Shown here: positions 1 to 64,000 of the stretch, piece by piece
Layout: each line of letters starts with the position of its first letter
Numbering within the stretch: the first letter of the stretch is position 1
From: Panopea generosa
Taxonomy: Eukaryota; Mollusca; Bivalvia; Adapedonta; Hiatellidae
Length of the DNA stretch: 64,000 nt
Direction of reading: 5' to 3'
Assembly (NCBI GenBank): GCA_029582155.1
Contig: CM055895.1
Location: forward strand, 44,846,578 to 44,910,577
Program-made: the position numbers and the translations under genes
The notes under the pieces: generated by a model
Databases searched by the model: none
Told to the model about the DNA's origin: nothing
The model's input: only the letters and a program-made list of their open reading frames with translations

Positions 1-785
1 TACTCAAAATCCCCATGGCTAAAATGTTAGGGTATTCAAAATCCCCATGGTTCAAAATCCCCATAATAACAGGTGCAGGACATGATCACTCAGACTATAT
101 ATGTATCCACAACAGGGTAAAGAGGTTAAATAACATGTATATATATAATTATACATTCTGATCCGGGTCTGCATTTCGTTTGTCACAGTTATTTAAATTA
201 TGTTGTATAATTGCTTAATAAGATCTTTTACTTTAAATAAAAACTTGATCCGAGTCTGCATTTTGTTTGTCACAGTTATTTAAATTATCTTTATTTAATT
301 ATGTTGATTGTATAATTGCTTAAGATCTTTGATTTTAAATAAAATCTTGATTAGTTAATTATTTTGGTTGCATAATGGCTTAAGATCTTTTGTGATAATT
401 ACTTCAAATAATCATGTAAATTAATGTGTTTGTACCATGGCTTAATTTTAATTTGAAGTTTGCAGTTTTCAAAAAAAAAGAGTTGTTTCAGTATTTCAAA
501 CTGTTTCAGTTATGATTAAAGTTGCTCATTGTTTCATTTGTCTTTCATTTCGCCTATATTCCCTTTCCTACATACATAAGTTTTCAGCAGACAACTAAGA
601 AAACATCTTGACACGTCCGGTTTTATAATTGAACTAATTCCCCTACTCAACACCTTTAAATAGCCTGTCATTACTGCCATTGGGATTTTGAGTACCCATC
701 ATGGGGATTTTGAATACCCTGACATTTTAGCCATGGGGATTTTGAGTACTATGCCATTTTTGAACCATGGGGATTTTGAGGTACA
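1..785. mobile_element. Foldback-type transposon with iterated inverted ends (left end cut by window)
   Basis: The left end (1-65) carries repeated copies of a motif close to CAAAATCCCCATGG. The right end (about 684-785) carries the same motif in reverse complement, as GGGGATTTTGAG iterations, so the ends are inverted repeats built of short tandem units. The interior is AT-rich with no coding capacity and holds an internal duplication of about 85 bp (near 165-250 and 248-340). The left end probably extends beyond base 1. It looks related to the element at 35641-36870, which has similar end motifs and shares an interior ACTCAACACCTTTA stretch (about 644 here). It lies in the NUP85 intron before the exon at 1079. 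No transposase is present, so it would be non-autonomous. Confidence 0.55.
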
Positions 786-1078
786 CTCTTGGGATCATTT
801 GTCCCCCATATGACTGGTTTAGTTTGGAAAATTTGTCTATATTAAGGGCCATTTTATTGTAATGTGTGACAAAAAAGCAAAATTTCAGGGTCATACTCAA
901 TTACTATTTCGCCTGCCACTAGTCAAAATATTCTAATTGCATTGCTACAATAAGGCACAGTGGGGGCAATCTTTTCTTGTTTTGTCTCATTTCTTTTATA
1001 GGTACATATCTTTTAATAGTCGGGCAACCTCCCCACAATGGCCGCTATATATGATGTATATATAATTGTATTTTACAG

Positions 1079-1179
1079 GCAATACCTGGAGCACTTTATA
1101 GAAAATATTCCCATAAACACAGAGAGGAAAGCTCATAAAGTGTTGTCTGTCTGTGAGAAAAGAAACATGGCAGATCAAG
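1079..1179 (+). CDS. NUP85: NUP85 internal exon (first in window)
   Basis: NUP85 is a scaffold nucleoporin of the Y (Nup107-160) complex, an alpha-helical solenoid protein that pairs with Seh1 and works in nuclear pore assembly. This exon starts after TTTTACAG and ends before GTATTA, with one base carried over at each end. It reads QYLEHFIENIPINTERKAHK and then a VCEKRNMADQ segment, which matches the vertebrate NUP85 stretch around YLE..IEHIPLETE as I know the family. The next exon continues in the right phase. Earlier exons, including the Seh1-binding N-terminal part, lie upstream of the window; I saw none in 1-1078. The assignment rests on family recall, not on an alignment. Confidence 0.88.
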
Positions 1180-1249
1180 GTATTATTAACTGATTTTCTC
1201 TTCATTTATTGTGCTTATCAGTTATGTTGAAAGTTTTACTTGAGGTTGA

Positions 1250-1560
1250 TTCGATACTCAGCTTGGCCTATCCGCCTCTCCAAAACAACACTCATTACTT
1301 GTTCTGCCCAGGAAGCGGACTTGTGAGCAGTTCATATAAGATCTGAGGTCACCAAGGTCATACGTTCAAGTCCCGCCCAACTCCCTCCAAAAACTTTACG
1401 TCAGAAAGTTTTCCAGTTACTTGCGGAAGGACAATGGTTCTACTCCACCAATAAAACTTGATATGCCACATGTCTGTTGGTCGGTCAGTTAATATCTTGG
1501 GTAATGATCCACTTACACAGTTTTTAGGCAACTTTACTAGTTTTGTCACACTTAATTCCA
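1250..1560 (+). mobile_element. tRNA-Leu-like SINE fragment (family B)
   Basis: About 1340-1472 matches the body of SINE family B: a B-box-like segment (TACGTTCAAGTCCCG), then AAAACTTTACGTCAGAAAGT, TTACTTGCGGAAGGAC and a tail ending near TGATATGCCACATG. The tRNA-like head is degraded. The flanks to 1250 and 1560 show nothing recognisable. Confidence 0.55.
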
Positions 1561-1584
1561 TGCACGGTTATTGCCCTACCACTG

Positions 1585-2640
1585 TAACTTTGTTATGCAT
1601 AGATGAATTTTTTTAATACTTGCTTCAAATGATCAACATAACATGAAGACATGTCGCACATAAGACCCACATCTGTGCTGCAAAGGTCAAGATCACACTT
1701 TGAGTTTGTTTAGTCTGTGTGAGATTTTGTGTCCAGCCTGTAACTTTGTCATGCATAGATATATTTTATAAGTGCTAGCTACAAATGATCAGCATAACAT
1801 GGTGACGTGTCACGCATATCCCCTAGACTCCCACTTCAGAGGTCAAGATCACAATTTAACTTTGTTTGACAACACTTTCAGTCTGCTTGATATTTGGTGT
1901 CCTGTCTGTAACTTTGTCACATATTGATAAATTTCAAAAACACTTGGCTCCATTCATCAGCATGACATGATGATGTGTCGCGCGTAAAACCCACACCTGT
2001 ACCTCAAAGTTCAAGGGCACACTTTGAGTTTGTTCGAAAACACTTTGAGTCTGTGTGAGATTTAGTGTCCGGCCTGTAACTTTTTCATGCATAAATGGAT
2101 TTTATAAATACTTGCCACAAATGATCACCATAACATGACAATATGTTGCGCTTAACACCCAGACTCCCACTTCAAAGGTGAATGTCACAATTTAACTTCT
2201 TTTGATGACACTTTCAGTCTGTTTGAGATTTTGTGTCCAATCTAGTACTTTGTCACCTATGGATTAATTTCAAAAACACTTGTCTCAGTTGATCAGCATG
2301 ACATGATGAAGTGTCACGTGTAAGACCAAGAACCTTTCCTCAGATGTCAAGGTCACACTTTCAATTTGTTTGATATTTCGTGTCTGGTCTGTAACTTTGT
2401 CATGGTCAAGGTCACACTTTGAGTTTGTTCGACAACACTTTTGAGTCTGCGATTTCAAGTCCAGTCTGTAACTTTATCATACATGGATGGATTTCAAAAA
2501 TACTTGGCTCAATATATCAATTGATCAACATGACATTATGAAGTGTCACATTAAGACCCATAACCTTACTTCAAGGTCACACTTTCAGTTTGTTTGATAT
2601 TCATGTCTGGTCTGTAATTGTTTTACATGGAGGAATTATA
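1585..2640. repeat. Degenerate tandem repeat, about 165-bp unit
   Basis: Roughly six diverged units recur, each with CTGTAACTTTGTCATGCATAGA, ATGATCAGCATAACATGATGA, a TGTCGCGC..AAGACCCACA segment and AAGGTCACACTTTGAGTTTG, in that order. It lies wholly inside a NUP85 intron. No open frame crosses it. Confidence 0.6.
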
Positions 2641-2964
2641 AAATAGCTTGACACAAGTGATTTTGGGGGGCATACAACACTTATCAGTGACATTTCTTGT
2701 TTTCACATAAAATGAAACGAAAATTCCTGGATCCACCCCATGGATATTTGGAACACTGTGTCACACAAGTAAGTTTGTGACATACCCACAAAAAAAGTCT
2801 TGCAAAATTACTTGCTTTCAAGGTGGTGTTGCGGTAGTGTAACTTTCCTCCAGTTGTTTTCAGGCAAAACTCTACAATATGTCTATACATTGAAAATTAT
2901 TATTTGTGTTGTAATGCATGGAACATACATGTGTTTTATACATGGAACATGTTTGTGTTTTCAG

Positions 2965-3050
2965 TTAAAAGTATTTGTAAAGTAATGGGAATGCGATGTA
3001 TCAAAAACAAAAGGTTGGGAGCGGCGTTATCCTGGTTTCTGCGATCAAAG
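2965..3050 (+). CDS. NUP85: NUP85 internal exon
   Basis: The exon begins after TGTTTTCAG and ends before GTAAGT. It takes one base from the exon at 1179 and ends on a codon boundary. It encodes V-KSICKVMGMRCIKNKRLG followed by AALSWFLRSK, which fits the NUP85 helix pair recalled in human as RSICK...RNNRLGSALSW..RAKD. The following residue is the Asp of the exon at 6916. The solenoid helices here belong to the C-terminal tail module. Confidence 0.88.
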
Positions 3051-3193
3051 GTAAGTTAAAGATGGTCGCCCTTGTAGAAGTATGTTGTTTTTTATAACAT
3101 CAGTTTTTAAACATGTTCAGCATTTAAACTTGCTAATCTAGCTACTTTTAAGTCTTCATACATGTCAGAATGTTTTATGTATTGCGATTTTAT

Positions 3194-3990
3194 TAGCTCT
3201 ACTGGCCAGAAGGGCATATGCGATGGCGCGTTGTCCATCGTCTGTTGTCTGTTAACAGTACTTTCTCTGAAACCACTAGGCCAATTAAACTGAAACTTCA
3301 CATGAATGTTTCTATTGCATAGGAGACTATACAGAAGTTTTTTGGTTTTTTTCGATCTGAAATTCAAGATGGCCACCATTGCTAAAAGTAGTCCAAAACT
3401 TAAAAAATCTTCTTCTTGTGAACAACCCAACAGATTTTCAAAATGTTAATGTAGTAATGGTAACCAACTATAGTTTTGTTAGATTTGTTCAAATGGTGTC
3501 CCTAGGGTTAAAAATGACCCCGCCCGAGGGTTCAATTAGGGGACACATGTCTTAAATAAATATTAATTTATTTTTTTTAAGATGGAAATGATTTTGCCTT
3601 TATCTTCACAAAAGCATTGTTTAGTGAAGGAGGTTCAGATTTGTAAAAATGGCTGGGTTCCACTGTCTTAAGGGGTCAGGAGGGGCCCCAAAAGGATAAA
3701 AATTTGGAATTACAAAAATCGTTTTCTTAAGAACTGGTATGTCAGATTTGTTCATATTTGGCATAAATTATCCCTATGTGTAGGGGTTTGATTGCAGATA
3801 AGAATTTAGGGGCTAAAATTTATAGGGGCCCTGTAAGGGAACTAAGAATTTTACATAGGGATAATTTGGGAAAACAGAAAGTTCTTTTTTTTTCATCTAT
3901 TCTGAAACCACTAGGCCAGTTAAACTGAAACTTCACATGGATGTTTCTGTTGCATAGGAGACTATACAGAAGATTTTTTTTAAAGTGTCA
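3194..3990 (+). repeat. Dispersed repeat F, one copy
   Basis: Sequence marks include CTGAAACCACTAGGCCAATT, ACTGAAACTTCACATGAATG, TTGCATAGGAGACTATACAG, GAAATTCAAGATGGCC and GGTGTCCCTAGGGTTAAAA. The same blocks recur three times in tandem at 60000-61560 and partly at 15815-15945. It is non-coding. The short open frames on the minus strand recur with the repeat and are not genes. Confidence 0.75.
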
Positions 3991-4090
3991 TGCTGAAGGA
4001 CACCTCACTTAGCCATAGCGGAGGATCAAACCCACATCCCACTGATCCTGGGTCTGATGCTCTACCGCTGGACCATGCACTCCCAAGTCC
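3985..4090 (-). mobile_element. tRNA-derived SINE head (family D)
   Basis: On the minus strand it begins GTCCAGCGGTAGAGCATCAG and carries a B-box-like GTGGGTTTGATCC, then GTCCTTCAGCATGAC. Related copies lie at 17607, 30318 and 57068. Confidence 0.5.
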
Positions 4091-4590
4091 ATCCATTCAT
4101 ATGTCCATTAGTTTGTCCATCCTGAAACGGATGTTTCTGCTCAATAACTTTAGTTTCCATTACAATAATATAAAAGAGTTGAGTTGTTTTTTAGGATAAA
4201 GGTCAATCTAACTGTAACCCCAAAAAAATATTTTCCCAATCGATAACTTAAGCTTTCTTTGAAATATTTTATGAATATATGTGTACCAGTTCCTGACATG
4301 GAAAGAATGGTGAGATAAATCAAGGTTACAGTAACTTAAAATAGAAAACTGGGTTCTGCTATTTTGTGTAGACATTCAGATTGATTGTGAGGTAAATCAA
4401 GTCAATTTTACTGTAACTATAAATAGGAAAATAGCTTCCGCTCTATAACTTTTAGTTCCCTTGTAAAACTTTTTTCAAACTCAAAAACTTTTTGTTCCAT
4501 TTACAAACATCATTTATAATGCTCTTGTTTGTAAAACGCACATATAAACAGCATTGCACTCTTTTGTTTATTGAAACGAAATGTCATGCA
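4090..4590. other. NUP85 intron, no feature seen
   Basis: AT-rich intronic DNA. It has some internally repeated phrases (TTACTGTAAC, AATAACTTTTAGTTCC) but no exon, promoter or intact mobile element that I can support. Confidence 0.5.
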
Positions 4591-4596
4591 CTCAAA

Positions 4597-4855
4597 ACTG
4601 ACTTTGTCCACCATGCGTGCAGATGGTCGTTTGTTCGATCCCTGGCCGTGTAATACCAGAGTTGAAAAGAGGTACTAGAAGCTTCTCGCTTGGCACTCAA
4701 CATTTGGAGGATTGTTCCAGGTCTGGTCATCCTGGTGTTGGTATAATGTGACTGGGTGATACTCCAGTGCTCAGAATGCTTTCTCAAGTAAACAACAACA
4801 GCATGATATGATTAAAAATTGTTGAAAGTGATGCTAAACACCATACAACAACATC
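4597..4855 (+). mobile_element. tRNA-derived SINE (family A)
   Basis: It has the B-box-like GTTCGATCCCTGGCC, then the family A body (GAAGCTTCTCGCTTGGCACT, ATAATGTGACTGGGTG), and ends AAATTGTTGAAAGTGATGCT and a CAACAACA tail. Its A-box region is decayed. It lies in a NUP85 intron. Confidence 0.7.
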
Positions 4856-5076
4856 TGTCTGAGCAAACAGCAGGGGAATTCATTGTCCCATGGACACTTC
4901 TAGTTTTATATACACTTACTGAGTTAGCATAGTGTATGTGTCAACTGTAATATGAAAGTGAATTGTATATTAAAAGTGAATTATTATTTATTAGAGTTTA
5001 TTCAAAAAGTAGTGTATTGTATATTGTAAGTATATTATAATGCATTTGTGAATTTTACTCTGATATTATAAATGTA

Positions 5077-6915
5077 TTTTGTATAATGTATATTTGTACT
5101 TGCAGGATGTCATATTTGTATAATGTATATATGTACCTGCAGGATGTCGTATTTATATAATGTATATATGTACCTGCAGGATGTCGTATTTGTATAATGT
5201 ATATGTGTACCTGCAGGATGTCGTATTTGTATAATGTATATGTGTACCTGCAGGATGTCATATTAATATAATGTATATGTCATATTAATATAATGTATAT
5301 GTGTACTTGCAGGATGTCGTATTTGTATAATGTATATATGTACTTGCAGGGTGTCGTATTTGTATAATGTATATATGTATTTGCAGGATGTCGTATTTGT
5401 ATAATGTATATTTGTTCTTGTAGGATGTCGTATTTGTATAATGTATATATGTACCTGCAGGATGTCTTATTTGTATAATGTATATATGTACCTGCAGGAT
5501 GTCGTATTTGTATAATGTATATATGTACCTGCAGGATGTCGTATTTGTATAATGTATATATGTACTTGCAGGATGTCGTATTTGTATAATGTATATATGT
5601 CCTGCAGGATGTCGTATTTGTATAATGTATATATGTCCTGCAGGATGTCATATTAATATAATGTATATGAGTACTTGCAGGATGTCGTATTTGTATAATG
5701 TATATATGTACTTGCAGGATGTCGTATTTGTATAATGTATATATGTACTTGCAGGATGTCGTATTTGTATAATGTATATATGTACTTGCAGGGTGTAGTA
5801 TTTGTATAATGTATATTTGTTCTTGCAGGATGTCGTATTTGTATAATGTATATATGTACTTGCAGGATGTCGTATTTGTATGATGCATATTTGTTCTTGC
5901 AGGATGTCGTATTTGAATAATGTATATTTGTTCTTGCAGGATGTCGTATTTGTATAATGTATATTTGTTCTTGCAGGATGTCGTATTTGAATAATGTACA
6001 TTATATTTTTTCTTGCAGGATGTCGTATTTGTATAATGTATATTTGTTCTTGCAGGATGTCATATTTGTATAATGTATATTTGTTCTTGCAGGGTGTAGT
6101 ATTTGTATAATGTATATTTGTTCTTGCAGGATGTCGTATTTGTATAATGTATATATGTACTTGCAGGGTGTCGTATTTGTATAATGTATATATGTACTTG
6201 CAGGATGTCGTATTTTGTATAATGTATATATGTACTTGCAGGATGTCGTATTTGTATAATGTATATATGTACTTGCAGGGTGTCGTATTTGTATAATGTA
6301 TATATGTACTTGCAGGATGTTGTATTTGTATAATGTATATTTGTTCTTGCAGGATGTCATATTTTGTATAATGTATATTTGTTCTTGCAGGATGTCGTAT
6401 TTGAATAATGTATATTTGTTCTTGCAGGATGTCGTATTTGTATAATGTATATTTGTTCTTGCAGGATGTCGTATTTGAATAATGTACATTATATTTTTTC
6501 TTGCAGGATGTCGTATTTGTATAATGTATATTTGTTCTTGCAGGATGTCATATTTGTATAATGTATATTTGTTCTTGCAGGGTGTAGTATTTGTATAATG
6601 TATATTTGTTCTTGCAGGATGTTGTATTTGTATAATGTATATATGTACTTGCAGGGTGTCGTATTTGTATAATGTATATATGTACTTGCAGGATGTCGTA
6701 TTTTGTATAATGTATATATGTACTTGCAGGATGTCGTATTTGTATAATGTATATATGTACTTGCAGGGTGTCGTATTTGTATAATGTATATATGTACTTG
6801 CAGGGTGTCGTATTTGTATAATGTATATATGTACTTGCAGGATGTTGTATTTGTATAATGTATATTTGTTCTTGCAGGATGTCGTATTTTGTATAATGTA
6901 TATTTGTTCTTGCAG
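5077..6915 (+). repeat. 37-bp minisatellite made of amplified 3' splice site
   Basis: About 49 units of 37 bp (a few are 38). Each unit holds GATGTCGTATTTG, then TATAATGTATAT and TTGTTCTTGCAG or TGTACTTGCAG. The array runs into the true acceptor at 6915/6916, and the first 13 bases of the NUP85 exon are identical to the start of each unit. Nearly every unit keeps its AG, and no other AG lies inside a standard unit. Two subtypes alternate (TATATGTACTTGCAG and TATTTGTTCTTGCAG). A block of about 488 bp (about 13 units, marked by GTACATTATATTTTTTCTTG at 5996 and 6484) is duplicated. The long minus-strand open frames are artefacts of the period. Confidence 0.92.
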
Positions 6916-6947
6916 GATGTCGTATTTGCCACTCTAATAGCTGAAAA
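6916..6947 (+). CDS. NUP85: NUP85 microexon, 32 nt
   Basis: It starts right after the last unit of the 37-bp array (TTGTTCTTGCAG) and ends before GTGAGT. It encodes DVVFATLIAE plus the first two bases of a Lys codon, which is completed by the A at 7927. The recalled human counterpart is DAAFATLVSDRF. At 32 nt it is well below the usual vertebrate exon size. Its first 13 bases are also the start of every repeat unit upstream, so only the downstream 19 nt and the donor tell it from the decoys. Confidence 0.88.
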
Positions 6948-7293
6948 GTGAGTAGAAATTTTAAAATAATGATGTGCATACAATTGTGTTTATATATAAC
7001 AAATACAGAAACCATGTATTTTCTTTCTGCTGCTTTTTTGATAAAGCACGTTGAGTAATTCTGTCTATGTTTTTAATTTCACAGAGTTAATTTCATGATT
7101 GAATTTTGACACAATCAAGGTACATTAGAAATCACTACAACTAGTTTATTTGAAATGGTTTTCAACTTGCTGCGTATTGTTGTTTCTTCCGGGTTTATTT
7201 GTTCAAACATCTTTGACAAAGGAGCAGAATCAAATTAATATATTGTCCTGAATGTTTGTAAAAATAAAATACTGTTATGTTGAATAACTAGTT
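6948..7293. other. NUP85 intron, no feature seen
   Basis: AT-rich intronic sequence between the microexon and the 27-bp array, with nothing recognisable. Confidence 0.5.
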
Positions 7294-7680
7294 ATGTCCC
7301 CCACTCAGGCAGACAATTATGTCTCTCCCACTCAGTCAGGCAATTATGTCTCCCCCACTCAGGCTGACAACTATGTCTCCCCCACTCAGACAGACAATTA
7401 TGTCTCCCCCACTCAGGCAGACAATTATGTCTCCCTCACTCAGGCAGACAATAATGTCTCACCCACTCAGGCAGACAACTAAATCTCCCCCACTCAAACA
7501 GACAATTATGTCGTCCCCACTCAGGCAGACAACTATGTCTTCCCCACTCAGGCAGACATTTATGTCTTCCCAACTCAGGCAAACAATTATGTCTTCCCCA
7601 CTCAGGCAGACAATTATGTCTCCCCCATTCAGGCAGACAACTATGTCTTCCCCCACTCCCCACTGAAGGAGACAATTATG
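7294..7680. repeat. 27-bp minisatellite
   Basis: About 14 units of a CTCCCCCACTCAGGCAGACA plus ATTATGT type. The unit is a multiple of three, so frames stay open on both strands. There is no initiation context, domain or splice logic, so I read it as non-coding intron. Confidence 0.85.
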
Positions 7681-7688
7681 TTTGAAAA

Positions 7689-7915
7689 AGCGGGAACAGT
7701 TAGCTAAGTTGGTAGCACTTCTGACTATCAAATCAGGGGTCGTGAGTTTGAATCCCTGTCTGGATACAGTCTCCGTTATGATTGATATACAACATTGCAT
7801 CTCATTGTCATTTGTCTACCATTGCTGATTCGAGCTCGAAATCCCAGGAAAGAGTGTTTAGGTTAAATAATCATCTGTTAGCCCTTAATGGTATTGAAAT
7901 GATGCTAAATGCATT
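7689..7915 (+). mobile_element. tRNA-derived SINE (family C)
   Basis: The head reads AGTTAGCTAAGTTGGTAGCA (A box) and GTCGTGAGTTTGAATCCC (B box), followed by GATTGATATACAACATTGCA, CATTTGTCTACCATTGCTGA and the end TGTTAGCCCTTAATGGTATT, GAAATGATGCTAAA. It ends only about 11 bp before the acceptor of the next NUP85 exon. Confidence 0.75.
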
Positions 7916-7926
7916 TTAATTTCCAG

Positions 7927-8127
7927 ATTTTTATCGGAGTACAATGAACAAGGGTTTTTCTCGAACCTTGACCTGATAGACAACCTCGGCTCTAGTATGT
8001 TGATCAGTAACCGCCTCACCTTCCTCGGCAAGTACAGGGAATATCACAAACTGTACGAGGAAAAAGAGTTGATGGCGGCAGGATCACTTTTGTTGTCTCT
8101 TCTAACATCACGGCTAGCACCCAGAGA
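7927..8127 (+). CDS. NUP85: NUP85 exon with conserved LIDNLG and LTFLGKYRE
   Basis: This is the largest NUP85 exon here (201 nt). The acceptor is TTTCCAG and the donor GTAAGT. The A at the start completes a Lys codon and the final GA is completed as Glu at 8618. It contains the family's most recognisable stretch: [11 protein letters not shown], then [24 protein letters not shown] and [15 protein letters not shown]. All have close counterparts in animal NUP85 as I recall it, and this exon anchors the gene call. Confidence 0.95.
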
Positions 8128-8235
8128 GTAAGTACATTGTGGATGTGTTAAACGCTACCTTTGAACATATTATACATATATATTATCCAACTTTCGTATA
8201 CGATGAACACACCTCAAATGTGTATGTATGAATCG

Positions 8236-8370
8236 GTGTAGAACCACCGTCCTTTCGCAAGTTACTGGAAAACTTTCTCACATACATTATTTGGACAGGG
8301 CTAGGCTCAAACCCACAACCTCAGCGGTGGGAGGTAAGTAATCTTAAGACAACAGCAGCTTAGATCAATT
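8236..8370 (-). mobile_element. SINE family B copy
   Basis: Minus-strand copy with AGAACCACCGTCCTTTCGCA, CTGGAAAACTTTCTCACATA, CTCAAACCCACAACCTCAGC and GGAGGTAAGTAATCTTAAGA. It lies in the NUP85 intron between 8127 and 8618. Confidence 0.6.
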
Positions 8371-8617
8371 AACATTTACTCTCTGGCTGTATATTGGTTG
8401 TCTTAACGAGGTTTATATCTATAGTAAAATGTAGCTTAAAAGAGATGGAACACATCTATATTAAAGTATTAAAAAAATCATGATACTCATATTTAAAATA
8501 GAACTTTATTTATAGAAAACTTTCATTTGCCACAATGTAATCCGAACCTCACCTGGCTACAATTACATGAAAATACACTACCTATTGTCCTACTAAACTT
8601 TATTTTTTCTTTGCCAG

Positions 8618-8669
8618 ATTTTGGATCACTCTGTTAAAAGATGCAATAACATTATTGGAGGCTCGAGAT
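8618..8669 (+). CDS. NUP85: NUP85 short exon, 52 nt
   Basis: The acceptor is TTTGCCAG and the donor GTAAGT. It reads (E)FWITLLKDAITLLEARD, matching the FWMTLL.DALPLLE stretch of animal NUP85. The first base completes the Glu codon begun at 8126 and the exon ends on a codon boundary, in phase with the exon at 11109. Confidence 0.92.
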
Positions 8670-9825
8670 GTAAGTAGCAAGTACTAATAATAAGAATGAT
8701 TATTTCCAGAAGATTACCTCAAACATTATGTCTTATTTATTACATATTATTTTGCGCTTTCCATCTGTCTCAAGATTTTGTGATCCTGACAACTTCTCGT
8801 ACATATGTAGTCAGATTTGTCGAAACTTGCTGGGAAAGTTCATTGTGAGGTCTTGTTGCGCATAACCCCTTTTGCCTTCCAGTTCAATGAACTTTGACTG
8901 AGTTATGGGTCTTCATATTTTCACAATTGAAAATCTTGTCCAGAAAATTCCTCCAACATCTGTGGTCAGATGAAATGCAGGAATGATCAGTGTGAGGTCT
9001 AATTGTGCGTATCTCTTTTGCAGTCCAGCTTGATAAATTATGACAGAGTAAAGACCCTTTGCATTATTGGAGTTACAAACTTGTCTATGATATGATTCAT
9101 CTCTTTTGCCTGCCAGTTTGGTGATTTTTAAAAAAAAGACAAAGAGCTATTGTCATAACTCTGGCAAAGTCGTTGTCAACCCCCAATTTTTTATGTTTAA
9201 CTCAGCTTTTTCTATGTTTCTGAACAAACTATGTTATGGTGACTAAACTTCATAAACACATTCTTAATGTGTTTTAGAAACAATGTATATAGCTTACCTA
9301 AATTTCCATACTTTGGGCTCTAAAACCTTAGGTTTAAGTTTTTTGTTTAGCTCGAGTTTGATTTTTTTTATTTTTGAATAAATTAATGATTCTGTAAACT
9401 GATCACCATCAACAAAAAAATGTTTACATCACTGACCTTGACCTATCTAATGGACTTAATACTTAAATTTATTATTCATCATCCAGTTAAAAGTTTTAGC
9501 TCAGTTTTTTCTGTTTCTGAACAAACAACTTACGTTATAATGACTAAACTTCATAAACACATTCATTTATGAACTTTAATAAAGAAGAGCACCTGCACCT
9601 GCTTGCGTTGCTCTTGTTGGCTAAATTATGACCCTTTTAATGAGAATTCTTGTCCATACTTATTCTCGTGAACCATTGGTTGGAATTCACTAAAACTTGC
9701 TGGGAATTAATTCAGTCTCAAATCTAGCTTTGCATACACTTTTTGGATTCAGGATCATTGATTTTTGGCTGAGTTATAGCCCTTTGAAGTTTTCCAAATG
9801 AAAAATCTGGCTAATGCTTCTTCTC
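8670..9825. other. NUP85 intron, weak tandem similarity only
   Basis: Two loosely similar stretches around TTTTCTGTTTCTGAACAAAC (near 9210 and 9505), each followed by TAAACTTCATAAACACATTC, suggest an old duplication of about 300 bp. No exon or intact element is visible. Confidence 0.4.
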
Positions 9826-10250
9826 CACAATCACGATGATCGGATGATTACAATCATACTTCACGACGATCAGATGATTACAATCATACTTCACGATGAT
9901 CAGATGATTACAATTATACATCACGATGATCAGATGATAACAATCATACATAACGACGATCAGATGATTACAATCATTCATCACGACGATCAGATGATTA
10001 CAATCATACATCACGACAATCAGATGATTACAATCATACTTCACGATGATCAGATGATTACAATTATACATCACGATGATCAGATGATAACAATCATACA
10101 TAACGACGATCAGATGATTACAATCATTCATCACGACGATCAGATGATTACAGTCATACATCACGACGATCAGATGATTACAATCATTCATCACGACGAT
10201 CAGATGATTACAATTATTCATCACGACAAACAGATGATTACAATCATACA
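9826..10250. repeat. 30-bp minisatellite with a hairpin in each unit
   Basis: About 14 units of 30 bp, each with GATCAG, ATGATT-AC-AATCAT (perfect 6-bp arms) and a CATCACGAC segment. A block of five units (about 9901-9990 onward) recurs 150 bp later, so there is a higher-order repeat. Both strands stay open because the period is a multiple of three; this is not taken as coding. Confidence 0.85.
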
Positions 10251-10670
10251 TTTACCATTTTTGCTACAGTATATATATGCTTACCTTGTACATACTTTGT
10301 TACAAACCTATTATAGAGAAGAAAGAAAAATGTATGCATTAAATGTTTACCTGTTTCGTGAAAAATTTAATTCTGATTCAAATTCAAAAAGACATTTACG
10401 ATAGAACATATATACACCTTTAAAAACACAAGTTTTGAATATTGAATATATATTTTTATCCCAGATCTGCTATCATTTTTATCAGTCAATATTATATAGA
10501 CCGCAATTTATTTGTAAATTTTGTGTTTTAAAGTGAAAAAATTGTTGGAATAAAACTGAAAAACAAGGTAAGAAAGTTTTGTCTCGGTTTATCATTCATG
10601 TTGTATCTAGATTTGATACAATATCCATACTTGTGTTTTTAAAGGCGTTACCTATAGTTTCAAAAACCTA

Positions 10671-11078
10671 GTTCCGTCAAACTGTGTTAGCGGTTACCTC
10701 TGTTAAGCAGCCATTTGTCTTTAGCAGCCATATTTCCTCTTTCACATTTCCATGCTTTCAAAGCAAATTAACCTGTATTAACCCTTTACTTCATATAGAC
10801 GCCTTTGGACACCTCTAATATTGAAAGCATTAATTCACCACGTATCAGCAATGGGTGAATTATGTTTATATTAACTGACAGAGTGGAAAATAGTGCAGGA
10901 AGTATTCAGATTGCTCATTACGAGCAATCTGAACTCTTCCTGCACTGTTTTCAAAGGCCTTCTGTGATGGGTTCCGGAAAATGCATATCTATGAAGTAAA
11001 GTGTTAAGCAACAATCTGTTTTAAAAGGCCACTATTGCTCCTTCCCTTGACTGGCTGCTTAAGACAGGTTTGACTGTA
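10671..11078. mobile_element. Mariner-like TA MITE (family G), interrupted
   Basis: Its ends resemble TACAGTCAAACCTGTCTTAA and its inverse (GACAGGTTTGACTGTA at the right end). It is split by a TTAA MITE at 10782-11003. Rejoining the flanks at TTAA gives the arrangement seen in uninterrupted copies at 20594 and 34902. It lies in the last long NUP85 intron, ending about 30 bp before the acceptor at 11108. Confidence 0.7.
10782..11003. mobile_element. TTAA MITE copy 1 (piggyBac-like ends)
   Basis: About 222 bp with ends CCCTTTACTTCATA and TATGAAGTAAAGTG, flanked on both sides by TTAA. The centre is a near-perfect palindrome of about 48 bp (from GCAGGAAGT, through GATTGCTC..GAGCAATC, to CTTCCTGC). 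A TTAA target with CCCT ends is the piggyBac style; that assignment is an inference. Other copies are at 14542, 19099, 23325 and 47766. Confidence 0.8.
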
Positions 11079-11108
11079 TTTATGATAGACTTTAACTTGG
11101 TATTTCAG

Positions 11109-11204
11109 TTAATATTTGGCAGTAAGGAGACGTATGAGCTGATGCACTGCCTGGAAGAGCTGACCAAGGATAGACTGTATCTGAGTACAGATATAAACAA
11201 TGAT
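11109..11204 (+). CDS. NUP85: NUP85 exon with TYELMHCLEEL
   Basis: The acceptor is ATTTCAG and the donor GTGAGT; 32 codons, phase 0 at both ends. It reads LIFGSKETYELMHCLEELTK then DRLYLSTDINND, matching the IFS.EQTYELMRCLEDLT stretch near the NUP85 C-terminus. The end of the exon, like the human counterpart, is acidic and probably poorly conserved. Confidence 0.93.
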
Positions 11205-11743
11205 GTGAGTATGCATGCTTAACTTGTTCCACTGCATACATTGCTTTTATTTGCATACTGTATACAAAATTTAAGTAACTCAGTTTTTATGCCTCCAATC
11301 CATAGGGCCGGCAGCATTTCCGTTGACATTCATCTGTCTGAGTTCGTCCTAAATTGCAGTATCCACTTCTATTTAAGTAATTGATATCCAGTCTTCACCA
11401 GTCTTGACTTGCATGCACAAAATGACCTCTTTATTTGTCGACTTACAGTAAAACGCCATTCATTCACCAGACTTGGTCACAATGTAAAATTGGCAAAATG
11501 TCTCCGGTAAAGTTACAGTACCAGTCCAATTGCTCTGGTAATTCAAGAGTGTTGGACCTGATTAACAAGATTGGGGACATTTGTCATACGATGGTGACAT
11601 TCCTTTGTTGTTTTAGAACTATATCTTTAACGCAGAGGTGCAAGGAAGCAATGAGCATACACTGGAGGTTACAGTCTGTCCAATCTTGTAATCTGGAATG
11701 TTGTATGAGTATTGTTGGTGTGCAAAATTATTAAACTGCAACA

Positions 11744-12420
11744 GTTGTCTAGGCCCTAGGTGTAGAGCATCCGCTTCGCATGCAAAAGGTTGTGGGTTCC
11801 ATCCCTGGTCGGGTCATACCAAAAACTTGAAAAGTTTCTCGCTTGGCTCTCAGCATTTAGAGGATAGTTCTAGGTGTTGTCAGCCCAGTGTCAGTAGAAT
11901 GTGACTAGGTGGGGTACCACACCATGAATCTGCTGCTTGCTACGTGAAGTGTGGCAGCACTTAGAATACTGTCTCAAGCAAACACCTTCAAGATGACAGA
12001 AACGTGGTTAAAGATTCAAGATTAAAATTCTTTATTCAGTAATTTAAACATATTATGTTTCTCATTACATACAAATTCAGATAATAAATGTAACACATGA
12101 CACACAGATAATAGATCAATATTATGTTAGATTCTTTTAAATTAGAAAATTACGTTATTTAAATACATATATTTTAATAGTTTTTAAGGTTGGACAAATA
12201 TAAATTAAACATTTAAATACTTTGTCAAATAAATACTTGAGTAGATCAACACAAAAAGATAGATGTATATATTATGTATTTTGATTGTACAAGGAATTAC
12301 AAGTACTAAAAGCTTGATGAATAAACTTACACAAATTTAACAAGACTGAATACTTCTTACTTTGCATTAACTCAATGAATTTTATCATAAAAGCAATGCT
12401 AAAACACCGTACAACAACAT
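11744..12420 (+). mobile_element. SINE family A copy split by an AT-rich insertion
   Basis: Head at 11744-11820 (GCATCCGCTTCGCATGCAAA, GGTTGTGGGTTCCATCCC), body to about 11985. The expected 3' tail (AATGCTAAAACACCGTACAA, CAACA) appears only at about 12395-12420. The roughly 400-bp intervening block starts GATTCAAGATTAAAATTCTT and TATTCAG, which in reverse looks like a retrotransposon 3' end with an AATAAAG signal. The nature of this insert is uncertain. Confidence 0.5.
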
Positions 12421-12693
12421 TTAACTATACACTGGTAAAAGCATTAACCTTTGCCCAACATCATAGTTATTATATAGCTAGACTGTTTAATAGCTAGATT
12501 AAAAATACACCAGACTCTACCTTAAGCAACCTGTGATGATATCTATGGTCAAAATCTGAAACGAGTAATATCTAACGGTTTAATTGCTGTTAATACAACT
12601 GAGATGTAACAAAAGGTCTTAATAATATTTAAACTAGAATGATGTTTTTGTTTCAGTATCAGTTAACAAAAGTCCTTTTTTTCATTATTTCAG

Positions 12694-12795
12694 GATCTTT
12701 CCGACTTAAAAGAAACAATAGACTTATTAAATCTTGCTTTGACTCGGAACTTGGCTCGGTCAGTCGTTATCGAAGGAACTACAATACTGTCATAG
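12694..12795 (+). CDS. NUP85: NUP85 terminal coding exon
   Basis: The acceptor is ATTATTTCAG. It has 33 codons and the stop TAG at 12793-12795, phase 0 from the exon at 11204. It encodes DLSDLKETIDLLNLALTRNL then ARSVVIEGTTILS. The LALTRNLAR..I.EG pattern matches the LSLARNLARAIIREG end of human NUP85 as recalled. This fixes the C-terminus of the protein. Confidence 0.93.
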   Translation, partial: DLSDLKETIDLLNLALTRNLARSVVIEGTTILS

Positions 12796-12808
12796 AAAAA
12801 TATGTGTT

Positions 12809-12814
12809 AATAAA
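12809..12814 (+). terminator. Probable NUP85 poly(A) signal
   Basis: AATAAA only 13 nt after the stop codon. Cleavage 10-30 nt downstream would fall at about 12825-12845, just where the 99-bp array begins. If used, the 3' UTR would be unusually short. Confidence 0.5.
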
Positions 12815-12835
12815 ATTGATACATAAAGATATGAA

Positions 12836-13850
12836 CTGGAAAGGACATGTGACCTCAGAGATGGGAAGGACATGTGACCTGTATCTCAACATTGATGACA
12901 GGTTGGACATGTCAACTTTATATCAACATTTTTGATGGGAAGGACATGTGACCTCAGTGATGGGAAGGACATGTGACCTGTATCTCAACATTGATGACAG
13001 GTTGGACATGTCAACTTTATATCAACATTTGTGATGGGAAGGACATGTGACCTCAGTGATGGGAAGGACATGTGACCTGTATCTCAGCATTGATGACAGG
13101 TTGGACATGTCAACTTTATATCAACATTTTTGGTGGGAAGGACATGTGACCTTCCTGGTGGGAAGGACATGTGACCTGTATCTCAACATCGGTGATAGGT
13201 CTGACATGTCAAATTTATATCAACATTTTTGATGGGAAGGACATGTGATCTCGGTGATGGGAAGGACATGTGACCTGTATCTCAGCATTGGTGATAGGTT
13301 GGACATGTCAACTTTATATCAATATTTTTGATGAGAAGGACATGTGACCTCAGTGTTGGGAAGGACATGTGACCTTTATCTCAACATTGGTGATCGTTCA
13401 GACATGTCAACTTTATATCAACATTTGTGATGGGAAGGACATGTGACCTCGGTGATGGGAAGGAGATGTGACCTGTATCTCAACATTTTTGATAGGTCAG
13501 ACATGTCAACTTTATATCAACATTTGTGATGGGAAAGACATGTGACCTCGGTGATGGGAAGGAGATGTGACCTGTATCTCAACATTGGTGATAGGTCAGA
13601 CATCTCAACTTTGTATCAATATTTTTGATGAGAAGGACATGTGACCTCAGTGATGGGAAGGACATGACCTGTATCTCAACATTTTTGATAGGTCAGACAT
13701 GTCAACTTTATATTGACATTTGTGATGGGAAGGATATGTGACCTCGGTGATGGAAAGGACATATGACTTGTAACTAACATCGGTGATAGGTCAGACATGT
13801 GACCTGTGTCAAGACATCAGTGATGGGATAGACAATTTGTAACATGAGAG
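12836..13850. repeat. Compound minisatellite, about 99-bp unit
   Basis: Each unit joins a 25-bp segment (GGGAAGGACATGTGACCTCA plus GTGAT) and a 74-bp segment (GGACATGTGACCTGTATCTC, ACATTGATGACAGGTTGGAC, ATGTCAACTTTATATCAACA). About ten units, decaying towards the right end. It starts at the expected poly(A) site of NUP85. Confidence 0.85.
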
Positions 13851-14541
13851 ACATGTCCGTACAGCAATTGATGTATATTGTTGTATATACATTAAGCAGC
13901 TATTTATAACAGGATTTGAATCATGTTACAATTATGTTGTGTATATTGTGTAATTTGTGTGTATTGAGATACAAAATTGATAGAAAGGACATGCCATCTC
14001 TATTTAATGGTCATGGGTGACCGGAAACATTAGGATGTTTGTTGTGAACATTGTTGATCATCGAGGGTATATTTTTGCAGAAAAAAATAATTTTGCATGG
14101 CGACTTGATAAATATATGGTTCATCTCTGTACAGAGAAGATCTTTGTCTTGTGAATTTTCATGAAATATTAAGAAAGTTACCAGCAAAAATGTCACACAA
14201 AGCTCGCGCTTGTCCTTAAAAAATACTAAGCAACTGCATAGCATTAGGTCACATGGGGTCACAACTGTTGTAAATCTATTATCCAAAATCAAAATGTGTC
14301 TGATAAGAAAGACTTGTAATGTATTTTTGTGGATTTTTGTGAATATAGTACTGAAGGTGTGGTGGATTTAAATATCGTGTTCGATAATTGTTTCACGAGC
14401 AATTACACATTACATTTAGGCTTCTTTTTACTGATCAAACTTTTTTTAAACAAAATAGGTCAAGGGCATTTATTATGGGAAATACAGTACCTGTATGACA
14501 AGGGAGACAAGGTGTTTGTAACATGCTGGCTATTGAATAAA
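13851..14541. other. Intergenic, no feature seen
   Basis: AT-rich sequence downstream of NUP85. Short open frames have no start context, domain or splice logic. Confidence 0.5.
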
Positions 14542-14774
14542 CCCTTTACTTCATATAGATGCCTTTGGACACCTCTAATATAGACGCCTTTGAACACCTA
14601 ATATAGAACGCTTTTGAATTATTGAGTGAATTATGTTTATATTAACTGACAGAGTGGAAAACAGTGCAGGAAGTGTTCAGATTGCTCGTTACGAGCAATC
14701 TGAACTCTTCCTGCACTGTTTTCAAAGGCCTTCTATGATTGGTGCAGAAAAACACGTATCTATGGAGTAAAGAG
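14542..14774. mobile_element. TTAA MITE copy 2
   Basis: Same family as 10782-11003, with the central palindrome (GATTGCTCG..CGAGCAATC at about 14682). The phrase CGCCTTTGAACACCTAATAT is an extra partial repeat of the left segment. The right flank is TTAA; the left flank has decayed to TAAA. Confidence 0.75.
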
Positions 14775-14832
14775 TTAAGACGTGAAAGATCATGCATCAT
14801 GACAACGCATGTTGTAACTAGTTATATTGCTT

Positions 14833-15150
14833 AAAGGGAGTATATTGGCATTCTCAATATTGTGTTATGAATAAGCATTACAAATACAAAGATGTACATA
14901 AAACTTGCATATTAATGAATGCACGGTATATAATTATATTTCGCTGCTTTATAAAAGTTGGTTTTCAGAAGCTAAATCATTTGATTTGTTTACCTTTCTA
15001 TTTTGAAAAAATTGCCTTCAGTAATCCAGTCAACTATCGTGAACCATGACATTGTAAATAATTGAGTGCAGATGCATAGTTTATGACTGATCAGGTGCGT
15101 GCACAGATATTTTCAGAAATGGGAAGCTATGTTCGGAATGTTTACCGAGA
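14833..15150. repeat. Dispersed repeat I, copy 1
   Basis: It starts TTAAAGGGAGTATATTGGCA and includes GATGTACATAAAACTTGCAT, AGCTAAATCATTTGATTTGT and GGGAAGCTATGTTCGGAATG. Copy 2 lies at 21345-21790, where it carries a large inverted repeat. Confidence 0.7.
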
Positions 15151-15815
15151 TAAATATAAATATTGACAGTGCTTTTTCACAGCTCGCAATAATGTATTGT
15201 CAACATTTTGTTTAGTGTTAATTTAAAAAAACTCTTAGGTTAATTATGGCATTGAATCGGTATACACACACTATTTTATGTGCATAACATAAAGAGAAAG
15301 TATCTATTTGCAGCTTTAATGTGTAGTTTGGCAATATACTCACTTTAAGATAAAAATTGTAAGGATAACTTGAGGGACATGATAATATGTAACATGAAAT
15401 ATACATAAATGGGTTGAAAACTGACACACATCAAATTTTTCTATCTATGCAAATATCTTTCATTAGCTGCTTTGATTCACTGATACATAAAATACAAAAC
15501 TACATGTATAGTGAAAGTTTGTCCTAGGCTAAATTTAAAAAAAAAATCTAGAATATTCTTAAATGATGATGTCATGTTTAGTCACTGCTGCTAAGAAACA
15601 TGTATGTGTAAAACCTGATTGTGTTGTCATTTTGGTTCTTTACATAGATGTATGGCATAATATTCATCATGTTGGTGCTACAGCCATCATACAACATTTT
15701 TGTTTATATGATAATAAAGAAATATTAAAAGTGATGGTTTGTCCTGCTTATTTTGTAAATAACCCTCCTTGTACAATCAAAGGTGCTTTTTTATGTACTA
15801 ACAAAGCATTTTAGC
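15151..15815. other. Intergenic, no feature seen
   Basis: AT-rich. An 83-codon open frame at 15563-15814 has no recognisable domain and no splice partner. Confidence 0.4.
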
Positions 15816-16212
15816 CCTACCTGCCAAAGGCCAGAAGTGCTTATGCAAAGGTCATACATTGACTGTTATTGACTTTTGGCAGTGCATTCTCAGAAACCAC
15901 TAGGCCAGTTATACTCGAACTTCAGATGGATGTTCTCATTAAATCATCACAGAGACTGTTGCCGAGCGGAGATTCAATGTCAAGACCCCTGGATTGAGTC
16001 TGACGTGTTACCGACTGAGCTAATCAGGCAAGGCAGATTATTATTATTATTGATATACGACATTGTCTCATTATCATTTGTCTCTCACCGCTGTTTCAAG
16101 TGGGAAAGTTATCAGTTACTTGCTGAGATTGGGTGTGCTTGAGTATTGGTTAACCTTTCAAGAAAAAGTGGTTAGGTTAACTGATCGCTTTTAGCCCTAG
16201 ATGGTATAAAAA
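15815..16212. mobile_element. Repeat F fragment next to a rearranged SINE family C
   Basis: 15815-15945 has the AAACCACTAGGCCAGTT and AACTTCAGATGGATG marks of repeat F. 15945-16040 is a minus-strand family C head (CCTGGATTGAGTCTGACGTG, ACCGACTGAGCTAATCAGGC). 16050-16210 is a plus-strand family C body ending in TTTTAGCCCTAGATGGTATA. Head and body face opposite ways, so this is a composite or inverted copy. Confidence 0.55.
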
Positions 16213-16219
16213 TTACTAT

Positions 16220-16455
16220 AAATATTCAATCAATATTGGAAGTTTTTGAAAATCTATAAGAGTAGTATTTTGAATATTGGAAGTTATTTATAATCTGTTA
16301 GTATAGTACATTTACTTAGAATATTGGAAGTTTTCGTCAATCTATAAATACAGTATTTAGAATATCTGAAATCGTCCATAATCTATAAGAATTGTACTTA
16401 GAATATGTAAGTTTTCGGCAATCTTTAAGTTGTATTTTGAATATTGCAGTAACTC
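16220..16455. repeat. Degenerate tandem repeat, about 55-bp unit
   Basis: Four to five diverged copies of GAATATTGGAAGTTTT, then CAATCTATAA and AGTATTTAGAATAT. Confidence 0.55.
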
Positions 16456-16578
16456 TCTAAATAAAGGACTTGAAAGCTAAAATAAAATAATGATCCCAAA
16501 ATAATATGATAAAACCATTGTCTGCTACTTTGTGAAAACAATTAATATTACAACAATCATATATTTGTAATTGATTTA

Positions 16579-16752
16579 TACAATCAAACCTGTCTTAAGC
16601 AGCCACTCAAAAGGAAGATAAGAAATGAACTTAAAGCAGGTGACTGCTTAATACAGGTTGATGAAAACTATATAAATGGTTAGTAGAAAATGTGGCTGTT
16701 TAAGTCAAGTGAATGCTTAATAGAGGTGACAACTAAAACAGGTTTTACTGTA
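16579..16752. mobile_element. Mariner-like TA MITE (family G)
   Basis: Ends TACAATCAAACCTGTCTTAA and ACAGGTTTTACTGTA. The interior has GACTGCTTAATACAGGTTGA, the uninterrupted form of the site occupied at 10782. Confidence 0.7.
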
Positions 16753-17233
16753 TGTAATAGTAAAAACATAAACAACAAAATTCATCAAAACAGTAGGAAG
16801 TATTAAAGTGCATAACAAGATCAGGCGTGACAGAATGCTTTTATATTAAGTTTATAAGCTCCTATATTTTAATCCCAAATTATCCCCTACAGAGAAATCC
16901 GCTACCTATGACATACCACAATGTTTGTGTACATGAAATATTAAACTGTTTTGTGTTGTAGACATAGAATACAAAACTGCGTTGAAGACATTTTAAATAA
17001 TTTGGAATAATCTTGTATTTGGTTATAAAATTATTTTCTTAAACAAAAATAACATAGAGGTAAGTTTAGTTTGTCATAAAATATTTTTTGTAAGAGGGTA
17101 AAATTAGAGATTTGTTAAAAATGAGTCGGTAATTGTGAGGTTTGTTGAAGACTAATCACTAAGGTAAGTTAAATGTATGAATATAGACAGTCAATGCAGA
17201 TAGACCGATTGTATTTATAATTTTGAAGTAATT

Positions 17234-17500
17234 TTAAAGGGAGAATATCAGGAAAAAATGCATTTAATATCTTAAAAAAGAAAATTATTTATAAAATGGA
17301 TAAAAAGCATCTCGTTCTGAAAAATAGATAAAATCTGATTGGATTGGTATATCAAATCCACCAAAACATGACAAAACGATTTCATTTGGTCTGGTATAGT
17401 TTAAACAAAATCTGCATTCTAAAAATATACATCACCTAAATACTGCTTCATAACCTTCACATCGTCATTTGGATTTTCTACGATGAAACAAATTTTTAAG
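17234..17500. mobile_element. TIR element H, partial copy
   Basis: It starts TTAAAGGGAGAATATCAGGA and continues with ATTGGTATATCAAATCCACC and CTGCATTCTAAAAATA. This matches, in reverse, the right half of the full copy at 22457-23040. Confidence 0.6.
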
Positions 17501-17606
17501 GTTGGAAATTCCAATTCAATTTATTATTTTGGCATGTTTGAATAGATATTCTTTTGGCAAAACTCGTACAAATCTCGAAGCCTTGTTACTAAGCTTACAC
17601 AGAACA

Positions 17607-17693
17607 ATGTCTTGCTCAAGGACACCACACGTAGCTGTGGGGGGAGGAAGGAACCCACGACCCTCTGATCCTGGGTTCAGTGCACTCCACAAC
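17607..17693 (-). mobile_element. SINE family D fragment
   Basis: It carries TTGCTCAAGGACACCACACG, AGGAACCCACGACCCTCTGA and TCCTGGGTTCAGTGCACTCC, matching the reverse complement of the copy at 30318. Confidence 0.5.
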
Positions 17694-18420
17694 AGTGTTA
17701 ATACTTAAATTGACCTGCCACCCATCAACTTTAATGCTTACTAATGAAATAAAAATGATATTTCACTCAAACTAATTAGTATTCTCTATCATTTGTATGT
17801 TTTGTTCTGGGATAATTTTATTCAAATAACTATTTAAAAATATATTTAAATTCTAGTTTTGTATTATTCCTACTTTTTATGAATCCCGAAATTTCTGGTA
17901 AAAAGTAGGAATATTACAAAAATAGAATTTAGATACAATAATAGAATTTAGATACAATAATAATACCCCCTATGTCATGTGAACATTAATGGTGACGTCA
18001 ATATATGCTTTACTTGCACAACATTTTTTGGGGGTTATTTGGGCGGCGCAGTCATTTATGTGAGTGTCACTGATGCATATATTTCATATATAGTAATAAT
18101 GTAGCAATGAAGACTCGATCGTTTACAATAACTGCATGTTCTCCCTTAAGGCTGTTAACAAAACAGGTTGTGGTTATAACAACTGACCTGACGCGGGCTA
18201 CCAATCAAACAAGTCAATAATCCAATCATCAATATTTTTTGCCATTTTCCTTAGACAAGCTAACAATGTGTAAATAAATATTGCATTGTATTTACTTAGA
18301 CAATGTTATGTGGCCAGTGGATGGAGCATAGTCCTTCTCAAACCACGTCAATTGCATTCAACTACTACATGCATAATTTGTAAACATACAATTGATTAGA
18401 GACTTTACATTTCTTCTTTT
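17694..18420. other. Intergenic, no feature seen
   Basis: AT-rich. There is a local direct repeat (AGAATTTAGATACAATAATA twice near 17925-17960). No gene. Confidence 0.5.
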
Positions 18421-18426
18421 TATTTG

Positions 18427-18631
18427 AATGGGGTTAAGGTTTAGGTTATATATGGCATATCTAGTTTATTGGAGGAAGAATGAATCTGAGTAGAGCCACC
18501 GTCCTTCCACAAGTAATTGGCAAACTTTCTCACATAAAGATTTTGGAGCGGGACTTGGACCTATGACCTTAGCGGTGAGAGGCAAGTGATTTTGAGACAT
18601 CGCCTTAGACAGCTCGGCCTTGGGGACGCAC
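18427..18631 (-). mobile_element. SINE family B copy
   Basis: The minus-strand copy shows the whole order: tail GGTTATATATGGCATATCTA, AGCCACCGTCCTTCCACAAG, TTTCTCACATAAAGATTTTG, a B box in reverse and a head ending ACAGCTCGGCCTTGGGGACG. Confidence 0.75.
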
Positions 18632-18680
18632 AAAGAAACACGATTTGTACACTGTATTTTATGCAAATAATGAGTTGTAT

Positions 18681-18713
18681 ATATATATATATATATTTAT
18701 ATATATACTAGAT
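18681..18713. repeat. (TA)n microsatellite
   Basis: About 14 TA dinucleotides with one interruption. Confidence 0.85.
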
Positions 18714-19098
18714 GTATAATTCTCCCTATTATATATTATGTACTAGTATATAGCTTCCCAAAGTTCAATAAGTTCAAAAGATACTTTTCGTTTTCAATTC
18801 ATTCTGTTTGAAGAAGTAAATTTCATGAATAAGACATAAGGTCAACAGCTGCCACCATTGAAAGATACGAATGATTGGCCATGAAAGGTTTACCCAATTA
18901 TTGACCCACCACAGAGAATGGTAGAAAACATTAATTTTATCACCACTATACTCAGCTAAGTATGTAGTAGGATGCGATCAGGTAGAAAATGGCTAATTTT
19001 CATTTGAAGAATTTTCTCTCTTTTTCTTATTGTTTTTGTGTTACCAGCCACACCTCATAACAAATATGCTTGTGAATGTTTTACTTAATCAGTCTTAA

Positions 19099-19320
19099 CC
19101 CTTTACTTCATATAGACACCTTTGGACACCTCTAATATTGAAAGCATTAATTCACCACGTATCAGCAATTGGTGAATTATGTTTATATTAACTGACTGAG
19201 TGGAAAACAGTGCAGGAAGTGTTCAGATTGCTCATTACGAGCAATCTTAACCCTTCCTGCACTGTTTTCAATGACCTTCTGTGATGTGTGCGGGAAAACG
19301 TGTATCTATGGAGTAAAGGG
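19099..19320. mobile_element. TTAA MITE copy 3
   Basis: Ends CCCTTTACTTCATATAGACA and GTATCTATGGAGTAAAGGG, both flanked by TTAA. The central palindrome is at about 19211-19260. Confidence 0.8.
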
Positions 19321-19377
19321 TTAATATCACTTTTTTTCAAATCACAGTTTATAATAAATCAAATTCAACAATAGTTT

Positions 19378-19592
19378 TTTTATGGCATTTAGTGCCATTT
19401 TTAACACAGTTCAGGTTATATATGGCATCCAGTTAAAGTGGTGAAGGAAGACCCCACAATGAATCTGAGTAGAACCACGGTCCTTCCATAAGTAACTGGC
19501 AAATTTCCTCACATAAAGTTTTTGGACTGAACGAGACTCGAACCTATGACCATAGCAGTGAGAGGTCAGTGATCTTGAGATGGCACTTGGTC
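19378..19592 (-). mobile_element. SINE family B copy
   Basis: TTATGGCATTTAGTGCCATT, TTCAGGTTATATATGGCATC, AACCACGGTCCTTCCATAAG and CTCGAACCTATGACCATAGC. A short related fragment lies at about 19872-19925. Confidence 0.7.
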
Positions 19593-20593
19593 AACAATAT
19601 CATGGATTAAATTGAAATCAATATGAAATCATGTGATTCATTTGCTATGTCACAAAATACATTGAACTTGTAAGTGGGACATTTTGTTTAATTTAACTTG
19701 GTCCAATTTAGGAATTATTTTTTCAATGTATTATTTTTGGCAATATGTGATCAGTGTGTGTATTTATAGGTATAATATAATGGAAAACATGGGTTTTTTT
19801 GCCAATTTTAACATTTTTAATTTTAAAAATCCTGATATACTTTCATTAAATGTCAATATCAATATATGACATGTTATATTCAGTTTTATTGATGGAGGAA
19901 GAACTCCGAATGAATCTGAGAAAAAAACAATAAGATACCAAGTGTATATAAATTAGGAAGACACTTGGTGCCTTTTTGCACCAATGAGGTGAACTTTAGT
20001 TTGGCATTTGATGTTGAAATTTAGTTTAAATAACAGGTTATTTTAATCATGATTATGAATTGCAATAGAAGCCGAAGTTGTTCAAAGTTTGGTTAGCTTA
20101 ACATGGCGTTAGGTGAAATCTTGTTTGTTAATATCTTTAAAATTTAATGTTTCCAAATCAAGTTCAGTGGGCTTTAGATGTAGAATGATATATTGTTAAG
20201 ATTGCCAATAAATTGTTACCTTGAATGTATTAAATCTCTAAATACTATAATTAGAACATTCAACACAAGTTGATTTTGCTAACAATGATTTGGACAACTG
20301 GGCCTGACCATTAATTTGTGAGTGAACCTGTCATATAATGTAAATAATTACTTAATTAAATATCATCTTTTTGTTTTGTAATCAACATCACTCTCACTTG
20401 GCTGAACGTACAGAATTTGTTTACTACAACATTTACATCTGACCTTATCTGATAACTAATCTCGGAGTTGTGTCCCTTGATTGTCAATTTTTTTCAATAT
20501 TTATACTTTTGTCATCAAAGCAAGCCTAGCCTCATTAACTTCAGCAGTTTTAAGACTTATACCTTCGAACTACCCTAGATGTTTGAAAAAAAG
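19593..20593. other. Intergenic, little recognised
   Basis: AT-rich sequence with one short SINE B remnant (about 19872-19925). No gene, promoter or RNA gene seen. Confidence 0.45.
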
Positions 20594-20775
20594 TACAGTC
20601 AAACCTGTCTTAAGCAGGCAGTCAAGGGAAGGAGCAAAAGTGGCCCTTTAAGATAGGTTGTTGCTTATTACAGGTTAATTTGTTCTGAAATCTTAGAAAT
20701 GGGAAATAGCAAATGTAGCTGATAAAGACAAGTGGCTGCTTAATAGAGGTGACGGTTTACACAGGATCTACTGTA
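20594..20775. mobile_element. Mariner-like TA MITE (family G)
   Basis: Ends TACAGTCAAACCTGTCTTAA and GATCTACTGTA. The interior GTTGTTGCTTATTACAGGTT is an empty-site version of the MITE insertion at 10782. Confidence 0.75.
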
Positions 20776-21344
20776 TTTTGTAGCAATTAAAAATTCCTCC
20801 CTGCAATACTATACCTGTTTATCAGATACCATTTGTGTTTACCTTTCATATATTTCCACTTTAGATCTCAGTTTATTTATCTATTGAATGATATTAATAA
20901 ACTGTTGCAAAGTAAAATCTTTTTATATGTTAATTTTGTTTCACACATTACCTTACGAAGAAAAGGTCAACAGGTCAATAAAATTTATTATTTGGTCAGG
21001 CAATAAAATTCGAGTGTATAATGTTTCAGATGGGCATATGTACACATTTATGGTGGGTATAAATAAACTGAATGGGACAGCTAACCCACCTCCTGGCATA
21101 TATGTATCTTACATTTTATATATTTTCTCAAAAAGTATCAATCAATTTCTTTTAAATTTGGAACAAAAAAAAAAACAGCAAATGTTTAGACTATGAGTGT
21201 CTGTTTAGGCCATATACACATATACACATTTTAATAATGCTACATAATAGTTTAAAGAAGATATTGGAAATGACAAAAGTGGCAGGTTAGCTCTTTTGTT
21301 AAGTATGGTTAATCAAATATGCAGTGCATTGGGAATATAGTCTT
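20776..21344. other. Intergenic, no feature seen
   Basis: A 102-codon open frame at 20888-21196 is lysine- and isoleucine-rich, has no recognisable domain and ends in an A-tract. I do not call it a gene. Confidence 0.4.
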
Positions 21345-21790
21345 AAAGGGTATTGGCATTTAACTATCAATACTGTGTCATAAACAAACATTACAAATAG
21401 AAAGATATACATAAAACTTGCATATTTATGAATGCAAGGTATATAAGGCCATTATAAATTAATTGCTAGATTAACTTTTTTTTTTTTTTTTTTTATGATA
21501 AAAATAAAAATGGTGGGGCGGCATGGAAATTAGGGGGCAGGTGGGGATGATAATCTAGCAATTAATTTATAATGGCCTTATATACCTTGCATTATATAAT
21601 GAATTTTTGTTATATGAATTTTCAAAAGCTAAATCATTTGATTTGTTTACTTTTCCATTTTGAATGACAGCCTTTGGCATTCCCATAAACAATTGTAAAC
21701 CGTGACGGTGTTAATAATTTTTAAATCAACCTCCAGGTTTGTGCACGGATATTTTCAAATGGGAAGCTATGCTCAGAATGTTAACATGGG
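21345..21790. repeat. Dispersed repeat I, copy 2, with a 43-bp perfect inverted repeat
   Basis: It matches 14833-15150 (TACATAAAACTTGCATATTT, AGCTAAATCATTTGATTTGT, GGGAAGCTATGCTCAGAATG). Inside it, 21431-21473 and 21551-21593 are exact reverse complements, separated by 77 bp that hold an 18-T run and a G-rich stretch. Confidence 0.75.
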
Positions 21791-22456
21791 AGGGGAGCCC
21801 AACATGTCGCATAAAATATTACATTTATTTAAGGACTAGCCTGCCATTCTTTTATCTCGCACATTTGTTAGAGTAAATACAATAACTGTATTTCGTTTGT
21901 TGTTAAAAGAAGAAATTGTGATTTACAGTTCAGAGGGTCACACATCCCAAGTTTATAACTTTTAAAGTGCTTCCCATAAAGCAGATGGTCTGTTATCCTA
22001 GTGTTTGCCTTTGAGCACATAAATAGAAAACATGGAATATAAATCGTGTATTAAAATTTCGATGATTTCATAGTGTCACGAATTGTAAGTTATATTTTGC
22101 CATGTTAAAACTTACAAATAAAGAAATACCATGTACCTGAAACGGAGCGTTTTATAAACGTAGGCTTATTAATAAAAAGGATTATTTTTACTGGACTGAA
22201 CCAGATGAACTTATAATATCAGGCACTAGCATGATATTCTTTTCATCATGCTATTCTGTTTAAACTGATCTCTTTAAGGTTGACTATTCTAAAAAAGTTT
22301 TATGGCATTCCAGTTTTCATTCTATACTAAAGTTGAGCTATCATTTGAATTTTTGCATACATTATTGTTCAGGACCAAATTTCTTATTTAAGCCTGTTTT
22401 ACAGGAATATTTTTTTTCTGACGTACAAAATGACAAATAAAATTTTGATGGATTTT
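21791..22456. other. Intergenic, no feature seen
   Basis: AT-rich with no supported gene or element. Confidence 0.45.
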
Positions 22457-23040
22457 AAAGGAAGTATATCAGGATTTTTAAAAAAAAAAATAAAATTGAC
22501 TAAAACATTCTTCAGTATACATGTGTCATGCCTATAATACACTCACTGACCCTATATATCCATAAGAATATCTATTTAAAACATGTCCAAATAAAAATAT
22601 ATTGATTTGATATTATGGATTTCCTAACTTGGTCTATACAACCAGGTTAGACTAAAATAGAGATTCTCGCTTAAAATTGCAACATATTTTGTGATATATC
22701 AAATGAGTTGCATGGTTTTATTTTGATTTCAATTTGATCAATGATACTGAATTACAAATTGTAGAATTTGTTTCATCTTAGAAAGAATCCAAATAATGAG
22801 ACAAAGGTCATATATCTCTATTTTTAACTGCTGCAGACCTCTATTTTTAGAATGGTAATTTCGCTTCAATTTTACCACTCCAATTAAAATATCATTTTTG
22901 TCATGTTTTGGTTGATTTGACGCACCAAACCATTCGGATTTTATTTATTTATATTAATCAGAAGCTTTGTATCCATTATTTAAAAGTAATTTATTTTACA
23001 AGACATTTATAACGTTTTTTCTTGATACGCTACCTTTAAC
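22457..23040. mobile_element. TIR element H, fullest copy
   Basis: The left end is TTAAAGGAAGTATATCAGGA and the right end, in reverse, is TTAAAGGTAGCGTATCAAGA, so the ends are imperfect inverted repeats of at least 20 bp. It is about 585 bp with no coding capacity. Other partial copies are at 17234, 40875, 46327, 51885 and 55810. Confidence 0.65.
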
Positions 23041-23324
23041 ATTTATTTTATCATGTGAAAATTTCACACTTGCAGGTAATTTACTGCTCATATTGTTGTA
23101 TAAAAGAATTTTATTAAACCCAGGGGCAATATGACAGAGAGTCACACATTAGCATGATGGGAAAGTTTTCATAATCATCCAATGAAATATTGATTAAGTT
23201 CCAGTTAATGTTAAAATTCTGAGCCATTTCAAGCACTAACTGTAGTTCATTGAGATGATTTTTTAATGGAGTTTAAAATTATTTTCAACACATGAAAGGT
23301 TATATCATGGCATATCCAGTTTAA

Positions 23325-23546
23325 CCTTTTAACCCATAGATACATGTTTTCTCGCACCAATCACAGAAGGCCTTTGAAAACAGTGCAGGAAGAGTTCAGA
23401 TTGCTCGTAACGAGCAATCTGAACACTTCCTGCACTGTTTTCCACTCTGCCAGTTTATATAAACATAATTCACCCATTGCTGATATGTGGTGAATTAATG
23501 CTTTCAATATTAGAGGTGTCCAAAAGCGTCTGTATGGAGTAAAGGG
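23325..23546. mobile_element. TTAA MITE copy 4 (inverted)
   Basis: Same family in the other orientation, flanked by TTAA on each side. The palindrome GATTGCTCGTAACGAGCAAT is near 23399. Confidence 0.8.
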
Positions 23547-23550
23547 TTAA

Positions 23551-24077
23551 GGAAGATCTCAGAATAATTCTTAGTAGAACCAGTGGCAGTATGTTTCTTC
23601 TGCAAGTGACTGGGGATTTGAACTCGTCACCATGGTGAGTATATGCCGAGCTAACCAGGACCTGGATAATCTCTCATGGTGGAAAAAGATCTCCACTACT
23701 ATATTCATGAACTTATTTATAGGTTTAGGAAAAACAGCTATACTTTCACTATTACCGGCAAGTTACTGGCAAATTGTCTCATCTCAAATTTTTCAAATGA
23801 GATCAAAATCAATAGTTAGTTTGTCCTTCAATAAATTTGAAAAATACTTCAATTTTGATAAACTAAAATTTCATATGTTTTCAAATTAAGACATTTTCCT
23901 TTGGTGAATTTGATATTGATTATCTTCATTTTAACAAATACATATTTCATTTAAAATTTGTTGAATAAATTGTAAAATTTGTAATCCAATTAAGTATTTG
24001 TTGATTTTTAAAATAATTTGAGGGTTCAGCTTGTGCTGTTCCATCTACATATAAACAAATAAAGAAATAGTTTGTTT
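23551..24077. other. Intergenic, no gene supported
   Basis: A SINE B remnant lies at about 23570-23630 (GTGGCAGTATGTTTCTTCTG, GGGGATTTGAACTCG). The rest is AT-rich, including an 85-codon open frame at 23632-23889 with no recognised domain. Confidence 0.4.
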
Positions 24078-24335
24078 TAGCCACTAAGGGCTAACAGACA
24101 ATCAGTTAACCTAACTGCTCTTTCCTGGGATCCTGGAAGGGGAATCAGTACTCAAGTATACCCCATCTCCGCATGCTACTGAAAACTTCCCAACGTGAAT
24201 CAGTAGTAAGAAATGAATGACAATGATACACAATGTCCTATATCAATCATCACAGAGACTGTGGCTAGGCAGGGATTTGAACTCGCAACCCCTGGATTGA
24301 TAGATGCATTACTGCCTGAGCTAACTGGTCCTAAC
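24078..24335 (-). mobile_element. tRNA-derived SINE (family C)
   Basis: On the minus strand: head with GTTAGCTCAGGCAGTAATGC and GGTTGCGAGTTCAAATCCC, body as at 7689, tail ending AGCCCTTAGTGGCTAAA. Confidence 0.75.
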
Positions 24336-25157
24336 TGAGGGAACAGGGCAGTGTTACATTCAACAATTGCAATATTTACCAGACCTGTTTATATTACAAC
24401 TGGTAATGTGTTGCTGTATATTCCAAAGTAGAATCCATACCTATTTGTTTATTGTTCTGTATCCCAGTGTTCAGTGTAAGTATTGATATATTGTACACAG
24501 CCTCTTACTCTGTAAATAGACCTACCAGCATGTTTCTAATTTGAATAGCTGTTCAATTTAGAAAGGTCATAAAAATAAAAAAAATCACTTTTGAACTTCT
24601 ATTTCTTGAAGTATGACCATATTCAATCGCCTTTACTTTTGGCAAATATATTCATAAAGTTATTGATAAAATTTCGATATTCATAAATTCATTGAATTGT
24701 AATGCTGCATGTACTTACTGTGACTTGATGGTTTACAAGATATTCTAATGTTGGAAAAGGTATAACATCTAATTCAGATGATTGTGAGCTGTTTGACATG
24801 TGATGATAGAACACACTGAAGGATTGTAAAGTTTTGAAAAGAAAAAAAGAAAAAAAAAAAGATTTGACTGTTGATTAAAGAATACTCAGAGAAAACATGT
24901 ACATGACAAAGGATAGATAGATAATAATTGTGAATGGCTGTGTTGGATTCTGTAATGTTAGTTTCCATGTTTCCTAATCAATGTTTTGTAGACTGAAATG
25001 GAATTTACAGAGAAAAATTTTTTTTTTAATTTTTGGATTTATTAAATTTTGGACTTTATAATTAGATTGACTCTGTGGGAGAGATTTCAACTTGTTTGTT
25101 TTAAGCTATCTTTTATTACATCCTATTTGTTGATTGTGACAAACAAACAGCGCAGTC
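24336..25157. other. Intergenic or upstream of TMC, no feature seen
   Basis: AT-rich with an A-rich tract at about 24838-24863. It would contain the promoter if the exon at 25158 is the first TMC exon, but I see no clear TATA or initiator motif to annotate. Confidence 0.35.
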
Positions 25158-25197
25158 ATGGCTTCCAACTTGTATATGATAATGTCTACACTGGCAG
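25158..25197 (+). CDS. Candidate first coding exon of TMC gene
   Basis: ATG in the context CAGTCATGG, 13 codons (MASNLYMIMSTLA), then G before a good donor GTAGGT. The leftover G plus the AC that opens the exon at 34498 makes GAC (Asp), so the frame continues without a stop. It is short and not conserved to my knowledge. The case rests on the start context, donor and phase fit only; by chance one in three such pairs would match in phase. Confidence 0.35.
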
Positions 25198-25242
25198 GTA
25201 GGTATCTGGGTATTAATATAAATAGATCTATGAATAGCACTT

Positions 25243-25476
25243 TACCGTATTGCCACGAATAAATGCACCCTAGAGTGATGCATTTTTAGAAAGGGGGCAT
25301 TTATTTGGGTCCATATATTTTTTATTTTTGTTTGATAATTCTTTCACAAGCAAATCATTAAACACTACACAATTATTTCTTTTACAGATAACATTTTTTT
25401 TTTAATTTTCAGACCAAAATTTGTGGCAGTGGGGTGTGTTTATTAGTGGCAATCATTTATACTGGAAAATATGGTA
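25243..25476. mobile_element. Short TIR element
   Basis: The ends TACCGTATTGCCACGAATAA and, in reverse, TACCATATTTTCCAG..TTGCCACTAATAAA are inverted repeats of about 40 bp with a gap. About 230 bp, non-coding, superfamily not assigned. Confidence 0.5.
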
Positions 25477-25639
25477 TTCAACATTTAACAGAAGTTATAT
25501 ACTGAAAGGATAAAGAAATGCTGGATGAATTTCAAATTCATATTATAATCACACTATTGTAGCAATATTAACAGTTTTAGAATATGGATATACCTAAAGG
25601 TATTTCATTAATGATTTTGTCAATTTGATCAATATTATT

Positions 25640-26020
25640 ACAAATAACTTTCCCACTTGAAACAGTGGTGTGAAAAGAATTATAATGAGATGCAAGTATC
25701 AATCATCACAAAGAGATTGTGGCCAGGCAGGGATTTGAACTGAGGCCACCCCTGCATTTACAGTCAGACGTGCTAGTGAGGGTATTAACTTGAATAGCTT
25801 TTTTTAGGTATACATTTGTAAAGAAGGTTGATTGAGTGAATATTTAGTGTCATTTTTATGTCATCGAGGGCTGACAGATGATCAGTTAACCGAACCACTG
25901 ATTCCTTGAATCCTGAAAGGTAAACCAGTACTCAAGCACACCCCATTGGGGATTTGAACTCATGACCCATGGATTGATAGTCAGACGCATTACCAACTGA
26001 GCTAATCAGGCCTGGCTCGG
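25640..26020 (-). mobile_element. Two SINE family C copies, head to tail
   Basis: 25645-25775 is a partial copy (CTTTCCCACTTGAAACAGTG, GGCCAGGCAGGGATTTGAAC). 25828-26015 is a second (ATCGAGGGCTGACAGATGAT, TTGAACTCATGACCCATGGA, ACCAACTGAGCTAATCAGGC). The middle of the second copy is missing. Confidence 0.65.
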
Positions 26021-26054
26021 GTAAAGAAGGAGACATGAAACTGTACTGCTATAG

Positions 26055-26140
26055 TTGATTCTAATTTATTTTAGCTCAATTGCTAAGGAGGCTCAGAGTT
26101 TAGATTAACCACTCTCTGGGTAGAACCAGTACTGAGTGTT
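26055..26140 (-). mobile_element. Repeat E left part
   Basis: ATTTATTTTAGCTCAATTGC, GGCTCAGAGTTTAGATTAAC and GGTAGAACCAGTACTGAGTG match the repeat at 33075-33262. Its GAACCAGTACTGAGTGTTG segment is then amplified in the 43-bp array that follows. Confidence 0.6.
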
Positions 26141-27265
26141 ATTATTATAGTTGGTTTCTTAGGTAGGATTAGTACTGAGTGTTGTTTTTGTGTTGATTTC
26201 TTAGGAAGAACCAGTACTAAGTGTTGTTTTTGAGTCAGTTTCTTAGGAAGAACCAGTACTGAGTGGATTTTTTTAGTCAATTTTATGGGAAGAACCAGTA
26301 CTGAGTGTTGTTTTTTGAGACGAATTCTTGGACAGAACCAGTACTGAGTGTTGTTTTTTTAGTCGATTTTTTGGGAAGAATCAGTACTGAGTGTTGTTGT
26401 TTGAGTCGGTTTCTTGGGAAGAACCAATACTGAATGCTGTTTTTTAGTCAATTACTTGAGAACAAGTACTGAGTGTTGTTTTTTTAGTTGATTTCTTGGA
26501 AAGAACCAAAACTGGGTGTTGTTTTTTTAGTCGGTATCTTGGGTAGAACCAGTACTGAGTTGTTTTTTTAGTCAATTTCTTGGGAAGAACCAGTACTGAG
26601 TGTTGTTTTTTTATTCGATTTCTTGGGAAAAACCAGTACTGAGTGTTGTTTTTTAGTTGGTTTCTTGGGAAGAACCAATACTGAGTGTTGTTTTTTGAGT
26701 TGATATCTTGGGTAGAATCAGTACTGAGTGTTGTTTTTTTTAGTCAATTTCTTGGGTAGAACCAATACTGAGTGTTGTTTTTGTAGTCAGTTTCTTGGGT
26801 AGAATCAGTACTGAGTGTTGTTTTTTTTGTCAGTTTCTTGGGTAGAACCAGTACTGAGTGTTATTGTTTGAGTCGTTATCTTGGGCAGAACCAGAACTGA
26901 GTGTTGTTTTTTTGAGTCAGTTTCTTGGGTAGAACCAGTATTAAGTGTTGTTTTTTTAGTCAATTTCTTGTGTAGAACCAATACTGAGTGTTGTTGTTTG
27001 AGTCATTATCTTGGGCAGAACCAGAATTGAGTGTTGTTTTTTGAGTCAGTTTTTTGGGTAGAACCAGTACTGAGTGTTGTTTTTTTAGTCAGTTTCTTGG
27101 GTAGAACTAGTACTGAGTGTTCTTTTTAATCAATTTCTTGGGTAATACCAGTACTGAGTGTTGTTGTTTGAGTTGTTATCTTGGGCAGAACCAGAACTGA
27201 GTGTTGTTGTTTGAGTTGGTTTCTTGGGAAGAACCAATACTGAATGTTGTTTTCTTGGGTTTTTT
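26120..27265. repeat. 43-bp minisatellite
   Basis: About 26 units of GAACCAGTACTGAGTGTTGT, TTTTTTAGTC and GATTTCTTGGGAA type, with variable T-runs. The right edge (ATGTGTTTTTTCTGAGAGGC) matches the continuation of repeat E, so the array grew inside that element. Confidence 0.85.
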
Positions 27266-27419
27266 TTTTGTATAACCAGTAATGTGTTTTTTCTGAGAGG
27301 CTATCAGCATGGTATTGAACAAGCAAACTCTAGCTTGAGCTGCACACACAGCACTGGTGCACTGCATCTTGTGCTGTTTTACTATTCTGTAAATTAATTA
27401 ACATGCATTTATCACAATG

Positions 27420-29370
27420 TCATAGCAGAACCTGATACAACATATTTGATCACATAGCAGAACCTGATACAACATACTTGAGATATTTATCACATAGCAG
27501 AACCTGATACAACATACTTGAGATATTTATCACATAGCAGAACCTGATACAACATACTTGATTACATAGCAGAACCCGATACAGCATACTTGATCACATA
27601 GTAGAACCAAATACAACATACTTGATCACATAGCAGAATCCGATACAACATACTTGATCACATAGCAGAACCTGATACAACATACTTGATCACATAGCAG
27701 AACCTGATACAATATACTTGATCACATAGCAGAACCTGATACAATATACTTGAGACATTTTCACATAGCAGAACCTGATACAACATACTTGAGATATTTA
27801 TCACATAGCAGAACCTGATACAACATACTTGATTACATAGCAGAACCCGATACAGCATACTTGATCACATAGTAGAACCAAATACAACATACTTGATCAC
27901 ATAGCAGAATCCGATACAACATACTTGATCACATAGCAGAACCTGATACAACATACTTGATCACATAGTAGAAACTGATACAACATACTTGATCACATAG
28001 CAGAACCTGATACAACATACTTGATCACATAGTAGAAACTGATACAACATACTTGATCACAGAGCAGAACCTGATACAACATACTTGATCACATAGCAGA
28101 ACCAGATTCAACATTCTTGATCACATAGCAGAACCCGATACTACTTACTTGATCACATAGCAGAACCTGATACAACATTCTTGATCACATAGCAGAACCA
28201 GATACAACATACTTGATCACAGAGCAGAACCTGATACAACTTACTTGATCACATAGCAAAACCTGATAAAACATACTTGATCACATAGCAGAACCTGATA
28301 CAATATACTTGACCACATAGCAGAACCTGATACAACATACTTGAGACATTTATCACATAACAGAACCTCATACAACATACTTGAGATATTTATCACATAG
28401 CAGAACATGATACAACATACTTTATCACATAGTAGAACCTGATACAACATACTTGATCACATAGCAGAACCTGATACAACATACTTGATTACATAGCAGA
28501 AACTGATACAACATACTTGATCACAGAGAATAACCTGATACAACATACTTGAGGCATTTATCACATGGCAGAACATGATATAACATACTTGATCACATAG
28601 CAGAACATGATACAACATACTTGATCACATAGCAGAACATGATACAACATACTTGATCACATAGCAGAATATGATACAACATACTTGATCACACAGCAGA
28701 ACCTGATACAACTTACTTGATCACATAGCAGAACATGATACAACATACTTGTTCACATAGCAGAACCTGATACAACATACATGATATATTTATCACATAG
28801 CAAAACATAATACAACATACTTGATCACATAGTAGAAACTGATACAACATACTTGATCACAGAGCAGAACCTGATACAACATACTTGATTACATAGCAAA
28901 ACCTGATACAACATACTTGATCACAGAGCAGAACCTGATACAACTTACTTGATCACAGAGCAGAACCTGATACAACATACTTGATCACAGAGCAGAACCT
29001 GATACAACATACTTGATCACAGAGCAGAACCTGATACAACATACTTGATCACAGAGCATAACCTGATACAACTTACTTGATCACAGAGCAGAACCTGATA
29101 CAACATACTTGATCACATAGCAGAACCTGATACAACATACTTGATCACATAGCAGAACCTGATACAACATACTTGATCACATAGCAGAACCAGATACAAT
29201 GTACTTGATCACAGAGCAGAACCTGATACAACATACTTGATCACAGAGCAGAACCTGATACAACATACATGATTACAGAGCAGAACCAGATACAACATAC
29301 TTGATCATAGCAGAACCTTATACAACATACTTGATCACATAGCAGAACCAGATACAACATACTTGAAACT
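27420..29370. repeat. 32-bp minisatellite
   Basis: About 58 units of CACATAGCAGAACCTGATAC plus AACATACTTGAT. Some units carry a GAGATATTTAT insertion, and CACAGAGCAG variants cluster in the right half (about 28850-29110). A block at 27500-27660 recurs at 27795-27925, a higher-order copy. It lies in the putative first TMC intron. Confidence 0.9.
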
Positions 29371-30041
29371 AGCTTGTTTTATAATATGTCTGTATGACCA
29401 CAGTGATCAGTGAAACATCTTTTTTACAACATAGTTACAGTAGCCAAAGAAAATAAACTCTTATGTTTGTGAAGGGAGGCTACTCATGTGAGAGTGTCTG
29501 GCAAAACATACAATAAGGCAATAAACGTTTTCATTTATTATAAATTGAGTCAACACAAATGTATTATGTGAGACTCCTATTGAGCGTATAAATATCATTT
29601 TTATCAATGAAATCAATAAATTTTATAATAAATGATCAAGAATATAAGATTCTTTTTATCACAGAACTTAGAAAAATGGTACATTATATGTTTTTTTCAT
29701 TTATTTTTCCGGTCATTTCTATAAGAAATCAGAATTTTTTTTTTCGGCAAGGCTCTGTCAATAACATTTTGTATGTATTCATTTCCGTCATTCATGGTGT
29801 GACATATTTGAAACATCTAAAACTAAAGTCATTTTACCAGGACAAATGAACATCATTTAAATAGTTTGGTAGGTTGGAAAGCAATTCAGGATTGTAAGTA
29901 CAAGAGCAGAGTTATACAAGAAAAAAAACAAACAGTGATTCGGTAATGATATTGCAGACTCTTTGTTTTCATTTCTGTTCTTGAAAGGGGATAGCTCATG
30001 GTTTTTCTCATGTTTATAGTCATTTATAACACAAGTGTCAA
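29371..30041. other. Intron or intergenic, no feature seen
   Basis: AT-rich. The open frame at 29607-29849 has no recognised domain. Confidence 0.45.
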
Positions 30042-30206
30042 TACTGTCAAACCTGTATTAGTGGTCACCTTTATTAAGCATCCACTTGTCCTTAATAGAC
30101 ACATTTTCCATTGATCATTTTTTTATAATTTTAGTTTCAATCAACCTGTATTTAACAGCCTCCTGCCTTAAGGGGTCACTTTTGCTGTTCCTCCTAAGTG
30201 ACTGTA
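30042..30206. mobile_element. Mariner-like TA MITE (family G)
   Basis: TACTGTCAAACCTGTATTAG to CCTAAGTGACTGTA, with CAACCTGTATTTAACAGCC inside. Confidence 0.65.
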
Positions 30207-30317
30207 TGTTCTATATCCATCAATATGACAAAAAAAATAATTGAAAAATTAAAAAATACTTATACATAGTACATTGTCATAATTATATGTGAACATATAA
30301 TCAAATATATTAAATGT

Positions 30318-30530
30318 GGAACATGTGGTCCAGTGGTAGAGCATCAAACCCAGAATCATAGGGTTGTGGGTTTGATCCTCCCCCACGGCCTTGTGGTGCC
30401 CTTGAGCAGACACCTGTTCCGCATATGCTTAGTACTGGTTCTACCCAGGAAGGCTGCGAGCATGATTTGTATAAATTGTAATAACTTGTTTCACAATCGA
30501 AAGAAAATAAATAAGTTTGAACTAAACAGA
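30318..30530 (+). mobile_element. tRNA-derived SINE (family D)
   Basis: A box GTGGTCCAGTGGTAGAGCAT and B box GGTTGTGGGTTTGATCCTCC are both clear, followed by GGTGCCCTTGAGCAGACACC and a body running into the 40-bp array. Confidence 0.7.
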
Positions 30531-31365
30531 TAGCTAATGTCACAATGAACAGTAATAATGATAAATAAAGTGACAAACACACATAGAACAGCAATGATGA
30601 TAAATGAAGTGACAAACACACATAGAACAGCAATGATGCTAAATAAAATGACAAACACACATAGAACAGTAATGATGATAAATACTGACAAACACACACA
30701 GAACAGTAATAGTGATAAATAAAGTGACAAACACACATAGAAATGATAAATACTGACAAACACACACAGAACAGTAATAATGATAAATTAAGTGACAATC
30801 ACACACAGAACAGTAATAATGATAAATAAAGTGACAATCACACACAGAACAGTAATAATGATAAATAAAGTGACAAACACACACAGAACAGTAATAATGA
30901 TAAATAAAGTGACAAACACACATAGAAATGATAAATAAAGTACAAACACACACAGAACAGTAATAATGATAAATAAAGTGACAAACACACATAGAACAGT
31001 AATAATGATAAATAAAGTGACAAACACACATAGAACAGTAATAATGATAAATAAAGTGACAAACACACATAGAAATGATAAATAAAGTGACAAACACACA
31101 CAGAACAGTAATAATGATAAATAAAGTGACACACACACATAGAACAGTAATAATGATAAATAAAGTGACAAACACACATAGAAATGATAAATAAAGTGAC
31201 AAACATACACAGAACAGTAATAATGATAAATAAAGTGACAAACACACATAAAACAGTAATTATGATAAATAAAGTGACAAACACACATAAAACAGTAATT
31301 ATGATAAATAAAGTGACAAACACACATAGAACAGTATTGATGATAAATAGATTTACAAATACACA
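30531..31365. repeat. 40-bp minisatellite with 32-bp variants
   Basis: About 22 units of ACAGTAATAATGATAAATAA plus AGTGACAAACACACATAGAA. Some units lack CAGTAATA and are 32 bp. The overlapping open frames in several frames are products of the repeat. It ends against a SINE C tail (31378-31425). Confidence 0.88.
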
Positions 31366-32000
31366 TCCATGTGGTCATTTGTTAGCCCTCAATGGCATAA
31401 AAATGACACTAAACATTCTATATTATAAAGGCAGTGTAATTGATTTTTTTGCATTTTTGCACCCACGTTTTGAATAGCTTTGTTTAAATCATGCACCAGG
31501 TATATAAATATGATCTGATCACCATTGTTGGTTCACGGTGAAATTATATTCTATTTGCGACAAATAGCAACACGTTTTGATTCTACGGCAATATACCTCT
31601 AACTGGTACGATATGTAACTCAATACCAAGACAATACAGGTTTAAATATAACTGACATAGAAATCTTGAAATTCTAATAACCTGTGTTCGTCATACAAAT
31701 CAGTGGGGTGGAAACATACACATTCACTGCTTCCATAATAATTAAAACATTCACGGATTAAATATAGTGGCTTGATTTGGAAATTTATGTGTGATTTATG
31801 ATTATGAGAGAAACTTTGCAACATTAAGAAAAGTAAAACTAAAAAAATATATAATATTAAAAAGGTAAATAAAAAATGTATTAGAGCTACTAAAAATTGG
31901 AAATTAAACAATTGATAAAAAGGACAAAAGGAATAAAAATAAATATAACAATATAAATTTTGTAGGAACTGGTACATGTAAGTTATGATCATTTTTTTTT
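31366..32000. other. SINE C tail, then unrecognised AT-rich DNA
   Basis: TTGTTAGCCCTCAATGGCAT and AATGACACTAAA mark a family C 3' end. The rest to 32000 is AT-rich with a T-rich run at about 31992-32006. Confidence 0.45.
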
Positions 32001-32005
32001 TTTTT

Positions 32006-32220
32006 TAATTGGGTTTAACGCCATTTTCAACACACTTCAGGTTATATATGGCATATCCAGTTTTACTGGTGGAGGAAGACCTCAGACTGATTCAGACTGA
32101 CTAGAACCACTGTCCTTCCGCAAGTAAGTGGTACTTTTTAACATAAAGTTTTTGAAGCAAGCGGTGAGAAGTAAGGGATCTTGAGATGGCACCTCAGACC
32201 ACTCGGCCATGGAGATTCCT
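32006..32220 (-). mobile_element. SINE family B copy
   Basis: GGGTTTAACGCCATTTTCAA, TTCAGGTTATATATGGCATA, ACCACTGTCCTTCCGCAAGT and GACCACTCGGCCATGGAGAT. Part of the B-box region is deleted. Confidence 0.75.
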
Positions 32221-33074
32221 TAAGTTATGATAAACATAACTAGCTTTTTGCAGGGTGGGTTTTTGTTTGTTGTTTCTTGTAAACAGGATTAATTTGTAAT
32301 GTGTAAATATCTATGTTGCGTGAAGACTAACAATAGAAGACTCACTTGTTCAAATGAGTTATTTCATATGTATATATATGATAGAGAGAATCATACGTCC
32401 AACAAAACCTCCTTCAGGAGCACCAGATCCGCGATACATGAATGATAGAAACAGCAAACACAGTAAAGAGAATTACCATTTTATATAGTTAAGTTTTAGT
32501 TTGTAATATTATAGTAGGTTACTCAGTCTGTCTGCAGTTTCGTCAGTCAATCATTTCATTATTGTATAGATAGAAAATTGTTTACTTTTGTTGTTGTTTT
32601 TTTGTCCTTTGATGAAGGCATAAAGTTGAAAGCTAGCTCAGGGTATTTCTTTATATGTTTTATGTAAAATGGTAATTCTCTCTACTGTATATATATATAT
32701 ATATGAGTGGGGCGGTAATGTAGTAGATAAAGATTATAATAGATAATTGCTTTTATTCAAAACAGGTCTGCCTCCGCCAATAATAACTGGATATGCCATA
32801 TATAACCTGAAATTTTTGAAAATAGTGTTAAAGCCCATTAAATTGTTTTATTCAAGACAAAACAGATTATTGGTACTGTTCTATTTAAGTCTGTTTTGTA
32901 TTTTCTCTTGAGAATCTGTTGTCTTGTTAACAAAATAAAAAGTACAAATTCTCAAGTGAAAGTCATTTCGTATATTTCCAACTGTCAAAACCAATGGTGA
33001 ACATGAACAAATCAAAAACCTCATGCTACAGGTTGTGGGTTCGATCCCCAGCACCACTTTAGTTTAGTTTATAC
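32221..33074. other. Intron, fragments of repeats only
   Basis: A (TA)n run at about 32687-32703, a SINE B 3' end on + (32763-32845: CTCCGCCAATAATAACTGGA, GCCATATATAACCTGAAA) and a B-box-like GGTTGTGGGTTCGATCCCC at 33028. No gene. Confidence 0.45.
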
Positions 33075-33262
33075 TAATTTATTTTAGCTTGATTGCAATG
33101 AAAGGTCAGAGTTAATATGAACCGCTCTTAAGTCCGCTTCCCTGGTAGAACTAGAACTGAGTGTTTTTTATGAGAGGCATCGGGTAGATCAGGGGAAGGA
33201 ACCCGCAACCTCTTGTGTTAGTGGCCGACACTCTATCCATGACACTACCGCTCTGCTCCACT
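33075..33262 (-). mobile_element. tRNA-like dispersed repeat E
   Basis: On the minus strand the head reads CAGAGCGGTAGTGTCATGGA and GGTTGCGGGTTCCTTCCCC; the body has TCAGTTCTAGTTCTACCAGG. Another copy lies at 57855-58010. It is the source sequence of the array at 26120. Confidence 0.6.
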
Positions 33263-33675
33263 TCACAATCCAGCTAAAATACATTAGTATAACTCTGTCT
33301 GCAACCTCTGTTCCACTTCATCCTAATTAATGTGCCATTGGAATATATATAGTTAAGCAAACAAAATATTTATCCAAGCCATGTTTTATGGTTATGGAAA
33401 CATGGCTTGATATTAAATGGATCCATAGAGATTCTGTTCATCAAGGCTTAGGTTACTGGTAATTGAACAAAATGGCGGTAATAGTATTTGATTTGGATTA
33501 TAAGTACTTCTGGTCAGTTTATTGTTGGAATCCTGTTATTGATTATTATTGATTATTTTATTGTATTCAGGGAGTATTTAATACTAGAAAACTGGTTTGT
33601 TTGTCCAACCGGAAAGGTGTTCCATTATTTGCTCTATTCTACTCTATTGACAAAATTGAATAATTTAATTAATGA
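33263..33675. other. Intron, no feature seen
   Basis: AT-rich. A direct and inverted ATGGTTATGGAAACATGG phrase is present near 33385. No exon supported. Confidence 0.45.
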
Positions 33676-33820
33676 TTAAAAGCCGAATTTTTAGTTTTCA
33701 TCAGGTGATGAAAAACATTAGGCCAGTTTAATGTTCGTGAAACCCATATAGGCTTTTTGGCAACATTAAACTAGCCTAACGTTTTTCATCACTCAATGAA
33801 AACTCAAAATTTGGCTTTTA
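33676..33820. mobile_element. Hairpin MITE, about 145 bp
   Basis: The left arm (TTAAAAGCCGAATTTTTAGT, TTTCATCAGGTGATGAAAAA) and right arm are imperfect inverted repeats of about 58 bp with a short loop around CCCATATAGGC. Confidence 0.65.
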
Positions 33821-34249
33821 TGTTTACATTATATTCTCCAACTATTTTAGATAAAACTGTTACGTTATTTTTGTAATTTTGATATCTAAAAAGCAAATTA
33901 AACTCATTAAACGGCAAAGCAAATGTCATGAATGTAACAGCGTTGTTGTCAACATACTGAATAAGTGCACGCATTTGTAGGACAACATACGGCAAACATC
34001 AGGTGAAACTAATGGCAATGTGACGTCTCACCAGCAAAACCAGCAACCAATGAAATGCAAACTGGTTCTTTTAGCTCCATCCAGCTGCAAGTGTTTTTCA
34101 TTGGGAAAAGAAATGCAGTAAATCTAGGCCAATTGCAGTGTGAATGTAAATATACATTCTAGAATTACCAGCTGGAGGTTAAAATTGCTCTGATTTTTTA
34201 TGTTTTGGGTTAAAATCGATTTAAATTGCAGATAGGTCCTCTGTTGATG
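33821..34249. other. Intron, no feature seen
   Basis: No exon or repeat recognised. Confidence 0.45.
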
Positions 34250-34468
34250 ATTAGTCTAAGGCTCCATCTGAGGATCACTTGTCTCTCACCACTTAGGTCA
34301 TAGGTTTGAGTCCCGCTTGCTCCAAAAACTTTATGTGAGAAAGTCTGCAGTTACTTTGTGGAAGGACAGTGGTTCTACTAAGATTCATTCTTAGGTCTTT
34401 CTCTGTCAATAAAACTGCATATTATATAATCTAAAAATGTGTTGAAAAAGCATTAAATCCCATTCAAT
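34250..34468 (+). mobile_element. SINE family B copy beside a TMC exon
   Basis: GTCTAAGGCTCCATCTGAGG, CATAGGTTTGAGTCCCGCTT, GGAAGGACAGTGGTTCTACT, ending TTAAATCCCATTCAAT. It ends only 29 bp before the TMC exon at 34498, so the SINE tail supplies the sequence next to its acceptor. Confidence 0.7.
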
Positions 34469-34497
34469 AAAAAAAATGTATATATGTATAATTGCAG

Positions 34498-34679
34498 ACA
34501 AGGTTTACGAGAGTACAGGTGACATTGTATACAGAAACAGGATGGAGCAGGTTACCAGCAGCATGCCCAGCAATGAGGCCAAGTACTCCAACCTGGGCAT
34601 GAAGATGGGCAGGACAAACATGAAGAATAACAGACATGCTTCGCTCAGGAAAAGAAAATCTATGATAGCAAATAACCAG
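34498..34679 (+). CDS. TMC N-terminal cytosolic exon
   Basis: The acceptor is GTATAATTGCAG and the donor GTATAA. The first two bases need one base from the previous exon; the end is on a codon boundary. It reads (D)KVYESTGDIVYRNRMEQVTS and further, ending with a very basic KNNRHASLRKRKSMIANNQ. Balanced codon use contrasts with the AT-rich flanks. The N-terminal domain of TMC proteins is variable, so the exon is linked to the gene mainly by strand, phase and position; the next exon continues it. Confidence 0.6.
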
Positions 34680-34901
34680 GTATAACTTCAGTTTCTCATG
34701 TATGTGTATGTGGTATGTGGAGTTAGTTGATGGTCAGGGCTAACTTTAGCAATCACCGCATAACTCCCACTCCCCCTCAAAAACAACAAAAATACAAAAA
34801 CAAAAAGTCACAAAGTAGGTACATCACAAAGTAGGTACATAAAAAGACTCCAGTGTTGGTTCTGTCAGTTCCAAGTACAAAAGGCCATGACATGCAAGAG
34901 A

Positions 34902-35050
34902 TACAACCAAACCTGTCTGAAGCAGCCAGTCATGGGAAGGAGCAAAAGTGGCATTTTAAGACAGGTTGTTGCTTAATACAAGTTAATTTTTTATTTTAGT
35001 ATAGAAATGGGAAATACCAAGTGTGGCTGCTTAAGACAGGTTTGACTGTA
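34902..35050. mobile_element. Mariner-like TA MITE (family G)
   Basis: TACAACCAAACCTGTCTGAA to CTTAAGACAGGTTTGACTGT. GTTGCTTAATACAAGTTAAT is the intact form of the TTAA site used by the MITE at 10782. Confidence 0.75.
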
Positions 35051-35640
35051 CATTCATATGCATGGTATAAAAATGAAAAGAATACCTGATTTTGCTATAT
35101 TATTTAGAAATTGCTTTGATAAAACATACACACACACGCATGCAGGCACCAATGCATGCAGGCATGCACACCAGCACACACACACACACACCAATTGGCT
35201 AGAAATGCAAAAATTGTATCTTTTCTCAAACATAACTCTTAGGGAAAGAAGATTATTTAAATTCTGATTATATTACATGTATAGTCTTTTAAAATTTCCA
35301 TATTTATATTTAAAAAATAACTGAGCTAAAGGCCAAAATATAAGTCACTGTTTGCATTCATAGGCACAAGAGCCTAGGGATGAGGGTGTGTGTGTGTTGG
35401 AGGTTGGGTGGGGGAGTGATAGAGGGGACATTTTATATTCTAATAAAAAACAATTAAAAGTCACAAAATACCGAACATCTGGACGTAAATAACAATTATA
35501 ATACTTGTTTACCTTAAAAACTCACTAGAGTGCAGCATTTGATGTTTTGATATAAAATAAATCCACCAGGATGGCCACCAAAAATTGAAATACTGCTATG
35601 ACATTGTTTAAAATATTAGGTTGTACAATAAATGGGAGCC
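35051..35640. other. TMC intron, short CA tracts only
   Basis: ACACACACGCATGCAGGCAC and a CACACACACACA run at about 35125-35190. Otherwise nothing recognised. Confidence 0.5.
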
Positions 35641-36870
35641 GGACAAAAGATCCCATGGACAAAAGATCCCACGCTATTTTTGGCAGGGTGGACAAAAGAT
35701 CCCACATCATTTTGACAGGGTGGACAAAAGATCCCACACCTTTTTGAAAGGGTGGACAAAATATCCCACATTATTTTGGCAGGGTGGACAAAAGATCCCA
35801 CTTATTAAATATTATATATCAGTCAGTAAAAGATCCCACATTATTTTGGCAGGGTGGACACTAGGGCCAAAAAAACCCAGTCCTTACATGTTTGCCAAGA
35901 TTTAAAGTTTTCCTTATGCATATTAAAGGTAAACAGCCAAATAATGTAGAAAGATGTTGTTAATTAAACTCTTTACATAAACTGTGAAAAATAAAACATT
36001 GAGCATATTATGGGTGTGAATTTCAAGTAAACAGCCAATTAGAAATTCTAATTGGATAATTTATAATGAAAGAAGAAAGTTATCACCTGCTATTTTAAAT
36101 GTAGATTAAAGGCAATTAAAGTTTAAAATTTGTTAATTACAAAAACTGTGACAAATAAAATATTCAGATTCAAAAACAAATGAAGGAACTATGTAATCAA
36201 CTTGTAGAAGGACAAAAAACAGTGAGTGAATTCCTTTGTGTTGTTGGACAGTGTATTAGACTAAGTAGGTAGCTGTGTGATTGACAATGGTCGGCCTCTG
36301 ATTGACTATGTCTGCAAAAACTGCTTTGTTTGTAAATATATGTTTTTCAACTTTTCCTTGTTTTATTATCATGATGTGCTATATTTTCTACACTAGTAGT
36401 TACAAAATGTTGCTATGTTTTGTGTGCTATATATTTACTCATAACTTAAATTAAATGGAAATAAATTTGACTTTATTAATCTTTGTTTTTTTTTAATGCT
36501 TTATTGTTTTACAAAACCATTTAATAAGAAGTAAATCAACATTTACTCAACACCTTTACTGTCTGTCACCTTTTTTTTTATACAATATTGTTCTACAAAA
36601 CCATTTAATAAGAAGTAAATCAACATTTACTCAACACCTTTACTATCTGTCACCTTATGACAAAAATCCAGGATCAATATGGGATCTTTTGTCCACCCTT
36701 TCAAAGAGTGTGGGATATTTTGTCCACCCTGCCAAAATGATATGGGATCTTTTGTCCACCCTGTCAAAATGATATGGGATCTTTTGTCCACCCTGTCAAA
36801 ATGATGTGGGATCTTTTGTCCACCCTGTCAAAAAAGGCATGGGATATTTTGTCCGTGGGATCTTTTGTCC
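35641..36870. mobile_element. Foldback element with iterated inverted ends
   Basis: 35641-35868 holds about seven copies of GGACAAAAGATCCCA spaced by TTATTTTGGCAGGGT. 36675-36870 holds the inverse (TGGGATCTTTTGTCC with ACCCTGCCAAAATGA). The interior (35880-36660) is AT-rich and non-coding, with a tandem duplication of about 76 bp (near 36500-36650) that includes ACTCAACACCTTTACT. Motif and interior similarity tie it to the element at 1-785. Confidence 0.75.
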
Positions 36871-37155
36871 TGTTCACAATAAACATGTGTGTTTGCCATG
36901 CTGCTACCAATCTCCTGAAAATTCCAGCTACCCAAACTTATATTATTCATTTGGAAAGCATCGTTGTGTTATTTTATGACTCCTGTCCTTTTTATTATTC
37001 AAATCGACAATAAAAAAAAATCTGGTAAAAAAAAATTAGCTCCTACCCACATAAAAATGACTACATTGGAGCACAGCAAACAAACAATTTTTGAAAGATA
37101 ACCTCATAAAAAATAAAAGTTTGTTGTTCTGATTATTGCCCAATATTTGTTACAG

Positions 37156-37301
37156 GTAGCACCACATGATCCAGAAATGCAAGCAAATATAGACAGACAT
37201 GGTCTCGGTGACATGGTAGTCGAGACAGAAGAAGATAAGCATAAAGTGATGAAGTTGATACGCGCAATACCACGACCACTCTCTGTGAAACGGTCCATGA
37301 A
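37156..37301 (+). CDS. TMC N-terminal exon with LIRAIPRPLSVKRSM
   Basis: The acceptor is TTGTTACAG and the donor GTAAGC. It starts in phase 0 after the exon at 34679 and ends with two bases of a codon. It reads VAPHDPEMQANIDRHGLGDM and ends KLIRAIPRPLSVKRSMK. A basic 'LPxxxxxKR' segment ahead of the first membrane span is typical of TMC proteins. It can splice to 52776 in frame (AA + A = Lys, then DLLMGG). Confidence 0.7.
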
Positions 37302-37342
37302 GTAAGCTAACAAAGAAATTTAATTGATACTTTTGTAAGGCC

Positions 37343-37540
37343 ATTGTCTCCGTTATGATTGATATATAACACTGCTTCTCATTGTCATTTGTCTCTTACC
37401 ACTGATTCAAGTGGAAAAGTCATCAATTACTTGCAGAGATTTGTGTGTTGAGTACTGGTTAACATTCCAGGATCCCAGGAAAGAGCGGTTTTGTAAACTG
37501 ATTGTCTGTTAGCCTTTGATGGTATAGAAATGATGCTGAA
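37343..37540 (+). mobile_element. SINE family C body
   Basis: TCTCCGTTATGATTGATATA, CATTTGTCTCTTACCACTGA, CCAGGATCCCAGGAAAGAGC and TGTTAGCCTTTGATGGTATA. The tRNA-like head is missing. Confidence 0.7.
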
Positions 37541-37800
37541 TATTCAAGCAAATCAATAAACTTAAATCAATACATTTATCTGTATGGTTTGTTTATATCT
37601 GTATGGTTTGTTTATATCTGTATGGTTTGTTTATATCTGTATGGACTTTCAGTTTTTGAAGTTTGATGATGGCGAAATTTAATCCAGTGCTTCAGGTTCA
37701 GCTTAAGCTTATAATTCTCATCCTGCACCGTTTGATATTTTCACAGTCGATTATTGGTTACAATTGACCAATACGGGTTTTATTGATAAAGGGTCATTTG
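37541..37800. repeat. Short 19-bp tandem repeat and unrecognised intron
   Basis: TATCTGTATGGTTTGTTTA occurs about four times at 37577-37645. The rest has no feature. Confidence 0.55.
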
Positions 37801-38310
37801 TCGTTAATCTGTGTTTATGTCTATGTCTGCCATACATTGTTCATCTGTGTTTGTATTTGCCATCCATTGTTCATCTGTGTTTGTGTTCATCTGTGTTTGT
37901 GTCTGCCATCCATTGTCCATCTGTGTTTGTGTCTGCCATCCATTGTTCATCTGTGTTTGTGTCTGCCATCCATTGTTCATCTGTGTTTGTGTCTGCCATC
38001 CATTGTTTGTCTGTGTCTGTGTCTGCCATCTGATTTGTTCATCTGTCTTTGTGTCTGCCATCCATTGTTCATCTGTGTTTGTGTCTGCTATCCGTTGCTC
38101 ATCTGTGTTTGTGTCTGCTATCCATTGTTTATCTGTCTTTGTGTCTGCCATCCATTGTTCATCATTCATTGTTCATATGTGTTTGTGTCTGCCATCCATT
38201 GTTTATCTGTGTTTGTGTCTGCTATCCATTGTTCATCTGTGTTTGTGTCTGCCATCCATTGTTCAACTGTGTTTGTGTTTGCTATCCATTGTTTATCTGT
38301 GTTCGGCCAA
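37801..38310. repeat. 30-bp minisatellite
   Basis: About 17 units of TGTCTGCCATCCATTGTTCA plus TCTGTGTTTG. The multiple-of-three period keeps frames open on both strands; no coding support. Confidence 0.88.
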
Positions 38311-38379
38311 GAGCTTTACTATAATGTACGACTGGCCATGAATCTTTCACCTCTGAATATGTGGAAAAGTCTATAGTTG

Positions 38380-39920
38380 CATTATAAAGCATGCCCTTTA
38401 CATAGTCCCATAGCTGTATTATATAGTATGTCCTTAACAATGTCCCCTAGTTGTATTATAAAGCATGCCAAGGTCATATAGTTGTATTATAAAACATGCC
38501 CTTTACAAGGTCAAATAGTTGTATTATAAAACATGCCCTTTACAAATACAAATACAAATACAAATCCTTTATTTCGTAAATAGAGGCCTTCGGCCCAAAA
38601 TACATATCATTATTTACAAACATTTAGTAGTGTCAAAATATGAAATGAAATATGGCATACAATTTATGTGGAAATATTTCTTTTCTATTATAATTGTGAT
38701 TCATTTCGTACCAAAATAAAATGGATATATGCAGCTAGTTTCCTAAGTTTGAAGGTGTCATTTAGTTGTAGTAGCTGATAAAAATCTTCTAAGTTATTTT
38801 CACCGGAATACCAAGACTGTAAACATTGTAGTCTCAGATCCGCATATCTTGGACACAGAAAAAATACATGATATTCGTCTTCTATAACGTTTATATTTGC
38901 ATGAATATAACAATATGTACACTTTCGGTCAAGGTACCATAGTTGTATTATAAAACATGCCCTTTACAAGGTCCCGTAATTGTATAATAAAACATGGCCT
39001 TTACAAGGTCCCGTAGTTGTATTATAAAACATGCCCTTTACAAGGTCCCCTAATTGTATAATAAAACATGCCCTTTACAAGTTCCCCTAGTTGAATTATA
39101 AAACATGCCCTTTACAAGGTTCCATATTTGTATTATAAAACATGCCCTTTACAAGGTCCCATAGTTGTATTATAAAGCATGCCCTTTACAAGATCCCATA
39201 TTTGTATTATAAAACATGCCCTTTACAAGGTACCATGGTTGTATTATAAAGCATGCCCTTTACAAGGTCCCATATTTGTATTATAAAGCATTCCTTTTAC
39301 AATGTCCTATAATTGTATTTTAAAGCATGTCTTTTACAAAGTCCCGTAGTTGTATTATAAAACATGCCCTTTACAAGGTCCCATAGTTGTATTATAAAGC
39401 ATGCCCTTTACAAGGTCCCATAGTTGTATTATAAAGCATGCCCTTTACAAGGTCCCATATTTGTATTATAAAGCATTCCTTTTACAATGTCCTATAATTG
39501 TATTTTAAAGCATGTCGTTTACAAAGTCCCGTAGTTGTATTATAAAACATGCCCTTTACAAGGTCCCATAGTTGTATTATAAAGCATGCCCTTTACAAGG
39601 TCCCATATTTGTATTATAAAACATGCCCTTTACAAGGTCCCATATTTGTATTATAAAACATGCCCTTTACAAGGTCCCCTAGTTGTATTATAAAACATGC
39701 CCTTTACAAGGTCCCATATTTGTATTATAAAACATGCCCTTTACAAGGTCCTTGTATTATAAAACATGCTTTTTTCAAGGTCCCATATTTGTTTTATAAA
39801 ATAAGCCTTTTACAATGTCGCTTAGTTGTATTGTAAAGCTGTCCATTTACAAATAGATTCTTAGAGTTGCATTATAAAAAATCTAATTAATTCTCAATGT
39901 TGTATTATAAAGCTTATGCC
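38380..39920. repeat. 37-bp minisatellite, split by a LINE fragment
   Basis: Units of ACATGCCCTTTACAAGGTCC plus CATAGTTGTATTATAAA run at 38380-38550 and 38931-39920. A block near 39230-39360 recurs at about 39410-39540 (marked by GCATTCCTTTTACAATGTCC), a higher-order copy. It is unrelated in sequence to the 37-bp array in NUP85. Confidence 0.88.
38551..38931 (-). mobile_element. 5'-truncated non-LTR retrotransposon 3' end
   Basis: On the minus strand, an open stretch from 38930 down to the stop TAA at 38688 encodes about 80 residues: a DRKCTYC start, then EDEYHVFFLCPRY, LQSWYSG and LRKLAAYIHFIL. This C..C..H..C pattern with a 'EDEYHVFFxCPRY' block is typical of the C-terminal end of LINE reverse transcriptase proteins in animals. 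The 3' tail is (TTTGTA)n at 38551-38570. It sits inside the 37-bp array and is a dead fragment. Confidence 0.75.
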
Positions 39921-40874
39921 CCTTGCAAAGGTTCAGAGATGTTCCCCTGACTGTTTTATATAGCTTGGTCATAATTATATTCTGTCCAAACATTAGCAGA
40001 TATAACTGTATATTGATATATGATCTATTTAAATGTATTTATACAACTCTCGAAAGATTTTTAAAACGTGACCACCTGGTTTGCTCAGTCAGGCTTTCTT
40101 TACATACTTTTAATTGATCTAGTTAAAATTAACTTCTTATGGCAATATCAGATAATGGTTTAAAATTTTCCAATATACGTCACCTGAGCCGTGACCAGGA
40201 AACACAGACCAAAACAGTCAACAACACCTATTGTATGTGTACACACGCCTTGAGGGTTCGATTTACCATAAATAGTTTTTTGATTCAAATCTTTTGTTGG
40301 GCAATATCTGGGCTTTCTTGAATGTACATTGCAATAACTATTAATGGCGTCACCTTTTAAATATTTAAACTCAAATGCTTTCTAGTTCTGTTTGACATAG
40401 TGCACTTCAGTTATATCAGGAGTAAAATAAATAGAGGATCTTACATGAGTGCTCATTTATTATTAGATTTATTAAACAAGTTGGCAAAATATATATTATG
40501 TGGAGCTCTGCCGAACATAATATCATTTTTTCCAATGAGTTAAATAAATTCAATAACAACTGAGCACAAATGTAAGATTCATTTTATCACTGAACTTGGG
40601 AAATTTTTATGTTTGCCATTTATTTAACAGATTACCTATACATGTTTAAGGAACGCGAAAACAATCGGGTATATTAGTTTCCTTGAGTCATCATATGACG
40701 TAACATCTCAAAATAACATTATTAACCATGACAAACTGACGTTATTTATATAATTGAGTGATGAATTGGAAGTGACCATACGCTAGGTTAATATAAAAAA
40801 CATGTCATGGGTTTATTGCACTCCTGCACAGTAAACTATGTGATAAATATATTCATGTCATATACCCTAGGAGC
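39921..40874. other. TMC intron, no feature seen
   Basis: AT-rich with small open frames of no recognisable content. Confidence 0.45.
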
Positions 40875-41240
40875 AGTAAAAGGTGGTTTATCAGAAAAAA
40901 ATGCTATAAATGTCTTAAAAAAAGAAATTGTTTTTAAAATGAATCAAAGCATCTCATTATCATAAATAAATATTATCTGAATGGTTTGGTATATCAAATC
41001 AACCCAACTGGGACAAAAACAATATTTCATTCATAGTGCTAAACTTAAAATGAAATCCCCATTCTAAAAATAGACAGCAATTTCATCATGCTTAACAATT
41101 TTCACATCAACATTTGGACTCTTTCTGAGATGAAATAAATTCTACATGTACTGTATTCCAGTATGACAGATAAATCAAAATCAAAATGAAATCGTGTAAC
41201 TCATCAAGTATGTCACAAAATACATTGCAAATCTATTTTG
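40875..41240. mobile_element. TIR element H, partial copy
   Basis: ATGCTATAAATGTCTTAAAA, GGTATATCAAATCAACCC and CCCATTCTAAAAATAGACAG match the reverse of 22457-23040. Confidence 0.6.
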
Positions 41241-41729
41241 GTCTGACACACTGAAATCCCTTTCCTATATTATTTTCACATAGTTAAATAGATATTGTTA
41301 TGGCAAAACAAGCTTTGTGAGTATCTAATAGGCATGATATAGTTCAGTAACAATATATTTAACCAATTTCCAAATTTTAAACAATCTTGGTTTAGTTCCT
41401 TTAACTTCTAAGCCATTGAGGTGACTGTAAACAGCCTATGAATTAGTTAGGGTAATGTGAGACAGGATACTGAAATGCTGTTTCCTAATCAATGATGTTT
41501 GTAAAGCTTGTTTTATAGATATTTGACATGTTTAAATGATTAATGAGAAATTTAAACATCTCCAGATAGTTATCGCAGTTATGCAATTTACTACCTTTTG
41601 ATGACATTATAGTGATGTGAAGTCTTTCACAAACTGTGATGTGGGTAATTGAACAGTGGGCGGAGCAATTATCATTCACACGTCATGTCAATTGTCTTCC
41701 TTGATTGAAAAAAAAAAACATTACTTTTT
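41241..41729. other. TMC intron, no feature seen
   Basis: No exon, SINE or array seen. Confidence 0.45.
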
Positions 41730-41983
41730 TTTAATGGGGTTTTATGCCATATTTAACACATTTCAGGTTATATAATATTATAATATATGGCATATCCAGT
41801 TTTACTGGTGGAGAAAGACCTCAGACTGAGTCAGACTGAATAAAACCACCATCCTTCCGCAAGTAATTGAAAACTTCCTCACATAAAGCTTTTGGAGTGA
41901 GCTGGACTTGAACCTACGACCTTAGCGGTGAGTGGTAAGTGATATTGAGATGGTGTCTTAAACCACTCAGCCATGCAGGACCC
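41730..41983 (-). mobile_element. SINE family B copy
   Basis: ATGGGGTTTTATGCCATATT, CATATCCAGTTTTACTGGTG, ACCATCCTTCCGCAAGTAAT, CTTGAACCTACGACCTTAGC and ACCACTCAGCCATGCAGGAC; nearly full length. Confidence 0.78.
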
Positions 41984-42345
41984 ACAAAAACATTAATAAA
42001 GGCTTGTTATTTTCGTTTTTCATAAATCAATATATAATGTTGTATGGAATAACCATGTCTGAGCTGGGCAATATTTTACTGTTGGTGACAATTGTATTAT
42101 CTGCCATTTAGTCAAACCCCAGCTGGGGACTTACACATACAAACTTATATTATACAAAATAATTTATAATGCAGGGGTTCCGAAAAAAATATGAGTAGTT
42201 ATATCGAAATGCTTTTGGAGAACATCATAGTAATGTAGTTTTTTATTCAAAACAATTAAAAAGGTTAAACAAATGTTTAAAGAGTATAAAAAAACATCTT
42301 TGTTTAAAAGTGAATGCATACCTTTATTCTGTATATATATATATA
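41984..42345. other. TMC intron, no feature except (TA)n
   Basis: A TA run at 42331-42351 sits at the end of the SINE that follows. Confidence 0.45.
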
Positions 42346-42351
42346 TATATA

Positions 42352-42640
42352 ATGTTGTTGTATGGTGTTTAGCGTCGCTTTAAACAATTTTTCAGTCATA
42401 TCGCGACGGTGTCTACTTGAGACAGTATTGTAAGCGCTGTCACACTGGAGTATCATGCCGCAGACACATGGTATGTCATACCCCACCCAGTCACATTATA
42501 CTGACACCGGGCCGACCAAACCTAGAACTCTCCTCTAAATGCTGAGCGTCAAGCGAGGAAGCTTCTAGTACCATTTTTAAAGTCTTTGGTATGACCCGGC
42601 CAGGGATTGAACCCACGACCTTCCGCATGCGAGGTGGACT
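42352..42640 (-). mobile_element. tRNA-derived SINE (family A), full length
   Basis: In plus orientation it reads GTTGTTGTATGGTGTTTAGC, TTTTTCAGTCATATCGCGAC, CCCACCCAGTCACATTATAC, TGCTGAGCGTCAAGCGAGGA and GGTATGACCCGGCCAGGGAT; the head (B box reversed GGATTGAACCCACGACC) ends near 42640. Confidence 0.82.
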
Positions 42641-43559
42641 TATATATCATATAAAAGGAGATAATTAAATTCACAACAACGGAATTTACGATTTTTGGGA
42701 TCTTTTCAGATGCTCATTCACAATGCATGATATATATATGGAGATAATTATTTGTGAACAACATGACATAGATGTACAGACCAGACTACAGTGAGCACGC
42801 TTAGCTACAATGCAAACCATAGACACAATATCAAGGCATCAACCAAACTCCTCTCACTTCCATTTTTTTTTTAAAATCCACTATATTATATTTCTGAAAA
42901 ACATTGTGTGCCCGTTCAGATTTTTTGTTGCACTCCCTCCCCCACTTAAACTGAAATCCTGAATCTGCCCTTGGATAAGCATTCTAAATATAACAAATCC
43001 CATTGTAAAATGATCCAGTCTAACAAGTGCACCAGTAGATTTATAAAGTTCTGCTTTAGAATTACACAACAATTAAACAGATACTGTGAAGGTTTAATTG
43101 ACCCAGCCTGATAAATGTGATATATTGACATGCACATTATGGCATGCATTAAATATACAAGTATACTTTTATCTGCTTTAGAATGCGCCATAGCAGAACG
43201 ATTGTATTTTATTTAAATTAAACTGATCTCGATTACATTATATTTATCTTGTTATTATGAAATGCTTGACATGTTAGCACAAGATTTCAAATTGCCAGCC
43301 CCATTAGCTCAGTCCATAGAGCACTAAACTTCTAGTCTCATGGGGGGAGGGGGGTGGGGATGGGCTAAAATACCAACAGTTATTATGATGTGACTTAGAG
43401 CCCGTGTGACAGTGCTATATACCGAGCATGCTAAAGTACCAGAAGAAACTTATGATGGGTTTCTATCTGTATCCGCACTATCCCTTACAAACCTAAAAAT
43501 CTAACATTTTTCTTGGGGCATCACCCATATTGGAAACCTAGATTGATGTAAAATTGATT
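42641..43559. other. TMC intron, one tRNA-like remnant
   Basis: GCCCCATTAGCTCAGTCCAT and AGAGCACTAAACTTCTAGTC at 43298-43340 look like the 5' half of a tRNA with an A box, but the sequence then runs into GGGGGGAGGGGGGTGGGGAT with no T arm. A pseudo-tRNA or SINE head. The rest shows nothing. Confidence 0.4.
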
Positions 43560-43838
43560 GATTGATTAAATATTTAGCATCATTTTTATGCCATCGAGGG
43601 CTAACAGATGATCAGTTAACCTAACCACTGTTTCCTGGGATTAACCAGTACTCAAGCACACCCCATCTCCGCAAGTAACTGATAACTTTCCCACTTGAAT
43701 CAGTGGTGAGAGACGAATGATAATGAGACACAATGTCGTATATCAATCATCACGAAGACTGTTGCCGGGCGGGGATTCAAACTCACGACCCATGGATTGA
43801 TAGTCAGACGCGTAACAGACTGAGCTAATCGGGCCCAG
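43560..43838 (-). mobile_element. tRNA-derived SINE (family C), full length
   Basis: ATTTAGCATCATTTTTATGC, CCATCGAGGGCTAACAGATG, CCCCATCTCCGCAAGTAACT, GCGGGGATTCAAACTCACGA and CGTAACAGACTGAGCTAATC. Confidence 0.8.
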
Positions 43839-45523
43839 CTTGATGTAAAAAAAAAAGCTTATATACAACAAGAGTTCAAAGGAAAGGTAGATGTAAACGA
43901 GGCAACTAACTCTCTCTGTGCGCAAAAAAAAGATAATGGCCAATTTATGGTAAAACTGACAATTTTTTCAAAGAAATACTTTTCAAGCCCGAGAGTGAAA
44001 TCAGGATTCTGAATCAGGCTGCTGTAAATACTGGGATCATAATCAAATAAACAGGGTTTTGTCTAACATACATGATAAGGAGTTTCGCTTATATAACCAG
44101 ACACAGATTTTTCATTCTTGCATACCAAACAAGAATTTCCAGGTATTTTTTACCAGGTGAGGAGTTTTCGTCCTACACCCCCTGCACGTGCTTATTCTAC
44201 ACTCCTCATGCTATGATGTCATGCTGTTCATAATATCCTCACACCATGATGTAACTCCATTTATTTAATCCTCGCGCTTTGACAAATACCTCACGCTATG
44301 ATGTATTCATTTACAAATACTATGGTATCCTTTCGCAAGTAAAAAATGGCTATTTCTGTTAATTAAACATACTGAAATTATTAAATTAATGGATATTTAT
44401 ACAAATCAATACTTTTATGCTAATTGAAAGAATGCCAGATTTTCTCTAACAGTAATATCGATTTTAGATAAAATGGAAAATCAGAAATTTAATTTCTGTT
44501 AAAAGTATGGGAATTAATACAGCCAAAGATAAATGATATATTATTGATCCTTGGACAGAGACGTAAATCTTGTTTAATTGCCTGACATGTTAATTATTCA
44601 TCCATTGTCTTAATCATGTGTATATAATACCATAGGAAGAGATAATAACTAATTGGTGGAATAATGAACTGATTGTATAGCCTTATATAAATTCAGTCAA
44701 TAACTTATGTCGTGTACCCAGTCTGTGTCTAACTGTTGTATTAATACACAATAGGGACATTCTGCAAAAACACGCCAATTTCTGAATTTGGATTACTTCA
44801 AATCTGTATTGTTTAGCATGCCACACAATATGTTTGTTTATGTGACTTGGAGTTGATGAAAAATACAATAGCTGATATTAAATAGAAAAGTAACAAATAC
44901 CTGGATAATTAAACAGGAGAACCACTAACAATATCATAAGTTACAGTTTTCATACACCCAGCTAGGATATTGTATTTCTGGTTTTTCACAAGTTTTATGT
45001 TGACTGTGATTTTTCTACTGCCTGAAGAAAGATTGGATTAATCCATGTGATCCACTATTGTGGAAATTAATTACACAGTATTATATATGTCCTATATAAT
45101 AAAAACTGCATTGAAAGGCTTGTAACATAGATAAAGGTGAAATAAGGAAAAAAAACTGGAACATAATTGTTGATTGAATGGCTTGAAAAGGAGCGTCATT
45201 TCAAGGATTTTGATTTTTTAAGTATTTTGTGAAAAATAAAGTTTAGTGGATATATTTCAAATCATGTGTTTGGATTTAACTTTAGTTCTGTCAGTTGAAA
45301 TGTGTTAATGTTTAATGTGTTAAAAACACAAATGTCTCGTGGATCATTTCAAGGATTATAAATCAAGTATTTGGTAAAAAAAATAGATCTTGGTGGATTT
45401 ATTACAATTTTTTATTTTTTTAGTTCTGTCAGATGAAATGTACGTGTTAATGTAGAAAAAAACGTTGCCATTTATGAAAATAGATTGTATCTTGGATTTA
45501 AGTTAAAATAAAAAAGATAGATA
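43839..45523. other. TMC intron or upstream region of alternative 5' exon
   Basis: AT-rich. It would contain the promoter of the exon at 45524 if that exon is a first exon. Two related stretches (about 45200-45300 and 45340-45440) share AGTTCTGTCAG..TGAAATGT. No core promoter motif is clear. Confidence 0.4.
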
Positions 45524-45936
45524 ATGTGGCGTGGTGGTGTTAGAGGTAATCAAATTACACCAGAACCCCAGGGAGATGAATACATGCAGGACATTGAACC
45601 CCATGTTCCTACACCCCAGCTTAATGTAACACCACCACCAGCTCCTTCATTGTCGCCTCCACCACCACCTCCACCGTCAGCTCCCCCTCCTCCTACAGAA
45701 CCTCCCCTGCCAGTAATACCTGTACATTCAGCCAATGAACCTGTGGCACCTGTGGCCAACCAGAAAGAGGAGCTGGAAGATGTAGAAATGCAAGAAAAAA
45801 CACCTGAAACATTTGTTTATCAGAGAGCTAGAAATAAAGACAAAAATAAAAATGAAACAAGTGGACAGGAAAATTATATGGATGCAAAGTTCAACAAAGG
45901 CCATAAATGGACGCCTTACTTATGGGAAAGAAGAAG
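45524..45936 (+). CDS. Proline-rich alternative 5' exon of TMC gene (candidate)
   Basis: ATG at 45524 with an in-frame TAG six bases upstream. 137 codons encode an acidic start, a proline-rich middle (residues about 38-65, PPPAPSLSPPPPPPPSAPPP type) and a polar basic end (NKDKNKNETSGQ, WTPYLWERR). Codon use and GC content stand well above the flanks, which argues for real coding. The stop TAG follows at once, but a donor (AAGAAG|GTAGAT) ends the exon with two bases of an Arg codon, the same phase as the exon at 37301, so it can splice to 52776. It could also be a separate small gene. Confidence 0.5.
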
Positions 45937-46326
45937 GTAGATTTTGCATGTTTTAGCTGGATACATACATGTACTAGTATAATATTTCATCTCTTTCTGC
46001 TGATACTGCAACACCCTCTCATGAGGATTATGTACAGTCACAAATGGCACATGCTGGTTTATGAGCATTTGAATCACTGATTAACACAGAAGTTCAGTGA
46101 GATTTTTTAAATGGTCTGGGTATGACTCTCCCTGTACACAAGACTTTAAAATCCTCTAAGAAGAGTTTACATGCTTTCACAGTAACTTGCCTGACTAAGG
46201 CACTGTGGGAGTTTGTTTGAAAAACTCAGGACGAAACCCCACTGGGAATCGAACGGGGGACCTCTGGGTTCTGGAGGAAGTATGTTAACCACTAGATTAC
46301 CACAACTCCTCTAATATATTCAAGTA
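45937..46326. other. TMC intron, one tRNA-like SINE remnant
   Basis: About 46190-46310 on the minus strand resembles a tRNA-type SINE head (GGTTAACATACTTCCTCCAG, GGTCCCCCGTTCGATTCCCA). Nothing else. Confidence 0.4.
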
Positions 46327-47629
46327 TATCTTAAAGGGAATGTATCAGGATTTTTATAATAAAAAAAAATTTGCTATAATTATTTTTTCCAAATATCATG
46401 CCTATATATTCTCATTGACATCATATCGCCAAAAGGATAGATATTTAAACGTGCCAAAATAATGTATCTAAAAGGGCTTTCCTAACTTGGGCTACATGCA
46501 TAGGTTTGATTAAAATAGATTTCCCGCTTAGAATGGCAACATATTTTTTGACATATTAAATGAGTCACAGGATTTTAATTTGAATTGTTATACAGGTTTA
46601 CATGTAGTAAATATGTTTTCATCTGCTTTCTTTGATATCAAGATGGTATCAGCTTTATGTGATACCTAGATGGTATCTGCTTTCTGTGATATCAAGATGG
46701 TATTAGCTTTATGTGATAGCTAGATGGTATCTGCTTTCTGTGATATCAAGATGGTATCAGCTTTATGTGATGCCTAGATGGAATCTGCTTTCTGTTATAT
46801 CAAGAATATATCTGCTTTCTGTGATATCAAGATGATATCTGCTTTATGTGATACTAAAATGGTATCTGCCTTCATTTATACCAATATGATATCTGCTTCA
46901 GTGATATCAAGATGTATCTGCTTTCTGTGATACCAAGATGGTATCTGCTTCAGTGATATCATGATGGTATCTGCTTTCTGTGATATCAAGATGGTATCTG
47001 CTTCATTGATATCAAGATGGTATCTGTTTTCTGTGATACCAAGATGGTATCTGCTTTCTATGATACTAAGAATGTATCTGCTTTCTGTGATATAAAGATT
47101 GTATCTGCTTTATGTGATACCAAGATGGTAACTATTTTCTGTGATATCAAGACTATATCTACTTTCTTTGATACAAAGACGGTATCTGCTTTCTGTGATA
47201 CCAAAATGGTATTTGCTTTATGTGATACCAAGATGGTATCTGCTTTATGTGATACCAAGATGGTATATGCTTTCATTGATACCAATATTGTATTTGCTTT
47301 CAGTGATACCAAAATGGTATCTGCTTTCAGTGATACCAAGATGATAACTACTTTCTGTGATATCAAGATGGTATCTGCTTTCTGTGATATCAAAATGGTA
47401 TCTGCTTTCTGTGATACCAAAATAATGTGAAGGTCATTAAGCAGTATTTATGTGCTTTCAGTTTAAGAATGGTGTTTCATTTCAAGTTTACCACATTGAC
47501 TGAAATATCATTTTTGTCACATTTTGTATATTATAAAATGTTTTGTATCCATTTTAAAAATAATTTCATTTTTTAAGACATTTATAATACGTTTGGTCCT
47601 GATAATATTTATTTATTTATTACCTTTAA
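46327..47629. mobile_element. TIR element H carrying a minisatellite
   Basis: The left half (46331-46590) matches 22457 onward (TTAAAGGGAATGTATCAGGA, CATATTTTTTGACATATTAA). The right half (47460-47629) matches the end (TTTCAAGTTTACCAC, AATATCATTTTTGTCACATT, TTATTACCTTTAA). Between them lies the 27-bp array. Confidence 0.65.
46625..47430. repeat. 27-bp minisatellite
   Basis: About 29 units of GATATCAAGATGGTATCTGC plus TTTCTGT. It is open on both strands because the period is nine codons; not coding. Confidence 0.88.
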
Positions 47630-47765
47630 ACAACATTTCATATTCCATGTATGGAAATGGAGGACAGTACTGTACAGACACTTGGTCAAAAAGTCTCTGA
47701 TATCTTACATCGTGTGAGGATACACAGGGCATGACATTGTAAATAATGTAGTGTGACCCAGTTAT

Positions 47766-47975
47766 CCCTTTACTCCATGGATACGCGCTTTCCCGCACCT
47801 ATCACAGAAGGCCTTTGAAAACAGTGAAGGAAGAGTTCAGATTGCTCGTAACGAGCAATCTGAACACTTCCTGCACTGTTTTCCATTATGTCAGTTAATA
47901 TAAACATAGTTTACCCAATAATTCAAAAGCCTTCTATATTAGAGGTGTCCAAAGGTGTCTATATGAAGTAAAGGG
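47766..47975. mobile_element. TTAA MITE copy 5 (inverted, flanked by TTAT)
   Basis: Ends CCCTTTACTCCATGGATACG and GTCTATATGAAGTAAAGGG, with the central palindrome near 47835-47875. Both flanks read TTAT instead of TTAA. Confidence 0.8.
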
Positions 47976-48186
47976 TTATACCTGTATAGAAAAAAGCAGT
48001 TAAAGAGGCTTCGCCTATACATTTTATGTCCATGAAATGATCCAGCTGTACCTAGTGTGAAAGAAACCCGTGTAACTTGAAGAAATCGGAGCGTTTTCTA
48101 CAACAACACGTGTTACTTTCTAGAAATAAGTGTTTTAAAAGGTCGTCTATAAATAATTGTATTCATGACTGATTTTAGTGAAACCA

Positions 48187-48441
48187 GTTGTAGTTAGTTG
48201 TAGTTGTATGGTGTTAAGCATCGCTTTCAACAATTTTTCAGTCATATCGCAACGGTGTCTACTTGAGACAGTTTTCTAAGCGCTGTCACACTGGAGTATC
48301 ATGCCGCAGACACATGGTATGATACCCCACCCAGTCACATTATACTGACACTGGGCCGACCAGACCTAGAACTCACCTCTAAATGCTGAGCGTGAAGCGA
48401 GGAAGCTTCTAGTACCATTTTTAAAGTCTTTGGTATGACCC
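48187..48441 (-). mobile_element. 5'-truncated SINE family A with 11-bp target duplication
   Basis: The body and tail match 42352-42600, but it stops at GGTATGACC, so the tRNA head is missing. TAGTGAAACCA occurs directly on both sides (48176-48186 and 48442-48452), a target-site duplication from retrotransposition. Confidence 0.82.
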
Positions 48442-48452
48442 TAGTGAAACCA

Positions 48453-49325
48453 ATTCTGGATAGTTTCAGAACACATTCACTGATTACCGCTGTTATGCCA
48501 GCAGACCATGAGGCACTTCCTTATCAGTTGTTGCACATTCTGTTACCACTAGGTGGCGCTTACACACTGGCCTGTCCCCGAAACAAGTCAGGAGTACGGC
48601 AATGCTGTCTTTCTCTTCTGAAACGGTATTGAAACACACAATTTGTTCTTATTTAAGTGGTTTAGTGAATCCAAGAGATTGTGCCGTCCCTTTCAGAAAA
48701 CTTGTCATGGTCAGCAATATTAATAGAACCAAAAATGGTTTGCGACGAAGTTTATATGTTTGTTGAAATTCCTAAACTATAAACTATTTAGAAATGTATA
48801 TATTTTTATTAAAAGTGTATAGTGAAGTTTATTAACATTTATTTCAAGGAAATGTGAAATCTCAGACAATTTATGAGCATATTTCTATTAAAATAGTCCA
48901 TGCTTTCTAACGACCCAGCGTCAGATACCCGCGGGTGTCAATTCCCATACTTCCATCCATCACCCGTGGGAAATTATGGTAGCGCCACATCATTTTATTT
49001 CAACAAAAGAGAACAAAATACAGCTAATTTAATTAACAACGTCCTATCAAAATGTCATTTGCATGAAACTAGCGTTGTGATTGGATTACATTCCCTTCAT
49101 GAAATCATGAAGGAACCATCATATGGTTACATCTTGTCTTGGTAGAAATGATGAAAAGCTAGTGTTATATCCCATGGATGATAAATGAAGAGAATTGGAA
49201 TGGATAACATGTGGGTATCTGATGATACTAACCAACTCTGCACAACAATAACTAAAATTGTTTAGTCAGGTGTCTAAGCAAACAAATCAAACAGAGCTAG
49301 TGACGTCACCTTGGGAAATAAATTT
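48453..49325. other. TMC intron, two open frames not supported
   Basis: Open stretches at 48435-48632 and 48900-49145 are less AT-rich than their surroundings but show no recognisable domain or splice phase link. Left uncalled. Confidence 0.4.
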
Positions 49326-49790
49326 GTTGATGCAGAGACTGGTAGGTTGATGCAGAGACTGGAAGGTTGATGCAGAGACCAGTAGGTTGATGCAGAGACT
49401 GGTAGGTTGATGCAGAGACTGGAAGGTTGATGCAGAGACTGGAAGGTTGATGCAGAGACCAGTAGGTTGATGCAGAGACTGGTAGGTTGATGCAGAGACT
49501 GGAAGGTTGATGCAGAGACCAGTAGGTTGATGCAGAGACTGGTAGGTTGATGCAGAGACTGGTAGCTTGATGCAGAGACTGGTAGATTAATGCAGAGACT
49601 GGTAAGTTGATGCAGAGAGTGGTAGGTTGATGCAGATACTGGTTGTTTGATGCAGAGACTGGTAGGTTAATGCAGAGACTGGTAGGTTGATGCAGAAACT
49701 GGTTGGTTGATGCAGAGACTGGTAGATTGATGCAGAGACTGGTAGGTTGATGCAGAGACTGGTAGGTTGATCCAGAGAATGGTACCTGTA
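49326..49790. repeat. 20-bp minisatellite
   Basis: About 23 units of GTTGATGCAGAGACTGGTAG. Variants GGAAG and CCAGTAG recur in a three-unit rhythm in the left half, suggesting a 60-bp higher-order unit. Confidence 0.9.
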
Positions 49791-50169
49791 TTACCTGGTA
49801 TAGCTTGTGAATTAGTTCAACAGGTTAAACATCCTAATTTGTATGCTGGCAATCTTAACATCGGCTGTAACACTATCACAAATGGTCTAGTACCCGATAC
49901 ATCCATGGAGAATCAATATGTTTGATTGTTGATGCCACGACAGGGAGCATTATATTCAGTAGATAATAGCAATAAACTATGCAAGCCCATTTAACAATCA
50001 AACAAACCAGCAAATATTGATAAAACATTGAATAACTATCAATTTCTCCTTAATACAAATATTACCACTGTTATTGATAAAACTTTCTTTTCGTTTTGAG
50101 TATCTGCTGTTTTAATTACTGGTGTACAGTTACTGTGACTAAGATAAAGTTTGAAATAAGAAGTTGTTT
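49791..50169. other. TMC intron, no feature seen
   Basis: Nothing recognised. Confidence 0.45.
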
Positions 50170-50430
50170 TGTGTGGTGTTTAGCGTCACTTTCAACAATT
50201 TTTCAGTCATATTGTGATGGTGTCTACTGCCATTCTGAAATATCATGCCTCAGACACATGTTATGATACCCCACCCAGTCACATTGTACAGACAATGGGC
50301 TGACCAGATCAAACTACCCTCTAAATGCTGAGCACCAACTGAGGAAGCTTCTAGTATCATTTTTCAATTCTTTGGTATGACTTAGCCAGGGATCAAACCC
50401 ACAATCTCCCGCGTGTGAGGCAGACTTAGA
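50170..50430 (-). mobile_element. tRNA-derived SINE (family A), internal deletion
   Basis: GTGTGGTGTTTAGCGTCACT, CCCCACCCAGTCACATTGTA, GAGGAAGCTTCTAGTATCAT and GGGATCAAACCCACAATCTC. About 30 bp of the body is missing after GGTGTCTACTG. Confidence 0.78.
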
Positions 50431-50489
50431 ATAAAAAGTCTTATGAATGTGCTCAGTACAGTAAATATCTTTTAAATGTTTGGCTATAG

Positions 50490-50808
50490 TATTAGTTAAC
50501 ACATGTCAACTGAACAATGTGTTCAAAGCTGCAAACATTTAAGTTAATACATGTCAACTGAACAATGTGTTAGCTGCAAACATGAGCTAACACAAGTCAT
50601 TTGAACAATGTGTTAGCTGCAAACATTAGCTAACATATGTCAACTGAACAATTCGTAAGCTGCAAACATTAGCAAACACAAGTGAACTGAGCAATGTGTA
50701 AGCTGCAAACATTAGCTAACACAAGTCAACTGAACAATGTGTTAGCTGCAAACAGTAGCTAACACAAGTCATTTGAACAATGTGTTAGCTGCAAACATTA
50801 GCTGGGTT
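50490..50808. repeat. About 43-bp minisatellite with hairpin units
   Basis: About seven units of TAACACAAGTCAACTGAACA, ATGTGTTAGC and TGCAAACATTAGC. AGCTAACACA and TGTGTTAGCT are perfect 10-bp inverted arms in several units. Confidence 0.85.
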
Positions 50809-50917
50809 TTTGATCTGTTTGATTGTGTTCAAATATATGACTTAAAATTCAAGGGATTGCACCTATATAGTCAGATTATATTCATTTATAAATGGTGTTA
50901 GCTGTTGCCTCAAAGGG

Positions 50918-51120
50918 ACCTTCGTGGCTGAGTGGTCTAAGGCGCTGTCTCAAGATCACTTACCTGTCACTGCTGAGGTTGAGGGTTTGAGTCCTACTCA
51001 CTCCAGAAACTTTATATGAGAAAGTTTGCCAATAACTTGTGGAAGGATGATAGTTCTACTCAGATTCATTCAAAGGTCTTCCTCCACCAATAAAACTGGA
51101 TATGCCATATAAAACCTGAA
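50918..51120 (+). mobile_element. tRNA-Leu-like SINE (family B), best head
   Basis: A box in CGTGGCTGAGTGGTCTAAGG, then CGCTGTCTCAAGATC, and B box GAGGGTTTGAGTCC: the pattern of a class II (Leu/Ser-type) tRNA. The body ends ACTGGATATGCCATATAAAA, CCTGAAATGTG. Confidence 0.82.
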
Positions 51121-51217
51121 ATGTGTATATTTTTTGTTTTATAAAAAAGTCAACCTGTATGAAACTACCTCTCACTCTATAATGAAACAGCTCTCTCTCT
51201 CTCTATCTCTCCCACAG

Positions 51218-51320
51218 ACGGGCCAGTTCCCAGTCTTCTCCAAGTTCCCAGTCTTCTCCACTTTCCTGGATGACATTATCATCATCACCTGATTACCACC
51301 CACTCTTTGAGAATGTCTGA
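51218..51320 (+). CDS. Candidate alternative terminal exon, Ser-rich
   Basis: A very strong acceptor (a CTCTCTCTCTATCTCTCCCACAG-type pyrimidine tract) opens this stretch. In the phase set by either 37301 or 45936 it reads RASSQSSPSSQSSPLSWMTL, then a short tail and TGA at 51318. An 18-bp direct duplication gives SSQSSP twice. If used, it would end the protein before any membrane segment. I see no good donor inside it and no clear AATAAA nearby, so it may be a chance acceptor. Confidence 0.22.
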
Positions 51321-51884
51321 CAAATGTAGCATGCCTTCTCTATATTAGCATATTTTTAATTGACTAATTCACTATAACTGGCATACTTTTTATTAAACAC
51401 ACTAGATTTGGCATAATTTTTATTAAACACACTACAATTTGCATATTTTAATCAAACACACTAGAATTTGCATTTTGTTTTATTAAACACATTAAATTGT
51501 ACAAAACTTTAACATGTAGCCCACCCGACTCTTGAAAAGGACATGACCAGCAGCTCAAAACACTCATTAAAAAAAGAAGAGGAATTGTATTCTTTCGTTG
51601 TTCAAAATTTCCCCATATTAAAAGCTCTATTTGTGGAATATTTAGAACACAAAAAGGTTGATTCTCACCGCAACTGAACAGTAAGCCCATAATTCATAAA
51701 GCATCTGAAATCGAAAAAATTCACTATAAATCAGAATTTAAAAACTATTATGCTGATATTTTCATCAAATAGTAAGATGTGTCTTGAGCTGTTCATTATC
51801 CATGTATGTGTTTTATAGAAAATGTGATGACACAATAGAAACGGTAGCTAGACATTTCTGAGGTATAAATTGAAATAAGTTAAA
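51321..51884. other. TMC intron, short imperfect tandem
   Basis: GGCATAATTTTTATTAAACA and CACTAGAATTTGCAT phrases repeat about four times at 51376-51490 (about 32 bp). Nothing else. Confidence 0.5.
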
Positions 51885-52160
51885 AGAAATAGATCTATAT
51901 CAGGAATTTTTAAAATTAAAAAAACAACACTTTTTTTTCTCCAATATATCATGCCTAGAAAGAGTTTAAGTGTTATCTGTTTTTACAGAATGGTGATTTC
52001 ACTTCAAGTTTACCACTACAATTTAAATATCGATTTTGTCACGTTTTGTTGGATAATGTCAAGTACCAGAACATTCTGATTTTATTTATAAATGATAATG
52101 AGATGCCTTTTATCCATTCTAAAAATGATTTCATTTTTTCAGACATTTATGAATTTTTTT
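51885..52160. mobile_element. TIR element H, internally deleted copy
   Basis: AGATCTATATCAGGAATTTT, TTCACTTCAAGTTTACCACT, ATTTTGTCACGTTTTG and TTTTTTCAGACATTTATGAA. Confidence 0.6.
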
Positions 52161-52775
52161 TTAAAATCTGTTTTGTGGGTAAAATATTAAGCCACCAAGT
52201 AATCAGCTGGGCGCAAAGAAGCCACTTAAATACCTATTTGTTAGAGTGTCTGCCCATCCTGCGTCTTTCTGTCCAGAAAGGTTTCCCAAAAAGTATCCAA
52301 GCTAGATTTGGAAAACTTTGCATGTAAATAAAGTGTAATAATGAGATAATTTTTGTCATTTATTTTTTTCAGTCAGACAATAATTGTGGTTGCTATGGCA
52401 ACTTAATTGGTAAAATTACAGATATAACCTGGATCCTTTGGTCACACAAAAGTATCCAAGCTAGCAATTGTGGATGGTGGGCAAGAAGAAGATCATGCAC
52501 ATATTTTTATTTCTTTTCAGACTGACAAAAATTGCGGTTGCTATGGCAACAAAATTGGTAAACCAGTAAAGGATTATGTATTGCTTGCAATATTCCAGTG
52601 TCTTATTTAATGTATAATAGGTTCAGGGTATGGTTCAGAGAATTTTTGAAATTATTTGAGCTGAATCAAATCTCAGCTTGAGATGTTTATTAAAACCAGC
52701 CCCAGGATGCCTAAATTGAGTGACATATATTCCAATTTAAACATATATTTATCAATGTGTTTTTTATTATTTCAG
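52161..52775. other. TMC intron with a short direct repeat
   Basis: GGTTGCTATGGCAAC occurs twice (about 52388 and 52537), each after a TTTTTCAGNC.GAC segment, about 150 bp apart. No exon in phase was found. Confidence 0.4.
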
Positions 52776-52836
52776 AGACTTGTTGATGGGTGGTTCCGTC
52801 GTACTAAGTAAAACCTTCAAGATGAGGCTCAAAAAT
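52776..52836 (+). CDS. TMC exon before first membrane segment
   Basis: The acceptor is ATTATTTCAG and the donor GTAAGT. Only one frame is open: one base completes the previous codon, then DLLMGGSVVLSKTFKMRLKN, ending on a codon boundary. The two other frames hit stops, so the upstream exon must end with two bases of a codon, as both 37301 and 45936 do. It joins directly to KWNSLKISW at 55604. Confidence 0.75.
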
Positions 52837-52885
52837 GTAAGTACAGGCAAGCTAGAATGCCAGCAGTGGGAACTATATAATTATA

Positions 52886-53070
52886 AATGTTGTTGTTGTT
52901 GTATAGTGTTTAGCAACACTGTCAACAATTTTTCAGTCATATTGCAATGGTGTCTACTTGAGACAATATTCTCAGCACTGCCACATTTCTCAGACAGAGT
53001 GTTTGATACCCCACCCAGTCACATTATACTGACACTGGGCCAACCAGACATATATGCTGAGCGTACATGA
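52886..53070 (-). mobile_element. SINE family A, partial
   Basis: TGTTGTTGTTGTTGTATAGT, AGTCATATTGCAATGGTGTC and CACCCAGTCACATTATACTG. The tRNA-like head is absent. Confidence 0.75.
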
Positions 53071-53689
53071 AAAAATATCATCAGTCCAGTTTTGGATATC
53101 ATTTGTTATAGGTCCTAGTTGTTTGAACTTGTTTCACAAGTAAAACACAGTATAAAGTTTTGATGTTTGAACATCAGGACAACTGATTCCAGCAGGACAT
53201 GTATCTGTTTAATCCACTGATTTACAGACTTTTAAGTTCTATAGTCTGGCAGCTGGTGATAAACAGTAATATTGATATCTAAACATTCATGTTGTGTACC
53301 TAATCTTTATCAGTCTGTTCTGGGGATGATTCACAAGGGCAGTACATTCTAAATAGACAACCACATTGTATGAAATTGAAATCAGTTGTATAATGAATTA
53401 AAATGCGCTTTTAAAATTGAGTTAGTTTTTCAAGTCGACAAAGATCTGATGTTTGATGTACAGTCCCTTCCACTGATTTGCCTAAAAGTGTAGACTCTAT
53501 ACAATCATTTATTGGTTAAGTAAACAGTTTTATACTTCTGGAGTATTTATATTTGCTTGGTTTTGTAATTTACAATTTAAGTACGCATTTAAATTTTTTA
53601 ACCACACATTATGAATTATTGATACCAGATTTGCCCTAGTTACTGTCCTATTTTAAGAGTAGTATTTGTCCTAACTCTTCAAAGATTTT
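53071..53689. other. TMC intron, no feature seen
   Basis: Nothing recognised. Confidence 0.45.
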
Positions 53690-54335
53690 TTGATGGTACA
53701 TTAACACATTGGTACATGTAGCTACCTTATATTTTGATGGTACATCAACACATGGGCACAATCATGTAGCTACCTTATATTTTGATGGTACATTAACACA
53801 TGGGCACATGTAGTTACATTATATTTTGATGGTATATTAGCACATGGGCACATGTAGCTACATTATACTTTTATGGTACATTAACACATGGGCACATGTA
53901 GCTACCTTATATTTTGATGGAACATTAACACATGGGCACAGGTAGCTACATTATATTTTGATGGTACATTAACACATGGGCACATGTAGCTACCTTATAT
54001 TTTGATGGAACATTAACACATGGGCACATGTAGCTATATTATATTTTGATGGAACATTAACACATGGGCACATGTAGCTATATTATATTTTGATGTTACA
54101 TTAACACATGGGCACATGTAGCTATATTATATTTTGATGGAACATTAACACATGGGCACATTTAGCTATATTATATTTTGATGTTATATAAACACATCGG
54201 CACATGTAGCTACATTATATTTTGATGGTACATTAACACTTGGGCACATGTAGCTGTATTATATTTTGATGGAACATTAACACATGGGCACATGTAGCCA
54301 TATTATATTTTGATGTTACATTAACACATGGGCAA
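53690..54335. repeat. 44-bp minisatellite
   Basis: About 14 units of GATGGTACATTAACACATGG, GCACATGTAGCTACATTATA and TTTT. It passes directly into the 51-bp array. Confidence 0.88.
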
Positions 54336-55588
54336 CTACTGTTGTATGAAGTTAAATGCCATTCCATGTGCCGGTGTACATTGCAACTACAGTTGTATGA
54401 TGTTAAACGCCATAACATGTGCTGGCATACATTACAACTACAGTTGTATGATGTTAAATCCCATTCCATGTGCGGGCATACATTGCAATCAAGTTGTATG
54501 ATGTTAAACCCCATTCCATGTGCCGGTGTTTAACCCCATTCCATGTGCAGGCTTACATTGCAACTACATGTGCATGATGTTAAACCTCATTCCATGTGCC
54601 GGCTTACATTGCAACTACATGTGTATGATGTTTAACCCCATTCCATGTGCCAGCATACATTGCAACTGCATGTGCATGATGTTAAACCCCATTCCATGTG
54701 CCAGCATACATTGCAACTGCATGTGCATGATGTTAAACCCCATTCCATGTGCCAGCATACATTGCAACTGCATGTGTATGATGTTAAACCCCATTCCATG
54801 TGCCAGCATACATTGCAACTGCATGTGTATGATGTTAAACCCCATTCCATGTGCCAGCATACATTTCAACTGCATGTGTATGATGTTAAACCCCATTCCA
54901 TGTGCTGGCTTACATTGCAACTGCATGTGTATGATGTTAAACCCCATTCCATGAGCCAGCATACATTGCAACTACATGTGTATGATGTTAAACACCATTC
55001 CATGTGCTGGCTTACATTGCAACTGCATGTGTATGATGTTAAACCCCATTCCATGTGCTGGCTTACATTGCAACTGCATGTGTATGATGTTAACCCCATT
55101 CCATGTGCCAGCATACATTGCAACTGCATGTGTATGATGTTAAACCCCATTCCATGTGCTGGCTTACATTGCAACTGCATGTGTATGATGTTAAACCCCA
55201 TTCCATGTGCCAGCATACATTGCAACTACATGTGTATGATGTTAAACCCCATTCCATGTGCCAGCATACATTGCAACTGCATGTGTATGATGTTAAACCC
55301 CTTTCCATGTGCCAGCATACATTGCAACTGCATGTGTATGATGTTAAACCCCATTCCATGTGCCGGCTTACATTGCAACTGCATGTGTATGATGTTAAAC
55401 CCCATTCCCTGGCCGGCGTACATTGCAATTACAGTTGTATGAAGTTAAACCCCATTCCATGTGCCGGCGTTTAACCCCTTTTCCATGTGCCAGTGTACAT
55501 TGCAACTACAGTTGTATGATGTTAAACCCCATTCCATGTGCTGGCGTTTAACCCCTTTTCCATGTGCCAGCATACATTGCAACTATCT
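54336..55588. repeat. 51-bp minisatellite ending at a TMC acceptor
   Basis: About 24 units of CATACATTGCAACTGCATGT, GTATGATGTTAAACCCCATT and CCATGTGCCAG. Short units lacking the CATACATTGCAACT half occur at 54525 and 55465-55560. It stops 15 bp before the acceptor of the exon at 55604. Long frames on both strands come from the 17-codon period. Confidence 0.9.
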
Positions 55589-55603
55589 TGTTTTGCTCTT
55601 CAG

Positions 55604-55685
55604 AAATGGAACAGTTTGAAAATCAGCTGGAACGAGTTCACATACAGTCTGGAAGTGTGGAGGTCTTCCATCAAGAGAATAGAAG
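55604..55685 (+). CDS. TMC exon with LEVWRSSIKRIEG
   Basis: The acceptor is TTTTGCTCTTCAG and the donor GTATGG; phase 0 start, one base left over. It reads KWNSLKISWNEFTYSLEVWR then SSIKRIEG. The 'L.LW...LK.IEG.FGTGV.SYF' run across this exon and the next is the hallmark that leads into TM1 of TMC proteins. The 51-bp array sits immediately upstream. Confidence 0.9.
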
Positions 55686-55809
55686 GTATGGCAGACATGT
55701 GTACTGTATTTTAATGTAGTGTACCTGTACAATGTTTTGTTTGAATTTGAACATACTCAAAATCAGGTCCCGACTTTAAAGAGTAAACACTTGGCTCGCC
55801 TTTGAAGTT

Positions 55810-55945
55810 GAAAGTATTCAGGGGAGTATATCAGTAAAATCGTTAAAATAGTTGTCTTAACAAATAAAATTATTTTTACAATGAACAAAAAGCATGACAC
55901 TATCATTAATAAATAAAATCCAGATAGTTTGGTATAGATATTTAC
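55810..55945. mobile_element. TIR element H end fragment
   Basis: GGGGAGTATATCAGTAAAAT, AAAAAGCATGACACTATCAT and AATCCAGATAGTTTGGTATA. Confidence 0.5.
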
Positions 55946-57060
55946 TCTATGTATTGGAACAGCTACAAATAATTGATTGTTTTGCTGTCCAAATACATTT
56001 TAATTAAAAAAATAATTATTTTTTAGCTCACCTGAGCCAAAGGCTCACAGGTAAGCTTTTGTGATCGCCTAGTGTCTGTCGTCCATCGTCTGTCATCCAT
56101 CATTAACTTTTAGCTTTTAGCAGTCAGGTGAACGATATAGGGCCATCTAGGCCCTCTTGTTTACTTTCCCAATACATAGGATAAATTTTGTATAGTTTCA
56201 TCACAATACAAAAGAAACTTTTTCGATACTGTAATGCTTACTTTAGTGTAAACCAGTCTGGCTTTGAATAATATGTATTGGGACAGCAAAAAAAATTAGT
56301 TATTTGTTGCTGTCGCAATACATAGGGTAAATACAGTAAATTGATGACTGCAGCTTATTCCCATAACATTGTGAACATGAGCACAACTTTGATGGTTGGG
56401 TGCTATGATGATTGATGTTCATTTATATGGCAGACCCACCCTTTAAAACCGCCAGCATAGACATCTTGGTATGATAATTTAACCTATGCTAAATTCAGGT
56501 CTCACCACAAAGTTGACTTTTGTTCTAGGTTTGATATAAAATAATTAAGTTATTTCACTTATTAAACTCAGTAATATGCTCAATTTTGCACTTGAGTTTA
56601 AGTATAATAATGGACTTGAGTGTTTTAAGCTCACTGGGATGAAGTCTAAGGAGAGCTATTGTCATGACCCCGGCGTTGTCATCAGCATCGTCAGCATTGT
56701 CATCGATGTCGGCATCGTCTGTAGATACCCAGGTTAAACTTTTGTGTTTAAGTTTAAGTATCTATGCAATCACTTATTGGATGTGAATGAAACTTTGTAT
56801 GTGTGTTCACCATCATCAATGGAACAGACAAGAACCATAACTCTGGATTGCATTTTGGCACAGTTATGGCCCTTTTTGGACTTAGACACCCAGGGGCAAG
56901 CTTTGTTGTCTTCTGACAACTCTTGTTGTGAAACAAGGTCCTCAGCTCTTCTATTTTTTTTCTACACCTGCTTCAAATTGAATGAAATTGTATCTTTTTT
57001 CTTGCATGTGGTATCAGTTATTGTTTGTCAGATGTTGTAATATAACCTAATGCTAGCACA
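55946..57060. other. TMC intron with common dispersed fragments
   Basis: 56025-56165 holds TTAGCTCACCTGAGCCAAAG, GGCTCACAGGTAAGCTTTTG and a GTCGTCCATCGTC run, a repeat style common in molluscs. 56630-56960 holds a second one (GTCATGACCCCGGCGTTGTC, TCATCGATGTCGGCATCGTC). No exon. Confidence 0.5.
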
Positions 57061-57067
57061 TACTGCT

Positions 57068-57182
57068 TGTGTCTTGCTCAAGGACACCACACATATACAT
57101 GGTGGAGGAACTTATTTACGACCCCCACCCCCACCAACCCTGATCTTGGAGCAGATGCTCAACCACTGGACCATGCACTCCA
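57068..57182 (-). mobile_element. SINE family D fragment
   Basis: CTTGCTCAAGGACACCACAC, ACCCTGATCTTGGAGCAGAT and GCTCAACCACTGGACCATGC. A C-rich run (ACCCCCACCCCCACC) is inserted in the B-box region. Confidence 0.55.
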
Positions 57183-57539
57183 CATGCTTTGAATTCAGTC
57201 TGTGCAGATATGATGTTATAAAACCTTGTTCTATCAAAAATGAATGGACACATAATAACAAAAGCAAATGTAAACAGTTATAACTTTCTGCCTTCGAGCA
57301 GCATTAATACTTTCAAATTCGATGCCGAGTCAGGTGCTTACAAATTAATTTGTGTTTTTATATGAATCCTGTAAATTGCGTTTGAGCACAAATTTGAGTT
57401 GACTTTTTATATTATCTCAGGACCAGGCAAAAGGTCAATATCACTGCCAAGTCACTGAATGAAGTAGATTGTTGATGACTTTTCAATTAAACTAACATAA
57501 TTCATAATTCATAATTATAACCTTTTTTGTACATTGCAG

Positions 57540-57799
57540 GTCACCAGGGTACAGGGGTTGTTTCTTACTTTGTTTTTCTTCGCTGGTTATTCTTTCTTAA
57601 CATTTTCATATTCCTGTTGTTGTTTTGGGTGGTCACGTTTTTCCAAATTACTTTCGAGAATGCTGGCTATGACTCGGACACACTTGGGTCAGGTTCCACA
57701 CTGTACACAACAACTACGGCAGATACGTGCAGTGGTCTGTATAGTACCAATGTAACATACGAAACGCTGGACCTCATATTAGACTTCGTGCAAGGCACA
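57540..57799 (+). CDS. TMC exon: GTGVVSYFVFLRWL, TM1 and first outer loop
   Basis: The acceptor is ACATTGCAG and the donor GTATGT. Two bases complete the Gly from 55685. It reads HQGTGVVSYFVFLRWLFFLN, then a run of hydrophobic residues (TM1, about residues 8-38 of the exon), an outer loop with one Cys and an N-V-T sequon, and ends LDLILDFVQGT. TMC proteins are multi-pass membrane proteins (about ten spans, TMEM16-like fold); TMC1/2 form hair-cell mechanotransduction channels. Which paralogue this is cannot be settled from these exons; the loop reminds me of the TMC5/7 group. Confidence 0.93.
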
Positions 57800-57854
57800 G
57801 TATGTATGACTGCTATTTTTTAGTTAAGTTTATAATTATTCAAATGAACTTTAT

Positions 57855-58010
57855 CATGAAGAAAGCTTGAAGCTCATATGAACTGCTCTCAAGTCTGCTT
57901 ATTGAGTTGAACAAGTATTGAGAGGCACCGCATTGAGCTGAGGATTGAACCCGCAACCTCTGGCATGAACGCCCAACACTCTATCCACTATGCTATCATC
58001 TCACTTACAA
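57855..58010 (-). mobile_element. tRNA-like dispersed repeat E
   Basis: GCTCATATGAACTGCTCTCA, GAGGATTGAACCCGCAACCT and CACTCTATCCACTATGCTAT match 33075-33262. Confidence 0.6.
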
Positions 58011-58114
58011 TACAAGCTTTGCTAAATAGATTCAAAAAGAGTTTCTTGGCTGAAGGAACAATAAAATATAGCTTATGCAGGGGGGGAACAATGGCATAGG
58101 TTACTCTATAAAAA

Positions 58115-58300
58115 CTGAATGTGGTCTAGCGGTAGAGTGTCGCCTCGCATATGGAAGGTCGTGGGTTTGATCCCTGACCGGGTCATACCAAAGACTTTAA
58201 AAATGGTTCTAGAAACTTCCTCGCTTGATGCTCAGCATTTAGAGGAAAGTCAACAATTGTTGAAAGCGACGCTAAACATCATACAACAACAACATACTCT
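58115..58300 (+). mobile_element. tRNA-derived SINE (family A), good head, deleted body
   Basis: GGTCTAGCGGTAGAGTGTCG (A box) and GGTCGTGGGTTTGATCCCTG (B box), then the body to GCTCAGCATTTAGAGG. It jumps straight to TCAACAATTGTTGAAAGCGA and the CAACAACAAC tail, lacking the middle of about 110 bp. Confidence 0.82.
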
Positions 58301-58525
58301 ATGTACAATGTTTTTTTATCAGTAAAAAAATATACACAATAAGAATTTTAGACGTGTTTATGGCAAGTTCAGTCTACAATACGAATTTCTTACAAGTAAG
58401 AATTAAAATCCGGTGATCATAAATATCTAAAGCATAAATAACTGAAAACATTTTTTTGATTTTGATGAAATCTGCAATTTTTCAAAGAAATAATAAATAT
58501 TAGTTCCGTCAAATTGAGAATTCAT

Positions 58526-58551
58526 GAATATATATATATATATATATATTT
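58526..58551. repeat. (AT)n at a TMC acceptor
   Basis: About 12 AT dinucleotides end 5 bp before the AG at 58556 and replace the usual pyrimidine tract. Confidence 0.85.
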
Positions 58552-58556
58552 GACAG

Positions 58557-58702
58557 GGCTGGATGGAAAAGACAGCAATGTTTTATGGCTTCTATACAAG
58601 TGAAGAATTGGCCCTGGCAGTTTCAGAATACAACATGCCGCTGGCGTACTTCATTGCGTCACTCACTGTTCTCCTTGTCAGCCTCATAGTCATGGTCCAT
58701 AA
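58557..58702 (+). CDS. TMC exon with second membrane segment
   Basis: The acceptor is TTTGACAG, directly after an (AT)n tract, and the donor GTATGT. Phase 0 start; it ends with two bases of a codon. GWMEKTAMFYGFY matches the 'G..E.T.LFYG.Y' motif after the first outer loop of TMC proteins. MPLAYFIASLTVLLVSLIVM is the second membrane span. The rest of the protein (eight more spans in the family) is not visible in the remaining 5 kb. Confidence 0.92.
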
Positions 58703-59038
58703 GTATGTATTACATATCTATTACATTTCATAGATGAATGTATTCACTTACTCAGAACAAAACTTTTTACTTACAGTATATTTTGACTGTATCATACAGT
58801 CTTCATCAGCCTACTGCCGGGTCAGTGATGCATGGTGGCACGTGATATGGGATGAACACATAACTAGTTTGAAGAATAAACCTTATATAGCTCTCTCAAT
58901 TGGGTCTGTTAGATAGCAGTTGTTATGAGCATGCTAGTTTGCTTTCATCTATCAATATAGTAAGAGGACTCTGACTGGTCAGTTAATTTGACATTGGGAA
59001 AGCCACATTTGAGTGTGTTGATTTGTCAATTGTTTCAG

Positions 59039-59065
59039 GGAAAGTTTGAATGATGTCTCAGATCA
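59039..59065 (+). CDS. Candidate 27-nt TMC microexon
   Basis: Between TTGTTTCAG and GTAAGC, 27 nt fit the phase of 58702 (AA + G = Lys, then ESLNDVSD and two bases). The residues do not clearly match the loop after TM2 in TMC proteins. Splice sites and phase alone support it. Confidence 0.22.
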
Positions 59066-59612
59066 GTAAGCATTCAATAGCTATGAATTTTGAGACAGCA
59101 ATGGAATTTCCTGTTTTTTTTTGGTTAATACACCTGATTTAGGAGATATCGGGTTCTATATATATCACATAACATAAGGTTAGTAAAAAAGTTTTGTTCT
59201 AAGTAATAAAATATATTCATCTGAGATGCTAAATTCCGAACAAGAGAACAACATAATTTTATATTGTTTTATATCTATTTGATATTTGTCATTATTAATA
59301 TGTATATGTTCATTGCATGAATCATTGCTCTTTAAAAAATGTAAAATAAATTCTAATTCCATTAGTTTAAATTGGTTCACCAGAAAAAATGTTCAAGGAA
59401 ATATTGATTTATATTTTCAAAGAGTTTAAAAACCTAAAAATTGACACCACTATTTAATAAACTGATAAAATAAATTGTTAAAGTAAATATGAAGGTTCAG
59501 ATATTAATACTGGGTGATACATTCATTCAAGTGTGAAGATTAATTTGAATTGTGAACATTGCCGCGTGTTCCTTTAATATTATTTTATATTATATAATTA
59601 CACATTATACAT
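59066..59612. other. TMC intron, no feature seen
   Basis: AT-rich. No exon recognised. Confidence 0.45.
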
Positions 59613-59853
59613 GTGGGTTCTACATGGCCGAGTGGTTTAAGGTGCCATCTCAAGATCACTAATTTCTCACCACTAAGGTCATACGTTTGAGTACCGCTCA
59701 TTCTAAAATCTGTATGTGAGAAAGTTTACCAGTTACTTGCGGAAGGATGGTGGTTCTACTAATATTCATTTTGAGGTTTTCCTCCACCAACTGGTTATGC
59801 CATACATAACCTGAAATGTGTTAAGAATGGTGTTAAATCCCATTTAAACAAAT
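59613..59853 (+). mobile_element. tRNA-Leu-like SINE (family B), full length
   Basis: TACATGGCCGAGTGGTTTAA (A box), TCATACGTTTGAGTACCGCT (B box), ACTTGCGGAAGGATGGTGGT, ending ATGGTGTTAAATCCCATTTA. Confidence 0.82.
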
Positions 59854-59896
59854 CAAACTTTAATGTTATGTTTATCCTTGAATACATGTTTATCCT

Positions 59897-59963
59897 CACA
59901 CACACACACAAACACACGTGCACGCGCACGCGCACACACACAAGCAAGCGCACAAGCACACGC

Positions 59964-60000
<37 letters not shown>
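59897..60000. repeat. CA-rich microsatellite
   Basis: Pure and CG/AAG-interrupted CA dinucleotides over about 100 bp, directly joined to repeat F at 60001. Confidence 0.9.
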
Positions 60001-60003
<3 letters not shown>

Positions 60004-61560
60004 TATACAGAAGATTTTTTTTTTCGATCTGAAATTCAAGATGGCCGCTGTTACTAAAAATAGTCCAAAACTTAAAAAATCTTCTTCTCATGAACGGCCC
60101 AACAGATTTTCAAAATGTTTATGCAGTAATGATGACCAACTATAGTTTTGTTAGATTTGTTCAAATGGTGTCCCTAGGGTTAAATATGACCCCGCCCCGA
60201 GGGTTCAATTAGGGGACACATGTCATTATAATATTATTATTTTTTTTTTTTTAAAATGGAAATGATTTTGCCTATATGTTCACAGAAGCATTGTTTAGTG
60301 AAGGAGGTTCAGATTTGTAAAAATGCCTGGGTTCCACTGTCTTAAGGGGTCAGGAGGGGCCCCAAAAGGGTAAAAATTGGGAATTACTAAATTCGTTTTC
60401 TTAAGAACCGGTATGTCAGATTTGTTCATATTTTGCATAAATTATCCCTATGTGTAGGGTTTTGATTGCAGATAAGAATTTAGGGGCTAAAATTTATAGG
60501 GGCCCTGTAAGGGGACTTAGAATTTTACATAGGGATACTATGGGAAAACAGAAAATTCTCTTTTTCTTTCATCTGTTCTTAAACCACTAGGCCAATTAAA
60601 CTGAAACTTCACATGGGTGTTTCTATTGCATAGGAGACTATACAGAAGATTTTTTTTTTCGATCTGAAATTCAAGATGGCCACCGTTACTAAAAATAGTC
60701 CAAAACTTAAAAAATCTTCTTCTCATGAACGGCCCAACAGATTTTCAAAATGTTTATGTAGTAATGATGACCAACTATAGTTCTGTTAGATTTGTTCAAA
60801 TGGTGTCCCTAGGGTTAAAAATGACTTTGCTCTGAGAGTTCAATTAGGGGACACATGTCAATATAATATTTTTTTTATTTTTTTTTTAAATGGAAATCAT
60901 TTTGCCTATATCTTCACTAAAGCATTGTTAGGTAAAGGAAGTTAAGATTTGTAAAAATGACTTGGTTCCTATGTCTTAAGGGGTCAGGAGGGGCCCCAAA
61001 AGGGTACAAATTGGGAATTAGTAAAATTGTTTTCTTAAGAACAGGTATGTCAGATTTGTACATATTTGATATAAATTATCCCTAAGAGTAGGGTTTGATT
61101 GCAGATAAGAATTTAGGGGCTAAAATATATAGGGGCCCTGTAAGGGGACTTAGAATTTTACATAGGGATACTGTGGGAAAACAAAAAATTCTCTTTTTTT
61201 TCATTTATTCTGAAACCACTAGGCCAATTAAACTGAAACTTCACATGAATGTTTTATATTGCATAGGAGACTATACAAAAGATTTATTTTTTCTATCTAA
61301 AATTTATAATGGCCACCATTACTAAAAATAGTTCAAAACTTAAAAAATCTTCTTCTCATGAACAGTCCAACAGATTTTCAAAATGTTTATGTAATAATGA
61401 TGACCAACTATAGTTTTGTTAGATTTGTTCAAATGGTGTCCCTAGAGTTAAAAATGACCCCGCCCCGATGTTTCTATTGCATAGTAGAATTTCAAAAAGT
61501 GCTATGGCCACTATGAGTCAGTAGAGCGTCCTCAGGGCCTCTTGGGCCTCTTGTTTAGTT
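60001..61560 (+). repeat. Dispersed repeat F, three tandem copies
   Basis: GACTATACAGAAGATTTTTT opens units at about 60001, 60641 and 61268 (spacing about 640 and 627 bp; the last is shorter). Each has GAAATTCAAGATGGCC or a variant, GGTGTCCCTAGGGTTAAA and GGGGTCAGGAGGGGCCCCAA. The end block CCTCAGGGCCTCTTGGGCCT lies at 61531. Related to 3194-3990. Confidence 0.85.
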
Positions 61561-62429
61561 GCAGTATACAAATTTTGTAATCATAAGTATTTCAACAATT
61601 TTAAAAACAATTTGCTGGGAATTTTATAGATTATAAATTCCATTCTGCAAAGAAATAATTTTGATTTGTTATGTCTGAGATGAACAGAAGTTAGGAAAAC
61701 GAGATTTCACGAGATTTTGTTTGAAATGCTAGTGTCCATAACATCCTAATCAGTTTCTTTTCCTTCTCTATATAAGTCCTTGATAATTCATATCAAGTTT
61801 GTTGTACAATAACTATTGTAAGCTCTAGATTGAAGTTTTTGTTTTGAAAATTACATTAAATGGTTTGTATTTGCTTTGTTCAAAGTTGTCTGTGAAACAT
61901 GCCCTTACAAAAGATTGAAAATTTGAAGATGTTGTTTGCTTGTAATTTTAAAAGATTATTTGTTTTGTCATTCATTTATCTAAAACATGTATAATGAGGA
62001 GCTAGAACAGCACGTTTTCATTTTCATGATGAATCCATAAAGTCTGAGTCATGTACTTAGAGTAGATGGTATATCTTGTTTACTTTTTTGTTGTTGCGGT
62101 AACATATTCTTTATATATGAGATATTTATGGCTTGACTCATCTGACATCTTTTTCATGTTAGTAATACTTCCTGGTAAGTTTGCCCTAGCTAGTATTTCA
62201 CTCACCCTGGTCCCATGGTTACAGGCTCAACTAAACAAAACAACAAATTGACTCATTGTAACAAAATAAACATAAAGTGATTGTTCAAGTGAATAGTTGC
62301 TTTTTTTATTTATTTTTTTTATATATCTTTTGGATAATTTTGAATTTAAGTAAAAAATTTGTGAGTCTGAGTTTTTTACTTTTTTTAAGAATTGAAGTCC
62401 TATTTCAAGTATTGCTTTGTTATAGATCC
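61561..62429. other. No feature seen
   Basis: AT-rich. I looked here for the next TMC exon (family blocks after TM2) and found none. Confidence 0.45.
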
Positions 62430-63372
62430 AGCAATTTATGTGTGAATATATCAGAGTACAACCAGTCCAGTCCGGTAATGATATATGCTGTTTACAATTT
62501 ATGTGTGAACACATCAGAGTACAACCAGTCCAGTCTGGTAATATTATATGCGTCCGGTAATGTTATATACCATTCACAATCTATGTGTGAACACATCAGA
62601 GTACAACCAGTCCAGTCCGGTAATGTTATATGTGTCCGGTAATGTTATATGCCGTTTACAATTTATGTGTGAACACAATAGTTGTTGTTGTATGGCGTTT
62701 AGCGTTGCTTTCAACAATTTTTCAGTCATATCGCAACGGTGTCTACTTGAGACAGTATTCTGAGCGCTGTCACACTGTAGTATCATGCCGCAGACAAATG
62801 GTATGATATCCCAACCAGTCACATTATACTGACACTGGCCGACCAGACCTAGAACTCTCCTTTAAATGCTGAGCATCAAGCAAGGAAGCTTCTAGTACCA
62901 TTTGTAAAGTCTTTGGTATGACCCGGCCGGGGATTGAACCCATGACCTTCGGCATGCGAGGCAGATGCTGAACACCCAGTACAACCAGTCACTATGGTAA
63001 TGATATATGCTGTTTACAATATATGTATGAACACATCAGAGTACAACCAGTCCAGTCCAGTAATGTTATATGCCGTTCACAATCTATGTGTGAACACATC
63101 AGAGAACAACCAGTCCAGTCCGGTAATGTTATATGCCATTCACAATCTTTGTGTGAACACATCTGTGTACAACCAGTCCAGTCTGGTAATTATATATGCC
63201 ACTCACAATTTATGTGTGAACATATCAGAGTACAACCAGTCCAGTCTGTTAATGTTATATGCATCCAGTAATGTTATATGCCATTCACAATTTATGTGTG
63301 AACACATCAGAGTACAACCAGTCCAGTCCAGTAATGTTATATGCCATTCACAACTTATGACAATGTAATATG
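62430..63372. repeat. 63-bp minisatellite interrupted by a SINE
   Basis: About ten units of ACACATCAGAGTACAACCAG, TCCAGTCCGGTAATGTTATA, TGCCATTCACAATTTATGTG and TGA, some with an extra TGTCCGGTAATGTTATA. It is split at 62679-62974 by a SINE. Confidence 0.88.
62679..62974 (-). mobile_element. tRNA-derived SINE (family A), inside the 63-bp array
   Basis: TAGTTGTTGTTGTATGGCGT, TTTTTCAGTCATATCGCAAC, TATGACCCGGCCGGGGATTG and CCATGACCTTCGGCATGCGA; close to full length. Array units resume at CAGTACAACCAGTC. Confidence 0.83.
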
Positions 63373-64000
63373 TGCCACAGAATTATAACCATGCATATGT
63401 GTGAACGTGCTAACACATTTTTTGTAGCTATTATAAGCACTACACATATGGATAGACAAATATATTGCTCAACAGTAGATTCATCAAAGAAGACATAAAG
63501 TATCTTTTTCCCTTAATGAATAAACCTTTAGATAAACAGTTTTGTTACTGTTATATTGTTTTATTCATAAGTTTGTAGCCATATAAGTACAACACATTTG
63601 GATAGATTAGATAGAACTCAGATAGAATAAAATATAGCTTAACAGTATAGTCATTAAACTTGCACATCGCTAGAGAACACAAAGGAACAGGGATTATCAC
63701 TCAATCCCTTCAACAAATACACCCCTAGATAACTGTTTTGTTACTGTTATACTGTTTTATTGACAATTATGCTTACAAGTTTGAATCCCAGGATCTCAGG
63801 TAAGAATGTCTCATCCCCTGGTAGGAAAGTGTTCTCCGTTTACTTCTTTTGCAATTCCTGTTTTGGTAAAGGACAAGAATCCATTATCCAGTTGCCATTT
63901 TGTCCTTTTGTTCTTGTTGAGGGGTAGCATTATGCCTTAACACATATCTTCTCATCATTCCTATTATCTTTCCTATTTCATGCAAATGTTTAAGACCCTA
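63373..64000. other. Right edge, loose duplication only
   Basis: A diverged direct duplication (TAAACAGTTTTGTTACTGTT at about 63533 and ATAACTGTTTTGTTACTGTT at about 63729, with related flanks) about 195 bp apart. No exon seen. Confidence 0.4.

Follow-up and report, generated by a model that had tools for sequence, protein, structure and literature searches.

Decoy splice acceptors in a tandem array before a 32-nt NUP85 exon, and boundary-spanning arrays elsewhere in the Panopea generosa genome

The NUP85 exon and the array that precedes it

The window, that is, the whole stretch of DNA that was analysed (positions 1–64000), contains exons of the gene NUP85, which are listed in Table 1 with the other features discussed below. 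A query protein of 157 residues was joined from the first five of these exons, and it aligned without gaps to the Nup85 chains 5a9q (E 9.5e-62) and 6lk8 (E 8.1e-59), which we take to be those of human and Xenopus. Across the 32-nt exon, the alignment places DVVFATLIAE against DAAFATLVSD of the Nup85 chains. An earlier note on this DNA had proposed that the exon was real; the gap-free alignment to the two chains and the reading frame agree with this, and on this homology we regard the exon as real and secure. The intron in front of it, which hosts the array, is 3865 nt long (3051–6915), and the next intron is 979 nt long.

Table 1. Positions of the NUP85 features in the window, and unit lengths of the boundary-spanning arrays found at other exons
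Feature	Position	Strand	Basis
NUP85 exon	1079–1179		In translated protein
Upstream NUP85 exon; donor GTAAGT after 3050	2965–3050	+	Read from sequence; donor check
True NUP85 exon, 32 nt; acceptor AG 6914–6915, donor GTGAGT at 6948	6916–6947	+	Homology, frame, donor check
Downstream NUP85 exon	7927–8127	+	Frame check, Pfam match
NUP85 exon	8618–8669		In translated protein
NUP85 exon; acceptor at 11108	11109–11204		Read by eye
NUP85 exon; stop codon 12793–12795	12694–12795		Read by eye
37-bp minisatellite (unit = intron end + AG + copied exon start)	5078–6928	+	Tandem Repeats Finder rows 5078–5280 and 5277–6928; unit reading
48 decoy acceptors	5105–6877 (G of AG, first to last)	+	14-base pattern scan
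GTATTTTG at left edge; matches exon GTATTTG (6922–6928)	5074–5081	+	Sequence match; role inferred
Block duplication, 5875–6357 and 6363–6845, 483 bp, 7 mismatches	5875–6845	+	
Donor-side boundary arrays: L027, 41 bp; L045, 34 bp; L067, 43 bp; L083, 108 bp; L120, 35 bp			
Acceptor-side boundary arrays: L032, 44 bp; L044, 60 bp			

Each unit of the minisatellite consists of 24 nt of intron end, including the AG, followed by the first 13 nt of the NUP85 exon. A scan for a 14-base pattern, AG included, with up to two substitutions, identified 49 AG sites between 5105 and 6915, namely 48 decoys and the true acceptor. The 48 intervals from AG to AG were 37 nt in 39 cases, 38 nt in four, 36 nt in two, 42 nt in two and 59 nt in one; as these spacings leave no gap that is big enough, no full unit was missed by the scan. 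The 59-nt interval (5253–5312) includes an additional 22-bp partial copy that lacks an acceptor. The decoy triplet was CAG in 47 of the 48 decoys and TAG in one (5421–5423), and the AG was lost in none. The exact exon 13-mer GATGTCGTATTTG occurred 26 times in 5077–6947 (in 25 decoys and at the exon), and these are its only occurrences on the + strand of the 64-kb window. These copies bear out the 37-bp unit with the first 13 exon bases that the earlier note had described, while its figure of about 49 amplified acceptors holds for the AG sites but includes the true site, which leaves 48 decoys.

The composition of the unit, which spans both sides of the boundary, indicates that the array began when a stretch across the 3′ boundary of the NUP85 intron was duplicated in tandem, as had been suggested, and that it expanded into the intron. 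By geometry, only the true copy continues into the coding exon, and the array therefore ends in the true copy. The short match between GTATTTTG at the left edge and GTATTTG in the exon could have seeded the first duplication. The units fall into 23 distinct sequences among 48, and the 483-bp block was copied at a distance of 488, which shows that the array grew partly by block duplication.

The window is rich in minisatellites, with 79 Tandem Repeats Finder rows (some overlapping) and several long arrays. The next NUP85 intron carries a 27-bp array (7297–7658) with C/T-rich stretches before CAG that resemble acceptors; the pyrimidine count is 11 of 17 or higher at 23 of these CAGs and 10 at the true acceptor of that intron. 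The unit of this array does not show the start of the following exon.

An inverted copy of the region upstream in NUP85 was found at the start of the same contig (C2:1–20294 against C2:44826370–44846675, 20.3 kb). They differ by 6 mismatches and 41 gap openings (99.74% identity). A search with the Pfam Nup85 family gave 12 matches, eight at the NUP85 gene and four in this copy. The copy is probably an assembly duplicate and looks like a misplaced contig end. It ends near window base 98, short of the array, and was therefore discarded as a source of a second allele of the array.

Decoy strength, decoy use and retention of the AG

The decoys were compared with the true site in order to assess how similar they are. 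Five of the 48 were identical to it from −24 to +13, and six, including the nearest (6877), from −24 to +12. The true site has 11 pyrimidines at the 17 positions from −20 to −4; 30 decoys have fewer, 16 have the same number and two have more. Decoy use would give an exon of less than 250 nt for only five decoys and of 256 nt for a sixth, the other 42 lying more than 256 nt from the donor. Among the six decoys that would yield exons of 70–256 nt, 6877 alone equals the 11 of 17 of the true site and the other five have 9. Pyrimidine count is a crude measure of strength, since taken alone it puts 73 of the 250 YAG sites that lie outside the array in six NUP85 introns level with or above the true site.

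Reading the frame onward from each decoy revealed a stop upstream of the donor at 6947 in all 48 cases, and a premature stop upon decoy use is a feature of regulated decoy acceptors coupled to message decay. The stop lies at the sixth codon for 44 decoys, 24 of which read exactly DVVFV-stop; the remaining four have an extra T and reach a stop at codon 20 (one decoy) or codon 31 (three decoys). Skipping the 6916–6947 exon also disrupts the reading frame. An in-frame exon of 12 nt, encoding DVVF and using a donor inside the array, appears unlikely, as none of the 241 GT in the array scored above 5 of 9, though one of six true donors also scored only 5 (the others 6–8).

The claims of the earlier note on the decoys fared unevenly against these counts. 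Its near-identical decoys were found, some of them being locally identical to the true site, and the D-V-V-F-V-stop reading with its truncated product was exact for half of the decoys and right in its consequence for all. Its statement that only the 19 nt past base 13 set the true site apart is exact for the five decoys identical up to that base, and does not extend to the tract, which is poorer in pyrimidines in 30 of the 48. The near-universal retention of the AG was correct as an observation, the AG being kept in 48 of 48, and carries no signal of selection: 21 of the 37 unit columns are invariant (counted by hand), and an AG would fall among the invariant columns by chance about one time in three (P 0.32; P 0.17 for the AG and the next G). 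The splice letters of the decoys are thus not kept above their surroundings, and selection on the decoy AGs was rejected, many other columns being just as well preserved.

Masking of sites by RNA structure was also considered and set aside, as the fold of 6727–6960 had a z of −0.37 and 66 of 200 shuffles folded at least as well.

Boundary-spanning arrays elsewhere in the genome

A sample of 130 family matches from the same genome was inspected, comprising 50 of 81 myosin matches, 60 of 126 for kinesin and 20 of 39 for UCH. Myosin and kinesin matches were read in order from the best downward, with three kinesin matches skipped as repeats of others; among the UCH matches, 11 long or stop-rich ones were passed over and the last eight were left out. 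Equal-scoring kinesin matches on C3 and C1 hint at further assembly duplicates.

Arrays spanning an exon–intron boundary were identified at seven of the 130 exons, five on the donor side and two on the acceptor side, with splice sites placed by eye (Table 1); those at L067 and L120 may extend past the stretch read. L041 and L054, where arrays end beside the exon, and L131 were counted as non-spanning, as were L062, L075 and L084, which have small, low-scoring repeats (that of L075 overlaps the start of the match). Reading by eye, we found the decoy GT or AG retained in 28 of 29 in-register copies at the seven arrays; a looser scan gave 28 of 31, the two decoys omitted from the in-register set being one each at L044 and L120. 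In the array of L083 (409–728), each 108-bp unit includes about 50 nt of a kinesin exon; the exon-derived part has diverged and GTGAGT is retained in all three copies. Exon-derived columns looked better preserved than intron-derived ones in these seven arrays, a difference that was set aside because coding constraint holds the true copy.

Seven of the 260 match ends lay in arrays, against about 3.6 expected from the density of all 36 arrays, an expectation in which some arrays are counted double and the spanning ones are still present; without shared loci and spanning arrays, it falls to 3.1 of 260. Points 60–250 nt deep in the introns lay inside arrays in 12, 17, 21, 24 and 26 of 260 cases. 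A good part of this excess deeper in introns is geometric, because an array at a boundary has room on one side only; some depletion of arrays near exons is possible alongside it. A search for arrays related to that of NUP85, which skips simple repeats, returned 41 matches including the NUP85 locus itself; related arrays were sought at three of the other matches (on C19, C4 and C1), and AT-rich repeats of 32, 38 and 36 bp, respectively, were found there.

As similar repeats occur on other exons of the same genome, boundary arrays look like a recurrent and probably tolerated feature of this genome that is not special to NUP85. This recurrence is a more important result than the NUP85 array alone. 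In amphioxus, tandem repeats across exon–intron boundaries of the Adh3 and globin genes have been named mirages (PMC3087553; PMC3902484). A tentative extension, which we regard as possible and short of probable, is that the genome is full of such mirages, at a few per cent of conserved exons in this sample, and that they are rendered nearly neutral by exon definition. Of all copies in a mirage, the geometry of the array puts the true one nearest across the exon, and a mirage would therefore be hidden from the splicing machinery. If this is true, mirages would build up in exon-defined genomes with long introns and be purged under intron definition, and NUP85 with its 49 acceptors would be an extreme instance of an experiment on splice-site choice that nature runs across the whole genome.

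Choice of the true site and comparison with known systems

An exon of 32 nt is small for exon definition. We nevertheless favour, with modest confidence, the explanation that the NUP85 array is a nearly neutral mirage in which the true site is preferred for its closeness to the donor, its tract and its exon sequence. Most messages would join 3050 to 6916. The gene would be read by exon definition, with the true acceptor closest to the 6947 donor at 32 nt. The true site would also gain from the weaker tracts found in all but one of the six nearest decoys, and perhaps from the 19 exon nt that the decoys lack. The far decoys would have no donor within the normal exon range, and when a near one was used, which would be rare, its early stop would lead to decay of the transcript. 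The array would therefore be nearly neutral, as would the similar arrays at other exons of this genome.

In human genome-wide data, long introns go with a preference for those splice sites that are closest across the exon (PMC9225289), and by this analogy exon definition is a plausible chooser of the true site. The available text of that study describes a reversed preference for donors with long introns, whereas for acceptors of similar strength the upstream preference was only significantly reduced. Acceptors at least 20 nt apart show an upstream preference, which that text does not say is reversed with long introns; such a preference would favour the decoys and stands against our explanation. 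Three further points weigh against it: no difference separates the nearest decoy, 6877, from the true site between −24 and +12; arrays cover points deeper in introns more frequently than match ends, in part for geometric reasons; and the boundary minisatellites described for human genes can change splicing (PMC2812944), which speaks against neutrality.

A rather unlikely alternative, to which we give some weight, is that of a mildly harmful young expansion, in which use of the decoys would cost a small and constant share of the message, a cost that selection has yet to remove. The turnover in the array is recent, as the seven mismatches in the 483-bp block and the 23 distinct units among 48 suggest, and fewer match ends than points deeper in introns lie in arrays; boundary arrays are not, however, below the rough expectation (7 against 3–4). 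It seems improbable that tract strength and exon enhancers alone pick the true site, with closeness across the exon irrelevant. Five decoys identical from −24 to +13 and 18 of 48 with an equal or richer tract argue against this, even though the tract is weaker in 30 of 48, five of them among the six nearest, and the decoys are without the last 19 nt of the exon.

The earlier note had also raised a length-dependent control of NUP85 dosage, in which decoys would take a share of splicing that rises with copy number and their messages would be destroyed through early stops. We found no support for this proposal and hold it to be very doubtful. Decoy use does lead to a stop before the donor in every case, 18 of the 48 decoys have at least the pyrimidines of the true site, and boundary minisatellites of human genes can alter splicing according to the text available to us (PMC2812944). 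The AG column, on the other hand, is no better kept than many others, similar arrays sit on unrelated exons as well, and 42 of the 48 decoys are more than 256 nt from the donor. With only five decoys giving an exon below 250 nt and a sixth 256 nt, real competition would be limited to the nearest five or six, which makes control by total array length unlikely. An assembly error in the copy number of the array is hardly credible, because 23 of the 48 units are distinct and both flanks of the array continue within the gene, even if the inverted 20.3-kb copy indicates that the assembly is not error-free.

NUP85 offers a natural set of 49 acceptors for one donor, and hence a natural test of splice-site choice. 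If the seven sampled arrays are typical, smaller counterparts would be numerous in the genome, at donors as well as acceptors, and splicing in this species could show whether or not splice sites pair with the nearest partner across the exon.

Choice among near-identical splice sites has so far been studied with engineered duplications. Reed and Maniatis in 1986 reportedly used constructs with duplicated splice sites, in which similar sites competed in cis; the NUP85 case differs in being natural and 49-fold, with a 32-nt exon and long introns. The likeness to the intronic VNTR of ABCA7 that affects splicing, as far as the portion of that report at hand goes, is that of a tandem repeat in an intron (PMC5954066). 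Closer to NUP85 are the human minisatellites at exon–intron boundaries of genes in segmental duplications, repeats of about 30 bp that can create new introns (PMC2812944). As described in the accessible part of that report, they belong to recent primate paralogs, have about four units on average and change gene structure, whereas NUP85 has 49 sites and was found once besides the apparent assembly duplicate.

The closest relatives are the amphioxus mirages, which include the globins BflGb6 and BflGb9, with PGBD5 and TnC also cited in the available text (PMC3087553; PMC3902484). They too are minisatellite-like repeats across a boundary, on the donor or the acceptor side, with many copies carrying splice letters. 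By its sequence, the NUP85 array is a mirage: its unit contains the intron end as well as the exon start, the AG is retained in 48 of 48 decoys, and turnover inside the array is evident from the 23 distinct units and the copied 483-bp block. It lies in another gene and another genome, and its 49 acceptors compare with the 6 and 3 repeat units of the two BflGb6 haplotypes (PMC3087553). RT-PCR suggested that regular splicing persists in the amphioxus genes (PMC3087553; PMC3902484); such normal splicing and the length variation between haplotypes are amphioxus features, while NUP85 is known from the sequence of one assembly. Among the literature matches listed, and in the text available from them, the term mirage is tied to lancelets only. 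The kind has thus already been named, and the NUP85 array is an additional, copy-rich mirage; the frequency of such arrays in this genome is what extends the earlier picture.
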